This document shows positions 1 through 64,000 of a DNA stretch of 64,000 nucleotides, piece by piece. The translations under genes and the position numbers were made by a program. The stretch covers positions 310,001-374,000 of the forward strand of contig NZ_JUGU01000001.1 in NCBI RefSeq assembly GCF_000799465.1, in the 5' to 3' direction. Each line of letters begins with the position of its first letter. The first letter of the stretch is position 1. This DNA comes from Psychroserpens sp. Hel_I_66. Lineage in GTDB: Bacteria > Bacteroidota > Bacteroidia > Flavobacteriales > Flavobacteriaceae. Under the pieces are notes generated by a model that made no database searches, was not told the DNA's origin, and was given only the letters and a program-made list of their open reading frames with translations.

Positions 1-650
1 ATTCATTATTGTTTATAAGTGTACTGGCAGTATTTTTAACTATTGCAATTTATTTGGTGTTTAAGCAGTTGAAAAAATTATCAGTTGCCAGAAATAAATT
101 AAAATCTGCCAATAAAAAACTGAATGAATTCAATTTAAAACTAAATGCATCTAATGAAGATTTAAAACGTCTTTATGAAGAACTTTCAGAATCTGATAAA
201 GTGAAGGAACACTACATTGGCACATTCTTAAATCTATATTCAGAATACATCACAAAATTGGATGTCTATAGAAAACTAGTTAGAAAATATGTTAATGCAA
301 ATCAAATGAATGCATTACTGGAGTTATCAAAATCAAAACAGTTTGTAGATGAAGAATTAGAAATATTCAATAAAAATTTTGATAGCTCCTTTTTGCATAT
401 CTATCCAGATTTTGTAAAACGCGTCAATGAATTACTAAAACCTGACGAACAAATCATTTTAGAAGACTCGAGTGCACTTAATACAGAACTTAGAATATTG
501 GCACTTATAAAATTGGGAATTACAAACAGTTCTAGAATAGCCAAGATTTTAAGATACTCAGTTAATACAATTTACAACTATCGCGCAGCTGTAAAAAGTG
601 CTTCTAAAGACAAGCTTATCTTTGAGGATATGATAAAAAGTATTCAATAA
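1..650 (+). CDS. DUF6377-type HTH regulator, C-terminal part (truncated by window edge)
   Basis: The reading frame is open from the window edge, so only the C-terminal ~215 residues are visible; the first in-frame TTG at base 9 is internal, not a start. What is seen: one membrane-spanning segment (about the first 18 visible residues), a charged coiled coil (visible residues ~20-65), then a globular part ending in a helix-turn-helix of LuxR-like look (LGITNSSRIAKILRYSVNTI). This order, TPR then TM then coiled coil then HTH, is that of the DUF6377 proteins of Bacteroidota, which are usually coded beside SusC/SusD loci. It is followed after 265 bp by SusC on the same strand, so it is probably the local sensor-regulator of this locus. 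The N-terminal sensing part lies outside the window. Confidence 0.75.
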   Translation, partial: SLLFISVLAVFLTIAIYLVFKQLKKLSVARNKLKSANKKLNEFNLKLNASNEDLKRLYEELSESDKVKEHYIGTFLNLYSEYITKLDVYRKLVRKYVNANQMNALLELSKSKQFVDEELEIFNKNFDSSFLHIYPDFVKRVNELLKPDEQIILEDSSALNTELRILALIKLGITNSSRIAKILRYSVNTIYNYRAAVKSASKDKLIFEDMIKSIQ

Positions 651-915
651 AATTTCATAATTAATTTTTTTTCTTCCAAAATATCCATTATCCATTAAAA
701 TACCCATCTATTATTGTGTATTATTCATAAACAAAATCCACTTATTTGATTATAAGTGTTTTTTATAAATAATTGAATATTAGTAGGTTGTGCAATATTA
801 TTTATTCTGAAATTCCACTTTTTTGTATAATAGTATTGTTATGAGCACTCAATGTGTGTAAATTGCTACAACGTTTTCGAAATACTAATTAACCAAAAAT
901 GAAACGCTAATATCA
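651..915. other. Intergenic leader before the SusC operon
   Basis: 265 bp, very A+T-rich, with no open frame of interest. It must hold the promoter of the SusC-led operon, but I see no clean TAnnTTTG box. A short TTTCGAAA palindrome near 875-882 could be part of an operator; this is weak. Confidence 0.4.
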
Positions 916-3867
916 ATGAACATTAAAGGACTAAAATTTATTTCAATTCTTTCGATTTTTATATTTCAGGGAATTGTAGCAAATGCACAAAATACTGTGT
1001 CGGGTAAAGTAACAGATGTTAATGGAGTTCCCTTACCAGGCGTTTCAGTGATCGTAAAAGGTACAACAACAGGAATGAGTACCGATTTTGATGGTATATA
1101 TACCATTAACTCTGATTTTTCAGAAGACTCAATATTAACATTTAGCTATTTAGGATATATAGCTCAAGACGTACCCATAAATGGGCAATCAAAAATCGAT
1201 GTTACCTTAGAAGAAGACGTTAGCGCGCTAGACGAAGTGGTGCTAGTTGGTTATGGTTCTCAGCTTAAAAAAGATATTACGGGATCTGTTTCAACTATAG
1301 ACGGTGAATCTTTTGAATCAAGACCAAATACTCAAGTGGGATCTTTAATACAAGGGCAGTCTGCAGGAGTGCAGATAGTGCCTAATTCAGGAAAGCCTTC
1401 AGCAGGATTTAGTATAAGAATTAGAGGTACGAATTCTATTAACGCTGGTAGTGAGCCTTTATATGTTGTTGATGGCGTTCCTACTACAGATACAAGATCA
1501 ATTAACCCTACTGATATTGATGCCATAACCATTTTAAAAGATGCTTCATCTACCGCTATTTATGGAGCACAAGGTGCCAATGGTGTTGTATTGATAACCA
1601 CAAAACGTGGTACAACATCTAAACCAAAAGTAACATTGGATATGTATACAGGGTTTGCACAAGTGTGGAATACTTTACCAGTATTAAATGGAGAGCAGTA
1701 TAGGGATTTAATGACAGAACTAGGTTTGACACCACCAGGAGGTTGGGATAGCTATACAGAGCGAACAGATTGGCAAGATGAAATCTTTCAAAATGGATTT
1801 TCTCAAAACTATCAAACATCCATATCTGGTAGAACGGAATCAACAAACTATTATATATCTGCAGGTTATCTATCTCAAGAAGGTGCAGTAAAAAGTGCAG
1901 AACTTAACAGAACAAATTTTAAGATAAATATAGATCAACAAGTTAATGATTGGCTTAAAGTGGGATCTAGAATTGCTTATACAGAGTATAGAGATGTAGA
2001 TGTTAATGACAATAATAATGTGAATTCAGGAGGTGTGCTTTTAGGAGCTTTAACCACTCCTTCAATCATTGGTGTTTTTAACGATGCAGGTATGTTTACT
2101 AGTAACCCATTTCAAAATTGGGAAAATCCTTTGGCAAGTACAGATGGTCTGGATAGGGAATTTAGAAGTCAGCGTTTTTTAGGAAATATTTATGTAGAAG
2201 CTCAAATCGCAAAAGGTCTATCTTATAGAATCAATTACGGTATTGACAATAATAATGGAATATTCGATTCGTTCTTAGATCCCTTTAGAACGGGATTTGG
2301 TGTTGCTATTGAAGGTCAAAGTATTAATAATACAAATAAAACTTCTTATTATATCGTAGAAAACACATTAAACTATAAGAGCGTTTTTGGCAAACATAAT
2401 GTTGAAGCACTTATAGGATCTGTAAATCAAAAGTTTCTTTTTGAGAATAGCTCTATACAAGCACGAGGTTATGCTAGTGCAGCAATTACGACACCAAATG
2501 CTGGTATTCCTTTCTCTTCATCAGCTAGTAAATCTGAAAAGGCAAACTCCTCTTTTTTAAGTAGAGTGAATTACAGTTATGACGACAAGTATTTACTAAC
2601 AGCTAATTTTAGAGCAGATGGCTCAAGTGTATTTGGACCAAATAATCGTTGGGGATATTTCCCTTCGTTCTCTTTAGGTTGGAGAGTTTCAAATGAAAAC
2701 TTTATAGCAGACGATTCTTTTATTAACGACTTAAAGTTTAGAGCAGGTTGGGGAATAGTAGGAAATGATCAAATTAGAAATTACGCCTATTTAGGTCTTG
2801 TTGGTAGTGGTGCAAATTACCCATTTGGTACTAGTGCGCAGTCAGGAACATTCCCAGCATCCTTAGAAAATCTAAAATTAAAATGGGAAGAATCCCAACA
2901 AACCAATATAGGTTTAGATCTTAGTATTTTTGATAATCGCGTAAGCCTTACTGCAGATGCCTACGTTAAGAATACAACAGATTTGTTGCTGGATGCACCT
3001 TTGCCAACATCGACAGGTTTTAGCAGTGCATTTCAAAATATTGGGGAACTTCAAAATAAAGGAATTGAGTTTTCAGTAAATACCGTCAACTTTAAAAAAG
3101 ATAATTTTTCTTGGAACACAGGTTTCAATATTTCATTTAATAGAAATGAAGTCATCAGTCTTGCAGGTACAGAACTTTTGGGAGGAAGTATTGCAGGAGG
3201 TAGAGGTGAAGCTAGTCTAGTGCGAGTAGGAGAGCCTTTAGGATCCTTATTTGGTTATATTTTTGGAGGTGTAGATCCAGCAACGGGAGATGCCTTTTAC
3301 ATCGATCGAGATGGAAATTCAACTTTTACACCTAGTGAAGATGATAGAACAATCATAGGAGATGCAAATCCTGATTTTTTCTACGGAATAACAAATACAT
3401 TCAATTATAAAGGTTTTGGTCTTTTTGTTTTTCTTCAAGGATCACAAGGAAATGATCTGTTAAACGCAACACGCATAGAAACTGAAGGAATGATTGATCC
3501 TAAAAACCAATCCATAACCGTTTTAAATCGTTGGAGACAACCAGGAGATATCACAGATATTCCTAGAGCAAGTTTTGGAAACAGTGATAATTCTAGAGTA
3601 TCTACAAGATTTATAGAAGATGCATCTTACTTAAGGATGAAAGCAATTACCTTAAGTTATAGCCTACCGCAAAGTGTATTGGAAACTTTAAACATAAGTA
3701 ATCTTAAAATTTATGCTACAGGAGAAAATATTTTTACTATTACAGATTATTCTGGGTTTGACCCAGAGGTAAACGCCTTTGGTGGAAGCAATACAGTTAG
3801 GGGAATCGATTTTGGAACCTATCCTCAAACTAGAAATTTAATTTTTGGTTTAAACGTTACATTTTAA
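916..3867 (+). CDS. SusC/RagA-family TonB-linked outer membrane transporter
   Basis: A 983-residue outer-membrane oligosaccharide importer that works with the SusD lipoprotein coded next. Seen: Sec signal peptide (residues 1-25, ending NAQ); carboxypeptidase-D-like regulatory domain (~26-110, with GVPLPGVSVIVKGT); plug domain (~115-230) with the SusC signature DASSTAIYGAQGANGVVLIT; a long beta-barrel ending in an aromatic residue (LNVTF). There is no N-terminal STN domain, so it is not a sigma/anti-sigma transducing type. ATG at 916 puts the signal peptide at the start. The SusD gene follows after 10 bp, so the two are in one operon. Substrate cannot be read from the transporter itself; the neighbouring GH30 enzymes suggest a beta-linked glucan or similar. 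Confidence 0.95.
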   Translation: MNIKGLKFISILSIFIFQGIVANAQNTVSGKVTDVNGVPLPGVSVIVKGTTTGMSTDFDGIYTINSDFSEDSILTFSYLGYIAQDVPINGQSKIDVTLEEDVSALDEVVLVGYGSQLKKDITGSVSTIDGESFESRPNTQVGSLIQGQSAGVQIVPNSGKPSAGFSIRIRGTNSINAGSEPLYVVDGVPTTDTRSINPTDIDAITILKDASSTAIYGAQGANGVVLITTKRGTTSKPKVTLDMYTGFAQVWNTLPVLNGEQYRDLMTELGLTPPGGWDSYTERTDWQDEIFQNGFSQNYQTSISGRTESTNYYISAGYLSQEGAVKSAELNRTNFKINIDQQVNDWLKVGSRIAYTEYRDVDVNDNNNVNSGGVLLGALTTPSIIGVFNDAGMFTSNPFQNWENPLASTDGLDREFRSQRFLGNIYVEAQIAKGLSYRINYGIDNNNGIFDSFLDPFRTGFGVAIEGQSINNTNKTSYYIVENTLNYKSVFGKHNVEALIGSVNQKFLFENSSIQARGYASAAITTPNAGIPFSSSASKSEKANSSFLSRVNYSYDDKYLLTANFRADGSSVFGPNNRWGYFPSFSLGWRVSNENFIADDSFINDLKFRAGWGIVGNDQIRNYAYLGLVGSGANYPFGTSAQSGTFPASLENLKLKWEESQQTNIGLDLSIFDNRVSLTADAYVKNTTDLLLDAPLPTSTGFSSAFQNIGELQNKGIEFSVNTVNFKKDNFSWNTGFNISFNRNEVISLAGTELLGGSIAGGRGEASLVRVGEPLGSLFGYIFGGVDPATGDAFYIDRDGNSTFTPSEDDRTIIGDANPDFFYGITNTFNYKGFGLFVFLQGSQGNDLLNATRIETEGMIDPKNQSITVLNRWRQPGDITDIPRASFGNSDNSRVSTRFIEDASYLRMKAITLSYSLPQSVLETLNISNLKIYATGENIFTITDYSGFDPEVNAFGGSNTVRGIDFGTYPQTRNLIFGLNVTF

Positions 3868-3877
3868 AAAAAAAGCT

Positions 3878-5353
3878 ATGAAAACATTAAAAATCTTAAT
3901 CTTTTTTCTAATAACAATCGTAACATTTTCGTGTGATGATTATTTAGATTTAGAGCCAATTTCCGAAGAAACAAGTGCAAACGCATATGATAGCGCAACT
4001 CAAATTGAAGCTGCATTGGTTGGAGCGTATGAGTCCTTTCAATCTTCAGAGTATTATGTTTGGGACAATATTTTATTTCAGGATGTACGATCAGATAATT
4101 GCTATGCAGGCGGAGATAACCCAGAGATATTTCAAATCGATTATTTAGATATTGAGCCAACACATTCTCGTTTATTTACACATTGGTCTAATATATACAA
4201 TGCTATTTCTAAAGCAAATTTGGTTTTGGACCGTGTAGACTTAGTTGAAGATCAACTATTGACAGATGAGCGAAGAGAACAAATAAAAGGTGAAGCTTAT
4301 TTTTTAAGATCATACCATTATTTCACATTGGTTAAACTTTGGGGAGGCGTACCTTTGATATTAAGTCCAGTAACATCAACAGAAGCAGAAAGTGTAAACA
4401 TACCTCGATCTTCAATTGAAGAGGTGTATGCTCAAATTACTTCAGATTTGGAACTAGCTGCAACGTTGCTTCCAGACGTTTATGGAAGTGATGCAAACAT
4501 CAATAAGGCAAGGGCTACAGCTGGAGCAGCGCATGCATTGGCAGCAAAAGCATATGCACAACAACCTTCCCCAGATTATACAGCAGTGTTGCAACATATA
4601 AATGATGTGGAGAGTAGCGCAGCAAATTATGTATTGATTGAGTATAGTCAGCTTTTTGATGGTAATAACTACAATAATGCAGAGTCGATTATTGAAGTGC
4701 AATATTTGGGAGGTAACGAAGGTAATTATGGGCCACAATTATTATTGCCACCATCTATAAGTGGCGATAGCTGGAGAAAGTTTGTGACACCATCAGTAGA
4801 TATCGTAAATGCTTTTGATGCTGAAGGCGATACCGTAAGAAAAAATGCTTCAATCCTATTTGAAAGTGTACAATGGGTTGATGAATTTTGGGGTAATAAT
4901 CCAGGTAGTTCGATACCGTTTAGCTATAAGTGGAAAAATGCAGATGGGTTTGCAAGTTCAGACCGACAGTATTTATTGCGATATGGAGACATTGTTCTTT
5001 TAAAAGCAGAGGCTTTCAATGAACTCAATCAATTGGGTTCTGCAATTTCCGAAGTCAATAGAATTAGAGACCGTGCAGATTTGCCTGATCTTACAGAGGC
5101 TCAAAGTAACTCACAAGAAACTTTGAGAAATACCATTCTTAAAGAACGTCGATTAGAATTATTTGTAGAAGGCCATAGATGGGATGATCTAGCGCGTTAC
5201 AACGTGTTGGTCTCAACTATGAACAACTTAGAAGAAATTGATTTAAGAAACGGAAATGCAGTTAATTATAACATGACCGAAGCAAAGAAACTTTTACCAA
5301 TACCACAGCAGGAGTTGGATAGAAATCCTGCATTAGTTCAAAATCCATTATAA
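3878..5353 (+). CDS. SusD/RagB-family nutrient-binding outer membrane lipoprotein
   Basis: 491 residues. Lipoprotein signal with lipobox TFSC (Cys19) followed by acidic residues (DDYLDLEP), typical of surface-exposed Bacteroidota lipoproteins. The body shows the SusD/RagB pattern: N-terminal YLDLEP, helical TPR-like pairs (YNAISKANLVLDRV; GEAYFLRSYHYFTLVKLWGGVPL), and the C-terminal ILKERRLELFVEGHRWDDL block. It forms the lid of the SusC barrel and binds the glycan at the cell surface. It lies 10 bp after susC and 12 bp before the SusE-like gene, clearly in one operon. Confidence 0.95.
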   Translation: MKTLKILIFFLITIVTFSCDDYLDLEPISEETSANAYDSATQIEAALVGAYESFQSSEYYVWDNILFQDVRSDNCYAGGDNPEIFQIDYLDIEPTHSRLFTHWSNIYNAISKANLVLDRVDLVEDQLLTDERREQIKGEAYFLRSYHYFTLVKLWGGVPLILSPVTSTEAESVNIPRSSIEEVYAQITSDLELAATLLPDVYGSDANINKARATAGAAHALAAKAYAQQPSPDYTAVLQHINDVESSAANYVLIEYSQLFDGNNYNNAESIIEVQYLGGNEGNYGPQLLLPPSISGDSWRKFVTPSVDIVNAFDAEGDTVRKNASILFESVQWVDEFWGNNPGSSIPFSYKWKNADGFASSDRQYLLRYGDIVLLKAEAFNELNQLGSAISEVNRIRDRADLPDLTEAQSNSQETLRNTILKERRLELFVEGHRWDDLARYNVLVSTMNNLEEIDLRNGNAVNYNMTEAKKLLPIPQQELDRNPALVQNPL

Positions 5354-5365
5354 AAAATAATTCCT

Positions 5366-7090
5366 ATGAAAAATAAATATTTACACATTGCAACGTTAGT
5401 TGTAATTGCATTAATCGCTTTAGTGTCTTGTGACACTGAGGATAACCTTCAACCAGAAGGACAATGGACGCTGAGTATGCCAAACATTTTGGCACCAACG
5501 TCAGACGATGTTATCGTTTTAGATGAAACTACTCCTAATGAAACTATTACTTTCAACTGGGAAGCTTCGCAATCATCTGCAGGCTATGCAGTGACCTATG
5601 AGGTTTTGATTGATACTCTAGGCACGACAGATTTTAGTACACCAATTTTATCTATTGAATCTTCAAATAATGGTACAGAAACTTCTGTTTCTATAAGTTA
5701 CGAAACGATTGATCAATTACTATCGTATTCTGGATATCAAGCTAACGCAGAAGCGAGTGTCTCATTTGCGGTTAGAGCCAATAGTTTAAGTAAATCTGCT
5801 CAATCTACAGGTGGATTGAATGTTATTCGTTTTGAAAATGATGAAATAGCTCCTAGGCTTTTCATTTCTGGAACCGCAACAGAGAATAATAATATACTCT
5901 CTGAAGCTATAGCTTTAAAACGCCTTACAGATGCTAACGGAACAAACTCAAATATTCATGAAGTGTATACTAGTCTTGTAGCTGGCGAAACCTATAAATT
6001 TTACAGCGAACGTTCTTTACCTGCATTACAATATGGAGGGAGTGATGGTGCTTTAGAATTATTTGGATCAGGTATTGTTGCAGAAAATTCTGGGCAATAT
6101 AGAATAAGAGTAAATCTAGATACAAACACATACGAGTTGTTGCAAATTGATTTTTGGAGCATGGTAGGTACACCGGTCTTAGGAGGTTGGGGAGGAGACC
6201 AACCTTTAAATTATCAAGGTAACGGTATTTGGAGTGCATCTATAAATCTTTTAGAAACTGGCGGATTCGCGTTTAGAGCAAACGGAGACTGGGCATATTT
6301 ACTAAAACGAGAAGTTGGAACTCCAAATACGGTAGTTCTAGAGAGTGATGCAGAAAATCAAGGTGTTATGGTAGAGGATATTCCAAATAACCAAATTGGT
6401 TTATATGTTGTGACTTTAGATCTTTCCGCAGAAAATTATTCCTTTTCATTCGAAGAAGATAATACAGTGGTAGAGCCAATAGCAACTCCAGAGCAGTTGT
6501 TTCTTTTTGAAAATGGAACAATGGTCATGGAATTTTCAAAAAGTGGAGATGTGTTTAGCATCAGTGAATTTTTACCAATGCAAGCAAGTAGTACCTATAG
6601 TCTAAATAGTGCAATGGATGGTTCAGGTATTTCTTATTCTGTAAACGGAATTCTTGCAGATAGCGCAACACCAGATGGAGATAGTGTGTCAGACGCTATA
6701 ACGCTGGTTGAAAATTCCAATACCTTCACTTTAGTGACCGATAGAGCATTAAGGCTTAATATAGATTTTAGTGTACCACAATTGAGTTGGACGTATTACA
6801 ATTTCAAGTTGTTCCATTGGCAAGTTTGGGAAGAACGTACAGAAACATTAATGACCTATTTACATCCAAATACATTTACAGTGACCACAAGTTTAAATGC
6901 GGGCTTTGATACCAAGTTTATTAGTCCTTATGATTATGATCTAGGGAGTGATGATCCAAGTGCTTCAACAGGAAACCTTATAAATGCTGGTGGATCTAAT
7001 CTTTTAAACATTGATGAAGATGGCACTTATACCTCTACGATCATATTAGAAAATGATTACCAAACAGGGACTTACGAGTTTATTCAATAA
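5366..7090 (+). CDS. SusE-like surface glycan-binding lipoprotein
   Basis: 574 residues, lipobox LVSC (Cys22). Residues ~30-150 form a SusE-type domain (TFNWEASQS...YAVTYEVLIDT). Two further beta modules follow: one opens with RLFISGTATENNN (~168-250), the next with FWSMVGTPVLGGWGGDQPLNY (~255-370). These resemble the starch/glycan-binding modules of SusE/SusF, and the same pair in the same order occurs in the secreted esterase coded at 10966-13935. A third beta-rich part (~375-574) may be another binding module. It is in the susCD operon and probably sits on the outer surface, holding glycan near the importer. Exact ligand unknown. Confidence 0.85.
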   Translation: MKNKYLHIATLVVIALIALVSCDTEDNLQPEGQWTLSMPNILAPTSDDVIVLDETTPNETITFNWEASQSSAGYAVTYEVLIDTLGTTDFSTPILSIESSNNGTETSVSISYETIDQLLSYSGYQANAEASVSFAVRANSLSKSAQSTGGLNVIRFENDEIAPRLFISGTATENNNILSEAIALKRLTDANGTNSNIHEVYTSLVAGETYKFYSERSLPALQYGGSDGALELFGSGIVAENSGQYRIRVNLDTNTYELLQIDFWSMVGTPVLGGWGGDQPLNYQGNGIWSASINLLETGGFAFRANGDWAYLLKREVGTPNTVVLESDAENQGVMVEDIPNNQIGLYVVTLDLSAENYSFSFEEDNTVVEPIATPEQLFLFENGTMVMEFSKSGDVFSISEFLPMQASSTYSLNSAMDGSGISYSVNGILADSATPDGDSVSDAITLVENSNTFTLVTDRALRLNIDFSVPQLSWTYYNFKLFHWQVWEERTETLMTYLHPNTFTVTTSLNAGFDTKFISPYDYDLGSDDPSASTGNLINAGGSNLLNIDEDGTYTSTIILENDYQTGTYEFIQ

Positions 7091-7114
7091 TCAAATTAAA
7101 TAAGAGTTTAAAAA

Positions 7115-8554
7115 ATGAAACTACTTAATATCAATACTATGAAATTTTTAATTGTTACTCTATTTATATGTTTAGCGCAATCCTGTAATGATGATGAAAC
7201 ACCAAACTACTTGCCACCTGAGCAGGCAGATGTTGACGTTGAATTCTATTTGACAACAGCAGATAAGTCAAGTCTCATCCAATTACAGACTAATAATATA
7301 TTCCCGTTATCTCAAAATAATAATGTAACAATCTCTGTAAATGAGAACCAGACATATCAAGAAATGGACGGGTTTGGGTTCTGTTTAACGGGTGGAAGCG
7401 CTCAACTTATTAATAATATGTCTTCTATAGATAGAAACAATTTACTAAATGAGCTCTTCGGAAATGGGCCAAACAGTATAGCTACGTCTTATTTGAGAAT
7501 AAGTATTGGAGCTTCAGATTTAGATGATAATGTATTTACATACAATGATTTACCATCAGGAGAAACCGATGAAAACTTGGATAATTTTTCCATCAACCCA
7601 GATATGGCAGATTTAGTACCTGTACTTAATCAAATATTAGAAATCAATCCTAATATCAAAATTTTGGGATCACCTTGGACAGCACCTTTATGGATGAAAA
7701 CAAATGAAAGTTCTGTTGGAGGAGAGTTGAAACCACAATATTACTCCACGTACGCAAATTACTTTGTAAAGTACATCCAAGCGATGCAATCTCAAGGTAT
7801 TACAATTGATGCGATTACTGTTCAAAACGAACCTGAAAACCCATTCAACAATCCAAGTATGGTAATGAATGCAGCTCAGCAAATAGATTTTATTGGCAAT
7901 CATGTTGGTCCTGCATTTGCAAGTGCTAATATTTCTACTAAAATCATTGCATTTGATCATAATCCAGACAACACAAATTATCCAATAGCAGTACTTAATG
8001 ACGATACAGCAAGAGAGTATATTGATGGATCTGCATTTCACTTATATGCAGGTCAAATTAGCGATCTAAGTGTAGTCAAAAATGCGCATCCAGATAAAAA
8101 CATCTATTTCACAGAGCAATGGATCCAAGCACCAGGAGATTTTGATAGTGATATTAGATGGCATCTTAGGGAGCTAATAATTGGCGCGACAAGAAATTGG
8201 AGTAAAACAGTTTTAGAATGGAATTTAGCAGCAAATCCAAACAATGGTCCATATACAGATGGTGGTTGTACAGAATGTTTGGGAGCAATTACCATAGATG
8301 GAAATAACGTGACTAAAAACTCAGCATATTACATAGTGGGACAAGCTTCAAAATTTGTACCTGCCAATTCTAAACGAATAGAGTCTAACTACATTACTGA
8401 TCTTCCAAACGTAGCGTTTTTAACTCCAGATGACCAAATAGTTGTCATTGTATTAAACAATACAGATACGCAAAAGAATTTTAATATTAACGTACAATCC
8501 GAACCAGTCACAACAATATTGCCTGCAGGTTCTGTTGGGACTTATGTTTGGTAA
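7115..8554 (+). CDS. GH30-family glycoside hydrolase, lipoprotein (beta-1,6-glucanase-like)
   Basis: Up to 479 residues; a second ATG at 7139 gives a cleaner lipoprotein signal (lipobox QSC), so translation may start there. It is a retaining GH30 enzyme: QEMDGFGFCLTGGSA opens the (beta/alpha)8 barrel, SPWTAPLWMKTN is the family signature, the predicted acid/base is Glu239 in VQNEPE and the nucleophile Glu334 in FTEQW (numbered from 7115). The C-terminal ~80 residues form the usual beta-sandwich (VIVLNNTDTQKNFNI). The nearest characterised group I can think of is GH30_3 endo-beta-1,6-glucanase, but subfamily assignment needs an alignment. It lies in the susCD operon, 24 bp after the SusE-like gene. 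Confidence 0.88.
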   Translation: MKLLNINTMKFLIVTLFICLAQSCNDDETPNYLPPEQADVDVEFYLTTADKSSLIQLQTNNIFPLSQNNNVTISVNENQTYQEMDGFGFCLTGGSAQLINNMSSIDRNNLLNELFGNGPNSIATSYLRISIGASDLDDNVFTYNDLPSGETDENLDNFSINPDMADLVPVLNQILEINPNIKILGSPWTAPLWMKTNESSVGGELKPQYYSTYANYFVKYIQAMQSQGITIDAITVQNEPENPFNNPSMVMNAAQQIDFIGNHVGPAFASANISTKIIAFDHNPDNTNYPIAVLNDDTAREYIDGSAFHLYAGQISDLSVVKNAHPDKNIYFTEQWIQAPGDFDSDIRWHLRELIIGATRNWSKTVLEWNLAANPNNGPYTDGGCTECLGAITIDGNNVTKNSAYYIVGQASKFVPANSKRIESNYITDLPNVAFLTPDDQIVVIVLNNTDTQKNFNINVQSEPVTTILPAGSVGTYVW

Positions 8555-8566
8555 TTTAAATTATAT

Positions 8567-10066
8567 ATGTTAAAAAAATATATCATAATATCATCTATTT
8601 CTTTTGTATTGTACTCGTGCAATACCAAGTCGAATAGTAATGATGTCGCATTAAATGAAGTTGAAACTGAAACTAAAGCAGAGAAAGAAAAAATCTCGTT
8701 TTTAGGAAAAGAAGTAAAGGTTTATACAACTGCCCAGGACACAGATAAAAAATTATCATTAGAAAATGAGACGTACACATTTTCAAAATCTAAACAACCT
8801 CTAGAAACAGAGATTGGAGTATTTGTAAATCCTGAGAAACAATTCCAAGAATTCCTGGGTATAGGTGGCGCAATTACCGATGCTTCTGCTGAGGTCTTTT
8901 CGCAATTAAGCACAGACAAGCAGGAGGAGTTTTTGAAGGCTTATTTTTCCGAAGAAGGTATTAATTACAATATTATTAGAACCAGTATCCATAGTAGTGA
9001 TTTTGGTTTAGGAAGCTTTACTTACATCGATGAAGGGGATAAGGAATTAAAAAGTTTTTCTATTGAGAAAGATCGTGAAAAGCGTATTCCTTTAATCAAA
9101 AGAGCAATCGAACTTGTTGATGAAGACCTCGTTTTTTATGCAAGTCCATGGAGTCCTCCAGCGTTTATGAAAACCAATAATCATATGCTTAAAGGCGGTA
9201 AGTTATTGCCAGAATATTATCAAACCTGGGCAGACTATTTTGTGAAGTTTATAAAAGCTTATGAGGATGAGGGAATCCCGGTTTGGGGAGTGACCATTCA
9301 AAATGAGCCCATGGCTACACAACGTTGGGAATCTTGTATTTATTCTGCGGAAGATGAGCGTGACTTTCTAAAAAATAATTTGGGACCAACTTTTGAAAAA
9401 AACGGACTGTCAGATAAGAATATAGTGGTTTGGGATCATAACCGTGATCTTATTTCACATAGAGCCAATACTATTTTTGAAGATGAAGAAGCTTCAAAGT
9501 ATGCTTGGGGTATTGGGTTTCATTGGTATGAAACTTGGACTGGAGGAGAGCCGAAATATGATAATCTAAAAAATATCAAAGAATCTTTTCCGACGAAAAA
9601 CTTATTGTTTACAGAGGGATGCCAAGAGAAATTTGATGCCACTCAATACCAAAGATGGTCTAATGCAGAGCGTTATGGTAATTCAATGATCAACGATTTT
9701 AATAGTGGTACAGTGGGTTGGACAGATTGGAATATTCTTCTAAACGAAAATGGTGGACCAAACCATGTACAAAATTTCTGCTTTGCACCAATTCATGCAG
9801 ACACTAAAAACAATGAGTTGATTTTTACGCCTAGTTATTACTACATTGGGCATTTTTCAAAATTTATAACCCCAAAAGCAAAACGAATAAGCACGACAGT
9901 GAGCAGGAGTACTCTAGAAAGTACTTCTTTTCAAAATTTGGATGGTAAGATCACAACTGTTGTTATGAATAAAACTGATGAGGCTATCAATTACAAATTA
10001 ATAGTAGCGAATGAGACCATTAGTCTCAATATCCCTCCTCATGCTATGCAATCATTAATCTATTAA
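8567..10066 (+). CDS. GH30-family glycoside hydrolase, lipoprotein (glucosylceramidase-like)
   Basis: 499 residues, lipobox LYSC (Cys18). A second GH30 enzyme, clearly different from the one before it. Seen: QEFLGIGGAITDASAEVF (barrel start), ASPWSPPAFMKTN signature, acid/base Glu247 in IQNEPM, nucleophile Glu350 in FTEGC, and TVGWTDWNILLNENGGPNH near the C-terminal side of the barrel. This form is close to glucosylceramidase/beta-glucosidase-type GH30 (subfamily 1 or 3). Lying 12 bp after the first GH30 gene, it is probably the exo- or side-chain-acting partner in the same pathway. Being lipid-anchored, it acts at the surface or in the periplasm. Confidence 0.88.
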   Translation: MLKKYIIISSISFVLYSCNTKSNSNDVALNEVETETKAEKEKISFLGKEVKVYTTAQDTDKKLSLENETYTFSKSKQPLETEIGVFVNPEKQFQEFLGIGGAITDASAEVFSQLSTDKQEEFLKAYFSEEGINYNIIRTSIHSSDFGLGSFTYIDEGDKELKSFSIEKDREKRIPLIKRAIELVDEDLVFYASPWSPPAFMKTNNHMLKGGKLLPEYYQTWADYFVKFIKAYEDEGIPVWGVTIQNEPMATQRWESCIYSAEDERDFLKNNLGPTFEKNGLSDKNIVVWDHNRDLISHRANTIFEDEEASKYAWGIGFHWYETWTGGEPKYDNLKNIKESFPTKNLLFTEGCQEKFDATQYQRWSNAERYGNSMINDFNSGTVGWTDWNILLNENGGPNHVQNFCFAPIHADTKNNELIFTPSYYYIGHFSKFITPKAKRISTTVSRSTLESTSFQNLDGKITTVVMNKTDEAINYKLIVANETISLNIPPHAMQSLIY

Positions 10067-10086
10067 TCATAAAAAAAATAAATATT

Positions 10087-10902
10087 ATGAAAAAAAATTA
10101 CACAAAACAATTAGTAATGCTCATCTTAACTTTGAGTATGAGTGCACTGTCATTTGCACAAATTATTGCAGATGGAACTTATAAAATTTTAAATGATGTT
10201 CATTCTGAAGTAATGAGCATAAACACCGTTGCGGGAGATCTTATTGTTGGTAGAGCTATTATGGCAGTACCAAATTCTACAGATGATTTACAACTTTGGT
10301 CGTTTATGCATCAAGGTGGAGATGTTTATAAGATTCAAAATGTTGGAGATGGCTCTACTTTGGGTGTAAAAGATGGATGGTGTGGTCAATTTGGGGATGT
10401 ACAAGTTGGGTTTGATGCCTCTAATCCATACGTTCTTATTAAAGTATCTGCAGCAGATGCAATGGACACTTATGTTTTTGAAATCGCTTTTGATGCGAGC
10501 TGTAATTTTGGTTCAACAAACGACCCAATAAAATGTTTTGATATTGATGGTGGAAATTCTGGTGCTAAGATTCAAACGTTTGATATTAATACAGGAAACC
10601 CTAATCAGCAATTTAAAATTGTTTTACCAGGCTCATTAAGTACAGACGATCTTAATTTTCAATCGGAAATTAATTCACATTATCATAAGAGTAGTAGAGT
10701 TTTTACTTTAAGTGCCAATACTAATATTTCTATTTCAAACATTCAGATTTTTGATTTAAATGGAAGGCTAATAAATACAGATAACGTTATCGATAATAAT
10801 CAAGCAAATTTAGATTTTAAAGAAAATGCGAATGGTCTCTATTTTGTAAAGATTGATCTAAATAACAATCAACAAGTTGTAAAAAGAGTGCTTGTATACT
10901 AA
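10087..10902 (+). CDS. Ricin-type lectin domain protein with T9SS sorting tail
   Basis: 271 residues. Sec signal peptide (1-24, ending SFAQ). Residues ~25-180 look like a ricin-type beta-trefoil: a repeat of YKILN..., VYKIQNVGDGSTLGV, and a final QTFDINTGNPNQQFKI. The C-terminal ~75 residues are a type A T9SS sorting domain (IQIFDLNGRLINTD ... NGLYFVKIDLNNNQQVVKRVLVY), so the protein is probably secreted and attached to the surface. It has no catalytic domain I can recognise and would be a stand-alone glycan-binding protein. It lies 20 bp after the second GH30 gene and is probably in the operon. Confidence 0.75.
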   Translation: MKKNYTKQLVMLILTLSMSALSFAQIIADGTYKILNDVHSEVMSINTVAGDLIVGRAIMAVPNSTDDLQLWSFMHQGGDVYKIQNVGDGSTLGVKDGWCGQFGDVQVGFDASNPYVLIKVSAADAMDTYVFEIAFDASCNFGSTNDPIKCFDIDGGNSGAKIQTFDINTGNPNQQFKIVLPGSLSTDDLNFQSEINSHYHKSSRVFTLSANTNISISNIQIFDLNGRLINTDNVIDNNQANLDFKENANGLYFVKIDLNNNQQVVKRVLVY

Positions 10903-10965
10903 ACTACATGGTTAGTTCCTTTATTTTTAAGGATTTAGTGACTTGTAATTAAGCAAAAGAAAATC

Positions 10966-13935
10966 ATGAAAAAAATACTTTTTGTTTTCAGCCTATTTAT
11001 AGGCTTAGGCGTTAGCGCACAAAATTTAGAACAAAGTGCAACCATAGATTTTGGTCCAACTGGTGGAACAAATGGTGCAGTAACAGCAAGTCCAGACTCC
11101 AATGGAAATTATTGGAACAATGCCACATCTGGTACTTTGGGAACTAGTATAAGTTTAGTCAATACTCTAAATGCAGCTTCTGGTTTTACCATGGAAGTGA
11201 CCGATAGTTTTATTGTAAATAACTCTGTAAACTATGGTCCAACAACAACAGATGCTTCGCAACTAGGGGATTTGTCCATACAATCAGCAACCCAAGATTA
11301 TTTTTATTTAGAAACTAGTGCATCGGGTAACAATACTGGGCAATTAACGTTTTCGGGTTTAGATGTAAATAACGCTTATAAATTTTATGTATTTGCTTCA
11401 AGACCGACGGGAAGCACAAGAATAACAAATTATATTTTTACTGGTGATGAGATATTTAATGCAACAGTTCAAACTAGTGATGGAGGCTCGGGAAATTTAG
11501 ATAATGTATTGGAAACGCAACTTTTACTTCCTAATGCAAGTGGCGAGATTACGATAGGTTTGTCTATTGCTCAAGGAGGTTTTGGTTATATTAACACCTT
11601 AAAGTTTGAAGAATACAGCAATGTGACTTTCGTGGATGTTGCATCCATTAGTGTTGCAGGTAATGATATTAACCAAACCGGACAAACATCTCAAATGACT
11701 GCTGAGGTATTACCAGCAAATGCTACAGATCCATCAGTAATTTGGAGTGTAGATGATGAATCTATTGCAGTAATTAACAGTAATGGTTTGCTAGCACCAG
11801 TATCTAACGGAACTGTCACTGTAAAAGCTACAAGTGTAGATAATCCTTCAATATTTGGCGATTTGACTATTACAGTTTCAAACCAAACTACCGAACTGTA
11901 TTTTTCAGGAACAGCTACCGAAAATGGAGATAATGTTTCCACAGCAATTCCAATGAAAATGGTTACTGGTGTAGATAATGCAGTAACTCCTATTTTCGAA
12001 ATTTACACCTCTTTAAACGAGACGGGAAATTTCAGTTTTTATACTTCTCAAGATGGAAGTGCTCAAATTTATGGAGCTGGATCTAGCACTGGAGAACTTC
12101 AAATTAATGGAGCTGGAATTGATGCTTCGGAAAGTGGACCAGTTTTAATAACTGTTAACTTAGATGATAATACCTATTCAATTTTACCAATAAATTGGAG
12201 TGTCGTAGGTAGCTCAATCCCTAATAGTTGGAGCGGAGATGAACCTTTAACATATCAGGGAGATGGTATTTGGTCTGCAACTATAGATATGACTACTGTA
12301 AATAGCGATACTAACCCTAGATTTATATTTAAAGGAAATCAAAATTGGAGCTATGTAATTAAGAAAATTGCAGGAACACAATCCGTTGTTTCAGAATCTC
12401 AAGGCAATCAATTTGGTATTCTTTTACAAGATATCGACTTAAACTACGGAACTTTTCTAATTACTTTAAATCTATCAGATTACACATATAGCGTAGAATG
12501 TGATGATATTGATGATTATAAAGTGTCATTTATGGGATCTTCTGTTGCTAGAGGTGTTGGAGCCACAAATCAAGAAGGATATGCTTACCAATATGATGTA
12601 TTGTTATCACAAAGAGCATCTAATGGAAGTTCACCATTTTACAGATCTAATATTTCTGTAAGCGGAAATAATACTGTTGCAGTTTTAAATAGGTATGAAA
12701 AAGATTTGATTGGAGATTGTGGTACCTACGTGGTCTATGGGTTATCATTAGGAAACGAGGGTGTTCATGAAAACGGACAGTCTGCTTTTGATCAATTTGA
12801 GACTAATCTTCAAATTTTAATTCAGAAGGCAATTGATGACGGTAGAGTTCCTGTGATCATGAATAACTATACACGTGGAGATTATAATGCATCAGATTAT
12901 AACTTCATTAAGCAAATGAATTTATTAATTGGCCAATGGGATTTACCAAGTGTTAACCTTTTAGGAGCAGTTGATAATGGCACTGGTAATTGGGCCACAG
13001 GTTACGAAGATGATTATTTACATCCAAACGACGCTGGTCATACTGAGTTTTTTTATGCTATGGTACCATCGTTATTTGATGCTTTAGAAGCCAACAAACC
13101 ACAACCGGTATTTACTGATGCCACAGAGATTTCTTTATCTCCTTCATCCATCAATAGTTTAGCGTTTACACCTGAAAATATAGTGCATCCATTTACAGTG
13201 TCTTTAGATTTTAAAACAAATAATAACGGACAAATTATAGCCTATTCAACAGATAATACATCTAATGGAACTGTTGGAATAGACGCAAATGGATATTTAA
13301 AGTACACTTCACCTACTGGTGCTACAATTACAGATAATATTACAGTTAATGATAATACTTGGCATAATGTAACGCTTACACATTATTATGCAAGAGGAGA
13401 AACTTTTTTATATAGAGATGCTAATTTAGTAGGATCTTATGCAGAGCAATTAGAGACAGATACGTTTAATGTTCACGGTTCTTCATCACCTGCAAATGTG
13501 AGTTACAAAAACTGGTTGTTCTATCGGTCAGGTATGACTTCAGAAGAAATCACAACGGTTCACAACGGTACATTGCTAAAATCTAGTCTAGAGCTTTATG
13601 CGCCTTTAGACGAAGCGGGAGTTTTGGGTGATGATCCTTATGCAAATCTTGCTCAAAGCACAAATACTGTTGATGCTACAAATTTTACTTTAGGAGCGAT
13701 GGATATTGATAAGAGAAATCTTATTCAAATTCATCCCAATCCTGTCAAAAATGTATTGAACATAAATACTGCTGAAAATATAAAAGAAGTAAATGTGTAT
13801 AGTCTTACAGGCGTTTTGCTAAATACCATAAATTCTAATAAGCAAATAAGCTTTAAAGATTATACCACAGGCTTATATGTAGTTAAAGTTGAAACGTCTT
13901 TAGGATCTCAAACTTTTAAAATTATTAAGGAATAG
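10966..13935 (+). CDS. Multidomain secreted SGNH esterase with SusE/F-like binding modules, LamG domain and T9SS tail
   Basis: 989 residues. Signal peptide ends SAQ (~residue 19). Domains in order: a beta-rich module starting ATIDFGPTGG (~23-220); a BIG2-like Ig domain (~222-305, ASISVAGNDINQTGQTSQM); two glycan-binding modules (~310-400 ELYFSGTATENGD, ~405-510 NWSVVGSSIPNSWSGDEPLTY) matching those of the SusE-like lipoprotein at 5366-7090; an SGNH hydrolase (~518-705) with block I FMGSSVARGVGA (Ser525/526), a GLSLGNEG block and block V DDYLHPNDAGH (Asp683, His686); a LamG-like lectin (~715-880); a type A T9SS tail (~918-989, IHPNPVKNVLNI ... GLYVVKVETS). It is probably a surface carbohydrate de-acylase. 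The GDS of block I is GSS here, so the nucleophile assignment is tentative. Confidence 0.8.
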   Translation: MKKILFVFSLFIGLGVSAQNLEQSATIDFGPTGGTNGAVTASPDSNGNYWNNATSGTLGTSISLVNTLNAASGFTMEVTDSFIVNNSVNYGPTTTDASQLGDLSIQSATQDYFYLETSASGNNTGQLTFSGLDVNNAYKFYVFASRPTGSTRITNYIFTGDEIFNATVQTSDGGSGNLDNVLETQLLLPNASGEITIGLSIAQGGFGYINTLKFEEYSNVTFVDVASISVAGNDINQTGQTSQMTAEVLPANATDPSVIWSVDDESIAVINSNGLLAPVSNGTVTVKATSVDNPSIFGDLTITVSNQTTELYFSGTATENGDNVSTAIPMKMVTGVDNAVTPIFEIYTSLNETGNFSFYTSQDGSAQIYGAGSSTGELQINGAGIDASESGPVLITVNLDDNTYSILPINWSVVGSSIPNSWSGDEPLTYQGDGIWSATIDMTTVNSDTNPRFIFKGNQNWSYVIKKIAGTQSVVSESQGNQFGILLQDIDLNYGTFLITLNLSDYTYSVECDDIDDYKVSFMGSSVARGVGATNQEGYAYQYDVLLSQRASNGSSPFYRSNISVSGNNTVAVLNRYEKDLIGDCGTYVVYGLSLGNEGVHENGQSAFDQFETNLQILIQKAIDDGRVPVIMNNYTRGDYNASDYNFIKQMNLLIGQWDLPSVNLLGAVDNGTGNWATGYEDDYLHPNDAGHTEFFYAMVPSLFDALEANKPQPVFTDATEISLSPSSINSLAFTPENIVHPFTVSLDFKTNNNGQIIAYSTDNTSNGTVGIDANGYLKYTSPTGATITDNITVNDNTWHNVTLTHYYARGETFLYRDANLVGSYAEQLETDTFNVHGSSSPANVSYKNWLFYRSGMTSEEITTVHNGTLLKSSLELYAPLDEAGVLGDDPYANLAQSTNTVDATNFTLGAMDIDKRNLIQIHPNPVKNVLNINTAENIKEVNVYSLTGVLLNTINSNKQISFKDYTTGLYVVKVETSLGSQTFKIIKE

Positions 13936-13990
13936 TTGCTAAAAAAAGCGAAAATCTATATAAAGTTTAATGTTTTATATCATGGCATAA

Positions 13991-14158
13991 TTGACACAAA
14001 TAGTTAACCAAATAAGTATTTACAGTCTTACAGGAAGTTTGTTGAATACTGTAAAGCTCAATAATTCTGTGAATTTAAGCACTTATGATTCAGGTTTGTA
14101 CATGGTTGAAATTGAAACATCAACAGGACTTCATACTTTGAAGATTATTAAAGAGTAA
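13991..14158 (+). pseudogene. Orphan T9SS C-terminal sorting domain (gene remnant)
   Basis: The frame from 13991 reads ...VNQISIYSLTGSLL, then NLSTYDSGLYMVEIET and ends GLHTLKIIKE-stop. This is the last ~55 residues of a type A T9SS sorting domain, similar to but not a copy of the tail of the esterase before it. There is no start codon, signal peptide or passenger domain: a stop at 13988 closes the frame. It is the stump of a deleted secreted-enzyme gene. Confidence 0.8.
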
Positions 14159-14167
14159 TTAAAAGTT

Positions 14168-14302
14168 ATGAAAAAGAGTTTGTTATTTGCTTTGCTTATC
14201 ATTCCGTATCTTGTTCTTAGTCAGAATAAAACCGAAACCATCAGATTGTTTTTCCTTGGCGGTCAATCCAATATGAATGGTTTTGGGTACAATAAAAAGT
14301 GA
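14168..14302 (+). pseudogene. Truncated sialate O-acetylesterase-like (SASA/DUF303) gene start
   Basis: A 44-codon frame with ATG at 14168, 9 bp after the T9SS stump. It codes for a Sec signal peptide (MKKSLLFALLIIPYLVLSQ) and then IRLFFLGGQSNMNGFG, the GQSNM block I with the catalytic Ser of SASA/DUF303 carbohydrate acetylesterases. It ends at TGA 14300-14302; the rest of the ~250-residue enzyme is missing and no continuation was found in other frames. So this is the 5' end of a decayed or deleted esterase gene. Confidence 0.75.
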
Positions 14303-14619
14303 ACTAAGATTTAAATGATAGCAGCCGGTTTACATACTGCAATTTTAAACGTGAGCTGGGATGGAGTTCCAGAGATTGCATTTTTTTAACTCCGTCATCC
14401 CCATTTACAATTGGCTAGTCGTAATAATATCTCAAGTAATAACTTGGCTAATTATTCTTTGATTTATAGCCCTAAAATTTTTAGTCCTATTTTATTAGCT
14501 TCTGCTAAACTTGTTTTTTTGTTGAATATGATTAATGTACTGGCGCAGAATCCATATTGAATTTTATTGCTTTTGGGATTGAAACATATCACGTTTTGAA
14601 TGTTGTTGACATATTTTAT
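14303..14619. other. Gene-free stretch after the decayed esterase
   Basis: 317 bp without a convincing gene. A 24-codon frame from 14315 begins MIAAGLHTAIL and stops at 14387; I could not match it and it may be another scrap of deleted DNA. The rest is A+T-rich with no clear hairpin terminator, although two operons converge here. Confidence 0.5.
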
Positions 14620-15816
14620 CTAATGATTATATAAGGAACGTCTAATTCCCAGTTCTAAACCTCGCAATTCTGCAAGACCTCTTAAACGTCCAATACCAGA
14701 ATATCCCGGATTTGTTTTCTTTTTAAGATCATCCAGCATTTTGTGGCCATGATCTGGTCTAAATGGCATTCGAAAATCTTTTCTTCCATTCTTTTTACGC
14801 TCTAATTGTTGTTCAATCAATGCTTTCATAACACCAAACATATCGACGTCGCCATCTAGATGATCTGCTTCATGGAAGTTGCCATAGTCATCCCGTTTTG
14901 TAGCTCTTAAATGAATAAAATGAATACGATCTCCCAAGCGTTCAACCATGCCCACCAAATCATTGTCGGCTCTTACTCCAAAAGATCCTGTGCAAAATGT
15001 GAGCCCGTTGTTTGGGCTCTTAACTGCCTCGTATAAATCTACAATATCCTGTTCTGTACTTACAACTCTTGGCAATCCAAGAATTGAAAAAGGTGGATCG
15101 TCTGGATGGATACACATCAAAATGCCTGCTTTTTCTGCGGAAGGCATAATTTCCGATAGGAAATAAAATAGATTTGCTTTCAATTCGTGAGTACCAATAC
15201 CTTTATAGGTCGATAGAATTTGGTTGAATTCCTTTAGTGTGTAGCCTTCTTCTGCACCAGGTAGTCCAGCAATGATATTATTTATTAATTGTTTTTGTAC
15301 TTCTTCGGAAGCATTCTGAAGGAAAAGTTTAGCGTCTTCCTGTTGTTTCTGGTTGTAATCATGTTCTGCTCCGGGACGTTTCAGAAGAAATAATTCAAAA
15401 GCTGCAAATGCTGCAGCTTCAAAACGAAGAGCAGTCGATTTATCTTCAATTTCATAATCGAGATTGGTACGCGTCCAGTCTAAAACTGGCATAAAATTAT
15501 AGCATACAATGTCAATACCACACTCGCCTAGATTTAAAAGTGTTTGTTTGTAATTTTTGATGTAGGCTTTATAATCTCCAGATTTTGTCTTTATGTTTTC
15601 GTGAATTGGTACGCTTTCTACAACAGACCACGTCAACCCAACGCTTTCAATTTCAGATTTACGTTTTTTAATATCGGCAATAGTCCAAACTTGACCGTTT
15701 GGAACTTGGTGTAACGCTGAAACAACACCTGTTGCTCCAGATTGTTTTATATCTAAAAGAGAGACTGGGTCATTTGGACCATACCATCTCCATGTTTGCT
15801 CTAGTTTTAAACTCAT
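14620..15816 (-). CDS. uxuA: Mannonate dehydratase
   Basis: 398 residues, the usual length. Converts D-mannonate to 2-keto-3-deoxy-D-gluconate in glucuronate breakdown. Family blocks visible: [18 protein letters not shown] at the N-terminus, [14 protein letters not shown], and metal-ligand regions [27 protein letters not shown] and FRPDHGH near the C-terminus. It follows the SDR oxidoreductase gene by 9 bp on the same strand, and the two catalyse consecutive steps. This makes uronate-containing glycans a likely carbon source for the organism, though the link to the neighbouring susCD locus is only one of position. Confidence 0.95.
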
Positions 15817-15825
15817 AATCTCTAT

Positions 15826-16653
15826 TTAAACACCACTGTAAGCAGCAAATCCTCCATCAATTGGTACAACAACACCTGTTACAAATTTCGAACCTTCTCC
15901 ACACAACCATAATGTCGTGCCCACCAAATCTTCTGGTTCACCGTAGCGACCCATTGGTGTTTGGTCTATAATCTGTTGTCCGCGTTTTGTTAGACTTCCG
16001 TCGTCATTAGTTAATAGGGATTGGTTTTGATCTGTCAAGAAAAAACCAGGAGCCAGAGCATTAACTCGAATACCAACTTTAGAAAAGTGAACAGCCAGCC
16101 ACTGTGTGAAATTTGATACAGCAGCTTTTGCACCGCTATAAGCTGGAATTTTGGTTAGAGGTGTAAAAGCATTCATGGAAGAAATATTCAAAACACTGCA
16201 ACCGTCTCTGCCAACCATATCTTCTGCGAATACCTGAGTTGGTATTAATGTTCCCAAAAAATTTAGGTTAAACGTGAATTCGATTCCTTTTGGGTCTAGG
16301 TCAAAAAAGGTTTTAAATCCTTCTGTTGTGTTTTTTAAATCTACCATTTCAAAAAAAGGATTAGAGGTCGTTCCCAATGGATGATTTCCACCTGCTCCAT
16401 TTAATAGGATATCACATTTTCCAAATGCTGAATTGATTTCTTTTTTAGCTTCTATTAAGGAATCTTTTTCCAAAACGTTAGCAGCTACACCAATTGCTTT
16501 TCCACCATTTTCATTAATTTTTTCTGCAACTTGATTGGCTGCTTCTTTTCTTAAATCTAACACAGCAATATTGTGTCCCTCTTTTGCTAATGCTTCTGCT
16601 AAAGTGCTACATAAAACACCTCCAGCACCAGTTACTACTATTGTTTTACCCAT
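15826..16653 (-). CDS. SDR-family D-mannonate oxidoreductase (fructuronate reductase)
   Basis: 275 residues. Classical short-chain dehydrogenase: N-terminal NAD(P)-binding TGAGGVLCSTLAEAL (Rossmann), a NGAGG motif in place of NNAG, catalytic Ser in NISSMNAF, YSGAK (Tyr and Lys), and C-terminal VVPIDGGF. SDR enzymes in this position before uxuA in Bacteroidota reduce fructuronate to mannonate, replacing the unrelated UxuB of E. coli; the assignment rests on that context. First gene of the two-gene uronate operon. Confidence 0.85.
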   Translation of the reverse strand: MGKTIVVTGAGGVLCSTLAEALAKEGHNIAVLDLRKEAANQVAEKINENGGKAIGVAANVLEKDSLIEAKKEINSAFGKCDILLNGAGGNHPLGTTSNPFFEMVDLKNTTEGFKTFFDLDPKGIEFTFNLNFLGTLIPTQVFAEDMVGRDGCSVLNISSMNAFTPLTKIPAYSGAKAAVSNFTQWLAVHFSKVGIRVNALAPGFFLTDQNQSLLTNDDGSLTKRGQQIIDQTPMGRYGEPEDLVGTTLWLCGEGSKFVTGVVVPIDGGFAAYSGV

Positions 16654-16777
16654 TAAATTTTGATTAGTTTATAGTTTGTTGTCTAAATCAACCTCAAAAT
16701 AAATAAGTTTGATTAAAATATCAAGGAGAATAGGTGGTTTATTGGATTTGGAACAACTGTATTACCAATTCTGGACA

Positions 16778-17371
16778 TTATATAACCTCTATGAATTCTA
16801 TAAATATTTCGAAAGTTTCTTCTTTACCATTACCAATTAATAACTGCATTTCAACAACATCTTCACCGTCATAATTTGGTACGTTTACTGGTTCACCGTG
16901 ATATGTTGCCTCCATCTTATTAAAAGGGATACTGATGGTTTCCCATTTACCGTCACCCTTGGTAGGAAAAGTATAAGCGTAAGAATGACGACCCTTTGGC
17001 GCTCTAACGCGAAAGTTGTAATCTTTGCCATCTCCTTTTAAGCGTAATAAGAAAGATTCTGAATTATTAGGGATAATGTAAGGATCCTTTTCTACAGTTT
17101 GGTGAATTGAACAAAATCCACCATCATTTTCTAAAGAAACCTTACCAGAAAAATGTGCATAACTGTCATCTGTCATTTTGAGGTTGCTATCTGATCTACC
17201 ACCCATAACGACATCATCCTGTATACGCCATTTACCTTTACCCTGTTCAGGAAAACTGTAAAGTGTTGTTTCAGTTTGATCTTTTTTAGAATTATTCTGG
17301 TTTTCTGTTGCTTTATTTTGATTGGACATACAAGACGTTATTAAAATTATAAAAATTATTGTTTTCATCAC
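16778..17371 (-). CDS. CIA30-family lipoprotein
   Basis: 197 residues; short lipoprotein signal with lipobox ITSC (Cys14) and a polar linker. The rest is a galactose-binding-like CIA30 domain: WRIQDDVVMGGRSDSN, FSGKVSLENDGGFCSI, and IPFNKMEATYHGEPV. CIA30 was named for a mitochondrial complex I assembly factor, but bacterial lipoproteins of this kind have no shown link to complex I, and a carbohydrate- or protein-binding role is just as likely. It is 124 bp before the uronate operon on the same strand and may or may not be co-transcribed. Confidence 0.8.
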   Translation of the reverse strand: MMKTIIFIILITSCMSNQNKATENQNNSKKDQTETTLYSFPEQGKGKWRIQDDVVMGGRSDSNLKMTDDSYAHFSGKVSLENDGGFCSIHQTVEKDPYIIPNNSESFLLRLKGDGKDYNFRVRAPKGRHSYAYTFPTKGDGKWETISIPFNKMEATYHGEPVNVPNYDGEDVVEMQLLIGNGKEETFEIFIEFIEVI

Positions 17372-17616
17372 ACTACTATTTTATAAATAAGAGATATAAT
17401 TATTGAAAAATTGAGCAGCTTATTTAATGTATTTACTAACCGCTAGAATCTTCAGAATATTGGTTGAAGATGATAAAAAATCCCGTAGCAATTTAGCTCA
17501 AATCAAATTATATTTACTCTAATTGGTTACACTTTGATAGTTTATGGTTAGTTGTGCGCTAATTTTGAATTAAAGAGATGGATTTGCTTATTGTAAAATA
17601 TCGCTTAAAAATACAA
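17372..17616. other. Intergenic stretch between CIA30 and the tmRNA terminator
   Basis: About 245 bp, A+T-rich. I see no gene, tRNA or strong hairpin here. It must hold the promoter of the CIA30 gene. Confidence 0.4.
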
Positions 17617-17645
17617 AACCCTGTAAATAAGTCATTTACAGGGTT
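17617..17645 (-). terminator. ssrA: Intrinsic terminator of the tmRNA gene
   Basis: A perfect 12-bp inverted repeat (AACCCTGTAAAT and its complement, 5-nt loop) directly after the tmRNA 3' end. Read on the minus strand it is followed by TTGTATTTTT. The stem begins 5 nt after the mature end of the RNA. Confidence 0.85.
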
Positions 17646-17650
17646 AATTG

Positions 17651-18043
17651 TGGAGTCGGAGAGAATCGAACTCTCGTCCAAACAAGCTATTAAAGAGCCT
17701 TCTACACGTTTAGTCTTTCATTGGTTTTTCGATGCTGAGCTGGCAAAAGACAACCCACTCAACACTTATCTTTTTAATCTCGAAAGTGCGTCAAAGCGCC
17801 ACACGATCTAAGTCAATATTTTCGATGCCTCTAATAAGAACGCCATTAACCAAGGCTTTCTGGAGACATTTAGCCTTCCTACCTAGTAGGAACTAGCTTA
17901 ATCTTACTATAATTCAGATTAGGCAGCTAAAGCGTAGTTATTCTCGCCGATTAAAAAGTTGACCTAGCCTTTTACGTGTTTCAAAGTCATTACACGACGT
18001 GCTTACCGTTCAATAAGTCTCGCTGTCAAAACCAGTCGACCCC
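17651..18043 (-). ncRNA. ssrA: Transfer-messenger RNA (tmRNA)
   Basis: 393 nt. The 5' end GGGGTCGACTGGTTTTGACAG and 3' end ...GGACGAGAGTTCGATTCTC...CGACTCCA form the tRNA-like acceptor (GGGGTCG with CGACTCC, one G-U pair) and T arm. The resume codon is GGC at 17948-17946 and the tag frame, 17948-17919, codes GENNYALAA-stop, the tag expected for Flavobacteria. The 3' CCA is not encoded: the genome reads CCACAA after the stem, so it must be added by nucleotidyltransferase. The RNA rescues stalled ribosomes together with SmpB. Confidence 0.97.
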
Positions 18044-18167
18044 ATTTTAGTGATAATTTTGGCGTTACCTTTCAGGTCAGGCTTTCACTACTCGCTCTCT
18101 ACGAGGAGCTCAAACAAACCGTTCAATCCTTAACGCGCTTACCCAATGTACTGTAATAACAGTAAAA
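18044..18167 (-). ncRNA. Possible structured leader or separate small RNA upstream of tmRNA
   Basis: Between a good -7 box (18174-18181) and the mature tmRNA 5' end lie about 124 nt that are richer in G+C than nearby spacers and have stops in all frames on the tmRNA strand. Several pairings are visible: an ACCT-GAA-AGGT hairpin, GCGTTA with TAACGC across most of the segment, and GGTTT with AAGCC enclosing a GCTC/GAGC hairpin. It could be a 5' precursor removed from tmRNA or an independent small RNA (6S-like shape is one idea). Function is unknown and the ends are inferred. Confidence 0.4.
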
Positions 18168-18173
18168 GGAGTG

Positions 18174-18181
18174 CAAAACTA
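18174..18181 (-). promoter_or_regulatory. -7 box for the tmRNA transcript
   Basis: TAGTTTTG on the minus strand fits the Bacteroidota TAnnTTTG box. A TTTG lies 15 nt further upstream (18200-18197), a little closer than the usual -33 spacing. It would start transcription near 18167, about 124 nt before the mature tmRNA. Confidence 0.5.
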
Positions 18182-18252
18182 CTAAAATTTATTGTACAAA
18201 AGTTATACCAAAATCAATATTTGGAAATATGGCGCAAAGAGTATGTTTTATC

Positions 18253-19029
18253 CTATCTAACGTTAGTATCTGGATATTTAGATTTTATTAGCATGAAAAC
18301 ACCATAAAGTGCCACACCCACAGCAACAATACCTAATACTATAGTTCCAAATTCGTTCTGCAATAAGTTAAAAGCATCGGTTCTGTTAATATCTCCACTA
18401 GAATTGCTCATGCCAGCCTTAAAAAATAAATATGCCATGATACCAATAACTATTCCTCTAGCTGTAAAACCCATTTTTCCAGATTTTATTAATAAACTTT
18501 GTGCGTCACTATCAATACCAGCATGCTCCACATCCTCTTTGTACTTGCCTGAATATGCCACATATAATTCATATATCGCCTTACCCAATAATATAATGGC
18601 AATCACAAAAGCGATAATGTTACCATAATCTGAATTAAGTAATTTAGAACTAGAACTAGAACCAGAACCTCCAGAAGAACCGCCAAATGCCATTTTTAAA
18701 GCAGAATATGCAAAAAATCCATAAACTACACCACTTGCCCCATAAGCCACACGTTTAAAATAACCCTTAGCATCATCATCAAGATTCTTTGGGTTTGCAA
18801 AGGCCTGATAGAGTCGGTATAACATATAGCAAACGAGGCCTAATCCTAAAATAGCGAGCAATACTTTTCCATAAGACTGCTCTGCTAAAAATTTTAGAAT
18901 GCCATCTTTACCACTTTTACTTCCTCCTTGTCCAAAAGCAGCGAGTGCAGTAAGTACACCAATTAGTAAATACACAATTCCTTTCGCGCCCATTCCCAAA
19001 CGGGCTATCATTTCTTTTTTTGAACTCAT
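18253..19029 (-). CDS. DUF1206 membrane protein
   Basis: 258 residues, six predicted membrane helices arranged as three repeats of two, each repeat opening with a G-x-x-AKG/ASG/ARG-I/V-V-Y/I motif (LGMGAKGIVYLLIG; VAYGASGVVYGFFA; GFTARGIVIGIMA). That is the DUF1206 pattern. A Ser/Gly-rich loop (about residues 115-128) separates the second and third repeats. Function is unknown. It is a single-gene unit between the tmRNA gene and a divergent small gene. Confidence 0.88.
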   Translation of the reverse strand: MSSKKEMIARLGMGAKGIVYLLIGVLTALAAFGQGGSKSGKDGILKFLAEQSYGKVLLAILGLGLVCYMLYRLYQAFANPKNLDDDAKGYFKRVAYGASGVVYGFFAYSALKMAFGGSSGGSGSSSSSKLLNSDYGNIIAFVIAIILLGKAIYELYVAYSGKYKEDVEHAGIDSDAQSLLIKSGKMGFTARGIVIGIMAYLFFKAGMSNSSGDINRTDAFNLLQNEFGTIVLGIVAVGVALYGVFMLIKSKYPDTNVR

Positions 19030-19175
19030 TTTGTTTTTATGTTGGTTACATCCTTAATATCTGTAATACTGTTGAGGTTTATTAACTGTTTTAAAAAATT
19101 TAGTAACGCAAAAGAGACATCCTTTTCTTTTTAACAACGTTATGTTTATTTTTAATGCTATAAATTTTTTAGATA

Positions 19176-19388
19176 ATGATACAGGAAGGCACAAAAGTTA
19201 AATGGAAATGGGGAAAAGGGACAGCAACAGGAAAAGTCCAGGAAACCTACACAAAAAAAGTCACTAAAACCATCAAAGGAAACGAGGTCACCAGAAACGG
19301 AGAAGAAGGCGACAAAGCACTTTACATACAACAAGAAGATGGTGATTACGTTTTAAAATCTGAAAGTGAAGTAGAGCGCGCAGATTGA
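19176..19388 (+). CDS. DUF2945 (HVA1-type TUDOR-like) small protein
   Basis: 70 residues with no signal or membrane segment. It matches the DUF2945 / hypervirulence-associated TUDOR family: GTKVKWKWGKGTATGKVQE, a lysine/threonine-rich middle (TKKVTKTIKGNEVTRNG), and the DKALYIQQEDGDYVLK-SESEVE end. Such proteins are small single SH3/TUDOR-like barrels of unknown bacterial role. The start at 19176 leaves a full-length domain. A weak -7-like TATGTTTA lies 28-35 bp upstream. Confidence 0.85.
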   Translation: MIQEGTKVKWKWGKGTATGKVQETYTKKVTKTIKGNEVTRNGEEGDKALYIQQEDGDYVLKSESEVERAD

Positions 19389-19480
19389 ATGGCCAATTGT
19401 TTGTTAAGATTTAAAAATCAACTTATTTTCGTAGGAAGAAACTAGTTTTCCGTTTTCACGGAAATGAAAATAAATTTTCA

Positions 19481-20686
19481 ATGAAATTTGCCATTATCAA
19501 AGAACGCAAAAACCCACCAGATAGACGTGTGGTATTCTCACCCGAAAAACTGGCAGAGGCACAACTTCAATTTCCAGAAGCTCAATTTGTGGTTGAATCA
19601 TCAGACATTCGTGTGTTCTCTGACGATGCCTATCGTGAAAAAGGATTCACGGTAACAGATGATGTTTCAGATTGTGATGTAATGATTGGTGTTAAAGAAG
19701 TGCCTGTTGAGGCATTGCTTCCGAAGAAAAAATACTTTTTCTTTTCGCATACCATAAAAAAACAACCTTATAACAGAGAATTGCTTGTTGATATGCTAAA
19801 TAAGCAAATCGAGATGTACGATCATGAAACCATTGTCAAGCAAAGTGGAGCAAGATTGATAGGTTTTGGTCGATATGCTGGACTTGTTGGGGCTTACAAT
19901 GGGTTTAGGGCTCTGGGTTTGCGTGACGGATTATTCAAACTACCAAAAGTAGAAACGCTTGCAGATTTGAACGCTGTTAAGGCAGAATTAGATAAAATAA
20001 AACTACCAAACATAAAAATTTTACTTACAGGTACAGGCAAAGTAGCACTTGGCGCCAAAGAGATTTTAGATCATTTGGAGATTAAAGAAGTTAGTGATGC
20101 TTTGTACCTCACCTCTCAATTTACAGAACCGGTCTACGTCATGGCAGACGTTATGGAATACGCAAAACGAAAATATGGAAAAGTAGGTGACAAGTGGGAG
20201 TTTTATAAAGACCCAAGTGATTACGAAAGCAATTTTATGCCTTATGCCAAAGAAACCGACTATTTTATAGCTGGTCATTTTTACGGAAATAATGCACCCT
20301 ATCTATTCACAAGAGAGGATGCAAAACATCCAGATTTTAGAATAAATTTAGTGGCAGACATTTCATGTGATATTGACGGTCCTGTAGCGAGCACAATAAA
20401 ACCGTCAACCATTGCAGATCCTTTTTATGGTTACGATCCACTTACTGAAAAAGAAGTTGCTTTTGATGCTAAAGGTGCTATTACAGTTATGGCTGTAGAT
20501 AATTTACCGTGTGAATTGCCAAAAGATGCCAGTGAAGGGTTTGGAGATATGTTTTTAGAAAACGTCATCCCAGCATTTTTTAATGGCGATGCTCGCGGAA
20601 TTTTAAAACGAGCAAAAATCACAACTTCGGAAGGTAAGCTCACCGAGCGTTTTAAGTATTTGCAGGATTATGTGGATGGGGAATAA
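19481..20686 (+). CDS. Saccharopine dehydrogenase-like NAD(P)-dependent oxidoreductase (AlaDH/PNT fold)
   Basis: 401 residues. The N-terminal half (FAIIKERKNPPDRRVVFSP; VMIGVKEVP; YFFFSHTIKKQ) is the catalytic domain shared by alanine dehydrogenase, transhydrogenase and NAD-dependent lysine-forming saccharopine dehydrogenase. A Rossmann motif ILLTGTGKVALGAKEIL (about residues 178-194) follows, then NLVADISCDIDGPVAST and VMAVDNLPCELPKDAS, which are typical of the saccharopine type. The substrate is not certain: Bacteroidota carry this protein widely without a demonstrated saccharopine pathway. Its stop codon directly abuts the stop of the convergent lipoprotein gene. Confidence 0.82.
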   Translation: MKFAIIKERKNPPDRRVVFSPEKLAEAQLQFPEAQFVVESSDIRVFSDDAYREKGFTVTDDVSDCDVMIGVKEVPVEALLPKKKYFFFSHTIKKQPYNRELLVDMLNKQIEMYDHETIVKQSGARLIGFGRYAGLVGAYNGFRALGLRDGLFKLPKVETLADLNAVKAELDKIKLPNIKILLTGTGKVALGAKEILDHLEIKEVSDALYLTSQFTEPVYVMADVMEYAKRKYGKVGDKWEFYKDPSDYESNFMPYAKETDYFIAGHFYGNNAPYLFTREDAKHPDFRINLVADISCDIDGPVASTIKPSTIADPFYGYDPLTEKEVAFDAKGAITVMAVDNLPCELPKDASEGFGDMFLENVIPAFFNGDARGILKRAKITTSEGKLTERFKYLQDYVDGE

Positions 20687-21394
20687 TTAGTCAATAGGAA
20701 AATACTCCACAACCTCAAAATCAGCTTTATTAAGCTCTAAATAGAAATAGTGCATGGTGTCCTTTTTATTAAATTCACCATTATTATCGGTGTCTTCTAA
20801 AGTTTTGAAATAAAGCCTTTTATTTATAACCATTTCTTTCCATTGCACTAAATCTTGTAATTGTGGTGAAATTCTTTTAAAAATTGAGCCATCAATATCA
20901 CTAACGTAAATCGACTTTAAATCCTTTTGATCCAATTTTCCGTTGGCATTTGTATCTTTATCAATAACATCATAAACGTAAAAGCCATTTTTCGTATCTT
21001 CAAAAATCATAAAAAGAAAAGACATTTGATGTATCTTAATAACCTCATTTGTAAGTGGTTTTAAAACATCTGAATTTACTTTTTGAAACTTCACATTAGA
21101 TAAATCTCCTGCAATTTTATATCCATTAAAATTGGCAACACGATAATCTCCAGAATAATAATCCGCTCCACTAAAATATTCTGCTCGTGATTTCTGAATT
21201 TTATAATTACCAATTGGGTGAATGATATAGTTTGTGCTGTCGATATAGATTGGTAAATCTGCAATATCAACAGTATTATCTTCTTTTTTTACTGCGGAAG
21301 GTGTCATCTTAGTTTCAATGACTTTTCTGTTATCTCGTTTTTTACAAGCGTTCAACGAAAGAATAGCAATGAGTATTAAAATATAATGTTTCAT
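20687..21394 (-). CDS. Lipoprotein with two EF-hand/dockerin-type calcium loops
   Basis: 235 residues. Lipobox LNAC (Cys17), then a lysine-rich linker. Two 12-residue loops fit the calcium-binding consensus DxNxNGxxDxxD: DTNANGKLDQKD (147-158) and DTDNNGEFNKKD (201-212). The remainder is beta-rich with no enzyme motif I recognise. It is the last gene of the eight-gene minus-strand operon, 4 bp after the DUF1361 gene. A role as a calcium-dependent envelope protein is a guess from the loops. Confidence 0.7.
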   Translation of the reverse strand: MKHYILILIAILSLNACKKRDNRKVIETKMTPSAVKKEDNTVDIADLPIYIDSTNYIIHPIGNYKIQKSRAEYFSGADYYSGDYRVANFNGYKIAGDLSNVKFQKVNSDVLKPLTNEVIKIHQMSFLFMIFEDTKNGFYVYDVIDKDTNANGKLDQKDLKSIYVSDIDGSIFKRISPQLQDLVQWKEMVINKRLYFKTLEDTDNNGEFNKKDTMHYFYLELNKADFEVVEYFPID

Positions 21395-21398
21395 GGTG

Positions 21399-22055
21399 TT
21401 AATGTTTAGAATTAGAAAAAGCCTTCAGCATCCAATAAGAAATCGACAAAAAGCTCCCAAAAGTTAATGTAAAGACGCAAGCTTCAATATTTGGACTGAA
21501 AATAATCTCAAAAATATCTGCGAACAGTGCAAACGGATTATTAATAATCTCCCAAGAATTATAGCGCAAGAATCTTCCGAGGAAAATACCAAAAGCAGTC
21601 AGTCCAAAAATAGAAAGTAGCGTTGGAGTTATCAGTTTTGTGTTGATGTGTTGTTTTAAAAGTTTTTCCATATCTGATAATGAAAGGAAAAACAAAATAA
21701 GTCCGTTAAACGCAAATGAGGTAATGACAAGCACATCGAGCCACATCAAATGTTTCTCGCCATTGTGAAGGTGCAATAGATCTGTGACAATATAGGGTGC
21801 ATTTGGGAGGAACAATAGCCAAATCAAGAAGAAAAAAAGAAATGAAATCTTATGTGTTTTTACAGAACTCGTTAATCCTGTTGTGATTGCAAATGGGATG
21901 ATGGCCAGAAATAAATTCCATACTAAAAATAGCAGATAAAACGACTGGTGAAATTTCATTCTAATCATTAAGAGTACAATACTCAATGCCATTGAAACGG
22001 TTAGTAATGACAGGATTTTAAATCTATTAAAAAGGAGTGTCTTTATAGTTTCCAT
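21399..22055 (-). CDS. DUF1361 membrane protein
   Basis: 218 residues with six to seven predicted membrane helices. The family motif WLLFLPNAPYIVTDLLHL is present (about residues 79-96). DUF1361 proteins are uncharacterised inner-membrane proteins. It overlaps the preceding DUF2809 gene by 13 bp, so translation is coupled within the operon. Confidence 0.88.
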   Translation of the reverse strand: METIKTLLFNRFKILSLLTVSMALSIVLLMIRMKFHQSFYLLFLVWNLFLAIIPFAITTGLTSSVKTHKISFLFFFLIWLLFLPNAPYIVTDLLHLHNGEKHLMWLDVLVITSFAFNGLILFFLSLSDMEKLLKQHINTKLITPTLLSIFGLTAFGIFLGRFLRYNSWEIINNPFALFADIFEIIFSPNIEACVFTLTFGSFLSISYWMLKAFSNSKH

Positions 22056-22426
22056 AAGGTTTTGGTTTTAATATCTATTAAAAAAATGGTAAGGGTGCCC
22101 AAGCTATACGCTACAAGGTCTGAAACACTAAAAGTGCTTCCTGAAATAATGACTGCGAGATTATTATGTCTTAGGTTTAAATGGTCTAAAAGATTAAATA
22201 ATTGTAAAAATTCAATGCCAAAAGAGAATAGTAATACTGCTAATGCAACATATATGGGTTTCGCTTTTACAAAACTTCTAATGGCACAATACAACAACAT
22301 AGTGGCTAAATAATCACCAAAAGTGTGTCTTATAAATCCTTCGGTCAAAAATGCTGCGATGCAGATTTCCGTAGAAAAAAGTAATAGACTTGAGGCAAAA
22401 AAGGCTTTGTTGAATGCTATGGTCAT
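22043..22426 (-). CDS. DUF2809 membrane protein
   Basis: 127 residues, four predicted membrane helices. Family features: an N-terminal helix, then FIRHTFGDYLATMLLYCAIR, IEFLQLFNLLDHLNLRHN and a C-terminal GSTFSVSDLVAYSLGTL stretch. These are typical of DUF2809, a VanZ-like small membrane family. Function unknown. It overlaps its upstream SanA-like gene by 4 bp (ATGA type) and its downstream DUF1361 gene by 13 bp. Confidence 0.85.
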   Translation of the reverse strand: MTIAFNKAFFASSLLLFSTEICIAAFLTEGFIRHTFGDYLATMLLYCAIRSFVKAKPIYVALAVLLFSFGIEFLQLFNLLDHLNLRHNNLAVIISGSTFSVSDLVAYSLGTLTIFLIDIKTKTLWKL

Positions 22427-23070
22427 TTTATTTCTATTGGTTTTCCTAAAAATTTTGGCTTTACCTTAAAGAGCACGTCCAAAGATGCTTTGGCTCTCGC
22501 GAGATATTCTCTAAGCTGAACTTTTAAACCATAACGTCCAGGTACATCTTTTGCATTGAAAGCCACAGCTTTTACACCGTTGTATTTTGCCAAATAAATG
22601 GCTCGCTCGTTATGGAACTCTTGTGAGATAATCGTAATTGAGGTCTGCCCAAATATTTCTTTAGCTCTAATTACGGAATCAAGTGTTCTAAAACCTGCAT
22701 AATCCAAAAAGATCTTTTCCTCCGGAATGCCCTCTGCAATAAGGTCTTTTTTGAAAGTGGTAGGTTCATCGTAGCTTTTACTTCCGTTATCGCCACTTAT
22801 CAAAACAAACTCAATTTTATTGGCTTTATAAAGATCTACAGTTGCTTTAATACGATAACGGTAATAGAGGTTAACGTTTCCGTTAGTTAAAAACTTTGAA
22901 GTGCCTAAAAGCAATCCCACTTTGTTTTTAGGAATTTCTGTCACCGCATCATAGATGTTTTCTTTGGCCTGTTCTCTAATCCAATAATTGATTAATAAAA
23001 GTCCACAGACTAAAAGGATTCCCAACAATAGTAAAATGCGGAGTTTCTTGATGTATTTTTTTAATATCAT
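22423..23070 (-). CDS. SanA/YdcF-family (ElyC-like) envelope protein
   Basis: 215 residues: one N-terminal membrane anchor (about 9-30) and a periplasmic domain of the ElyC/SanA/YdcF family. Visible family pieces: VGLLLGTSKFLTNGNVNLYYRYRI, VLISGDNGSKSYDEP, LDYAGFRTLDSVIRAKEIFG, and ISQEFHNERAIYLAKYNG. SanA affects the outer-membrane permeability barrier in E. coli (vancomycin exclusion). It sits in the eight-gene operon with 4-bp overlaps on both sides, which ties the operon to the envelope. Confidence 0.9.
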   Translation of the reverse strand: MILKKYIKKLRILLLLGILLVCGLLLINYWIREQAKENIYDAVTEIPKNKVGLLLGTSKFLTNGNVNLYYRYRIKATVDLYKANKIEFVLISGDNGSKSYDEPTTFKKDLIAEGIPEEKIFLDYAGFRTLDSVIRAKEIFGQTSITIISQEFHNERAIYLAKYNGVKAVAFNAKDVPGRYGLKVQLREYLARAKASLDVLFKVKPKFLGKPIEIK

Positions 23071-23351
23071 ACTGTTTCTATTACAATTAGAAAATAAATG
23101 TAAGCAATTGGTGCATTTAAGGAGATAATCCCAATAGATTTTAAAATTGTTGACAGGTCATTTTTAAAAATTAATGATCCCAAAAAAACTAAAACGATGA
23201 CCAGGTTGATTGCTATTGAGAATAATACATAATAGAGTCCCATTATTGCAATTACAAACTCATTTCGAAAACAAAATTGTAGGATTAACAATACCGTACC
23301 TATTGAGAAAAAAATGAAAAATATGATTTTTGAAAATTTTAATTGATTCAT
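23067..23351 (-). CDS. Small three-helix membrane protein, unknown
   Basis: 94 residues, almost wholly hydrophobic with three predicted membrane helices (about 8-28, 33-62 and 70-93). I do not recognise a family. It overlaps the COQ4-like gene upstream and the SanA-like gene downstream by 4 bp each, so it is a true, translationally coupled member of the operon. Confidence 0.65.
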   Translation of the reverse strand: MNQLKFSKIIFFIFFSIGTVLLILQFCFRNEFVIAIMGLYYVLFSIAINLVIVLVFLGSLIFKNDLSTILKSIGIISLNAPIAYIYFLIVIETV

Positions 23352-23845
23352 TGTGTTTGCGGATTGAGATCTCTTATTGTTTTTTTGCTGAAAATCGCCT
23401 GCCTAAAATCTTCCATATTTATGATCAACAACTGCTTATAATCAAAATGGTGAAAGGGATTGGCGTTTTTGCCAATTTTGAAGGATCTATAATAATAACA
23501 GTAATAATCTGGCAGAATAATGATACCCAAAATCATCGCTCCATAGAGGTAAATGCTGCGTTTGCCATTACCAAAGCAAAGACATTGTAGAGCAATTTCA
23601 TCCTCTACTTTTGTGCCATAACCAGTAAGTGTGTGATAGGCATCGTGACGCTCGACCTTGGCGATGAGTTCAAAATTATTTAGCTCTAAAAATTCACCTA
23701 AATGCTTGCCAAAACTAGATTGTGGATAGGAGAGTAGCTCTGCTCTAGAAATTCCCCAGGCCTCATGGTTTTTGAAAAGTTTAGTATATACATTTTGAGA
23801 ATGTTCAAACAACCATTCTATCAGTTTTTTTCTTAATACGCTCAT
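23348..23845 (-). CDS. COQ4-like protein with intact HDxxH-x11-E metal motif
   Basis: 165 residues, soluble with a hydrophobic C-terminal half. Residues 67-83 read HDAYH followed by exactly 11 residues and Glu83, the zinc-binding motif of COQ4. Around it, FELIAKVERHDAYHTLTGYGT and EDEIALQCLCFGNGKRS also fit the family. In eukaryotes COQ4 is needed for ubiquinone synthesis; Flavobacteria normally make menaquinone, so another role is likely here. It overlaps both neighbours by 4 bp in the eight-gene operon. Confidence 0.72.
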   Translation of the reverse strand: MSVLRKKLIEWLFEHSQNVYTKLFKNHEAWGISRAELLSYPQSSFGKHLGEFLELNNFELIAKVERHDAYHTLTGYGTKVEDEIALQCLCFGNGKRSIYLYGAMILGIIILPDYYCYYYRSFKIGKNANPFHHFDYKQLLIINMEDFRQAIFSKKTIRDLNPQTQ

Positions 23846-24216
23846 TTGGTTTTTTCTTTAGCGAACCAAATCCAGGATTGGCTCGTGGTTATAAAAACAG
23901 ATGTAAAAAACGCAATGGCCATATTGTCAAAGTCTGATGTTGAAATTCCGAAGACACAAATACCAAAAACTACGATAGCATAATATGGAAAACAGGTTTT
24001 AAATACGTTTTGGTTATTAAAACCAGTGTTTTTTGCAGACCAGAAAAACGGACAAATAGTACCAATAATCACGATGAGAACACAAAGAAAAACCGGAATA
24101 TAAGATAGCATCACGTAAGGCAACACCTCGCTCTCATAATCTTTTGAGCCAATGATGACCCAAAATATCACGAAAGCCAAAACGCTCGATTTTGCTAGAT
24201 TACTTGGGAGATTCAT
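23842..24216 (-). CDS. Four-helix membrane protein, unknown
   Basis: About 124 residues, four predicted membrane helices, no recognised family. The longer reading from 24243 would overlap the DUF4173-like gene by 26 bp; the ATG at 24216, one base after that gene's stop, gives a tidier junction and is preferred. It overlaps the COQ4-like gene by 4 bp. Confidence 0.65.
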   Translation of the reverse strand: MNLPSNLAKSSVLAFVIFWVIIGSKDYESEVLPYVMLSYIPVFLCVLIVIIGTICPFFWSAKNTGFNNQNVFKTCFPYYAIVVFGICVFGISTSDFDNMAIAFFTSVFITTSQSWIWFAKEKTK

Positions 24217-24217
24217 A

Positions 24218-25615
24218 TTAGTAGGTATTATGGTTTTTATCAAATGTTAGTTTTTCAAAAGTGAGTTCCTGCCAGTTTTGGGATTCTAAATTTTTGATAT
24301 GTCTAGAATATTTAGTTATGATTCTATTTCTGTTATGCGTAGAGATTTCGACGTCATCTTTTTTATCATGAAGTAAAATAGCATTACGATCTGAAAGATC
24401 GATAAGGTATCCAATGTCATAAGAGCTGGCTTGGCTTAGGTTGTAATTGGTGATGATATTGTCCCAATTTACAGTGCTAAGAATGACTAAAGTAGCAAAT
24501 GCGATTTGCGTATTTTTTCTAAAAAGAAACACTAAGTTTTTAATGTTTAGCACTTTTAAAAGTGTTGTAATCAAACCAACAAGTGTTAAGAATATATAGA
24601 TATGAACACCAATTCTTTTATAGGTCAAGCCAAATGAAGTGATGTAATTCTGGTTTTTAATAGCAATTAAAACAATAAGCATGATGTTAAGGGCAATCCA
24701 AATAAAAGTAAGATGTTTAAGAATTCTATTTTCAGAATAAAAATTGAGATTTCCACGAAAGAAGTAGAGAATAATAGCGATTGCAATGAGAATTGAAGCG
24801 ATTAGGGTATTGATCCCGCTGTGAACAAGATCTGATAATTCTGAAGCTTTTGAAGTGTCCATCGTCATCAAAGACATGATATCTGTCACGATAAAAAACA
24901 CTAAAAGCACATTGAGCAAACCAAGTAATGTTGTGCCCAACTGTTTCTCTTTTTTTAACTTATCTTCGGAAAACGTCTCTGTTTTGAACAACTCGTTGCC
25001 AGTTTTTAAATCTAGAGTTGTTGCAGGTTCTACAACCATAGGCTTTGAAATATTACTGAAAAGGAAATAACCTAAAACGGTAAACAGAATCCATTGAAGG
25101 TTGATGAACTCAAAACTTATTTTTGAAACTAAATCATTAAATACCGGATTTCCATTTTTATAAAGCAAAACGAAAATAGTTATAAATACAAGCGGGATGG
25201 CGATGAGTTTTGTGAGATGGAGAGCGTCAATATTTGTTTTTTTATTGACGTTTTCTGTGTCATTATCAGTTTCAAAATTTCGTTGCAGCGTTCCAGCAAT
25301 TGAGGTGTAAATCCCATTGAGCCATTTGACATAAACAGATGTTTTATGTTCTGAAATAGAGCCAATCAATGAAAAGAACAAAGCGCAATTTGTAATTATC
25401 GATAATCCAGAATTATGTACAAATACCAAAACACCGCTTATGATATATGCAAAAGCCAGGAGAAGAGTCCGTTTTTTTAGAACTTTTTGACGAACACTTA
25501 TAATTAAAAAGGCAATAGTGATACTAGTAAATAGGAGCAGGTTCAATCCTACGTTTTGCTGAAAAAAAATAATACTAAATAATAGCGACGCGATGATGGT
25601 AGTGATTTGTTTCAT
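24218..25615 (-). CDS. DUF4173/DUF4153-like polytopic membrane protein
   Basis: 465 residues with about eleven predicted membrane helices, then a soluble C-terminal tail. Just after the last helix it has NYNLSQASSYDIGYLIDLSD, the NxxSx...D-x-x-YL-x-x-LS pattern typical of DUF4173/DUF4153 proteins. Function unknown; such genes often lie beside small winged-helix regulators in Flavobacteria, as here. It is the first gene of the eight-gene operon, and a 19-bp palindromic operator lies 17 bp before its ATG (25633-25651). Confidence 0.8.
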   Translation of the reverse strand: MKQITTIIASLLFSIIFFQQNVGLNLLLFTSITIAFLIISVRQKVLKKRTLLLAFAYIISGVLVFVHNSGLSIITNCALFFSLIGSISEHKTSVYVKWLNGIYTSIAGTLQRNFETDNDTENVNKKTNIDALHLTKLIAIPLVFITIFVLLYKNGNPVFNDLVSKISFEFINLQWILFTVLGYFLFSNISKPMVVEPATTLDLKTGNELFKTETFSEDKLKKEKQLGTTLLGLLNVLLVFFIVTDIMSLMTMDTSKASELSDLVHSGINTLIASILIAIAIILYFFRGNLNFYSENRILKHLTFIWIALNIMLIVLIAIKNQNYITSFGLTYKRIGVHIYIFLTLVGLITTLLKVLNIKNLVFLFRKNTQIAFATLVILSTVNWDNIITNYNLSQASSYDIGYLIDLSDRNAILLHDKKDDVEISTHNRNRIITKYSRHIKNLESQNWQELTFEKLTFDKNHNTY

Positions 25616-25632
25616 GGTTTATTTGTTTAAAG

Positions 25633-25651
25633 TACTTTGTATTTCAAAGTA
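25633..25651. promoter_or_regulatory. Palindromic operator, site A (eight-gene operon)
   Basis: TACTTTGTATTTCAAAGTA: perfect 7-bp arms TACTTTG/CAAAGTA around 5 bp. The same element recurs at 26451-26469 and 27721-27739. Here it is 17 bp from the ATG of the DUF4173-like gene. The upstream arm, read on the minus strand as TTACTTTG, is one base from the TAnnTTTG -7 box, so binding would probably block the promoter. The likely binder is the HTH_34 protein coded at 26498-26791. Confidence 0.8.
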
Positions 25652-25670
25652 AATGGTTAAAAAAATAGTT

Positions 25671-26435
25671 TTATTGAGTTACTGTGTTCATTGATTTTAT
25701 TTGAGCCTGGTATTCATTAGGTAAAACCATAGCTTTTAAAAAGCTGTCAAAGTAGATAGTCCTACTTAATTTATAAATTGAAATGAGAGGCTTTATTAAA
25801 GTGGTTTGACGTTTATTCAAAAGTTGATTTATAGATTTTGGTGTAAGCATAATCTGGGTTTCTATAAGTAAATTATAGCGCACAATACCTAAATGTTTTC
25901 GATATTGTTTGTAAAGATCTTTTGTGAAATCTCCGTTGTAATAATTAGTGTTTAGGTGCTTATTTCTAACCTTTTTAAATTGCTCATAGGTTTGCGGTAG
26001 ATCTTTTATGTTCATGCGTTTACCAACTTCAAGAAAGACTTCAAAAACTTCGTTACACTCCTTTATTTTAAGCGGACGTTCTAAAATTTCATAAGCTCTA
26101 ATGGAGTAATCTATGAGCATGAATAACACATCTTGATAAGCCCAATTAGGAATATCCTCTCCACGTTTTTCCTCTACAGCACCATGAATCTGGTTTATGC
26201 GATCAATTGCTTGATGTGCTTTTTCTTTTTCAGAAAATACAATATCTCTCGCATAAGCAACAGTAGAGAATAAGCGTCCTAAAGGATCATTTGGGATTTT
26301 TCCTGTAAAATACAACCAATCTACAGCCACGCTAAGCGCAAACTCTGCAGATGCTCCAGCAAATACCAAAAGAATGGTGTCGCTCTTTCCCCAGATCTCT
26401 CTTACAATAGAATTTTTTTCTACAAAATAGTCCAT
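25671..26435 (-). CDS. MpaB-like oxygenase (DUF2236 family)
   Basis: About 254 residues, soluble and helical. Matches the MpaB/latex-clearing-protein-like DUF2236 group: NSIVREIWGKSDTILLVFAGASAEFALSVA, then DPLGRLFSTVAYARDIVF and EKAHQAIDRINQIHGAV, where heme-binding and catalytic residues lie in known members. The substrate is unknown. An upstream in-frame ATG at 26465 lies inside the palindromic operator (26451-26469), so the second ATG at 26435 is chosen. Single-gene unit of the predicted regulon. Confidence 0.75.
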   Translation of the reverse strand: MDYFVEKNSIVREIWGKSDTILLVFAGASAEFALSVAVDWLYFTGKIPNDPLGRLFSTVAYARDIVFSEKEKAHQAIDRINQIHGAVEEKRGEDIPNWAYQDVLFMLIDYSIRAYEILERPLKIKECNEVFEVFLEVGKRMNIKDLPQTYEQFKKVRNKHLNTNYYNGDFTKDLYKQYRKHLGIVRYNLLIETQIMLTPKSINQLLNKRQTTLIKPLISIYKLSRTIYFDSFLKAMVLPNEYQAQIKSMNTVTQ

Positions 26436-26450
26436 GATATTATTAAGTTT

Positions 26451-26469
26451 TACTTTGAATTTCAAAGTA
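26451..26469. promoter_or_regulatory. Palindromic operator, site B (MpaB-like gene)
   Basis: TACTTTGAATTTCAAAGTA, same arms as sites A and C; differs from A at one central base. It is 15 bp before the chosen ATG (26435) of the MpaB-like gene and just after the stop-side end of the regulator gene. Confidence 0.8.
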
Positions 26470-26497
26470 GATTTCTAAATTTTTTTAATATTCGTTT

Positions 26498-26791
26498 TTA
26501 TTGTTTGTTGATTAATTTTTCTAGAGCTTCAATATGTTTTTTAAATTCTAATCGTCCTAGATTAGTGGTAGAGTAACGTGTGTTTGGCTTTCTGCCTATA
26601 AACTGTTTTTCTACTTTTATGTATTCTGCATTTTCCAAAGCTTTTGTATGACTTGCTAAATTTCCATCTGTGGCACCCAAGAGTTCTTTCAGCATATTAA
26701 AATCTGCATATTCATTGACCATTAAAATGGACATGATGCCCAGTCTAATACGGTGGTCAAATGCTTTGTTGATGTTATTAATTATGCTCAA
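26498..26791 (-). CDS. Winged-helix transcriptional regulator (HTH_34 / PF13601 type)
   Basis: 97 residues: only a winged helix-turn-helix. It fits HTH_34 closely: FDHRIRLGIMSILMVNEYADFNMLKELLGATDGNLASHTKALENAEYI (split here by reading positions 12-58) and wing KQFIGRKPNTRYSTTNLGRLEF. These small ArsR/PadR-like proteins act as dimers on palindromes and are mostly repressors. It is the third gene of the operon starting at 27713, which itself carries palindrome site C, so autoregulation is likely. It is the best candidate to bind all three TACTTTGnATTnCAAAGTA sites nearby. Confidence 0.88.
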   Translation of the reverse strand: MSIINNINKAFDHRIRLGIMSILMVNEYADFNMLKELLGATDGNLASHTKALENAEYIKVEKQFIGRKPNTRYSTTNLGRLEFKKHIEALEKLINKQ

Positions 26792-26803
26792 ATTTCAGTT
26801 AAT

Positions 26804-27100
26804 TTAAAAACCATTAGAGAAAAAGTTAGCTTGTAATTCTGCCCAGATCGCAATAATTAAAAAAATAGCGAAAATGACAAATAGAAATCTATGGAACCCT
26901 TTCTTGAAAAAAACAATTGATATTTCAATCGATACGATAATACCAATCAAAACTAAGGCTATTTTGAGAAAATCATTTAAATTCCAAATCAAATGATTTG
27001 ATACTTGAATGCTTATAAAAAAAATAGTCAATAAGGCTACAACCCAAAATGAATACGTTTTTAATCTTTTCTTCGGAAACATAATTTTATTTTGAGTCAT
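26804..27100 (-). CDS. Small membrane protein, unknown (regulator operon, gene 2)
   Basis: About 98 residues with three predicted membrane helices (SFWVVALLTIFFISIQVSN; IALVLIGIIVSIEISIVF; FLFVIFAIFLIIAIWAEL) and no recognised family. The ATG at 27100 (overlapping the end of the upstream gene) or 27082 (just after it) is more likely than the longer 27145 start. The regulator follows after 12 bp. It may sense or answer to the same signal as the regulator, but nothing in the sequence shows this directly. Confidence 0.6.
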   Translation of the reverse strand: MTQNKIMFPKKRLKTYSFWVVALLTIFFISIQVSNHLIWNLNDFLKIALVLIGIIVSIEISIVFFKKGFHRFLFVIFAIFLIIAIWAELQANFFSNGF

Positions 27101-27713
27101 ACTTAAAATGCATAATTGTTCCGTAGATAATATGACAAAAACCAAATCCTAAAGCCCAAAATAACAATCCGTAGCCTAAAAAATAAGTGGATAAAAGCCC
27201 AATTATAATCATAGTGATTCCTAAGTAGCGTATATATCCCAAAGTGTATTTACTGGCGTTGACACAAGCTAAACCATAAAAAATAAGCGTTAAGGGAGCT
27301 ACAAAGGCGTATACATTTTTTTCAATTAAAAGCATTATAAAAAAACCACCAGTCACTAACGGAATCAAAAAATTGATGATTAGTCGCTTTGATGTTGCAT
27401 CCCAAACATTTTCATTCTGTTTTTTGGCTTTGGCATAACTCATTACTACACCGGTTATAATCGCTAATCCAACGACAGTCATGGCAACTATAAATATATT
27501 GACTAGACTATCTTCAGTTAAGATTATGGTTCTGTAACCATCTGCTGTGAATAGATTATTTTCATAAATAATCGTATAACCAAAATAGGCGCCAATAAGT
27601 GCATAGATTCCTGCAAGGATTCCTGAGATTCCACTAATAGATAAAAAACGTGATGATCTATTCATCATGTTTTTAATTTCACTTATGTCATTTAGATAAT
27701 TATTTGATTTCAT
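27087..27713 (-). CDS. Six-helix membrane protein, unknown (regulator operon, gene 1)
   Basis: 208 residues, about six predicted membrane helices after a short polar N-terminus (DISEIKNMMNRSSRFLSISGISGILAGIYALIG read over residues 9-41). Such proteins are common in Flavobacteria next to HTH_34 regulators but have no known function. Operator site C begins 8 bp before its ATG. First gene of the membrane-membrane-regulator operon. Confidence 0.7.
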   Translation of the reverse strand: MKSNNYLNDISEIKNMMNRSSRFLSISGISGILAGIYALIGAYFGYTIIYENNLFTADGYRTIILTEDSLVNIFIVAMTVVGLAIITGVVMSYAKAKKQNENVWDATSKRLIINFLIPLVTGGFFIMLLIEKNVYAFVAPLTLIFYGLACVNASKYTLGYIRYLGITMIIIGLLSTYFLGYGLLFWALGFGFCHIIYGTIMHFKYDSK

Positions 27714-27720
27714 CTTAAAG

Positions 27721-27739
27721 TACTTTGAATTACAAAGTA
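27721..27739. promoter_or_regulatory. Palindromic operator, site C (regulator operon)
   Basis: TACTTTGAATTACAAAGTA, arms identical to sites A and B. In A and C an extra TTAAAG precedes the left arm, making a second overlapping palindrome AAAGTACTTT; site B lacks it. It lies 8-26 bp before the first gene of the operon that encodes the HTH_34 regulator, so it implies autoregulation. Confidence 0.8.
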
Positions 27740-27775
27740 AATAAAAATAATTGAATATTTTGAATTAAATTTTAG

Positions 27776-28753
27776 TTAATTTTGATTAATAATCATGAAT
27801 TCTAAAACTGTATAAAAGTGGTTGTGAATTGCTAAAACAGTTTTACGATTTGATTTTACAGGGATTTTAGTAACGAATTTCCCGTCTTTCTCTTTAAAAA
27901 ATAATCTTTTTGAAGAATTACTACCTAAGAATGAATAATAATAATTATCATCTATTTTATTAATTGAATCAAATTTAATTTCTATAAAATCATTATTTTC
28001 TAATTTTATTAGACCAAGCTGATCTTGACTTAATTTTAATCCTGATTTATGATATGCTTCATAAAAAAGTGGTTTAAAAAAATAATTAGCTTTAGAAATA
28101 GGTTTTTCTAATAGTTGCCATTTTTCATCTTTTGGCAAGTGTGTCAAAATCAATTTTTCGGGCTTAATCAAAAAAAAGATATCTGTAAAATCATATTCTC
28201 TATCGGACCTTTCTTCTTTTCCAGCTGACCATGTCGCATCAATTAATTTCCAAGTATCATTGATTTTAACTGCATTCCACGCATGGTTAGTTCTATTTGT
28301 TATTCTTCCTATTTCATATGCTTTTGATTTAGCGAATCCAGTAATAACTTCTGTTTCAATATCTAATTCAATAAGTGTGAATTTTAATAGCTGAGAATAG
28401 CCTTCACAAACAGCCAATTTTCTTTTTAGCGCACGCTCAGCATACTTTTTCTGCATATTTAAAAAACGAATTTCATAATCATCTTTACTTTTTGATTTAA
28501 TCTTTTTATATCCGTTAGTATTGTTTTTCAAAGATTTATAATCATATGTGATATTGTTGGAAATCCAAAAATATACTGCTCTAATTTTATCCAAATCTGT
28601 ATTAAAATCCTCGTCAACCCTATTGGAAAATTGTTTAATTGATTTAAATTTGGAAGGATATTTTGAGACAGTTTTATCAACCAAAGCGAAATTCTGAGTA
28701 TATGCTATTTCAAGAGATAAGAATAAGCAAAGAATAAATGTAAATATTTTCAT
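27776..28753 (-). CDS. Transglutaminase-like secreted protein
   Basis: 325 residues. Signal peptide ends AYTQ (~20). A transglutaminase-core domain spans about residues 50-175 with a complete Cys-His-Asp triad: Cys in LAVCEGYSQLLKF, His in TNHAWNAVKIND, Asp in LIDATWSAG. The C-terminal 150 residues are beta-rich. Proteins of this type act as cysteine peptidases or amide-bond enzymes in the periplasm; the target is unknown. It ends the minus-strand run and is divergent from the DUF1801 gene with only 30 bp between. Confidence 0.85.
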   Translation of the reverse strand: MKIFTFILCLFLSLEIAYTQNFALVDKTVSKYPSKFKSIKQFSNRVDEDFNTDLDKIRAVYFWISNNITYDYKSLKNNTNGYKKIKSKSKDDYEIRFLNMQKKYAERALKRKLAVCEGYSQLLKFTLIELDIETEVITGFAKSKAYEIGRITNRTNHAWNAVKINDTWKLIDATWSAGKEERSDREYDFTDIFFLIKPEKLILTHLPKDEKWQLLEKPISKANYFFKPLFYEAYHKSGLKLSQDQLGLIKLENNDFIEIKFDSINKIDDNYYYSFLGSNSSKRLFFKEKDGKFVTKIPVKSNRKTVLAIHNHFYTVLEFMIINQN

Positions 28754-28783
28754 TACGCTAAATTAATCAAAAATTTTTCACAT

Positions 28784-29143
28784 TTGAAACCAACAGAAGC
28801 ATACATATTAAATCAAGCAGAACCTTACAAATCCATTTTATTGCATTTGCAAATTTTGATTGAGCATACATTCTCAAATGCTCATTTAGAGTACAAATGG
28901 AAATTACCTTGCTATTATATTGGGAAACGTCCTATTTGCTATCTCAACCAGAGTAAAGATTATGTTGATGTCGGTTTTTGGCATTCGGCACATCTTAAAA
29001 AATACAGCGAGTTTCTGGTTTCTGAAAATAGAAAGAAAGTTCGCTCTATGCGTTATAAGAACTTAGATGATATTGATGACCAATTGTTTGTAAATATCCT
29101 CAAAGAAGTAGAGAAATATAAGAATAAGTCTTTTTTGAAATAA
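28784..29143 (+). CDS. DUF1801-domain protein
   Basis: 119 residues, soluble. DUF1801 (YdhG-like) pattern: LQILIEHTFSNAHLEYKWKLPCYYIGKRPICYLNQSKDYVDVGFW in two parts (residues 22-66) and a C-terminal amphipathic helix (LFVNILKEVEKYK). The start codon is TTG. Function of the family is unknown; some members are called iron chaperone-like from their fold. Confidence 0.85.
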   Translation: MKPTEAYILNQAEPYKSILLHLQILIEHTFSNAHLEYKWKLPCYYIGKRPICYLNQSKDYVDVGFWHSAHLKKYSEFLVSENRKKVRSMRYKNLDDIDDQLFVNILKEVEKYKNKSFLK

Positions 29144-29219
29144 GATTTAGTCTTTAGTTTTTAGAAAAAAGTCAAGGGTTATTTCAACTCAAATACATGC
29201 AACTTAGCCATGAGGTTAT

Positions 29220-29693
29220 TTACAATTCCTTAGAAAAAATGGATGACTTAAACTCCATTCCCTTATAGGATGTCTTGTGTTTTCTGATTTGCTCAAAGTA
29301 ATGGGAATCAAAAAAATCGACCGAAGAAATACTGGAATCAGCATTTATAATTTCGTAGCCTTCTGCCATTATTTGAGATTCTGCAATTCGTAATAATTTA
29401 GAGCCTATTGTTCGTCTTTGGAAATCTTTGTGAACATAAAGTCCATCTAAATGACAGCCTTTTTTAATATGTGCAAATCCAACAATCATATCTTTATACT
29501 CTGCGACTATAAAATAAAGATTGTTGATACGTTCTTCCCAAACCTCAATATCATCTGCTCCCGAAGACCAAATTCTTATTTGCTTTTCAGAATAGTGCTT
29601 TGCGTTGACCGCTCTAATTGTGTTTCTAAAAATGGACGTGATTTCTGGTATATCGTCTAATGTTGCTTCTCTTATTTCGATGTCTTTAATCAT
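29220..29693 (-). CDS. GNAT-family N-acetyltransferase
   Basis: 157 residues. GNAT fold: N-terminal IEIREATLDDIPEITSIFRNTI, the strand FIVAEYKDMIVGFAHI, and the acetyl-CoA-binding helix HKDFQRRTIGSKLLRIAE (R/Q-x-x-G-x-G/S/A variant). Substrate unknown. Monocistronic by context. Confidence 0.88.
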   Translation of the reverse strand: MIKDIEIREATLDDIPEITSIFRNTIRAVNAKHYSEKQIRIWSSGADDIEVWEERINNLYFIVAEYKDMIVGFAHIKKGCHLDGLYVHKDFQRRTIGSKLLRIAESQIMAEGYEIINADSSISSVDFFDSHYFEQIRKHKTSYKGMEFKSSIFSKEL

Positions 29694-29792
29694 GTTTGAA
29701 ATTGAATTTGAATTTAAAGTCGAAAACTAAATTGAAGTCGAAACTAAAAATATAATATTTATATACTTAAAACTGTATTTGAAATCTAAAGC

Positions 29793-30614
29793 TTACTTAA
29801 AACTATTAACGGTCTTTCTAATCGCAACTAGATTAGTTAATAATTTTTCAAGATTATCTAAGTGTAGCATATTGGCACCATCACTTTTGGCATTTGCAGG
29901 ATCAAAATGTGTTTCGATAAAAAGTCCGTCAACATGATTTACAACGCCAGCTCTTGCAATGGTTTCAATCATATCTGGTCGTCCGCCTGTAACACCCACA
30001 CTTTGGTTGGGTTGCTGTAAGGAGTGGGTGACATCTAAAACAGTTGGTGCGTAATCACGCATGGTTGGAATGCCTCTAAAATCTACAATCATATCTTGGT
30101 AGCCAAACATCGTCCCACGATCTGTAATCCAAACTTTATCACTGCCAGTATCCTTAACTTTTTGGACCGCATGTTTCATCGCTTCTGGGCTCATAAATTG
30201 CCCTTTTTTGAGATTTACGATCTTTCCAGTTTCAGCAGCAGATACAACCAAATCTGTTTGTCTAACCAAAAATGCAGGGATTTGAAGTACATCAACATAT
30301 TCTGCAGCTTTATTTGCGTCTGATACTTCATGTATATCGGTCACAGTTGGGATGTCAAAAGTTTGCGAGACCTTTTGTAGAATTTTTAAAGCCTTCTCAT
30401 CACCAATACCTGTAAAACTATCAATTCTACTTCGGTTGGCTTTTTTAAAGCTCCCTTTGAAAACATAGGGAATTTGCAACTTATCTGTAATAGACAATAC
30501 TTTTTCTGCAATTCTCAAAGCCATATCCTCACCCTCAATAGCGCATGGGCCACAAAGTAGAAAGAAATTGTTGGAATTGGTGTGTTTCAGTTTAGGGACG
30601 TCTCGTAATTGCAT
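29793..30614 (-). CDS. kdsA: 3-deoxy-8-phosphooctulonate synthase
   Basis: 273 residues, the normal length. Condenses PEP with arabinose 5-phosphate to Kdo 8-phosphate for LPS core synthesis. Seen: FLLCGPCAIEG, FKGSFKKANRSR (substrate arm), WITDRGTMFGY, VTHSLQQPNQSVGVTGGRPD, and FIETHFDPANAKSDGANML. The Cys in GPCAIE, together with the later His, Glu and Asp, marks the metal-dependent class rather than the E. coli-type class. A -7 box (TATCTTTG on the minus strand) lies 27 bp upstream. Confidence 0.96.
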   Translation of the reverse strand: MQLRDVPKLKHTNSNNFFLLCGPCAIEGEDMALRIAEKVLSITDKLQIPYVFKGSFKKANRSRIDSFTGIGDEKALKILQKVSQTFDIPTVTDIHEVSDANKAAEYVDVLQIPAFLVRQTDLVVSAAETGKIVNLKKGQFMSPEAMKHAVQKVKDTGSDKVWITDRGTMFGYQDMIVDFRGIPTMRDYAPTVLDVTHSLQQPNQSVGVTGGRPDMIETIARAGVVNHVDGLFIETHFDPANAKSDGANMLHLDNLEKLLTNLVAIRKTVNSFK

Positions 30615-30640
30615 TTGCTTTTGGTTTCAAATTTCAGCAG

Positions 30641-30648
30641 CAAAGATA
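30641..30648 (-). promoter_or_regulatory. Probable -7 box of kdsA
   Basis: TATCTTTG on the minus strand, matching TAnnTTTG, 26 bp before the kdsA ATG. I see no clear TTTG at the -33 position. It lies directly before the stop of the membrane-protein gene upstream. Confidence 0.5.
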
Positions 30649-30652
30649 CATA

Positions 30653-31012
30653 TTAAAAGCTTTTATTAAGACTATTTTTAATCATCCATAACGCCATAAT
30701 TAGATTAGCAACTACAAAAAAGCCTCCATAAACCATAAATTGTTTGGTTTGGTTTGATAGGTTGACGATGTTGAGTACATCAGATAGATAAGCGACTATA
30801 ATATAAGAGGATAGACAAACAAAAGTAATACCTAACGTAAAGTTCAACTTTCGATTAGGCTTGACTATTTGCCAAATAAATGGGATTCCAAATAATAATA
30901 TTGGATATGCAGTGATACCGTTGCTTTGGTTTACTTCTGTAAACCAGTATACAATTACCGCCAAGAAATAGAGGTAAGGTACAAATTTTGAGTACTTATT
31001 GATAGTTTCCAT
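30653..31012 (-). CDS. Four-helix membrane protein, unknown
   Basis: 119 residues, four predicted membrane helices with short loops (YLYFLAVIVYWFTEV; YPILLFGIPFIWQIV; LGITFVCLSSYIIVAYL; YGGFFVVANLIMALWMI). No family recognised. It is upstream of kdsA on the same strand with 38 bp between, but kdsA seems to have its own promoter. Confidence 0.65.
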   Translation of the reverse strand: METINKYSKFVPYLYFLAVIVYWFTEVNQSNGITAYPILLFGIPFIWQIVKPNRKLNFTLGITFVCLSSYIIVAYLSDVLNIVNLSNQTKQFMVYGGFFVVANLIMALWMIKNSLNKSF

Positions 31013-31259
31013 TAGTTTGCTATTAACCGTTATGAAATTCTAAAACGAAAGATACAATCCCAAATTATATTAATTACAGTGTATAACATTTAATTAACGA
31101 TTGCTTCGGAAAATTTAACACTTCAAGATTTCAACTTGAAAAATATTAATTATCAATACGTTAACCTGAAAATGGGAGGTTTGGCAACTTTCAGAAGAAG
31201 ATAAAAAAAACGTGAATTTAATTTATAAATAAGTTTAAGTTTTTATACGGAAAATAACG

Positions 31260-31267
31260 TACCTTTG
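31260..31267 (+). promoter_or_regulatory. Probable -7 box of typA
   Basis: TACCTTTG fits TAnnTTTG exactly and lies 24 bp before the typA ATG. The -33 region upstream is T-rich without a clear TTTG. Confidence 0.55.
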
Positions 31268-31291
31268 CACGCTTAAAACAAGGCGTCTATT

Positions 31292-33091
31292 ATGGCTAAT
31301 ATTAAAAACATTGCAATTATTGCACACGTCGATCACGGTAAGACTACTCTGGTTGATAAAATCATGTATCACTGTCAGTTATTTCGTGAGAACGAGAATA
31401 CAGGGGATTTAATACTTGATAATAATGATTTAGAACGTGAAAGAGGAATTACGATTACATCAAAAAACGTATCTGTAATTTACAAAGACACAAAAATCAA
31501 TATCATTGACACACCTGGTCACGCCGATTTTGGTGGTGAAGTAGAGCGCGTTTTAAACATGGCAGATGGTGTTTTGTTATTAGTGGATGCTTTTGAAGGC
31601 CCAATGCCACAAACTCGTTTTGTATTGCAAAAAGCGATTGATTTAGGATTAAAACCTTGTGTGGTAATCAATAAAGTGGATAAGGAAAACTGTACACCAG
31701 AAGAAGTCCATGAAAAAGTATTTGACTTAATGTTTGAGCTTGGAGCAGAGGAGTGGCAGTTGGATTTTCCAACAGTTTATGGTTCTGCAAAGAACAACTG
31801 GATGAGTGATGACTGGAAAAATGAAACTGAAAACATTGAGCCACTTTTAGATATGGTGATTGAGCATATACCTGCACCAAAAATCGAGGAAGGAACAACT
31901 CAAATGTTAATCACATCCTTAGATTTCTCTTCGTTTACAGGTCGTATTGCGATTGGTCGTTTAACGCGTGGAGAGTTAAAGGTTGGTCAAAATATATCAT
32001 TGGTAAAACGTGATAAGAAAGTTGTAAAATCTAAAATTAAGGAACTTCATATTTTTGAGGGCTTAGGTCGTTTAAAGGTAGAAGAAGTTCAAACAGGAGA
32101 TATTTGTGCCATTGTTGGATTAGAAGGTTTTGAAATTGGTGATACTGTTGCCGATTGGGAAAATCCAGAAGGTCTTAAGACCATCGCTATTGATGAGCCA
32201 ACGATGAGTATGTTATTTACGATCAATGATTCTCCTTTCTTCGGAAAAGATGGAAAATTCGTAACCTCTCGTCATATTAAAGACAGGTTGACCAAAGAAT
32301 TAGAGAAGAATTTAGCATTAAGAGTTGAAGAGACTGATAGTGCAGATAAATTTATGGTTTTTGGTCGTGGTGTATTGCACTTATCGGTTTTGATAGAAAC
32401 GATGCGTCGTGAAGGTTATGAAATGCAAATTGGTCAGCCACAAGTAATCATTAAAGAAATTGATGGTGTAAAATGTGAGCCAATTGAAGAAATGACGATT
32501 GATTTACCAGAGCATGTATCTGGTAAAGCTATAGAAATGGTGACCATGCGTAAAGGTGAAATGTTGAGTATGGAAGCAAAAGGTGAACGTATGGTTTGTC
32601 AATTCATGGTGCCATCACGTGGTATCATTGGCTTACGTAACCAATTATTGACTGCAACTGCAGGTGAGGCGATTATGGCGCACCGTTTTAAAGAATACCA
32701 ACCATTAAAAGGTGGAATTCCAGAACGTCAAAATGGGTCTTTGGTTTCTATGGAAAAAGGTCAGGCAATCCCTTACTCTATTGATAAACTACAGGATAGA
32801 GGTAAGTTCTTTGTTGATCCAGGAGAAGATATTTATGAAGGTCAGGTTATTGGAGAGAATTCTCGTGGTGATGATATGGCTGTTAACGTCACAAAAACTA
32901 AAAAGTTAAGTAACGTACGTAGTTCTGGAGCAGATGATAAGGCTAAGATTGTACCAGCAATTAAATTTTCTTTGGAAGAAGCGCTTGAATACATCCAAAA
33001 AGATGAATACGTTGAGGTGACACCAAACCACTTAAGATTACGTAAAATATACCTTACTGAAGTTGAGCGTAAGCGTAACAAGAGTATGTAG
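31292..33091 (+). CDS. typA: GTP-binding ribosome-associated protein TypA/BipA
   Basis: 599 residues, full length. Translational GTPase of the EF-G family. G motifs: AHVDHGKTTL (G1), RGITI (G2), DTPGHADFGGEV (G3), NKVDKE (G4). The C-terminal TypA signature GIIGLRNQLLTATAGEAIM is present, and SSGADDKAKIVPAIKFSLEEALEYI marks the end of the protein. It binds the ribosome and helps subunit assembly and growth in cold or stress. Single-gene unit with a -7 box upstream and an intrinsic terminator downstream. Confidence 0.98.
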   Translation: MANIKNIAIIAHVDHGKTTLVDKIMYHCQLFRENENTGDLILDNNDLERERGITITSKNVSVIYKDTKINIIDTPGHADFGGEVERVLNMADGVLLLVDAFEGPMPQTRFVLQKAIDLGLKPCVVINKVDKENCTPEEVHEKVFDLMFELGAEEWQLDFPTVYGSAKNNWMSDDWKNETENIEPLLDMVIEHIPAPKIEEGTTQMLITSLDFSSFTGRIAIGRLTRGELKVGQNISLVKRDKKVVKSKIKELHIFEGLGRLKVEEVQTGDICAIVGLEGFEIGDTVADWENPEGLKTIAIDEPTMSMLFTINDSPFFGKDGKFVTSRHIKDRLTKELEKNLALRVEETDSADKFMVFGRGVLHLSVLIETMRREGYEMQIGQPQVIIKEIDGVKCEPIEEMTIDLPEHVSGKAIEMVTMRKGEMLSMEAKGERMVCQFMVPSRGIIGLRNQLLTATAGEAIMAHRFKEYQPLKGGIPERQNGSLVSMEKGQAIPYSIDKLQDRGKFFVDPGEDIYEGQVIGENSRGDDMAVNVTKTKKLSNVRSSGADDKAKIVPAIKFSLEEALEYIQKDEYVEVTPNHLRLRKIYLTEVERKRNKSM

Positions 33092-33115
33092 AATATTTTA
33101 AATTTATTATAATAC

Positions 33116-33142
33116 AGGAATCCATATTTGGGTTCCTTTTTT
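33116..33142 (+). terminator. Intrinsic terminator after typA
   Basis: Stem AGGAATCC / GGGTTCCT (8 bp, one G-U pair), 6-nt loop, followed directly by a run of six T. It lies 24 bp after the typA stop. Confidence 0.85.
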
Positions 33143-33176
33143 GTTTTTAGTTTTCTATATTTACAAAAATTATCAA

Positions 33177-33392
33177 ATGATACATTTCCTCTATTTTGAT
33201 CCAGGTTTAGGTGCAATGATTATTCAAGCCATTGTTGCTGCAGTAGCTGGTGTAATTTTGTTTTCTAAAAACTTAATGTTTAAGATAAAGACGTTTTTAG
33301 GGATTGCTAAACAGGAGGATGATGTATTTGATGATATTGATGTTAAGGATTCTGATCTAGAAAGCAAATCAAAAAGTGACATCACAAAATAG
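33177..33392 (+). CDS. Small membrane protein at the head of the polysaccharide cluster
   Basis: About 71 residues from the ATG at 33177 (an upstream TTG at 33141 lies in the terminator T-run and is rejected). One membrane helix (GAMIIQAIVAAVAGVILFSK) after LYFDPGLG, then a charged, acidic C-terminus. Small proteins with the DPG-x-G...IQ...AGV pattern are often found at the start of exopolysaccharide gene clusters; function unknown. The next gene overlaps it by 17 bp using a GTG start. Confidence 0.65.
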   Translation: MIHFLYFDPGLGAMIIQAIVAAVAGVILFSKNLMFKIKTFLGIAKQEDDVFDDIDVKDSDLESKSKSDITK

Positions 33393-34761
33393 ACATTCCT
33401 CATCCTTTAGAGATCCTTCAGGTTTTGTATTTGTTAATAATGACATTATAAAAAGGTCTATCTCTCCACTATACTTTGAACAATATAATTTACTTAAATC
33501 AACAGGGTTTTTTAAGAAACTCCAAAATGCTGGATTGTTAATTCCTCATGAGGAGCTACTTGCTTCCGAAGAGGAAATTATTATACAGCCCGAGCAAATT
33601 TCATTTATCAATTATCCTTATGAATGGAGTTTTAACCAATATAAGGAAGCAGCTTTACTGACATTGAAAATTCAAAAGTTTGCGCTTGAGAACGGTTTTT
33701 CTTTAAAAGACGCATCTGCATTTAATGTTACATTTCAGAAAGGGAAAATGATATTTATTGATACTTTATCATTTGATTTTTATACTGAAAACTCGCCCTG
33801 GAGAGCCTATAAACAGTTTATTTCTCATTTTTTTGGACCATTACTGTTGGCAAAATACAACGGGTTAGAATCTTTAAAATTAATGAACAGTTTCATTGAT
33901 GGTGTGCCAATTAAAATGGTGTCATCTATGTTGCCATTTAAAACTAGAATACACCCTTTTTTGTATTCTAACATACACTTACTTGCTAAATTTGAGGACA
34001 AACATAATGAAGATTATAAGGGAGAATCAAGATCTAGTAATTTATCTAAAAAGGCACAATTAAATATCATAAAGGGACTTTATGATTTTATAAAAAAGAT
34101 GTCATTAGAAAGGTCTAGTGAATGGGGTGATTATTATGACAAAACCAATTACGCCAATGATGCTTTTGACCAAAAGGCAACGATTATAGATAACTGGATC
34201 AATCAATTAAAAGCTAAAACGGTTATTGATATTGGAGGTAACGATGGTACTTTTGTCAGGAAAATAAATCAAGAATTAAAAGAGGCATTGGTTTGTGATA
34301 TAGATTATAATGCTGTTGATGCCAACCATAAATACGTCAAGACAAACAAGGAGACTTTTATGTTGCCTTTTGTTTTTGATATCTTAAATCCTTCAGCAAA
34401 CATAGGGTTTAATAACACAGAGAGAGATTCGTTTCTAAAACGAATTAAAAACTATGCTCCAGATGCCACAATGGCATTGGCAGTTATTCACCATATGACG
34501 CTAAGCGGTAATATTCCTTTTGAGATGTCTGCGGAATTTTTTTCATCCTTCTCTAAATATTTGATTATAGAATTTCCGAAGAGAAATGACTCATGGGTAA
34601 AAAGATTATTAAAAACCAAAGGGGAGTTCAAAGCTCATTTTGATTTTTATAATATTGGAAATTTTGAAGCTAACTACTCAAAATATTTTGAATTTATAGA
34701 GAAGTTGGCGATTGATAATTCTGATCGTGTGATGTATTTTTATAAAAATAAAAAAAATTGA
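33376..34761 (+). CDS. SAM-dependent methyltransferase of the polysaccharide cluster
   Basis: 461 residues, GTG start overlapping the previous gene by 17 bp. Residues ~270-440 form a class I methyltransferase: motif I VIDIGGNDGTF, an acidic CDIDYNAVDAN, and later MALAVIHHM. The N-terminal 250 residues (HSSSFRDPSGFVF; EAALLTLKIQKFALENGFSLKDAS) form a separate domain seen in NoeA-like proteins, nodulation-type methyltransferases. Probable target: a sugar or lipid-linked saccharide. It overlaps the next gene by 4 bp. Confidence 0.8.
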   Translation: MTSQNRHSSSFRDPSGFVFVNNDIIKRSISPLYFEQYNLLKSTGFFKKLQNAGLLIPHEELLASEEEIIIQPEQISFINYPYEWSFNQYKEAALLTLKIQKFALENGFSLKDASAFNVTFQKGKMIFIDTLSFDFYTENSPWRAYKQFISHFFGPLLLAKYNGLESLKLMNSFIDGVPIKMVSSMLPFKTRIHPFLYSNIHLLAKFEDKHNEDYKGESRSSNLSKKAQLNIIKGLYDFIKKMSLERSSEWGDYYDKTNYANDAFDQKATIIDNWINQLKAKTVIDIGGNDGTFVRKINQELKEALVCDIDYNAVDANHKYVKTNKETFMLPFVFDILNPSANIGFNNTERDSFLKRIKNYAPDATMALAVIHHMTLSGNIPFEMSAEFFSSFSKYLIIEFPKRNDSWVKRLLKTKGEFKAHFDFYNIGNFEANYSKYFEFIEKLAIDNSDRVMYFYKNKKN

Positions 34762-36236
34762 TATCTAAAATTAGAACATTTGTAGAGTCAAATACAGACT
34801 ACAAATACTTAACAATATTTGCTGCTGGGTTATATCCTTTTTTGCATTATTTTAATAGTAATCTTCATATTTCTAATTCTTGGCAGCAATTGGTTTTTAT
34901 GCTTGGATTATGTTTTGTAATCCCTATTATTTTATTAAAACTTAGTAAGTTCATTTTTAAGTTAAAGTTTTTAGAAAGATTTGAATCCCAAAGATTGGCG
35001 ATTTTAAATATTACTATTTTCTTAGTCCTTATTGGGTTCTTGGTTTTCAATTATAAAAAAAAAGTAACTGTTTTAGTTATTGTGTTATCTTTTATATTAG
35101 GATTGATTCTCTATAAGCATATAAAAAAAATAGTTGTTTCCCAATTAATAATATCATTAGTAAGTGCATTTACTTTGGTTCCTGTGATGATATTTGCCTT
35201 TCAGCAAAATAATAAAGATTGGGCTATTTTAGAAGATGATATTTTGAAAATTAAATTACAAAAGACACCCAATATATTTGTCATTCAGCCAGATGGATAT
35301 GTTAATCGATCTGAAATAAATAGTAAACCTTATGAATTGGATAATGAATACTTCTATAATTATCTAGAAAAAAAAGGGTTTATGGATTTTGAGAATTTCC
35401 GAAGTAATTATTATTCTACAATGACGTCAAATGCTTCTATGTTTGCAATGAAGCATCATTATTATTCCAATACTTTTAGTAAAACAGGGAAAACCTTTAA
35501 TGCTAATGAAGCTATTGTGGGTAAGTATAACAACGTCTTAAATATATTAAAGAATAATGGCTATTCCTCTCATTTGATGACAGATAATTCTTTTTTTTTA
35601 ATTGATAGAAAGATTTCTAATTTTGATTTTATTAATGTAAAACCATATCAATTGCCATTTGTTCATACTGGAAAAGTTAATGTAAATATTGAAATTGATT
35701 TAGGTAATGTATTGGATACAATTTCATCTTCACGAAATTTCTTCTTTATTGAAAAAACCATTCCATCACACATTAGACATAGCAAAGCAAGTTCGTTAGG
35801 GGCATTAAAAGAAAGAGAACGTTACGCTAACCGTTTGCAAGAGGCAAATGATTGGCTTACTGGTTTGATAGAGACAATTGAGGATTATGATAGTGAAGCT
35901 TTAGTAATAATTGTTGCAGACCATGGTGGATATGTTGGTTTTGATTACACTATGGAAGCTATAGAAAGGGAAATGAGCCCAATAGAAACTTTATCTTGTT
36001 TTAGTAGTATTCTAAGTATTAAGTGGCCTAGGGACATAAAAACAAATAATTTAGAATTTCGATCTAATGTAAATTTATTTAGATCTATATTTTATAATTT
36101 AAGTGAAGAGGGAATTTTATTAAAAAATAAAGAAAAAAATGAAAGTTATATACCTTTAAGGGAAGACGGTAAATTTAATTACTATAAGTGTATTGATGAC
36201 AATAGAAATATAACACATGAAAAAATGGATAAATAG
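34758..36236 (+). CDS. Membrane-anchored sulfatase / alkaline phosphatase-superfamily protein
   Basis: 492 residues, TTG start overlapping the upstream stop (TTGA). About five membrane helices in residues 10-145, then a large extracytoplasmic domain of the alkaline-phosphatase superfamily: NIFVIQPDGYVNRSEI (metal-binding Asp), YSTMTSNASMFAMK with the expected Thr/Ser nucleophile region, and IIVADHGGYVGFDY (metal-binding Asp-His). The order TM domain then hydrolase resembles LTA-synthase and phosphoethanolamine-transferase proteins, so it may add or remove a phospho- or sulfo-group on the surface glycan. Confidence 0.75.
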   Translation: MISKIRTFVESNTDYKYLTIFAAGLYPFLHYFNSNLHISNSWQQLVFMLGLCFVIPIILLKLSKFIFKLKFLERFESQRLAILNITIFLVLIGFLVFNYKKKVTVLVIVLSFILGLILYKHIKKIVVSQLIISLVSAFTLVPVMIFAFQQNNKDWAILEDDILKIKLQKTPNIFVIQPDGYVNRSEINSKPYELDNEYFYNYLEKKGFMDFENFRSNYYSTMTSNASMFAMKHHYYSNTFSKTGKTFNANEAIVGKYNNVLNILKNNGYSSHLMTDNSFFLIDRKISNFDFINVKPYQLPFVHTGKVNVNIEIDLGNVLDTISSSRNFFFIEKTIPSHIRHSKASSLGALKERERYANRLQEANDWLTGLIETIEDYDSEALVIIVADHGGYVGFDYTMEAIEREMSPIETLSCFSSILSIKWPRDIKTNNLEFRSNVNLFRSIFYNLSEEGILLKNKEKNESYIPLREDGKFNYYKCIDDNRNITHEKMDK

Positions 36237-36257
36237 TTTTCAAACTGTTTAAAATTT

Positions 36258-36303
36258 AAGATAGTGATTGGAATATAAATCCATCTTTATATTATACTAT
36301 CTT
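36258..36303 (+). repeat. Two-part hairpin between the sulfatase-like and acyltransferase genes
   Basis: Outer arms AAGATAGT / ACTATCTT (36258-36265, 36296-36303) and inner arms ATATAAA / TTTATAT (36273-36279, 36286-36292) would fold into one imperfect hairpin with a 6-nt loop. There is no T-run after it, so it is not a classic terminator. It could be an RNA processing or regulatory hairpin in the cluster transcript. Confidence 0.55.
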
Positions 36304-36420
36304 TAATGTATTTAATTTAAAAACTTTAAAGCTACTTCTAAAATCAAAGTAAAAAAATATATACCTGAAAATAAAATATATTGGGATGCTTTCGTAAAGC
36401 AATCTAAGAACTCTACGTTT

Positions 36421-37311
36421 TTGTTTTTGAGAGACTTTATGGACTATCACCAAGACCGCTTTGAAGATTTTTCATTGATGGTTTATAAAGGTGAAAAATT
36501 AGTAGCTTTATTGCCAGCTAATAGATTAGGGAATACTGTTTTCTCTCATAAAGGATTAAGTTACGGAGGTTTAATATTAGATTCTAATTTGAAATTTAAA
36601 AATGTATTAAAAGTTTTAAAATCTATATTAAATTTTCTTTATTTAAACTCTGTTAAGACTGTAGAGTTTAAAATATTACCTACGATCTATAATGTTCAAC
36701 CTAGTGATGAGCTATCATATTTAATGTTTCTTACAAACGCTAATTTGATTAGAAGAGATGCACTATCGGTTTTAAATTTAAAAAGCCAGCCGAAACGATC
36801 AAAAGATAGAATAAATGGTTATAAACGAGGTGTCAAAAATAATTTAATTGTTAAAGAAGTTAAGAGTTTTGATGAGTTTTGGAATGATATTCTAATTAAA
36901 AATTTGCAAAAAAAACATCAAACCCATCCTGTACATTCTTTGGAGGAGATTATAAAATTAAAAAAAATGTTTCCTAATAATATTAGACAGTTTAATGTTT
37001 ATTATCAAAATAAAATCGTGGCTGGAACGACAATTTTTGAAACTCCTCATGTTGCGCATTCCCAATACATCTCTGGTAATACAGAAAAAAATAGTTTGGG
37101 GAGTTTGGATTTTTTACATATTCATCTAATCGATACAATATTTAAGGATAAAAATTATTTTGACTTCGGAATTTCTAACGAAAACAATGGCAAACAGGTT
37201 AATAGTGGTCTTCAATATTGGAAAGAAGGTTTTGGCGCACGAACAATAACCCAAGATTTTTACAGTTTAAAAACCGAAAACTATAAACTTCTAGACGATG
37301 TTATGATATGA
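36421..37311 (+). CDS. FemAB-like GNAT acyltransferase (start uncertain)
   Basis: 296 residues from the TTG at 36421. FemAB/GNAT-type features: [44 protein letters not shown], and near the end [14 protein letters not shown] and [19 protein letters not shown]. Members of this kind in aminosugar clusters N-acylate the sugar. The same frame continues upstream without a stop to 36316 and codes KVKKYIPENKIYWDAFVKQ, which looks like the normal N-terminus of the family, but no ATG, GTG or TTG exists there; ATC at 36343 or another non-canonical start would be needed. It overlaps the aminotransferase gene by 4 bp. Confidence 0.8.
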
Positions 37312-38411
37312 TTGAATTTCTAAATTTAAATAAGCTAAACGCAAGATTTGAAGATGAATTTTCTTCTCAGTTTAAATCATTTTTAAAAAAAGGTTATTAC
37401 ATAAAAGGAACACAGGTAGAGCAATTTGAAAAGTCTTTTGCAGATTACTGTGGCACCAAACATTGTATTGGAGTTGCTAATGGTCTGGACGCATTGACGT
37501 TGATTTTCAAAGCTTATATTGAACTAGGTAAATTGAATGTTGGAGACGAAGTATTAGTACCTGCAAATACGTATATAGCCTCCATTTTATCAGTCATAAA
37601 TGCTGGGTTGATACCAATTTTTATTGAACCAGACGAGAACACTTTTAATATATCTCCTTCGGAAATTTTAAAACACATCAAACCTTCCGTTAAAGCCATA
37701 TTGGTCGTTCATTTATATGGACAACTAGCTAATATGACCGAAATCAATGCCATTGCAAAACAAAATGCACTTTTGGTAATTGAGGATGCAGCCCAAGCTC
37801 ATGGAGCATTTTCAATTTCCGAAGGAAAAAAGGCTGGTAATTTGAGCGATGCTGCTGGGTTTAGTTTTTATCCTACTAAAAATTTGGGCGCGCTTGGTGA
37901 TGCTGGAGCAGTTACCACAAATGATGATGAGCTGGCACATTGCATAAAATTATTGCACAATTATGGCAGTTCTAAAAAATATGTCAACGAGAAACTGGGT
38001 TTCAATAGTAGGTTGGATGAACTACAGGCTACTTTTTTGAATATAAAGCTAAAATTTTTAGATGAGCAGAACGATAGGAGGCGAGCTATTGCAAATCTAT
38101 ACCTTGAGTCTATAAAAAACCCTAAGATTAAGTTACCTTATTATGATGGGACAGATAATCATGTATTTCATGTGTTTGTAGTTAGGGTAGAAAATAGATC
38201 GCATTTTATGGATTATTTAGAGAACAGTAAAATTGGCTATTTGATCCATTATCCTATTGCGCCACATCAACAAAAGGCACTGATAAAATATAAATCTTTA
38301 TATTTACCCGTTACCGAAGTTATTCATGACAGCGTGATAAGCATACCGTTAAGTCCTGTTATGACAAATGCAGAGGTGCAAACAGTTATTAATGCCCTAA
38401 ACCTATATTAA
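37308..38411 (+). CDS. DegT/DnrJ/EryC1-family sugar aminotransferase (FdtB-like)
   Basis: 367 residues. PLP-dependent aminotransferase of nucleotide sugars: [45 protein letters not shown] (PLP-binding Asp), Lys191 in [17 protein letters not shown] (Schiff base), and NYGSSKKY with [11 protein letters not shown]. Together with the FdtA-type isomerase at 44225-44611 it would make a dTDP-3-amino-3,6-dideoxyhexose such as dTDP-Fuc3N or Qui3N. Coupled to the genes on both sides (4-bp overlap, then 0 bp). Confidence 0.9.
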
Positions 38412-39719
38412 TTGAAAAACTTGATTAAATACATTAACACAAATGTATTGTATAAAGTTGCGCATCTTAACTCTGCGACCATTTTAACCAGAATTATCGC
38501 AGGTGTTCTAACATCTAAGGCTATCGCTATATTTATTGGTGTTGAAGGAATGGCTCTTATTGGCAACCTTCGGAATTTTTTAAGCGCGATACAATCTTTT
38601 TCTATTCTTGGGTTTTATAATGGTGCTGTAAAAGCAATTGCTAAATTTAAGGACGATAGTATCAACTTGAGCAAAACGTTATCTACTGCATATTATTTTT
38701 GTTTTTTTTCTACAGTTTTAGTTGCATTTGTATGTTATTACAATGCACAATCCATCAATGATTTTCTCTTCTCTTCATACTATGATTTTGCATATGTCAT
38801 TAAAATAATGGCATTGGCATTGCCATTTTATTCTTTGAATATGATGAGTTTTGCTATTATGAATGGATTTGGAAATTTTAAAATGCTTCTTATAATCAAT
38901 ATTATAGGTCAAATTTTAGGCTTGTTGGTGACGTTGGTTTTGATTTACAAGCATCATATTGATGGTGCTTTAATTTCGGCAGTTTTGGCACCTTCTTTAA
39001 TTTTTTTAATTACGTTGGTTGGGATTATTAACCGAAGAAATTTAATGACATATATCAAAATTGATCATATTAGTTCTGATATTTTAAAATCTTTTGGGCC
39101 TTATGCTGCTATGGCTTTAGTCACAGCTGTAGCTTTACCTTTGGTTTCTATATATATTCGTAATTATATTAAAGTTGAGGTTGGTATTAATGAGGCTGGT
39201 TATTGGGAATCCATGAACAGGATTTCTAGTTATTATTTGATGTTTATTACGTCTATAATCACGTTGTATATTGTGCCAAAATTCAGCAAAATAAATACTA
39301 AGAGCGCTTTTAAGAAAGAGATTTTGAGTTTTTATAAATCTGTAATACCAATTTTTGGATTAGGCTTGGTAATAATCTATCTTTTGAAGCATTTTGTGGT
39401 GCTGCTTGTGTTTTCCGAAGAATTCATACCTGTTGAAGATCTCTTTTTATGGCAACTTTTGGGTGATTTTGTAAAGGTTTTGTCACTTGTTATATTGTAT
39501 CAGTTTTTAGCTAAAAAAATGTTTGCTCATTTTATAGTTATTGAAGTGTTTTTAGTGATAATACTTTATGTATCCAGTATTTATCTTATTGATATTTTTG
39601 GAGTGAAAGGAGCGGTAATAGGACATTTTTTAAGTTATGTAATGCATTATGGAATTGTGTTGCTTATTTTTGGAACATCGCTTTTTGGAATAATTCCAGA
39701 AGATTCTACTAGGACATAA
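38412..39719 (+). CDS. O-antigen flippase (Wzx family), first of two
   Basis: 435 residues, about 12 predicted membrane helices, MATE/Wzx fold. TTG start directly after the aminotransferase stop. N-terminal ATILTRIIAGVLTSKAIAIFIG VEGMALIGNL in which GVEGMALIGNL matches the GPTGMGILGLL of the next protein. It is expected to flip an undecaprenyl-linked repeat unit across the inner membrane. Confidence 0.85.
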   Translation: MKNLIKYINTNVLYKVAHLNSATILTRIIAGVLTSKAIAIFIGVEGMALIGNLRNFLSAIQSFSILGFYNGAVKAIAKFKDDSINLSKTLSTAYYFCFFSTVLVAFVCYYNAQSINDFLFSSYYDFAYVIKIMALALPFYSLNMMSFAIMNGFGNFKMLLIINIIGQILGLLVTLVLIYKHHIDGALISAVLAPSLIFLITLVGIINRRNLMTYIKIDHISSDILKSFGPYAAMALVTAVALPLVSIYIRNYIKVEVGINEAGYWESMNRISSYYLMFITSIITLYIVPKFSKINTKSAFKKEILSFYKSVIPIFGLGLVIIYLLKHFVVLLVFSEEFIPVEDLFLWQLLGDFVKVLSLVILYQFLAKKMFAHFIVIEVFLVIILYVSSIYLIDIFGVKGAVIGHFLSYVMHYGIVLLIFGTSLFGIIPEDSTRT

Positions 39720-39734
39720 AATGGTCACAGATAC

Positions 39735-41201
39735 ATGTCAAAAAATAAAAATGACTATACCAGCATTTTAAAATCTACTTCCCTTTTTGGTGCTGTACAA
39801 GTATTTAATATCTTAATTTCAATAATTAGGTCAAAAGTAGTTGCGATTTGGATTGGTCCGACGGGAATGGGAATTTTGGGACTTCTATCCTCTACCTTGA
39901 ATGTTATCGGTGAGTTTACAAAACTAGGATTAAGTACAACTGCTGTTAGAGAAATCGCACTTACCGAAAGTAAAGGAGACTCCAAAGAAACCAATCTCAT
40001 CATTGCTACCATTAGAAAGGTTGTTTGGTTTACTGGGCTTTTGGGAGTTATTGTAACACTAATGTTTTCTCCATTGCTAAGTTATTTGGCTTTTGACGGT
40101 TACCAATATACGATTGCTTTTATGTGGCTTTCAGTTTCGTTATTGTTCAATCAACTTACAGCAGGACAATTAGCTAAACTCCAAGGTTTTAGAAAGCTTA
40201 AGTTACTAGCCAAAGCTAATTTGCTAGGTAATTTTATAGGACTTCTTGTAAGCCTACCACTTTATTATTTTTATAGATTAGATGCGATTGTTCCAGTTAT
40301 CATTATTTCCTCACTTGGAGCGCTTTTAGTAAGTCGGTTCTATTCAAAGAAGATAAAATTGGTTACCACTCCATTATCCAATAAAGAAGCATTTAAAAAG
40401 GCCAAAGACATGTTAAGTTTAGGGTTGATGCTAAGTCTAAGAGGCTCAATAACACTTGTCGCAGCTTATGTATTTCAGTTGTATTTAAGTCATGTTGGAG
40501 GTGTTGATATTGTGGGTTTTTATGTGGCTGGATTTATGATTATAAACTCTTACGTTGGGATGATTTTTAATGCTATGCGTACAGACTATTTTCCTAAGCT
40601 ATCAGGTGTAATCGATAATTTAAAAGAAGTAAATACAATTGTGACTAATCAATCTGTTATTGGTATATTGATCATTGGTCCTTTAGTTGTAGCCTTTTTA
40701 TCATTTTTACCAATAATTGTCAGATTGCTTTACACAGAATCATTCTTAGTGATTACTCCATTTGTGTCTTGGGCAATTCTTGGTGTCTTATTTAAAACAG
40801 TATCATTTTCGATGGGTTATGTGATACTCGCTAAAGGTGATTCCAGGTTATTTTTAAAAACTGCTATTTTTTTTAATACTATAATGCTTGGATTGAATAT
40901 TTCAGGCTATTATTTTTATGGCTTGGAAGGTTTGGGGATTAGTTTCTTTTTGTACTATATTATACATTTCTTTGGAATTAAAATAATTACAACAAAGAAT
41001 TATCAAATTAGTTTAGATAAAAATTTAATTAAAATATTTCTCATACTTTTTGGGCTTTCAATTGCGACTTTTTTTGCAACCTATATAAACCAACTTATTA
41101 TAAGATATTTGACGTTCTTTATCTTAATAATTGTCACAATAGTTTATTCATATCGTGAGTTGGATAAAAGAGTAGAGTTTAAATCAATATTGAAGAAATA
41201 A
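39735..41201 (+). CDS. O-antigen flippase (Wzx family), second of two
   Basis: 488 residues, about 12-14 predicted membrane helices. Same family as the preceding protein (shared IxxSKxxAIxIGxxGMxxxG core near the N-terminus), yet clearly diverged; this one has the fuller length. The spacer is 15 bp. Two flippases in one cluster suggest two different lipid-linked glycans, or one replaced by the other. Last gene of the plus-strand run. Confidence 0.87.
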   Translation: MSKNKNDYTSILKSTSLFGAVQVFNILISIIRSKVVAIWIGPTGMGILGLLSSTLNVIGEFTKLGLSTTAVREIALTESKGDSKETNLIIATIRKVVWFTGLLGVIVTLMFSPLLSYLAFDGYQYTIAFMWLSVSLLFNQLTAGQLAKLQGFRKLKLLAKANLLGNFIGLLVSLPLYYFYRLDAIVPVIIISSLGALLVSRFYSKKIKLVTTPLSNKEAFKKAKDMLSLGLMLSLRGSITLVAAYVFQLYLSHVGGVDIVGFYVAGFMIINSYVGMIFNAMRTDYFPKLSGVIDNLKEVNTIVTNQSVIGILIIGPLVVAFLSFLPIIVRLLYTESFLVITPFVSWAILGVLFKTVSFSMGYVILAKGDSRLFLKTAIFFNTIMLGLNISGYYFYGLEGLGISFFLYYIIHFFGIKIITTKNYQISLDKNLIKIFLILFGLSIATFFATYINQLIIRYLTFFILIIVTIVYSYRELDKRVEFKSILKK

Positions 41202-41268
41202 TTTAAATTTAAAATGGTTAATTTCTATAACTCATTCTATTTATAAATAATTAAAGCTTCATTTAAGG

Positions 41269-42216
41269 TTAGATTTCAACATCTTGATGAAAATCTTTCC
41301 ATTTTCTAAAATCCAGATTAGTTTTTTTTTGAAGTACTAAGAAGTCATCTTTGTAAAGTTCTGCTAACCAATTTCGTTCTTCTGTTGATAATTTTGGGTA
41401 TTTTTTATTAGATTTAGTTTTGCTAATAATTAAGTTAGGAACATTGTTTTTAATATATATTTTAAATTTTTTAGGGATAATGAATTTTAATGGTTTAAGA
41501 AATTTAACTTTACCTCTAATTATTTTCATAGCATTTTTATGAATGTAAGGATATTTTAAAATTATAGTTTCATTTGATTTGAATTCATCAATTGAATCTA
41601 TTTCATATAAATTCAAAAATCTAAAACATTCGTTTGCTATTTTCAAAGGATCTTCCTTTAAGTCTTCGAATAATATGATTTTAATGTCTTTAGAGTCAAA
41701 ATTGTCATAAAATCTTTTAATCCATTTTCCGTACAGTCCATATTGAAAATAATGTTTGAACTTACCCTCGGGAAGCATTGATTTGATAGATGGTTCATCG
41801 TGTATATCTTTGAGTACAGCGTTTTTAAAGTCAAGTGACTCACTTCCTAATCCCTTAATGTACCAATAGGCTGAATAAATTCGATCTACGGGATTTCTTA
41901 AGATAAAGATGAATTTTTTTTGGAAGTTAAGTTGCGTTTTTGCTCTTTCAATAAAATTAGGAAAGAGCATATATGCGGTACTAGCGTCTCCTCTATATTT
42001 TATAGTATCTTCAGTATTAAAAAGTTCTTTGTATTTTGAATTTAATAAATTGATTTTCGAATCAAAATCTTCGTGAACCATATAAAAAGGTTCTTTAGTT
42101 GATGACATACTAATTTCAGGATGTTGATTTAACAAGTCATATAAAGTACTTGTTCCAGATTTTGCAGCTCCTGGAATAAAAAGGTTTGGAAAATTATTTG
42201 TTTTTAGTTTTTCCAA
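41269..42216 (-). CDS. Sulfotransferase
   Basis: 315 residues, soluble. PAPS-dependent sulfotransferase: 5'-phosphosulfate loop FIPGAAKSGTSTLYDLLNQHP (residues ~12-32), 3'-phosphate motif FILRNPVDRIYSAYW, and LFEDLKEDP. It lies in the polysaccharide cluster, so sulfation of a surface glycan is likely; heparan-type sulfotransferases have the same motifs. It overlaps the glycosyltransferase gene upstream by 13 bp. Confidence 0.88.
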   Translation of the reverse strand: MEKLKTNNFPNLFIPGAAKSGTSTLYDLLNQHPEISMSSTKEPFYMVHEDFDSKINLLNSKYKELFNTEDTIKYRGDASTAYMLFPNFIERAKTQLNFQKKFIFILRNPVDRIYSAYWYIKGLGSESLDFKNAVLKDIHDEPSIKSMLPEGKFKHYFQYGLYGKWIKRFYDNFDSKDIKIILFEDLKEDPLKIANECFRFLNLYEIDSIDEFKSNETIILKYPYIHKNAMKIIRGKVKFLKPLKFIIPKKFKIYIKNNVPNLIISKTKSNKKYPKLSTEERNWLAELYKDDFLVLQKKTNLDFRKWKDFHQDVEI

Positions 42217-43343
42217 GTCGAGAGATATTTTTTTGTTATGCTCAAATAATCATGTTCTTTCTCAATAAATTCACGAGCATTTTTTGATATTGTTTCAATC
42301 TGCTCAGGATTATTAATCAACCATTCTAAATTTTCGACAATATTATTTACACTTGGTTCTGCATTTATAGCTACTGTATTTTTCTCTAATCCATAATAAT
42401 CTAACCATTCCTGCTCTGCACCTGTAAAAACAACTTTTCCTTTAGCCATAGCTTCCAGGGCATTATACCCTTGATCGTAACCATAAGCTTGATCTAATAA
42501 AATATGACAACCGTCATAATATTTTATATATTCATTATATGGTATGCTGTAAGTTGTAATGATTTCTACATTATCTGGATATTTTTGTTCAATAATTTTT
42601 AAAGCCCCAGTGAAATAATGGTTTCCTTTTTTTACTACAGCAGATGTATTGATGCCATGAAAAATTTTAATTTTCCCACTATTAGCATTAATAGGTATGA
42701 ATTTTATTTTGTTTGTGTTTATAGCATTAGGTATTAATCCTAAATATTTCTTATTTCCCAATAGAGGTAAATGATAATCCATATCTGTAGAAATAACACC
42801 ATCGCAATTTTCATAAATAAAATGGTGTAAATCTGTAAACTCTGGGGTTAAATATTGTAACTGAAATTTATACAACTCAAATAGTGATTTATCTTCTAGA
42901 AAAGGACTCATGATGCTATATTTAAATTTACCTTCCATCATAAATGTCATGCATTGATAATCAATACCGCAAGATAATAAGAATAACTTTTTATTGTTTG
43001 CAAGCAATTTTTTTATAAATCGTTTTTCATATTTTGCTTGTATGGCCAATGGCGATTCATTTATAAGCTGAACTACATCAAAACCTTTCATTTTATTCAT
43101 TTTGAAAAGGGCTTTTAAGTAAACTTCTAAGGCGCCAAGATTAATTGATGTTAGTTTATAAAATGCGACTTTAATCTTTTTCAAAAAAGGGCTGTGGAAA
43201 GAATGATCTAAGAATATATCAACTGGATATTTTTTAAACCCATCACCATTACCAACGATAACAACTTCGTGACCTAGCTCAATCAATCCTTCCTTAAGAG
43301 AATTATGAAGTCTGCTATATTCTCCAACCAACAATATTCGCAT
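42204..43343 (-). CDS. Glycosyltransferase, GT4-like (GT-B fold)
   Basis: About 379 residues from the second ATG (43343), which starts directly at MRILLVGEYSRLHNSLKEGL; the ATG at 43364 adds only seven residues. N-terminal Rossmann half, then a C-terminal half with IKIFHGINTSAVVKKGNHYF, LLDQAYGYDQGYNALEAMAKGKVVF (the donor-sugar E-x7-E region, EAMAKGK) and a closing helix. Sugar specificity unknown. Coupled to the sulfotransferase gene. Confidence 0.82.
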   Translation of the reverse strand: MRILLVGEYSRLHNSLKEGLIELGHEVVIVGNGDGFKKYPVDIFLDHSFHSPFLKKIKVAFYKLTSINLGALEVYLKALFKMNKMKGFDVVQLINESPLAIQAKYEKRFIKKLLANNKKLFLLSCGIDYQCMTFMMEGKFKYSIMSPFLEDKSLFELYKFQLQYLTPEFTDLHHFIYENCDGVISTDMDYHLPLLGNKKYLGLIPNAINTNKIKFIPINANSGKIKIFHGINTSAVVKKGNHYFTGALKIIEQKYPDNVEIITTYSIPYNEYIKYYDGCHILLDQAYGYDQGYNALEAMAKGKVVFTGAEQEWLDYYGLEKNTVAINAEPSVNNIVENLEWLINNPEQIETISKNAREFIEKEHDYLSITKKYLSTWKN

Positions 43344-43401
43344 AAAAATATTACTTTTAAGCAAAAATAAGAATTCCTCTCACATAGCAGTTTATTAGTT
43401 A

Positions 43402-44235
43402 ATGTCATTAAGTATTGAAATTTTAATATCAACGATGTTTAAAGAAGATTTAGATTTTCTTAAGCCCATGTTTCAACATAATGACATTGATGATTTCTAT
43501 ATTATCATTATAAATCAAACCAATGAAGATAAACTTCTTGTTTCTAATAATTCCAAAATTAAGGTTATCAACTCATTTGAAAGAGGTTCGCCTGCTAGTA
43601 GAAATTTAGCAATAAGGAATGCTTCAAAAGACATTTGTTTAATGTCTGATGACGATATTGTATATCAATCCAAATTATTTTCGATTCTTCAAAGCGCTTA
43701 CATTGAATTTCCCAGAGCTTCCTTAATATCTTTTGAGGCAATTGATGAGCAAGGAAAACTCTATACCAATTACTACAATCAAGGTGTGCATAATAAACAG
43801 ACCTTAAAAAAAATTTACACTTGGGTAATAACATTTAGAAGATCTGTTTTTAAAGAAAATACTGTCTATTTTAATTATTATTTTGGAGTTGGATCAACTT
43901 TCAAAGGCGCTACGGAATATGTTTTTTTAAGAAATGCTCTTGATAAAGGCTTATTAATGCAGCATGTTTCTAAAACCATAGTGATGCACCCAAATGAAAG
44001 TTCTGGTCGTAAAATGGGAAGTGATAATGCAATATATACTAGAGCAGCAATGCACCAAAGGTTTCATGGAAATTTGAGTTATCTTTGGTTATTAAAATAT
44101 ATTTATTTCCTTTTAGATAATAAATATATTGGATTAAGTGATGTTACGTATAAATTATCAGTAGGCTTAAAAGGTATAAAAAAATATAAAGAATTAAAAC
44201 GTAAGGGAATAATAGACCAATTACATGAAAATTAA
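43402..44235 (+). CDS. Glycosyltransferase family 2 protein
   Basis: 277 residues. GT-A features: IEILISTMFKEDLDFL, SPASRNLAIRNASKDICLMSDDDIVY (DxD-type MSDDD). The C-terminal third has an amphipathic stretch (YLWLLKYIYFLLDNKY) that may touch the membrane. Divergent from the GT4-like gene with 58 bp between; overlaps the isomerase gene by 11 bp. Confidence 0.85.
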   Translation: MSLSIEILISTMFKEDLDFLKPMFQHNDIDDFYIIIINQTNEDKLLVSNNSKIKVINSFERGSPASRNLAIRNASKDICLMSDDDIVYQSKLFSILQSAYIEFPRASLISFEAIDEQGKLYTNYYNQGVHNKQTLKKIYTWVITFRRSVFKENTVYFNYYFGVGSTFKGATEYVFLRNALDKGLLMQHVSKTIVMHPNESSGRKMGSDNAIYTRAAMHQRFHGNLSYLWLLKYIYFLLDNKYIGLSDVTYKLSVGLKGIKKYKELKRKGIIDQLHEN

Positions 44236-44611
44236 CATAATTGACATTCCAAAAATTTCAGATCCACGAGGTAATCTAGCGGTCATTGAGAAAGATTGTA
44301 TTCCTTATCCTGTAAAAAGAGTTTACTATTTATATGATGTGCCTAGTGATGCGTTTCGTGGAGGTCATTCCCATAAAGAACAACAAGAGTTTTTAGTAGC
44401 ACTTAGTGGTAGTTTTGAAGTTGTACTTGACGACGGAAAATTTAAAAAACGAGTAATGCTTAATAAACCCAATAAGGGTTTGTTGATTCCTAGCGGTATT
44501 TGGAGAGAATTAGATAATTTTTCTTCTGGAGCAGTGTGTTTGGTCTTAGCTTCTGGAGAGTTTGATGAAAATGATTATATAAGAGACTACATTGAGTTTC
44601 AAGATTTATAA
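44225..44611 (+). CDS. FdtA/QdtA-type TDP-4-oxo-6-deoxyglucose ketoisomerase (WxcM-like cupin)
   Basis: 128 residues, a small cupin. DPRGNLAVIEKDCIPYPVKRVYYLYDVP opens the domain (residues 12-39); RGGHSHKEQQEFLVALSGSFEV carries the catalytic His pair, and LLIPSGIWRELDNFS closes the barrel. Such enzymes turn dTDP-4-oxo-6-deoxyglucose to the 3-oxo isomer before transamination by a DegT-type enzyme (37308-38411 here). RmlA and RmlB, needed for the starting sugar, are not in the window. Its 3' end overlaps the convergent GT2 gene by 13 bp. Confidence 0.9.
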   Translation: MKINIIDIPKISDPRGNLAVIEKDCIPYPVKRVYYLYDVPSDAFRGGHSHKEQQEFLVALSGSFEVVLDDGKFKKRVMLNKPNKGLLIPSGIWRELDNFSSGAVCLVLASGEFDENDYIRDYIEFQDL

Positions 44612-45519
44612 TACAACTTTTTCCCGGTTAATGATTTTAATTTTAACAAAGCTAAAATTAACCATTTTGGACTGTTCAATAAAACTTGTCTTTTAAAAGT
44701 TAAATTTTTTACTGAAAGAGAGTTTTTATAAAACTCAAAAGAGTCTTTGTCATTATGTAATTTACTCAAAATAGATAGCGAAAAGCGGTTTCTATCTAGA
44801 AATTTTTTGAGGTAATGATTATTTTTTTCTTCTTCAATATATTTATCAAATTTAGGTTTCATTTTCAAATTATAATCAGAATTCGATAAACTATCATTGA
44901 TAAAAATATAATAAACTAAAATTTTATTTATGAATATTATTTTGTGATGTATGCCAAAGCGTATCCATAAATCTGTGTCTTCGCCAGATGTAATACTTTC
45001 ATCAAAATTACCGGTAACAGCAATTATGCTTTTTCTAAAAACAGTACTTGAACCTGATAATATGGTATGGTCTTGACTTGCTTCAAAATAGTCAAGAATT
45101 AAAATCTCTTTTTTAGAATTAAAACTATAGCTTACGGGTTGAATTTCAGTATTATATTTATGTGCAATTGCGGAAGTGAAAACAGATTCGTCAGGATATT
45201 GATAAATAGCTTTATGAATGTTTTCTAGAAATTTCTCATCCCAAAGATCATCACCATCCAATAAAGCAATAAAAGTTCCTTTAGCAGATTTTATACCTTG
45301 ATTCCTGGCATGAGAGGCACCCTTATTTTCTTGATTTATAATAATGATTCTAGGATCATCAAATTGATTTATAATCTTCAGACTTTTATCTGTCGAACCA
45401 TCGTTAACTATAATAACCTCAAAATCTTGAAAGGTTTGATTGATTACAGATCGTATAGTCCCAGAAATATAATCTTCTTTGTTGTAAACAGATATGACTA
45501 CAGAAAAAAATGGATTCAT
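44599..45519 (-). CDS. Glycosyltransferase family 2 protein
   Basis: About 306 residues from ATG 45519, which overlaps the stop of the gene upstream in the ATGA manner; the longer start at 45540 is less likely. Classical GT2: FSVVISVYNKEDYISGTI, VIIVNDGSTDKSLKI, NKGASHARNQGIKSAKGTFIALLDGDDLW, and SGEDTDLWIRFG (catalytic ED region). Acceptor and sugar unknown. Confidence 0.9.
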   Translation of the reverse strand: MNPFFSVVISVYNKEDYISGTIRSVINQTFQDFEVIIVNDGSTDKSLKIINQFDDPRIIIINQENKGASHARNQGIKSAKGTFIALLDGDDLWDEKFLENIHKAIYQYPDESVFTSAIAHKYNTEIQPVSYSFNSKKEILILDYFEASQDHTILSGSSTVFRKSIIAVTGNFDESITSGEDTDLWIRFGIHHKIIFINKILVYYIFINDSLSNSDYNLKMKPKFDKYIEEEKNNHYLKKFLDRNRFSLSILSKLHNDKDSFEFYKNSLSVKNLTFKRQVLLNSPKWLILALLKLKSLTGKKLYYKS

Positions 45520-46406
45520 GAATTTAAATCTTGATAACAAATGTAACCCAATTTATAGAATTGTAATACCATAACTTTCGGGTTTTGACTCAATAAATGC
45601 TTTCTCAAAATGGAATTGGAAAACCTGTAAATCCATGAGATAGGGTAATTGAGCCTCCATTTTTTTAATGATCTAAAGGTTGTAATTAAGCTGTTTTCTG
45701 TTTTTTCAAGTTTGTTTTGTCTATCGAGCTTTAATAGTGTATCTACAGATTTCTCTATTTTATTTAGATAAATCAAATTATCTTCTAAACCATTATGTAT
45801 AACCTCATTGTCAATGTGAAGTACATTGACATTTTCCGTTTTTAATAACGCACCAAAGTAATTGTCATAACCATAACCTTTTTGGGTTATTTTAGAATTT
45901 AATCTTTTAAATACAGCTTTCTTAATCATAAAATTAGCCGATATCACTATTTTGTAAGGTGTCTTATTACGAAGGGATGCAGGTACTTGTTCGTTAGATC
46001 TTCCGTAGGTCCAGCGTAAGATGAATTCATCTCTAGGTTTTTCTTCATTATATGCAAATCCGCCATAAATAGCATCATGATTTCTAGGAGTATAGTTTAT
46101 ATAATTGGAAATGAAATCTTGCGTTTTTGGCATCACATCTGCATCCAAAAATAAAAGCCATTCGTGCTTGGCTTGTTCTGCGAGCTTTTGTCTCGTAGCA
46201 ACTCTTCCGCAGTTAGAACTTGAAATGATATGGCACGTATGGGATAGTTTTTCGATTTCAGCATTAATAATATGACAATCATTAGTGGAACCATCATCTA
46301 AAATTATGATCTCAAAAATGATGTCATTAGCGATGAGTTGCTCGTGAAGTCGATTCACCAACCTTGTTATATCATAATTGTAAACAGGAATTAATACAGA
46401 GAGCAT
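45516..46406 (-). CDS. Glycosyltransferase family 2 protein
   Basis: 296 residues. MLSVLIPVYNYDITRLVNRL, IIILDDGSTNDCHI, NCGRVATRQKLAEQAKHEWLLFLDADVMP (DxD), and YGYDNYFGALLK. A -7-like TATTTTTG on the minus strand (46431-46424) lies 17 bp before the ATG. First gene of the two-gene minus-strand glycosyltransferase unit that closes the polysaccharide cluster. Confidence 0.88.
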   Translation of the reverse strand: MLSVLIPVYNYDITRLVNRLHEQLIANDIIFEIIILDDGSTNDCHIINAEIEKLSHTCHIISSSNCGRVATRQKLAEQAKHEWLLFLDADVMPKTQDFISNYINYTPRNHDAIYGGFAYNEEKPRDEFILRWTYGRSNEQVPASLRNKTPYKIVISANFMIKKAVFKRLNSKITQKGYGYDNYFGALLKTENVNVLHIDNEVIHNGLEDNLIYLNKIEKSVDTLLKLDRQNKLEKTENSLITTFRSLKKWRLNYPISWIYRFSNSILRKHLLSQNPKVMVLQFYKLGYICYQDLNS

Positions 46407-46635
46407 AAAGATTTGTAATTAATCAAAAATACACTTTTTATGATAGTAAGATCGTGGAGTGACTACTTTTGCTAATGTATTTGGAATTGTTGAGTTAAGA
46501 TAGGATATATGTAATATGTTGATTGCTTTATGAGTCCTTTCCCTTTAAACCAAGAAACCTCATTTAAAAAAACAATAACAAGTTTACCCGTTATTGATGG
46601 ATTTGTATTATTGTTCAGAAAAAAACATAAATAAT
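46407..46635. other. Intergenic stretch after ftsE
   Basis: 229 bp with no gene. A TACTTTTG at 46464-46471 fits a plus-strand -7 box but nothing lies downstream on that strand, so it is probably chance. It marks the border between the polysaccharide cluster and core genes. Confidence 0.35.
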
Positions 46636-47319
46636 TCAACCTTTTCTCTGTACGACTTCAAACACCTTGTTATCATCACATTTTAGTGTTTTGCTAGGGT
46701 ATTTAAGTAACAATGCATAGTCATGGGTTGCCATTAAAATCGTGTTACCGTTATTGTTGATGTCACGTAAAACTTCCATGACCTCAATACTGGTTTGAGG
46801 ATCAAGATTACCTGTTGGCTCATCTGCCAGGATTAATTCTGGGTTATTCAATAACGCTCTAGCAATAGCAATACGTTGTTGTTCTCCACCAGATAATTCA
46901 TGCGGAAATTTAAACCCTTTGGTTTTCATCGCAACCTTATCCAAAACAGATTCGATACGCTCCTTTATTTTAGTTTTATCTTTCCAGCCTGTAGCTTTTA
47001 AAACGAATTCTAGGTTGTTATTGATAGTTCTATCTGGTAACAATTTAAAATCCTGAAACACGATTCCCAATTTACGCCTCAAAAAAGGAATGTCCTTCTC
47101 TTTCATTGTGCGCAAGTCATAATCAACAATATGCCCTTCGCCCTCGGTAAGTTGAAGATCGCCATAGAGCGTTTTCATAAAACTACTTTTCCCACTTCCT
47201 GTTTTACCAATAAGATAAACAAAATCACCTTTATTCATTTCAAAATTAACATCAGCCAATACCAAACTATCGCCTTGATAGATAGATGCATTTTTGAGTT
47301 GTAAAACAGTTTCAGACAT
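46636..47319 (-). CDS. ftsE: Cell division ATP-binding protein FtsE
   Basis: 227 residues from ATG 47319 (MSETVLQLKNASIYQG); the longer start at 47370 adds a hydrophobic stretch not found in FtsE. ABC ATPase motifs: Walker A GKTGSGKS, signature ELSGGEQQRIAIARAL, Walker B LILADEPTGNLDP, H-loop ATHDY. FtsE pairs with the permease FtsX to control septal peptidoglycan hydrolases. ftsX is not next to it here. FtsE-like LolD proteins are alternatives, but LRRKLGIVFQDFKLLPDRTI is the FtsE form. Confidence 0.93.
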   Translation of the reverse strand: MSETVLQLKNASIYQGDSLVLADVNFEMNKGDFVYLIGKTGSGKSSFMKTLYGDLQLTEGEGHIVDYDLRTMKEKDIPFLRRKLGIVFQDFKLLPDRTINNNLEFVLKATGWKDKTKIKERIESVLDKVAMKTKGFKFPHELSGGEQQRIAIARALLNNPELILADEPTGNLDPQTSIEVMEVLRDINNNGNTILMATHDYALLLKYPSKTLKCDDNKVFEVVQRKG

Positions 47320-47633
47320 TCGGAAAAGAGAATTTATATTGAATTGTAAAAGTATTATAAAAAAAATCAAATTCTAATTCTTACAAATCAAATTCCTGAA
47401 ATTAATTAAAAAATTAAGGTGTGATTTTATCACTTCGGAAATTGGAATTCTCAAAAAAGAAGGGAAAGTACATTTTCTTTAATGAATATCTATATAAAAT
47501 TGAGGATGAGAAATAAACTTCAGTTTTCGCAAAACATCAAATTATTAATAACCTTGTGTATAATTATAGCATAAATGTTACGTTATAGGTTTGAAGATAA
47601 ATTATCTTTGGCATCAATTAAAAATCGAACTTT
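47320..47633. other. Divergent intergenic region between ftsE and the TPR gene
   Basis: 314 bp, A+T-rich. Contains the TATCTTTG box of the TPR gene (47603-47610). No -7 box in the ftsE direction is clear. No open frame or hairpin worth noting. Confidence 0.5.
47603..47610 (+). promoter_or_regulatory. Probable -7 box of the TPR gene
   Basis: TATCTTTG fits TAnnTTTG, 23 bp before the ATG at 47634. No clear -33 TTTG at the right distance. Confidence 0.45.
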
Positions 47634-50600
47634 ATGACTTTTAAAAAACTAAGCATTGTACTTGGCTTTTTTCTATTTGCTTTGCACGTGCAAGCACAAC
47701 AATCTGCAACATATACCAGTGATTTGGTCGAGTATCAAAAAGCACTTACCCTTTATAACAATCAACAATATCAAGCAGCACAATCTTTATTTGAAACCAT
47801 AAAAGAAGACGCTCCAAACGAGACCTTAGAGTCAGATTGCGCATATTACATTGCCAATTGTGCGGTGCGATTGAATCAGCAAAATGCAGATGATCTTATT
47901 CAGGATTTTGTAGAGGATTATCCAACCAGCACCAAAAGAAATACTGCTTTTTTAGATGTAGCAGACTATTATTTTGCCAACGGAAAATATGCATACGCAA
48001 GAAAATGGTATGATAAAGTAGATGAGAATAGTATTGCAAGATCTGAGCGTGATAAATTTAATTTTAATTACGGTTATACGCTCTATTCTACAGATGACGA
48101 AGCAGGTGCCAATACCTATCTCAATCGTGTTGTCACTTCAAAAGAATATGGTTCTCAAGCAAAATATTACATTGGTTTTATGGCCTATGAAGGTGATGAT
48201 TATGATAAGGCAAACGAATATTTTGATCAGGTTAGTGAAGAGGAAAAATACCAGGAAAAGCTATCCTACTACCAAGCCGACTTAAATTTTAAGCTCGGTA
48301 AATTCGAAAAGGCTATCGAACTTGCTAAAGCACAAATGAGTAAAAGTAGTCCGCAAGAGAAATCTGAGCTTTCAAAAATTATAGGAGAAAGCTATTTTAA
48401 TCTGGAGCAATATGCTGAAGCAATCCCGTATCTAAAGGATTATAAAGGTCAACGTGGCAAATGGAATAACATCGATTATTACCAATTGGGATATGCCTAT
48501 TACAAACAAAACGATTTTGAAGCTGCAGTTTCAGAATTTAATAAAATTATAGGTGGAGATAACAGTGTTGCTCAAAACGCATACTATCATTTGGGTGAGA
48601 GCTACATCAATCTTAATAAAAAACAAGAAGCATTGAATGCATTTCGTAATGCGTCGCAAATGGACTATGATCTAAAAATCCAGGAAGATGCTTGGTTAAA
48701 CTATGCCAAGATTAGTTATGAAATTGGGAATCCGTATCAATCGGTTCCGCAGATTTTGACAAGTTATTTAGAGAAATATCCAGAGACAGGTTATAAAGAA
48801 GAGATTGAAACCTTATTGATTGACTCCTACATCACGTCAAAAAACTACAAGGAAGCTATCAAACTATTAGAAGGTAAAAAGAGTTTTGAAAATAGAGTAG
48901 CATTTCAAAAAGTAGCCTTTTACAGAGGTATTGAGGTTTATAATGAAGGTGATTATAATGAGGCTAAAAAATTGTTTAATGCATCTGTTAAAGAAGCTAA
49001 AGATCCTGTATTTACTGCAAGAGGAACGTTTTGGGAAGCAGAGACAGATTACCATCTCAATAATTACGACAATGCCTTAATAGGCTTTAAACAATTTGAG
49101 CAACAAGGCGAAGCTTCCGAAGTAAATGAAATCAATAATATCGACTACAATATTGGTTACACCTACTTTAAACTGAAAAATTACACAAAGTCAACAGAGA
49201 GTTTCCAGAAATTTATTGATAAGCATAAAGAGGATAAATTGCGTTTAAATGATGCGTATTTAAGACTTGGCGATGGATATTTCGTTTCGAGTAATTACAG
49301 TAATGCGATTTCTGCTTATGAAAAAGCGATTGCAATCAATGAAATTGAAGCTGACTATGCGACGTTTCAAAAAACGATGAGTTACGGTTATATTGGTGAA
49401 GGCTCCAATAAAATCAAGGGTCTGGTGGCTTTTATAAATAATTTTAAGAATTCCTCATTACGCGATGACGCCATGTATGAACTGGCAAATTCGTATATAA
49501 AAGCTAATGAAACAGATAAGGCGATGGCGATGTACGATCGCTTAAATCAAGAATACAGTACCAGTGTTTTTATTCCAAAAGCGTTGTTGAGACAGGGATT
49601 ATCGTATTATAATACGAGCGATAATGAGCGTGCTTTGAATAAATTTAAAACAGTAGCAAAAGATTTTCCGTCTACTGCGGAAGCTAATCAAGCGGTAGCA
49701 ACTGCGCGATTGATCTATATTGATTTAGGTCGCGTTGAAGACTATGCAGCTTGGGTAAAAACCTTGGATTATATTGATGTGACAGATGCAGAATTGGATA
49801 ATACATCTTATTTAGCTGCAGAAAAACAATATCTGGATAACAATACAGATAACGCAATTCGTCAATTCAATAAATATTTAAATGAGTTTCCTAACGGAAT
49901 GCATGCTCTAAAATCACATTTTTATTTAGCTGAAATGTACTCCAAAAAAGAATTGCCAGATAATGCAAAACCGCATTATGAATATGTTGTAAACAAGCAA
50001 AAAGGAGAATTTACTGAACAAGCTTTGGTTAAACTTTCTGAAATTTATTTAAGTAACAAAAACTGGGATAAAGCAATCCCATTATTAAAGCGTTTGGAAA
50101 ATGAAGCCGATTATCCGCAAAATATCACTTACGCCCAATCCAATTTAATGAATGCCTTTTACCAAAAAGAGAATTACAGTGAAGCAGTTAACTATGCTGA
50201 AAAATCACTTCAAAATTCTAAAATTGATAATAAGGTAAAAAGTGATGCGCAAATTATAATAGCACGTTCTGCTATTAAAACGGGTAATGAGAGTAAAGCA
50301 AAAATCGCGTATGCTGAGGTTGAAAAAATTGCAACAGGTGCTTTGGCAGCAGAAGCGTTGTTCTACAATGCCTATTTCAAAAATAAAGATGGTAACTACG
50401 AATCTTCAAATACGACCGTTCAAAAATTGGCGAGAGATTATAGTAGCTACAAATATTACAGTGCAAAAGGATTAGTTGTCATGGCAAAAAATTATGATGC
50501 TTTAGGTGATGCTTTCCAGGCGACTTACATTCTGGAAAGTGTGATTAATAATTTCCCAGAATTTGATGATGTCGTGGCTGAAGCACAACAAGAATTAGAC

Positions 50601-50654
50601 AGAATCAAAACAAAAGCTGCGAAAACGAATTCATCGGTACAACCTAAAAATTAA
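47634..50654 (+). CDS. Large secreted tetratricopeptide-repeat protein
   Basis: 1006 residues. Signal peptide (1-21, ending VQAQ), then some 20 or more TPR-like helical repeats to the C-terminus (for example YQLGYAYYKQNDFEAAVSEFNKI; AYYHLGESYINLNKKQEAL; AMYELANSYIKANETDKAMAMYDRL). The protein has no enzyme motif and is probably a periplasmic scaffold. In Flavobacteria a gene of this kind is commonly followed by a plug-less TonB-receptor-like barrel, as here at 51270, so the two may work together at the outer membrane. Confidence 0.85.
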   Translation: MTFKKLSIVLGFFLFALHVQAQQSATYTSDLVEYQKALTLYNNQQYQAAQSLFETIKEDAPNETLESDCAYYIANCAVRLNQQNADDLIQDFVEDYPTSTKRNTAFLDVADYYFANGKYAYARKWYDKVDENSIARSERDKFNFNYGYTLYSTDDEAGANTYLNRVVTSKEYGSQAKYYIGFMAYEGDDYDKANEYFDQVSEEEKYQEKLSYYQADLNFKLGKFEKAIELAKAQMSKSSPQEKSELSKIIGESYFNLEQYAEAIPYLKDYKGQRGKWNNIDYYQLGYAYYKQNDFEAAVSEFNKIIGGDNSVAQNAYYHLGESYINLNKKQEALNAFRNASQMDYDLKIQEDAWLNYAKISYEIGNPYQSVPQILTSYLEKYPETGYKEEIETLLIDSYITSKNYKEAIKLLEGKKSFENRVAFQKVAFYRGIEVYNEGDYNEAKKLFNASVKEAKDPVFTARGTFWEAETDYHLNNYDNALIGFKQFEQQGEASEVNEINNIDYNIGYTYFKLKNYTKSTESFQKFIDKHKEDKLRLNDAYLRLGDGYFVSSNYSNAISAYEKAIAINEIEADYATFQKTMSYGYIGEGSNKIKGLVAFINNFKNSSLRDDAMYELANSYIKANETDKAMAMYDRLNQEYSTSVFIPKALLRQGLSYYNTSDNERALNKFKTVAKDFPSTAEANQAVATARLIYIDLGRVEDYAAWVKTLDYIDVTDAELDNTSYLAAEKQYLDNNTDNAIRQFNKYLNEFPNGMHALKSHFYLAEMYSKKELPDNAKPHYEYVVNKQKGEFTEQALVKLSEIYLSNKNWDKAIPLLKRLENEADYPQNITYAQSNLMNAFYQKENYSEAVNYAEKSLQNSKIDNKVKSDAQIIIARSAIKTGNESKAKIAYAEVEKIATGALAAEALFYNAYFKNKDGNYESSNTTVQKLARDYSSYKYYSAKGLVVMAKNYDALGDAFQATYILESVINNFPEFDDVVAEAQQELDRIKTKAAKTNSSVQPKN

Positions 50655-50659
50655 ACCCA

Positions 50660-50684
50660 ATTCCTGCGGAAGCAGGAATCTCAT
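50660..50684. repeat. Palindromic repeat with ATCTCAT tail (type 1)
   Basis: Arms ATTCCTGC / GCAGGAAT around GGAA, followed by CTCAT. It lies 5 bp after the stop of the TPR gene. It shares the arms-plus-(A)TCTCAT plan with the two copies at 52997 and 62165 and may end transcription or be a REP/MITE-like element. Confidence 0.65.
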
Positions 50685-50706
50685 AGAAAAACAAACTAAT
50701 ATTAAG

Positions 50707-51246
50707 ATGATTAAAAAACTAAGATTTTCAATAATTGCGATTTCAATTTTCACCATATTTTCATGCGGAGATGATGACAATAATAATCAAGAAGAAGTAA
50801 TTAATAAATATGCAGGATGTTGTTCAACAGATCCTGTTTTTGGAGCAAATGTTGATAATTTGGATCAATCTGCTGGAGAAATTGAAGTGTTCACGATTGT
50901 AACCCAAAATGGAGATGCATACAATGATATGTTTTCAATTAGAAATATAGACCTGTATCCTAATCATACAGTAACTATTTATAATTCCGATAATGAGGAA
51001 ATATTTCAAAACACAGATTACACAGATATTTTAAATTTATTCCCAGGATATCCACAAGATGAAAATAATGGTGCAGCAGGTGTTTCTAACGGAACTTATA
51101 AATACAAAATAGTTATTGAAAATGAAGAGACTTTTCGTAAATCAGGATCATTTTGTGTATATACTTGGGCAGATCCAGAGCCAAATTTTGATGGTTGCAA
51201 TCTACGTAGTCAATTTGATCCAATAATAGCATTTCCGCCAAATTAA
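50707..51246 (+). CDS. Lipoprotein with a T9SS type B (CHU_C-like) domain
   Basis: 179 residues, lipobox IFSC (Cys20) followed by an Asp/Asn-rich stretch. Residues ~58-145 resemble the gliding-motility-associated (type B) T9SS C-terminal domain: VTQNGDAYNDMFSIRNIDLYPN, VTIYNSDNEEIFQNTDY, and NGTYKYKIVIEN. In normal T9SS cargo this domain is at the very C-terminus of a long protein; here it makes up nearly the whole of a small lipoprotein and is followed by a Cys-containing tail. It lies between the TPR gene and the barrel gene. Confidence 0.7.
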   Translation: MIKKLRFSIIAISIFTIFSCGDDDNNNQEEVINKYAGCCSTDPVFGANVDNLDQSAGEIEVFTIVTQNGDAYNDMFSIRNIDLYPNHTVTIYNSDNEEIFQNTDYTDILNLFPGYPQDENNGAAGVSNGTYKYKIVIENEETFRKSGSFCVYTWADPEPNFDGCNLRSQFDPIIAFPPN

Positions 51247-51269
51247 TTCATCAAATCAAAATCAAAACA

Positions 51270-52988
51270 ATGAAAAACAAACTCAAATATATAATCCTAT
51301 TAATTATAACGTGCAACTTCGCCATCACATTCGCCCAAGAACGTGAAAAAGACACGATTGATACAGATGTGGTAAATGTGGTAAAACCATATACACCAAC
51401 CATTTCAGATGCTTTTAAAATCAAGGAAACACCAACGTTAAACGATTCTACCACAATAAAGAAAAAGGAAATTAAGTATAATATTTTCTCAATTCCCGTA
51501 GCATCAACATTTACGCCTGCAAAAGGAAAAGCAGCAACCGTAGATAAAGAAAAACAAGTAAAACTGTACGATAATTATGCATCTTTAGGCTTGGGTACAT
51601 ACACCACAATTCTTGGAGAAGTATATCTCAATCATGCCATAAGCAGAACAGAGCGTGTAGGCGGTTATTTTAGCCATCACTCTTCCGCAGGCGACATTGA
51701 AGGTGTAAATTTTGACAATAATTTTTCTGAAACTGGCCTCAATGCACATTACAGCCAAAAAATGAGAGATTACGCTTGGAAGGTCGAAGGAGGTTTTCAA
51801 TTACAATCTTATAATTGGTACGGTTTGCCAGATCAAACCATCCCAACCTTTGATGTTGGTCATTCGTTTTACACAGCAAATATTGGCGGAAACATAAAAT
51901 TTGATGATGCTATTTTCAAAAAAGGAAGTGTCTTATTTAGAAGATTTGGTGATGATCAAGATTCCGGAGAAAATCGGTTTATTTTAAAATCTGGTTTTGA
52001 TGTTCCCGTTGCAGATGAGATAGTAAATGCTGAAGTTAAAATTGACTACATTGGTGGTTCTTTCGATAAAAGTTACTTTGGTAACGAAGAGCTCAATTAT
52101 AGCAATATTATTTTTGGATTATCGCCAACCTATAAAATGACACAAGACGATTTAACCCTAGATTTGGGTGTTAATTTAGTATATCTTAACGATACAGAAG
52201 CTAGTGATGGCAAGTTCTTTATCTACCCAAATATTACAGCGAGTTACCGTTTGGTGGATGAATTGCTCATTGCCTACGGAAGCCTAAAAGGCGATCTCAA
52301 TCAAAATTCATATTATGGTTTTGCACAAGAAAATCCGTTCGTTTCACCAACATTATTTATTGCACCAACAGATCAAGCTTATAGCGCAACCGTAGGAATT
52401 AAAGGTAAACTCTCAAATAGCATGAGCTATAATGTGAGCGGTCAATACATGGCAGAAAACAATAAAGGGTTGTTTAAATCTAATCCAGATTCGGGTATAG
52501 AACAAGAGAATTATCAATTTGGAAATTCCTTCGGAATAGCGTACGACGACGTTAAAACCTTCGCTATTGGAGGAGAATTGAATGTGGACATCAACCGAAA
52601 TTTCAAACTCGGATTGAAAGCTGATTATTTTGCCTACAATACAGATAACGAAGCTGAAGCATGGAACCTTCCAGACATAGAAGCCTCAGCATTTTTAGAC
52701 TATCAAATAGATGAACATTGGTTTGCTGGTGCAAATGTGTTTTTTGTAGGAGAGCGCAAAGATTTATTTATACCAATTGGCGGAAGTACAGTAGAGATAA
52801 TTCCACAAACAATTAATTTAGATAGTTATTTTGATGCCAACGCACATGTAGGTTACAAAATTACAGATCAACTCTCTGCTTTTGCAAAAGTGAATAACAT
52901 CGCCAATCAAAATTATAACCGTTGGTTAAATTATCCCGTTCAAGGTATTCAGTTTTTGGCTGGAGCAACGTATCAGTTTGATTTTTAA
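51270..52988 (+). CDS. TonB-receptor-like outer membrane barrel without plug
   Basis: 572 residues. Signal peptide ends TFAQ (~22). A short N-terminal part (VVNVVKPYTPTISDAFKIKE; to about residue 80) recalls a TonB-box region, but the usual ~120-residue plug is missing; the rest is a string of amphipathic beta-strands ending in F (ATYQFDF), the mark of an outer-membrane barrel. It follows the TPR gene and the small lipoprotein on the same strand. Confidence 0.78.
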   Translation: MKNKLKYIILLIITCNFAITFAQEREKDTIDTDVVNVVKPYTPTISDAFKIKETPTLNDSTTIKKKEIKYNIFSIPVASTFTPAKGKAATVDKEKQVKLYDNYASLGLGTYTTILGEVYLNHAISRTERVGGYFSHHSSAGDIEGVNFDNNFSETGLNAHYSQKMRDYAWKVEGGFQLQSYNWYGLPDQTIPTFDVGHSFYTANIGGNIKFDDAIFKKGSVLFRRFGDDQDSGENRFILKSGFDVPVADEIVNAEVKIDYIGGSFDKSYFGNEELNYSNIIFGLSPTYKMTQDDLTLDLGVNLVYLNDTEASDGKFFIYPNITASYRLVDELLIAYGSLKGDLNQNSYYGFAQENPFVSPTLFIAPTDQAYSATVGIKGKLSNSMSYNVSGQYMAENNKGLFKSNPDSGIEQENYQFGNSFGIAYDDVKTFAIGGELNVDINRNFKLGLKADYFAYNTDNEAEAWNLPDIEASAFLDYQIDEHWFAGANVFFVGERKDLFIPIGGSTVEIIPQTINLDSYFDANAHVGYKITDQLSAFAKVNNIANQNYNRWLNYPVQGIQFLAGATYQFDF

Positions 52989-52996
52989 CTCAGTAT

Positions 52997-53025
52997 GTCA
53001 TCCTGAACTTGATTCAGGATCTCAT
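52997..53025. repeat. Palindromic repeat with CTCAT tail (type 2, copy 1)
   Basis: GTC, then arms ATCCTGAA / TTCAGGAT (8 bp, loop CTTGA), then CTCAT. 9 bp after the barrel gene's stop. Nearly identical to the copy at 62165-62193 (loop CTTGT). Confidence 0.8.
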
Positions 53026-53104
53026 TACTATTTAAAAGCATTCATTCTTAAATTTTTAGAATGAATGCTTTTCGTATTTTTAACGAATCAAAAATAATCA
53101 ACTA

Positions 53105-54742
53105 ATGAAAAACCTACTCTGCCTAATCGCATTACTTACCATCTTCTCATGTTCTAAAGAAAAGCAACAAGTAGATGCTATCGTATTCAACGCTAACATA
53201 TATACGGTTGATGATAACTTCGGAAAAGCAGAAGCCTTCGCCATAAAAGATGGAAGGTTTTTGGAAGTGGGAACTTCCGAAGAGATAAAAAGTAAATTTT
53301 CTTCGGAAAATGTCATCGATGCCAATGGTAAAACAATTTTGCCTGGCTTAATTGATGCGCATGCTCATTTTCTAACCTTGGGGCAATTACAAAAACAAGT
53401 GAACCTAGTAGGTGTTAAAAGTTTTGAAGACATGGTTAAACGTGTTTTAGACTTTCAGAAAAAACATAACATGCCATTTATTAAAGGTAGAGGTTGGGAT
53501 CAAAATGACTGGGAGGATAAAGACATGCCAGATAATACGATTTTAAATAAGTTATTTCCAAACACACCAGTAGCTTTAACACGAATTGATGGTCACGCTT
53601 CTTTTTGTAATCAAGCTGCCCTAGATTTAGGGAATGTTACAGTCAAAAGCAGTATTGATGGAGGGGAAGTAGAGGTGAAACAGGGCAAGTTAACAGGGAT
53701 TCTCTTAGATAATGCGGAACAATTGGTCATGGATAACTGGCCTGATTTTGAAAAAAAACAACTTATAGAAGCCTTAATGGCTGCACAAAAGATCTGTTTT
53801 GAAAATGGATTGACTACAATTTCTGATGCTGGTCCAGATATTTTTACTTCACCTTGGATAGAAACTATTGATGTGATTGATAGTCTTCAAAAATCAGGTG
53901 ACTTGAAGATAAGACTATATATGATGGTTCCTGGTACTCAACCAAATTTAGACCATTTTTTATCTAAAGGAATTACAAAAACCGATAGACTTAATGTGCG
54001 ATCCTTTAAGTTTTATGCAGATGGAGCATTGGGTTCTAGAGGTGCATTGTTACGAGAACCTTATACAGATAAGCATAGTTCTCATGGTTTGCCCGTGATG
54101 TCCTTAGAACATATAAATAAATCGGCTCAGCGCATATCAAATTCAGAATTTCAAATGAATACACATGCTATTGGTGATAGTGCCAACCATGCGGTTTTAC
54201 AGACGTACAATAAAGTTTTAGGAAGTAAAAAAGATAGACGATGGCGAGTGGAGCATGCACAAGTCGTTTCTCCCAAAGATTTCGATTTATTTAAAAACGT
54301 CATGCCATCTATACAGCCAACACATGCAACGAGTGATATGTATTGGGCAAAGGAGAGGTTGGGAGATGATCGTGTGAAAGGAGCTTATGCTTATAAAGAA
54401 TTGTTAGATGCCTACGGAAAAGTAGCTTTAGGGACCGATTTTCCGGTGGAGCAGGTGAGTCCGTTTTTAACATTTTACGCAGCTGTAGCAAGACAAGATT
54501 TGGAACAGTCTCCAGAAGGCGGGTTTCAAAAAGAAAACGGATTATCAAGAGAAGAAACTCTAAAAGGAATGACCATTTGGGCAGCCTATTCTAACTTTGA
54601 AGAGAACGAAAAAGGAAGTATTGAAACCGGTAAGTTTGCAGATTTTATTATCTTGGATCGAGATATTATGAAAGTTGAACAGAATGAGATCCCTAAAACT
54701 AAGGTAGAGCAGACTTTTTTGAACGGAGAAAAACAATTATAA
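53105..54742 (+). CDS. Amidohydrolase, lipoprotein (YtcJ-like)
   Basis: 545 residues, lipobox FSCS (Cys17). Amidohydrolase-3 type: VFNANIYTVDDNFGKAEAFAI, metal-binding HxH in LPGLIDAHAHFLTLG, IDGHASFCNQAALD, FYADGALGSRGALL, NTHAIGDSANHAVL, WRVEHAQVV, and GTDFPVEQVSPF. It would hydrolyse an amide or cyclic amide at the cell envelope; the substrate is unknown. Confidence 0.92.
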   Translation: MKNLLCLIALLTIFSCSKEKQQVDAIVFNANIYTVDDNFGKAEAFAIKDGRFLEVGTSEEIKSKFSSENVIDANGKTILPGLIDAHAHFLTLGQLQKQVNLVGVKSFEDMVKRVLDFQKKHNMPFIKGRGWDQNDWEDKDMPDNTILNKLFPNTPVALTRIDGHASFCNQAALDLGNVTVKSSIDGGEVEVKQGKLTGILLDNAEQLVMDNWPDFEKKQLIEALMAAQKICFENGLTTISDAGPDIFTSPWIETIDVIDSLQKSGDLKIRLYMMVPGTQPNLDHFLSKGITKTDRLNVRSFKFYADGALGSRGALLREPYTDKHSSHGLPVMSLEHINKSAQRISNSEFQMNTHAIGDSANHAVLQTYNKVLGSKKDRRWRVEHAQVVSPKDFDLFKNVMPSIQPTHATSDMYWAKERLGDDRVKGAYAYKELLDAYGKVALGTDFPVEQVSPFLTFYAAVARQDLEQSPEGGFQKENGLSREETLKGMTIWAAYSNFEENEKGSIETGKFADFIILDRDIMKVEQNEIPKTKVEQTFLNGEKQL

Positions 54743-54757
54743 ATTTAGTATAGTAAA

Positions 54758-55435
54758 ATGAAGAAATTTTTATCTTTTATAAGTGTAGTTTTATTTGCAA
54801 ATATGGCTTTTGCCCAATATAGTTGGACGGATGCCGAAGTTCATACCAAAGATGGAAAAGTATTTGATGGTGAAGCTAAATTAACGATGATCTCTCAAGG
54901 TATTAACTTGTCTAAAGAAAAACTTAAGTATAGAACTAAGAGCAAAAAGAACAAAACAAAATTTCAGCCAACTGATATTGATTATGTCATTTTTACTATC
55001 AATTACAGAGAAAGAGTTAATGGAGAAAGAATAGTAAAGACCAGAACAGAAAAATACATACCTGTTTTTTTAAACAACAAACAGACAAGAATTGGATTTG
55101 TAGAACTTATGGTTGATGGTAATTTACAGTTAGTTGGACGTACGGTTAGAGTTCAAAATGCGGGAACTTGGCAACCAGGAGTTGCGGGACCAAGTGGATT
55201 AAGTGCACCAGTTTATATGCCTGGTTATATGGGAAGTCACAACCAGGTAATGATTTTGAGAGAAGGAAGTAAGCCTCAAATTTTCAATCAAGTGAGTTTA
55301 ACAAAATCATTCAGAAAACGAGCAATGGAGTATTTTGAAGATTGTCCTGTATTAAAAGCGAAAATTGAAAAGAAGGAATTTGTAAAAGAAGATTTACAGG
55401 ATATAGTTAATTTTTATAATTCGTCTTGTAATTAA
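54758..55435 (+). CDS. Secreted protein, unknown
   Basis: 225 residues. Signal peptide 1-19 (ending AFAQ). The mature part is basic and beta-rich with no motif I recognise; two Cys near the C-terminus (EDCPVLKAK; NSSCN) could form a disulfide. It follows the amidohydrolase gene by 15 bp and may be co-transcribed. Confidence 0.6.
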   Translation: MKKFLSFISVVLFANMAFAQYSWTDAEVHTKDGKVFDGEAKLTMISQGINLSKEKLKYRTKSKKNKTKFQPTDIDYVIFTINYRERVNGERIVKTRTEKYIPVFLNNKQTRIGFVELMVDGNLQLVGRTVRVQNAGTWQPGVAGPSGLSAPVYMPGYMGSHNQVMILREGSKPQIFNQVSLTKSFRKRAMEYFEDCPVLKAKIEKKEFVKEDLQDIVNFYNSSCN

Positions 55436-55494
55436 ATCAATTGTAGGATATGCTAATTATCTGATAAAATTTACAGCAAATTTTTATAAAAATG

Positions 55495-56208
55495 TTATTG
55501 ATTAATCCTTGCCAAATAATCAAAATGCTCACCATCCATAACTTTTTCACACTGTAACCCAACAGCTTCGCAAGCCAATTTTAATTGTTCAAAATCGAGA
55601 TATAACCATTTCATAGGCTCCTCGTCTTCACCTTTGTAACTTAGATAATAATCCAATTCTCCGTAGTAATTGGCGTTTGTGTCAATCCAAAGTCCACCAT
55701 CATCATCTTCATACATATATTTAATATCTGAGGAATCGATTAAGATTTGACCTGTAGGAGTTAAAAGCGATTTTAAATGATTCAGATATGTTGAAACTTG
55801 GGATGTTTTTTGGAAAATTCCAGTACCATTCATCAATAATAAAATGGTATCAAATGTTTCAGTCTCGTCCAGGATATCTTTTTGCTCAACTTGAGTAACA
55901 CCTCTTTGCTTTGCTACATTTACAGCACCTTCGGAAATATCTATAGCTTTAACAGTCAATCCTTTTTCTTGAAGATACAAACTGTGACTTCCAGAGCCAC
56001 AACCCACATCTAAAATCTTACCTTTTGCTAATTGTAAAGCCTTTTGTTCTAGTTTGGGCATTTCAGCATAACTTCGGAATAAATAGGGAAGCGGTAACTC
56101 ATCTTCACCAGAAATATTAGTTGAAGTGATGAGGTCTTCGGTATAATTATTGTTGAAATAATCTTGAAGGGCTTTGCCAAAAAGGTCTTTATTCATATTT
56201 TTTGTCAT
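55495..56208 (-). CDS. Class I SAM-dependent methyltransferase
   Basis: 237 residues. Motif I ILDVGCGSGSHSLYLQ (about residues 74-89), acidic motif VKAIDISEGAVNVAKQ, then DTILLLMNGTGI. Small-molecule or tRNA target cannot be told. Divergent from the YkgJ gene with 44 bp between. Confidence 0.87.
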   Translation of the reverse strand: MTKNMNKDLFGKALQDYFNNNYTEDLITSTNISGEDELPLPYLFRSYAEMPKLEQKALQLAKGKILDVGCGSGSHSLYLQEKGLTVKAIDISEGAVNVAKQRGVTQVEQKDILDETETFDTILLLMNGTGIFQKTSQVSTYLNHLKSLLTPTGQILIDSSDIKYMYEDDDGGLWIDTNANYYGELDYYLSYKGEDEEPMKWLYLDFEQLKLACEAVGLQCEKVMDGEHFDYLARINQ

Positions 56209-56240
56209 GCGGAATTTGATTGACCATCTTATAAAAGTAG

Positions 56241-56248
56241 TATTTTTG
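56241..56248 (+). promoter_or_regulatory. -7 box of the YkgJ-family gene
   Basis: TATTTTTG, with TTTG (56215-56218) 22 nt upstream, a full Bacteroidota promoter. The ATG follows only 4 nt after the box, so the mRNA is probably leaderless or nearly so. Confidence 0.6.
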
Positions 56249-56252
56249 TGTT

Positions 56253-56747
56253 ATGCAGGACTTCATAAATAATCTTCCCAAACTCGCCAAAGATAAGCAT
56301 AAGGAAAATAAAACCTTCTTTACTAAGCTCAAAAAAAAGCCACCCAAGCAATTGGATTATTTGATGCAAGAGCTTCATGATGCCGAGTTTGAGAGAACAG
56401 ATTGTTTGGATTGTGCCAATTGCTGTAAAACCACTGGACCGCTTTTTACCCAAAAAGATATTGAGCGTATCTCAAAATTTTTTAAATTAAAGCCACAGCA
56501 ATTTATAGAAACGTATTTGAGATTAGATGAAGAGAATGACTACGTATTACAATCTGTACCATGCACGTTTTTGGGAGAAGATAACTATTGCTCTATTTAT
56601 GAGGTAAGACCGAAAGCATGTAGGGAATTCCCGCATACTGATAGGAAGAAATTTCAGCAAATATCAAATTTAACCTTAAAAAACGTGGCTATTTGTCCTG
56701 CAGCTTTCAATATTGTGGAAGCCATGAAACAACGAATTAAATTTTAA
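56253..56747 (+). CDS. YkgJ-family cysteine-cluster protein
   Basis: 164 residues, soluble. Family Cys motifs: CLDCANCCK (C-x2-C-x2-CC), SVPCTFLGEDNYCSIYEVRPKACREFP. The Cys residues would bind an Fe-S cluster or zinc. The first 45 residues are basic. Function unknown. Very short spacing between its -7 box and ATG. Confidence 0.88.
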   Translation: MQDFINNLPKLAKDKHKENKTFFTKLKKKPPKQLDYLMQELHDAEFERTDCLDCANCCKTTGPLFTQKDIERISKFFKLKPQQFIETYLRLDEENDYVLQSVPCTFLGEDNYCSIYEVRPKACREFPHTDRKKFQQISNLTLKNVAICPAAFNIVEAMKQRIKF

Positions 56748-56756
56748 TAATCATTT

Positions 56757-57662
56757 ATGAAAAAGTTTATTATAGTTTGCTTAATGCTAATGTCTACCAT
56801 AGGTTTTTCCCAACCAGTAGAATGGTTGACGTCTTTAGAGGCAGCTCAAAGATTGTCGTTGATTCAAAATAAAATGATCGTAATGACTTGGGAAGATTCC
56901 ATGACATTACCACTCCCTGTAACTATAAAAGACGAAAATGGAGTACGAAGATATATTGACGATTTATTTAAAAATGGAATTTTGATAAATTTGCTTAAAG
57001 AGCATTTTATTCTTGTGAGCGTCAATGAAAGTGAGTACCCTAAAATGATTGAAAAGATAGAAAATAAAAGATCTACATCATATATCGATAAATTTAATGA
57101 TGATTCCTTAAAAGTAATGGATGCCAACGGTACTATAGTTAATGTGGATGCCCCATATCAAGAATTTTTTGATATTGCCACATTTATTCAAAATTATGCC
57201 ATCAATACAGAGTTTATCAATGCGGAACTGAAAAGTTACTACGATGTTCAAAATTTCGTAACCACATTCCGCTTGTCTTCAAGATATTTGGATATGGCTT
57301 CTTACGTGTTTAGTCAATCGAGAGAAGAATTTGTAAATGTATCTTCAATCTATCTCAAAGAAGCCGAAAAATTTCTAATTGAAGAGGCAATGGATAATCA
57401 AGAGGCATTTCAGCAAAAAATAGAATTAAAACAATTAGAGCAAGAACTAGTATTGGGTAATCCTAAAAAAGTGCTTCGGAAATTAAAAAGATTAGATCCT
57501 ACTGAAATTAATGATATCAATAATACTTTAGTGTCTTTTTTGTATTTTACATCGTACCTCATGAGAAAAGATGAAACAAACGCATCAAACTACAGAAGCG
57601 ATATTTCTTTGATTGATTTAAAATGGGCATCTGCAATAATAAATAGTTATGTTAAGCTTTGA
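56757..57662 (+). CDS. Secreted thioredoxin-fold-like protein lacking CxxC
   Basis: 301 residues, signal peptide ends GFSQ (~19). Residues ~22-140 look like a thioredoxin-family domain (EWLTSLEAAQRLSLIQNKMIVMTWEDS ... HFILVSVNESEYPKM), but where the CxxC should be it reads WEDSMTLP, so it is not a redox enzyme. The rest is helical. It follows the YkgJ gene by 9 bp. Confidence 0.6.
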   Translation: MKKFIIVCLMLMSTIGFSQPVEWLTSLEAAQRLSLIQNKMIVMTWEDSMTLPLPVTIKDENGVRRYIDDLFKNGILINLLKEHFILVSVNESEYPKMIEKIENKRSTSYIDKFNDDSLKVMDANGTIVNVDAPYQEFFDIATFIQNYAINTEFINAELKSYYDVQNFVTTFRLSSRYLDMASYVFSQSREEFVNVSSIYLKEAEKFLIEEAMDNQEAFQQKIELKQLEQELVLGNPKKVLRKLKRLDPTEINDINNTLVSFLYFTSYLMRKDETNASNYRSDISLIDLKWASAIINSYVKL

Positions 57663-57695
57663 TGCTATTGGCTCAAGAGGTTTAGACTTAAATTT

Positions 57696-58535
57696 ATGGA
57701 ACAATTAATAACATATTTTGAAACCATACCATCCCTTCACAGAAGCTTGATTCTTGTTGGAGGTCTCACTTTATTTTGGGTATTGGAAGGCACATTACCA
57801 TTATTCAACTTTAAGTATAAAAAATGGAATCACGCCATTCCCAATCTCTTTTTTACGCTCACAACCATAATTGTAAATTTTGGCTTGGCCTTTTTACTTA
57901 TTAATACAGCGCAATGGGTAAACGATACAAGATTTGGCATTATTAACTGGATTCCGAATCTTCCATTATGGGCTTACGTATTATTGGGAGTTCTACTTTT
58001 AGATTTTTTTGGAGCCTATTTGGCGCACTATGTAGAGCACAAAGTGAAACCATTATGGATGGTGCATTTAGTACACCATACCGATCATAACGTAGACACA
58101 ACAACCGCAAACAGGCATCACCCATTAGAGAGTGTTATTAGGTTTGTATTCACGTTATTAGGCGTATTTATTGTAGGTACACCAATTGCAATCGTGTTTT
58201 TATATCAGTCATTATCATTGGTGGCTACCCAATTTAGCCATGCCAATATCAAGCTCCCAAAAATGTTTGATAAAGCATTAAGTTATGTATTCGTGTCTCC
58301 AGATATGCACAAGGTCCATCACCATTATATGTTGCCCTATACCGATTCTAACTACGGAAACATCTTTTCCATTTGGGATCGTCTCTTTGGTACCTTTATG
58401 TCGCTGGATAGGGAGGATATCGTTTATGGAGTAGATACATTTCCAGATGAAATTGCTAATGGTAAAATTGGCGAATTACTAAAACAACCCTTTCACAAAT
58501 ACCGAAAACCAACAACATCAAATTCTCAAGACTAA
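57696..58535 (+). CDS. Sterol desaturase / fatty acid hydroxylase family protein
   Basis: 279 residues, four to five membrane helices. Histidine clusters for a di-iron site: HYVEHKVKPLWMVHLVHHTDHNV (H-x3-H, H-x2-HH), NRHHPLES, and HKVHHHYMLPYTDSNYGN. Acts on a lipid in the inner membrane; substrate unknown. Its stop overlaps the next start by one base (TAATG). Confidence 0.92.
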   Translation: MEQLITYFETIPSLHRSLILVGGLTLFWVLEGTLPLFNFKYKKWNHAIPNLFFTLTTIIVNFGLAFLLINTAQWVNDTRFGIINWIPNLPLWAYVLLGVLLLDFFGAYLAHYVEHKVKPLWMVHLVHHTDHNVDTTTANRHHPLESVIRFVFTLLGVFIVGTPIAIVFLYQSLSLVATQFSHANIKLPKMFDKALSYVFVSPDMHKVHHHYMLPYTDSNYGNIFSIWDRLFGTFMSLDREDIVYGVDTFPDEIANGKIGELLKQPFHKYRKPTTSNSQD

Positions 58536-59398
58536 TGCGATATTTATTCATACTAGCGCTAATTTCAATGTGTAGTTGTACCAAAGAAAAATCAATGGAT
58601 ATTCAAGGTCACAGAGGTTTTAGAGGCCTATATCCCGAAAATTCGCTACTCGCTTTTGAAAAGGCCCTAGCGCTGGATATTCAAACTTTAGAACTTGACG
58701 TTGTTATTTCTAAGGATAAAAAAGTCGTTGTTTCCCACGAGCCATTTATGAGTCATGAAATTGCTCTGGATCCCTTCGGAAATGAGATTGCTCCACAATT
58801 AGAAACATCATACAACTTATACGCTATGCCCTACGATAGTATTAAATTATATGACTGCGGAAGCAAAGAACACCCAAGATTCCCATTTCAGAAGAAAGAA
58901 AAAGTCTATAAGCCCTTGTTAACTGAAGTCATAGATTTAGCAGAAGGAAAATCTGGTAGCACGATTTTTTATAACATAGAAATCAAAAGTAAACCAGAAT
59001 ATGATGGTATTTACTCGCCTCAACTTCAAGAATATGTGAAATTGGTCATTGATATCATAACAGCTAAAAGCATTAAAGACAGAACAATATTACAGTCTTT
59101 TGATGTAAGAGCATTAGAAGAAATCAAAGTTCAAAATCCAGACATAAAAACCGCTCTTTTGGTTGATGAAAATGAAAGCATTGACCAAAAACTGCAGAAA
59201 TTATCGTTTTCTCCAGATATTATTAGTCCTTATTTTAAACTTCTAGATAAAAAATCGGTTTCCAGATACCAAGAAAACGCATTTAAAATCATTCCATGGA
59301 CGGTCAATGAAGTTGGCGATATCAACTTAATGATGGATTTCGAAGTTGATGGTATTATTTCCGATTTTCCAGATCGGGTTCTTCAGCTAAAACATTAA
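58535..59398 (+). CDS. Glycerophosphodiester phosphodiesterase, lipoprotein
   Basis: 287 residues, lipobox CSC (Cys15). GDPD TIM barrel: QGHRGFRGLYPENSLLAFEKAL (catalytic His-Arg and the Glu in PENS), TLELDVVISKDKKVVVSHEP (ExD and His), NIEIKSKPEY, and the C-terminal PWTVNEVGDINLMMDFEVDGIISDFP. Would release glycerol phosphate from deacylated phospholipids. Coupled to the desaturase gene by a one-base overlap. Confidence 0.93.
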   Translation: MRYLFILALISMCSCTKEKSMDIQGHRGFRGLYPENSLLAFEKALALDIQTLELDVVISKDKKVVVSHEPFMSHEIALDPFGNEIAPQLETSYNLYAMPYDSIKLYDCGSKEHPRFPFQKKEKVYKPLLTEVIDLAEGKSGSTIFYNIEIKSKPEYDGIYSPQLQEYVKLVIDIITAKSIKDRTILQSFDVRALEEIKVQNPDIKTALLVDENESIDQKLQKLSFSPDIISPYFKLLDKKSVSRYQENAFKIIPWTVNEVGDINLMMDFEVDGIISDFPDRVLQLKH

Positions 59399-59703
59399 AA
59401 AAGTAAAACGTCTAGTCGTTTAAGTGTTTGTTTTAAGCGACTTAAAGAAGATCGAATTTATTTTTAATTTTTAAAATCGTGTTGTTGGTCTATCATTTTT
59501 GTAAGAGTATTCCGTTTATCGTTTCTTTTTCTGTTTTTAACCCAATTATTAATTTTTAGTAACTATTGCCATTAACTTTGTAGTGTACATAGGTTGGTTT
59601 TCTGTTTAAATGTAATCGATTTTTGTATCTAACATAGAATTGATCAAGCTCTTTAAAAAGAGTTTGAATGTATTTTAGTTTAATCTTAAAATGACCCCAA
59701 ATC
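59399..59703. other. 305-bp spacer: inverted repeat and a probable -7 box
   Basis: Contains an inverted repeat AGTCGTTTAA / TTAAGCGACT (59414-59423, 59433-59442; one G-U pair) that may end the GDPD transcript, though no T-run follows. A TAACTTTG box at 59573-59580 fits TAnnTTTG and would give the next gene a ~120-nt leader. No gene seen. Confidence 0.5.
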
Positions 59704-60354
59704 ATGAACAAGTTAACTATCCTTGGCCTGCCAATAACTCGCCATTGCGTTATAGTGATATTTCTACTTATGTGCAAAAGCCAAGCTACTGCACAAACCG
59801 AAATCTATACTACCCTTAAAAAGAACATCAATGTATTGGCTTATGAGCTAGATCATAAACTGTCAGATTCTCAGGATTCATTAATATTAGAAAACAAGCA
59901 TTTATTCAAAAAAGTACGTTTTGTAAGTAAGGAAACTGAAAAAGTGTTTGATTTTGCGCCAGCGGTTAAAAGTGCTAAAATTTCTTTGGCAGATCTACCT
60001 GTTGGGAAATACACAGTGATGTTTTATCAAGCAGATAAAATAATTGTATTTCAGGTAGATAGGGTATTACCATTTGATTTTAATAATAGAAGGGAAACAG
60101 ATGTTGCTATATCAGATCTTAAGGATGTTGAATTAAATACTGCTGTGGCAAGCACAGAAGTAAAAGGTATTGATTTAGAGCTTGATAATTCTAATTTTAG
60201 TCGTTCTAACAATAATAAAGACAAAGAATTCGAAGCATTTGAACAGCAAGTAGATTTTTCATATAATCTTTCAAAAACAAATAGATCTAATGTGCAAACA
60301 AGAGCGGACTATAGACGAACACATCTTAGGCCAAACGGGAAACCCTACGAATAA
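59704..60354 (+). CDS. Secreted protein, unknown; paralogue of the next gene
   Basis: 216 residues, signal peptide ends ATAQ (~31). Residues ~34-120 match the next protein in order and spacing: LKKNINV, QDSLILENKHLFKKVRFVSKETE, ISLADLPVGKYTVMF, KIIVFQVDR. After this comes a polar C-terminal extension (residues ~125-216) absent from the partner. No family recognised. Confidence 0.65.
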   Translation: MNKLTILGLPITRHCVIVIFLLMCKSQATAQTEIYTTLKKNINVLAYELDHKLSDSQDSLILENKHLFKKVRFVSKETEKVFDFAPAVKSAKISLADLPVGKYTVMFYQADKIIVFQVDRVLPFDFNNRRETDVAISDLKDVELNTAVASTEVKGIDLELDNSNFSRSNNNKDKEFEAFEQQVDFSYNLSKTNRSNVQTRADYRRTHLRPNGKPYE

Positions 60355-60508
60355 TTAATTGCCTTTTTATTATATACGTCCATACTTCGGTTTTATTGAC
60401 CGTTCATGGATGCTTTTGTTGAATATTGAAAAAAGAACTTAGTTTTAAGACTGGGGATTATAAAAATTAGCTATTAGTTCAATAGTGTTGACGTTAATTA
60501 GCGTATAC

Positions 60509-60904
60509 ATGAGAACAATAATTTTTATAATCTTTTTTAGTTTAATCACATCATTAAACTATACTGCACAAGCTCAAGCTGATTTAGCCATATTAGAGAA
60601 AAATGTAAATATTAGAGCTAAAGGCTTAATCCATGAACTCAATACTTCAAAGGATACATTAATTCTCAAGAGTGAAACACTAATTACAAAAATATATTCG
60701 GTAAGTATGAATTATGAGCGTGAAGTTGATTTGAATATCAATAAAAGGCTTGTGAAAATTCCATTAAATCAACTCAGTAAAGGGAAACATGTTTTTGTTG
60801 CAGTCCAATCATCAATGCGTATTGTGTTTGTGATCAAAATACTTAGAGATGATGAAGAAATGCTGTTAGCTATTGCAGATGACGATTTAGTTGTTAAGCA
60901 ATAG
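60509..60904 (+). CDS. Small secreted protein, unknown; paralogue of the previous gene
   Basis: 131 residues from ATG 60509 (an earlier GTG at 60485 only adds residues before the signal peptide). Signal peptide ends AQAQ (~22). LEKNVNI, KDTLILKSETLITKIYSVSMN, IPLNQLSKGKHVFV, RIVFVIKIL align with the upstream protein. It lacks that protein's C-terminal extension. Function unknown. Confidence 0.65.
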   Translation: MRTIIFIIFFSLITSLNYTAQAQADLAILEKNVNIRAKGLIHELNTSKDTLILKSETLITKIYSVSMNYEREVDLNINKRLVKIPLNQLSKGKHVFVAVQSSMRIVFVIKILRDDEEMLLAIADDDLVVKQ

Positions 60905-60988
60905 ATATATTAACTTGGAATGATTTGTATTTTAGAATTTTCAGTTGTCATTGCGCATACGATGCGAAATCGACTAAAATTTTTTACA

Positions 60989-62290
60989 CTATTCGTAAAT
61001 TAAATATTTGCTACGAGTCACCCGAAAGTTTTTCAAGCCTTCAGCCCAAGTCTCCCGAATGTTATTTTCAGAAACACCAGATTCAATTTGCATTTGTAAC
61101 GCTTTTGTGCCAGCAAGTTTTGTGAAAAAGTCATTAAAAAAGACCTTTTTATCGATAGAGTTTTGATACGCTTTAATCAAATAACTTAAATCTAATAGGT
61201 TTAGTTTTTCTACTTTACTCAAATCTTCACCGTAGCACAAAACACCCTCGTGTTTAGGATATTTTGAACCATCGTTAGGCATTGGGATGTATTTAAAATT
61301 ATAAAACGTTTTATCCAAATAAGGGCTCCCATAAATCTGAAACTGCTTAGACGTCCCACGTCCAGCATTGACATTGGTGCCTTCAAAAAAGCAAAGGCTA
61401 GGATAGAGGTTTATGGATTGTGGGTTTGGTAAATTAGGTGATGGTTTTATAGGTAAATTATAAGGTTGATCATGCGTGTAATTTTGCATTTCTATAACCG
61501 TAAGCTCACATTTAGTTTTATTCTTCAACCAGCCCTCACCATTTATCATTTTGGCATATTCGCCAATGGTCATCCCGTGAACCACTGGGATTGGATGCAT
61601 CCCAACAAAACTGTTATGTTGCATCTCTAAAATTGGACCATCCACATAATGACCATTTGGGTTGGGTCTATCTAAAATTATAACCGGGATTTTTGCTTCC
61701 GCACAAGCTTCCATCACATAATGTAAACTTGAGATATAGGTGTAAAAGCGAGCGCCGACATCTTGAATATCAAAAATCACAACATCTAAATCTGCTAATT
61801 GCTCTGGAGATGGTTTTTTGTTTTTTCCGTAGAGAGAAACAATAGGTAAATTGGTTTTGGTGTCTATGCCATCTTTTACAATTTCTCCAGCATCTGCTTG
61901 ACCTCTAAAGCCATGCTCTGGAGCGAATACTTTTTTGATATTGACTTTTAAGTCAACTAAAGAATCCACTAAATGTTCGTATCTAAATGTAGTTATCTCT
62001 AAACCTGAAGCATCACTATTTCTTAAACCGCTTGTCGTTCCACGAACTTCAAATACTGAAGTTTGATTCGCCACAATCCCAATACGCTTCCCCTTTAATA
62101 GAGGTAAATACACATCTGTTCGGTTGGCACCAACTATAATTTCGTCATTTAGTATTGAGACTTCGTCATCCTGAACTTGTTTCAGGATCTCATCATTTTG
62201 AGCTGTATTATCTTTCGATTTTGACCCACAAGAAATCAACACCAAAACAAACACTATAATTATCGGGAAAACCCTATTTTTGAACATCAT
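60989..62290 (-). CDS. DUF1343 / NamZ-type exo-beta-N-acetylmuramidase, lipoprotein
   Basis: About 433 residues from ATG 62290; a longer open frame to 62614 overlaps the divergent permease gene and is rejected because the lipoprotein signal (VLISC) begins here. DUF1343 (GH171) blocks: GKRIGIVANQTSVF, KKVFAPEHGFRGQADAGE, LPIVSLYGKNKKPSPEQLADLDVVIFDIQDVGARFYTY (in parts), LDRPNPNGHYVDGP, and GTNVNAGRGTSKQFQIYG. NamZ removes MurNAc from peptidoglycan fragments. A palindromic repeat at 62165-62193 sits in the linker after the signal and codes EILKQVQDDE. Confidence 0.88.
   Translation of the reverse strand: MMFKNRVFPIIIVFVLVLISCGSKSKDNTAQNDEILKQVQDDEVSILNDEIIVGANRTDVYLPLLKGKRIGIVANQTSVFEVRGTTSGLRNSDASGLEITTFRYEHLVDSLVDLKVNIKKVFAPEHGFRGQADAGEIVKDGIDTKTNLPIVSLYGKNKKPSPEQLADLDVVIFDIQDVGARFYTYISSLHYVMEACAEAKIPVIILDRPNPNGHYVDGPILEMQHNSFVGMHPIPVVHGMTIGEYAKMINGEGWLKNKTKCELTVIEMQNYTHDQPYNLPIKPSPNLPNPQSINLYPSLCFFEGTNVNAGRGTSKQFQIYGSPYLDKTFYNFKYIPMPNDGSKYPKHEGVLCYGEDLSKVEKLNLLDLSYLIKAYQNSIDKKVFFNDFFTKLAGTKALQMQIESGVSENNIRETWAEGLKNFRVTRSKYLIYE
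62165..62193. repeat. Palindromic repeat with CTCAT tail (type 2, copy 2), inside a gene
   Basis: Arms ATCCTGAA / TTCAGGAT, loop CTTGT, flanked by GTC and CTCAT as in the copy at 52997-53025. It lies in the coding sequence of the NamZ-like lipoprotein, in frame, and adds about ten residues (EILKQVQDDE) to the linker. Confidence 0.8.
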
Positions 62291-62308
62291 TAAACGCATA
62301 TTAAAATT

Positions 62309-63547
62309 TTGAATTACGAGTTTTTTATAGCTAAACGCATTATTGGTAGTAAAGCGTATAAAAGTAGTGTTTCGGCACCGATAATAAAAATTGGGATTGC
62401 TGCAATTACTATAGGCATAATTGTGATGCTCATTGCTATTGCTACCGGTTTGGGACTTCAAAAAAAAGTAAGAGAAAAAGTTGTCGCGTTTAATGGTCAC
62501 ATCACGATCAATAATTTTGATACCAACGATTCTAATGAATCCATAAACCCGATTTCTACAGATCAGACGTTTTATCCGCAATTCAATTCCGTGGAAGGTA
62601 TTAAGCATATTCAAGCTGTTGCTACAAAATTTGGTGTCATTAGAACCGAAACCGATTTTGAAGGGATCGTACTAAAAGGTGTTGGAGCAGATCATGACTG
62701 GTCATATCTCAAAGATTTTTTGGTGGAAGGTCAATTGCCAGCCTACGAGGGAAATCTTAGTAACGATGTGGTGATTTCAAGTTATCTAGCCAATCGCTTA
62801 CAGTTTAAAGTTGGGGATAGGTTCGAAATGATTTTTGGAAAGGAGAGTATTGATGATATTCCTTTTCAGCGAAAATTTAAGGTGGTCGGTATTTTCAATT
62901 CCGGATTTCAGGATATCGATAAAAATTTCATGATAGGCGATATAAGCCACATCCAGAGGATGAACAAATGGGAAAAAACCGAAGTTGGAAACTTCGAGGT
63001 CTATCTCAACGATTTTACGGAATTGCTTGAAAAAGAACAGCAAATTCGCGAAAAAACACCCTCTTTTTTAGACACACAAACCATTGAGGAAAAATTTGCC
63101 ACAACCTTTGAATGGATCAAGATTTTTGATAACAATACCTACGGAATCATAGCCATAATGATCGTAGTGGCAGGCATCAACATGATCACAGCCCTTTTGG
63201 TACTCATTTTAGAACGTACCCAAATGATCGGTATTTTAAAAGCATTGGGTAGCAGCAACTGGAGTATTAGAAAAGTATTTCTCTACAACGCAACCTATCT
63301 AATTGGCTTGGGACTGTTTTGGGGGAATCTTCTCGGGTTGGGCTTATTGTTCGCCCAGCAACAGTTTGAATTATTAAAATTTCCAGACCCAGAGCAATAT
63401 TATGTATCCATAATCCCAGTCCATATTTCGATAGATTATATTTTACTGCTTAACATTGGGACGTTTGTCGCTTGTTTTTTAATGTTGCTCATTCCATCAA
63501 TCATCATTACCAAGATTTCTCCTGTAAAAGCGATCCGGTTTGAATAG
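62309..63547 (+). CDS. Lol/FtsX-type ABC transporter permease
   Basis: 412 residues, TTG start. LolC/LolE-like: one N-terminal membrane helix (ITIGIIVMLIAIATGLGLQ), a ~230-residue periplasmic MacB-PCD-type domain, then three C-terminal helices with the FtsX core (IMIVVAGINMITALLVLILERTQMIGILKALGSS in parts) and the end SPVKAIRFE. Probably moves lipoproteins towards the outer membrane with a LolD ATPase not in the window. Its start is only 18 bp from that of the divergent NamZ-like gene. Confidence 0.88.
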   Translation: MNYEFFIAKRIIGSKAYKSSVSAPIIKIGIAAITIGIIVMLIAIATGLGLQKKVREKVVAFNGHITINNFDTNDSNESINPISTDQTFYPQFNSVEGIKHIQAVATKFGVIRTETDFEGIVLKGVGADHDWSYLKDFLVEGQLPAYEGNLSNDVVISSYLANRLQFKVGDRFEMIFGKESIDDIPFQRKFKVVGIFNSGFQDIDKNFMIGDISHIQRMNKWEKTEVGNFEVYLNDFTELLEKEQQIREKTPSFLDTQTIEEKFATTFEWIKIFDNNTYGIIAIMIVVAGINMITALLVLILERTQMIGILKALGSSNWSIRKVFLYNATYLIGLGLFWGNLLGLGLLFAQQQFELLKFPDPEQYYVSIIPVHISIDYILLLNIGTFVACFLMLLIPSIIITKISPVKAIRFE

Positions 63548-63814
63548 CCTTCCGCTATATTAGTATATAATTTGGGTGGTTACCCTTTATCACGTTCTGG
63601 TGATAAAGCGTCAGGCTGTACGTTATATCTTTATTTCTTGCCTCAAAAAAGGATGCCACTTTCTCCAGATAGCTATCGGGATTAACTCGAGCCAAGTGAA
63701 TTGAAATTTGCAACAAATAACATGCCTTAGAAATGGCTTGAAGTGTTAAGATTTCCGAAGAAAGTATTTAAAAAACTTAACTTTTCCTTACTTTTGCAAC
63801 CTAAAATAAAACAC
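63548..63814. other. Spacer before the cystathionine beta-synthase-like gene
   Basis: 267 bp without a gene. Holds a 9-bp inverted repeat CTTTATCAC / GTGATAAAG (63585-63593, 63600-63608, loop GTTCTG) that may end the permease transcript, and the -7 box of the next gene. No riboswitch that I can recognise. Confidence 0.5.
63789..63796 (+). promoter_or_regulatory. Probable -7 box of the cystathionine beta-synthase-like gene
   Basis: TACTTTTG fits TAnnTTTG, 18 bp before the ATG at 63815. The -33 position shows no TTTG. Confidence 0.5.
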
Positions 63815-64000
63815 ATGCAATACGCAGAAAATATATTAGAAACCATAGGTAATACGCCTTTGGTAAAGATCAATAAACTCACAAAAGAATTACCTTGTTT
63901 GGTGCTCTCAAAATATGAGACCTTTAACCCAGGAAATTCTGTAAAAGACCGTATGGCATTAAAGATGGTTGAGGATGCAGAGGCTGACGGACGTTTAAAA
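63815..64000 (+). CDS. Cystathionine beta-synthase / cysteine synthase-type enzyme, N-terminal part
   Basis: Only the first 62 codons are inside the window. [16 protein letters not shown] and [19 protein letters not shown] are the N-terminal blocks of PLP-dependent beta-replacing enzymes; the PLP lysine is the Lys of SVKDR (Lys44). [10 protein letters not shown] right after it is closer to cystathionine beta-synthase than to CysK, but the rest is needed to decide. Confidence 0.88.

Follow-up and report, generated by a model that had tools for sequence, protein, structure and literature searches.

The window analysed here, a 64,000-nucleotide stretch of the Psychroserpens sp. Hel_I_66 genome, contains three adjacent minus-strand units (Table 1). 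The sequence-only reading had described these as an eight-gene envelope/membrane operon, a gene for an MpaB-like oxygenase, and a membrane-membrane-HTH_34 operon, and their Pfam content agrees with this description. The regulator belongs to HTH_34 (PF13601; 103.2 bits against a cut-off of 27), and the neighbouring gene product to the MpaB / rubber oxygenase catalytic domain family (PF09995, MPAB_Lcp_cat; 44.6 bits against 23). The eight-gene unit encodes DUF4153, Coq4 (PF05019; 29.7 bits against 22.9), DUF218 (SanA-like), DUF2809, and DUF1361 proteins, together with three products that have no family above cut-off. TM208 and TM98, encoded by the two membrane genes upstream of the regulator, gave no Pfam match at an E-value of 0.001. 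The first codon of the regulator gene, TTG in the window, is ATG in 52, TTG in 18, and GTG in 10 of 80 related loci. A gene for a transglutaminase-like protein (27776-28753) adjoins the module, and its relatives are found next to the module in some related loci only; it probably lies outside the module.

Table 1. Genes and operator sites of the module, in coordinates of the window.
Feature	Positions	Strand	Basis or occurrence
Probable lipoprotein, last gene of the unit	20687..21394	-	N-terminus read by eye
DUF1361 membrane protein	21399..22055	-	Pfam
DUF2809 (VanZ-like) membrane protein	22043..22426	-	Pfam
SanA-like DUF218 protein	22423..23070	-	Family match
TM94, small membrane protein without family match	23067..23351	-	
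Coq4-like protein (PF05019)	23348..23845	-	Pfam; detached with operators in L211
TM123, membrane protein without family match	23842..24216	-	
DUF4153 membrane protein, first gene of the proposed target operon, a role taken by CreD at other loci	24218..25615	-	Pfam
Operator and CTTT before the DUF4153 operon	25629..25651	-	Sequence scan
MpaB-like oxygenase (PF09995), optional member	25671..26435	-	Pfam; 9/136 loci
Operator before the MpaB-like gene, without CTTT	26451..26469	-	Sequence scan
HTH_34 winged-helix regulator, 97 aa, TTG start	26498..26791	-	Pfam
TM98, small membrane protein, optional member	26804..27100	-	
TM208, 208-aa membrane protein, N-terminal helix and six long helices predicted; proposed sensor/partner	27087..27713	-	Next to HTH_34 gene in 50/50 phylum genomes with match
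Self operator (TACTTTG-N5-CAAAGTA) and CTTT, upstream of the TM208 gene in the regulator's operon	27717..27739	-	Counterpart with ≤2 mismatches in 134/136 loci

Each unit is preceded by a copy of the palindrome TACTTTG-N5-CAAAGTA. The three copies lie at 25633, 26451, and 27721, where the earlier reading had placed them, 17, 15, and 7 bp from the respective ATGs at 25615, 26435, and 27713. That reading had also found no further copy in the window, and a scan of the whole 3.84 Mb genome extends this observation, as the exact form occurs at three places only, all in the module. The palindrome is thus not a common genomic sequence without a link to the regulator, the outcome that had been named as counting against a shared operator. 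Allowing up to three mismatches, the window gave seven matches, namely the three sites on both strands and a three-mismatch match at 36333, against a mean of 1.2 and a maximum of 6 in 100 shuffles. At up to two mismatches, the host genome contains 31 palindrome places compared to 35 for the reversed control, an absence of excess indicating that only near-perfect sites carry signal. Two places in this genome match with one mismatch; both were rejected as additional targets, one being located in a DnaJ-like frame and the other about 500 bp from the next gene in the same direction. Two of the three window sites are followed, in the direction of transcription, by CTTT, which is absent at the MpaB site. 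This suggested a longer and asymmetric element, and the extended 22-bp form used below is ACTTTG-N5-CAAAGT-N-CTTT.

The sequence-only reading had proposed to look for the palindrome beside the HTH_34 gene in relatives. We found the two together, absent together, and neighbours in 148-149 family genomes and in the phylum, which we take to be Bacteroidota from the named loci (both genome groups were defined by kinship labels). Among 149 Flavobacteriaceae genomes, 84 have HTH_34 matches, 75 of them strong; the nine genomes with weak or partial matches, among them G121 (84% identity over residues 2-38), were scored as lacking HTH_34. The exact palindrome occurs in 67 of the 149 genomes and its reversed control in nine. 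It accompanies a strong HTH_34 in 65 genomes, with two having the palindrome only, 10 the regulator only, and 72 neither, and all 10 regulator-only genomes have a self site at one or two mismatches. The distance to the HTH_34 gene is at most 2 kb for 68 of the 75 palindrome places with coordinates (out of 102). Three exact palindromes distant from HTH_34 (G034, G036:C11, and G016) have no CTTT. For the extended element, 73 of 148 genomes have both pattern and regulator, two have the pattern alone, one has the regulator alone, and 72 have neither. It is present in 73 of 74 genomes with a strong HTH_34 orthologue versus 2 of 74 without, and its reversed control was found in 0 of 148. The sites of both pattern-only genomes are inside coding frames.

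The position of the sites is also constrained. In 80 named loci, mostly from Flavobacteriaceae and representing the best 80 of 513 confirmed (HTH_34 88-96% identical), the exact sites number 134, of which 76 precede the membrane gene and 58 follow the HTH_34 gene; the 1.54 Mb that these loci cover contain no other. This set was enlarged to 136 loci with 36 from the family or order and 20 from other classes, the latter taken from 38 such matches blind to the operator; four further loci with an HTH_34 identity of 37-40% and no site by the gene were left out. In the promoter region of the regulator's operon, to which this count was limited, a self site has 0, 1, 2, or 3 mismatches in 87, 31, 16, and 2 loci, respectively, i.e., at most two in 134 of 136, although these counts are not independent and are inflated since many loci are closely related. 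The two three-mismatch cases are L172 and L175. The reversed control never fell within two mismatches at this position (0/136). A second operator follows the HTH_34 gene in 127 of 136 loci. At 127 of the 134 loci measured, the distance between self site and ATG is 23-28 bp, two of the remainder being picks misplaced inside the membrane gene. CTTT is present downstream of 129 out of 134 self sites and 119 out of 127 second sites. HTH_34 and its operator thus appear to form a widespread and old module that reaches other classes of the phylum. The earlier view of one functional module under HTH_34 gains comparative support from this survey and from the detached operators described below, but was too narrow in scope.

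The gene heading the operon after the second site is most often CreD, DUF4153, or Coq4. The 124 first genes found at 127 sites fall into clusters of 52, 32 (DUF4153), 17 (Coq4), 8 (small membrane protein), 5 (MpaB), 3, and 2, and five singletons; the largest was assigned to CreD by Pfam on two members (L080 and L103), and L184, of the same kind, is also CreD. Within flanks of up to 10 kb, CreD is present in 59 and DUF4153 in 56 of 136 loci, never both, and 21 loci have neither. Among the 80 family loci, DUF2809 and DUF1361 are common to the CreD type (37/39 and 32/39) and the DUF4153 type (34/36 and 32/36), whereas the SanA-like gene tracks DUF4153 (32/36) and is absent from the CreD type (0/39). 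On a tree of the two short proteins, parsimony gave 23 changes between CreD and DUF4153 (shuffled minimum 31, mean 38.6), a number that may be too high. CreD occurs in 46 of 148 family genomes, at most 4 kb from HTH_34 in 43; the other three are without a strong HTH_34, and the two with loci examined have no site within two mismatches. The window's own genome gave no match to CreD (PF06123). DUF4153 was considered as a CreD homologue and rejected, no BLASTP similarity being found. At one locus (G105:C66:3192-4489), CreD is split over two neighbouring matches, possibly a broken gene or a sequencing error. At target promoters of the CreD/DUF4153 type, a T run whose end lies some 7 bases upstream of the operator stands in place of a TTG element (25652-25670 in the window, and related second sites). 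A study in Stenotrophomonas describes envelope damage upon CreD loss (PMC4689548), and that CreD and DUF4153 replace one another behind a single operator points to a response serving envelope integrity. Of the two purposes guessed from the sequence, envelope stress is favoured over lipid/quinone change, CreD being the commonest partner among the loci examined.

All eight places in the 148 family genomes where the extended pattern lies distant from the module were examined. A detached Coq4-like gene (L042/L211) has an operator before it as well as a tandem copy with one mismatch, 78 bp apart, and a detached MpaB-like gene has an operator 45 bp away in reverse orientation; these operators support control of both targets. 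Two others precede small TM98-like genes (one recognized by tblastn, one by eye), and one each stands before a gene judged by eye to be DoxX-like and, at 103 bp, before one judged in the same way to be exosortase-like. The remaining two places are within coding frames. Operators at MpaB-like genes lack the downstream CTTT both in the window and in L206, where a CTTT faces away from the gene.

Several known systems resemble parts of this arrangement. The HTH_34 protein, modelled here as a single chain, has its winged-helix fold in common with MarR-, HxlR-, and ArsR-type regulators, but carries no added ligand domain and no cysteine in its 97 residues, and it scored 22 bits against a cut-off of 55 for NCBIfam HTH_metalloreg, the ArsR/SmtB model. 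A lone weak PADLOC match to Csa3 (19.9 bits) was taken as the shared winged helix, and this identity was rejected. PH1061 (1ub9), the solved HTH_34-like protein, is archaeal, unlike the bacterial regulator of the window, and we know of no module of this kind around it. BlaI/MecI with BlaR1/MecR1 follow the same logic, as these small winged-helix repressors are co-produced with a membrane protein and use one palindromic operator before themselves and their target. The window's regulator, however, matches HTH_34 only in Pfam and no penicillinase-repressor domain, and TM208 has no peptidase or other match at an E-value of 0.001. Control of the envelope-integrity protein CreD recalls the CreBC-CreD system of E. 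coli, Pseudomonas, Aeromonas, and Stenotrophomonas, as outlined in PMC4689548. In contrast, CreBC is a two-component system with the tag TTCAC-N6-TTCAC, whereas here a winged-helix protein stands beside another operator; the tag is found at 0 of 59 CreD loci and nowhere in the window, and CreD, a member of the CreBC regulon, is missing from the window's genome. The literature searched contained no description of an HTH_34/TM208/operator system. Titles or abstract openings on CreD in Bacteroidetes/Flavobacterium mention nothing on CreD control, and no title among the matches listed for DUF4153 or the half-site letters was relevant. No paper came up for PF13601, for HTH_34 in flavobacteria, or for PH1061 as a winged-helix protein, and the one paper linking CreD, Bacteroidota, and winged helices concerns retrons.

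The comparative data make it likely that HTH_34 is an autoregulated winged-helix repressor, tuned by a membrane partner, which controls a CreD-type envelope-integrity regulon without CreBC. The putative dimer would bind ACTTTG-N5-CAAAGT as two half-sites about 11 bp apart and repress its own operon and one to three envelope operons. The targets would be proteins of the inner membrane that maintain envelope integrity: in many relatives CreD, and in the window DUF4153 together with further proteins, among them the SanA-like and Coq4-like ones. That the palindromes are chance or repeat sequences would fit the lack of excess over the reversed control at two mismatches, but is refuted by position-locked conservation across the phylum and retains hardly any probability. 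Another protein could bind them, HTH_34 being just one more regulon member, as regulator and site adjoin and their co-occurrence, which is comparative support, cannot by itself name the binder. We consider this improbable: HTH_34 is the only recognized DNA-binding protein of the conserved core, the sites remain where target genes differ, and in L193, which lacks TM208, a two-mismatch site directly precedes HTH_34.

The sign of control can be weighed from the promoters. The upstream half-site of the self operator overlaps the promoter and doubles as its -7 box, present in shorter or perfect form at 126 of 135 self sites (a count that includes two picks inside the membrane gene) compared to 29 of 127 second sites, and binding there would block RNA polymerase. 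The second sites show a TTG element in 0 of 127 cases (shuffled mean 9.4), so control at target promoters may differ; the window's own self promoter also has no TTG at that spacing. The missing TTG, the scarce -7 box, and the T found at both -10 and -9 of all 58 exact second sites would suit an HTH_34 that represses only itself and activates weak target promoters in need of it. This alternative seems unlikely to us, as the second site sits at the transcript start (33-39 bp from the ATG in 89/124), which is unusual for an activator, and the target element is nearly identical to the self site. Repression at both kinds of sites remains our preferred reading.

TM208, made from the same message, may report the envelope state to the regulator and relieve repression, or may hold the regulator at the membrane. 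Its profile matches in 50 of 148 phylum genomes; in all 50 the TM208 gene adjoins an HTH_34 match, at most 100 bp away in 45, and its most conserved block is residues 21-40 (mean 0.91 versus 0.49 at residues 61-80, in 116 sequences). The predicted structure has a pLDDT of 87 overall and 63-70 over residues 1-30, and the best match of a fold search (E 0.5) was not usable. The constant neighbour and the conserved block both speak against a competing explanation, to which we give appreciable weight though somewhat less than an even chance, that TM208 belongs to the regulon as an envelope protein without sensing function, the signal read by HTH_34 being soluble. In favour of this explanation, the converse association fails: HTH_34 matches occur in 90 of the 148 phylum genomes, and 40 of these 90 lack a TM208 match, so that the HTH_34 domain is not tied to TM208. 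Moreover, in five proteins of about 325 aa from some members of the phylum (L272-L276; three domain-scanned), HTH_34 is fused behind a PAS-like domain without membrane helices by simple count, showing that this winged helix can serve as a sensor output.

More tentatively, and with slightly less than even confidence, HTH_34 and TM208 may constitute an undescribed, phylum-old sensor-repressor encoded on one message, in which a six-helix membrane protein without recognizable enzyme domain would directly control the repressor and set the level of CreD-type envelope-integrity proteins, with DUF4153 (alongside SanA-like and Coq4-like proteins) taking over the function of CreD in the same circuit. 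That CreD and DUF4153 alternate behind one operator offers a direct, testable hypothesis on DUF4153 function, and the module gives context to further families of unknown function, namely DUF1361, DUF2809, bacterial Coq4-like and MpaB-like proteins, and TM208. Searches with the 22-bp element could reveal additional regulon members. Taken together, these results name a regulator, an operator, a partner, and targets for an envelope response that seems not to have been studied, in a phylum abundant in marine and soil habitats.
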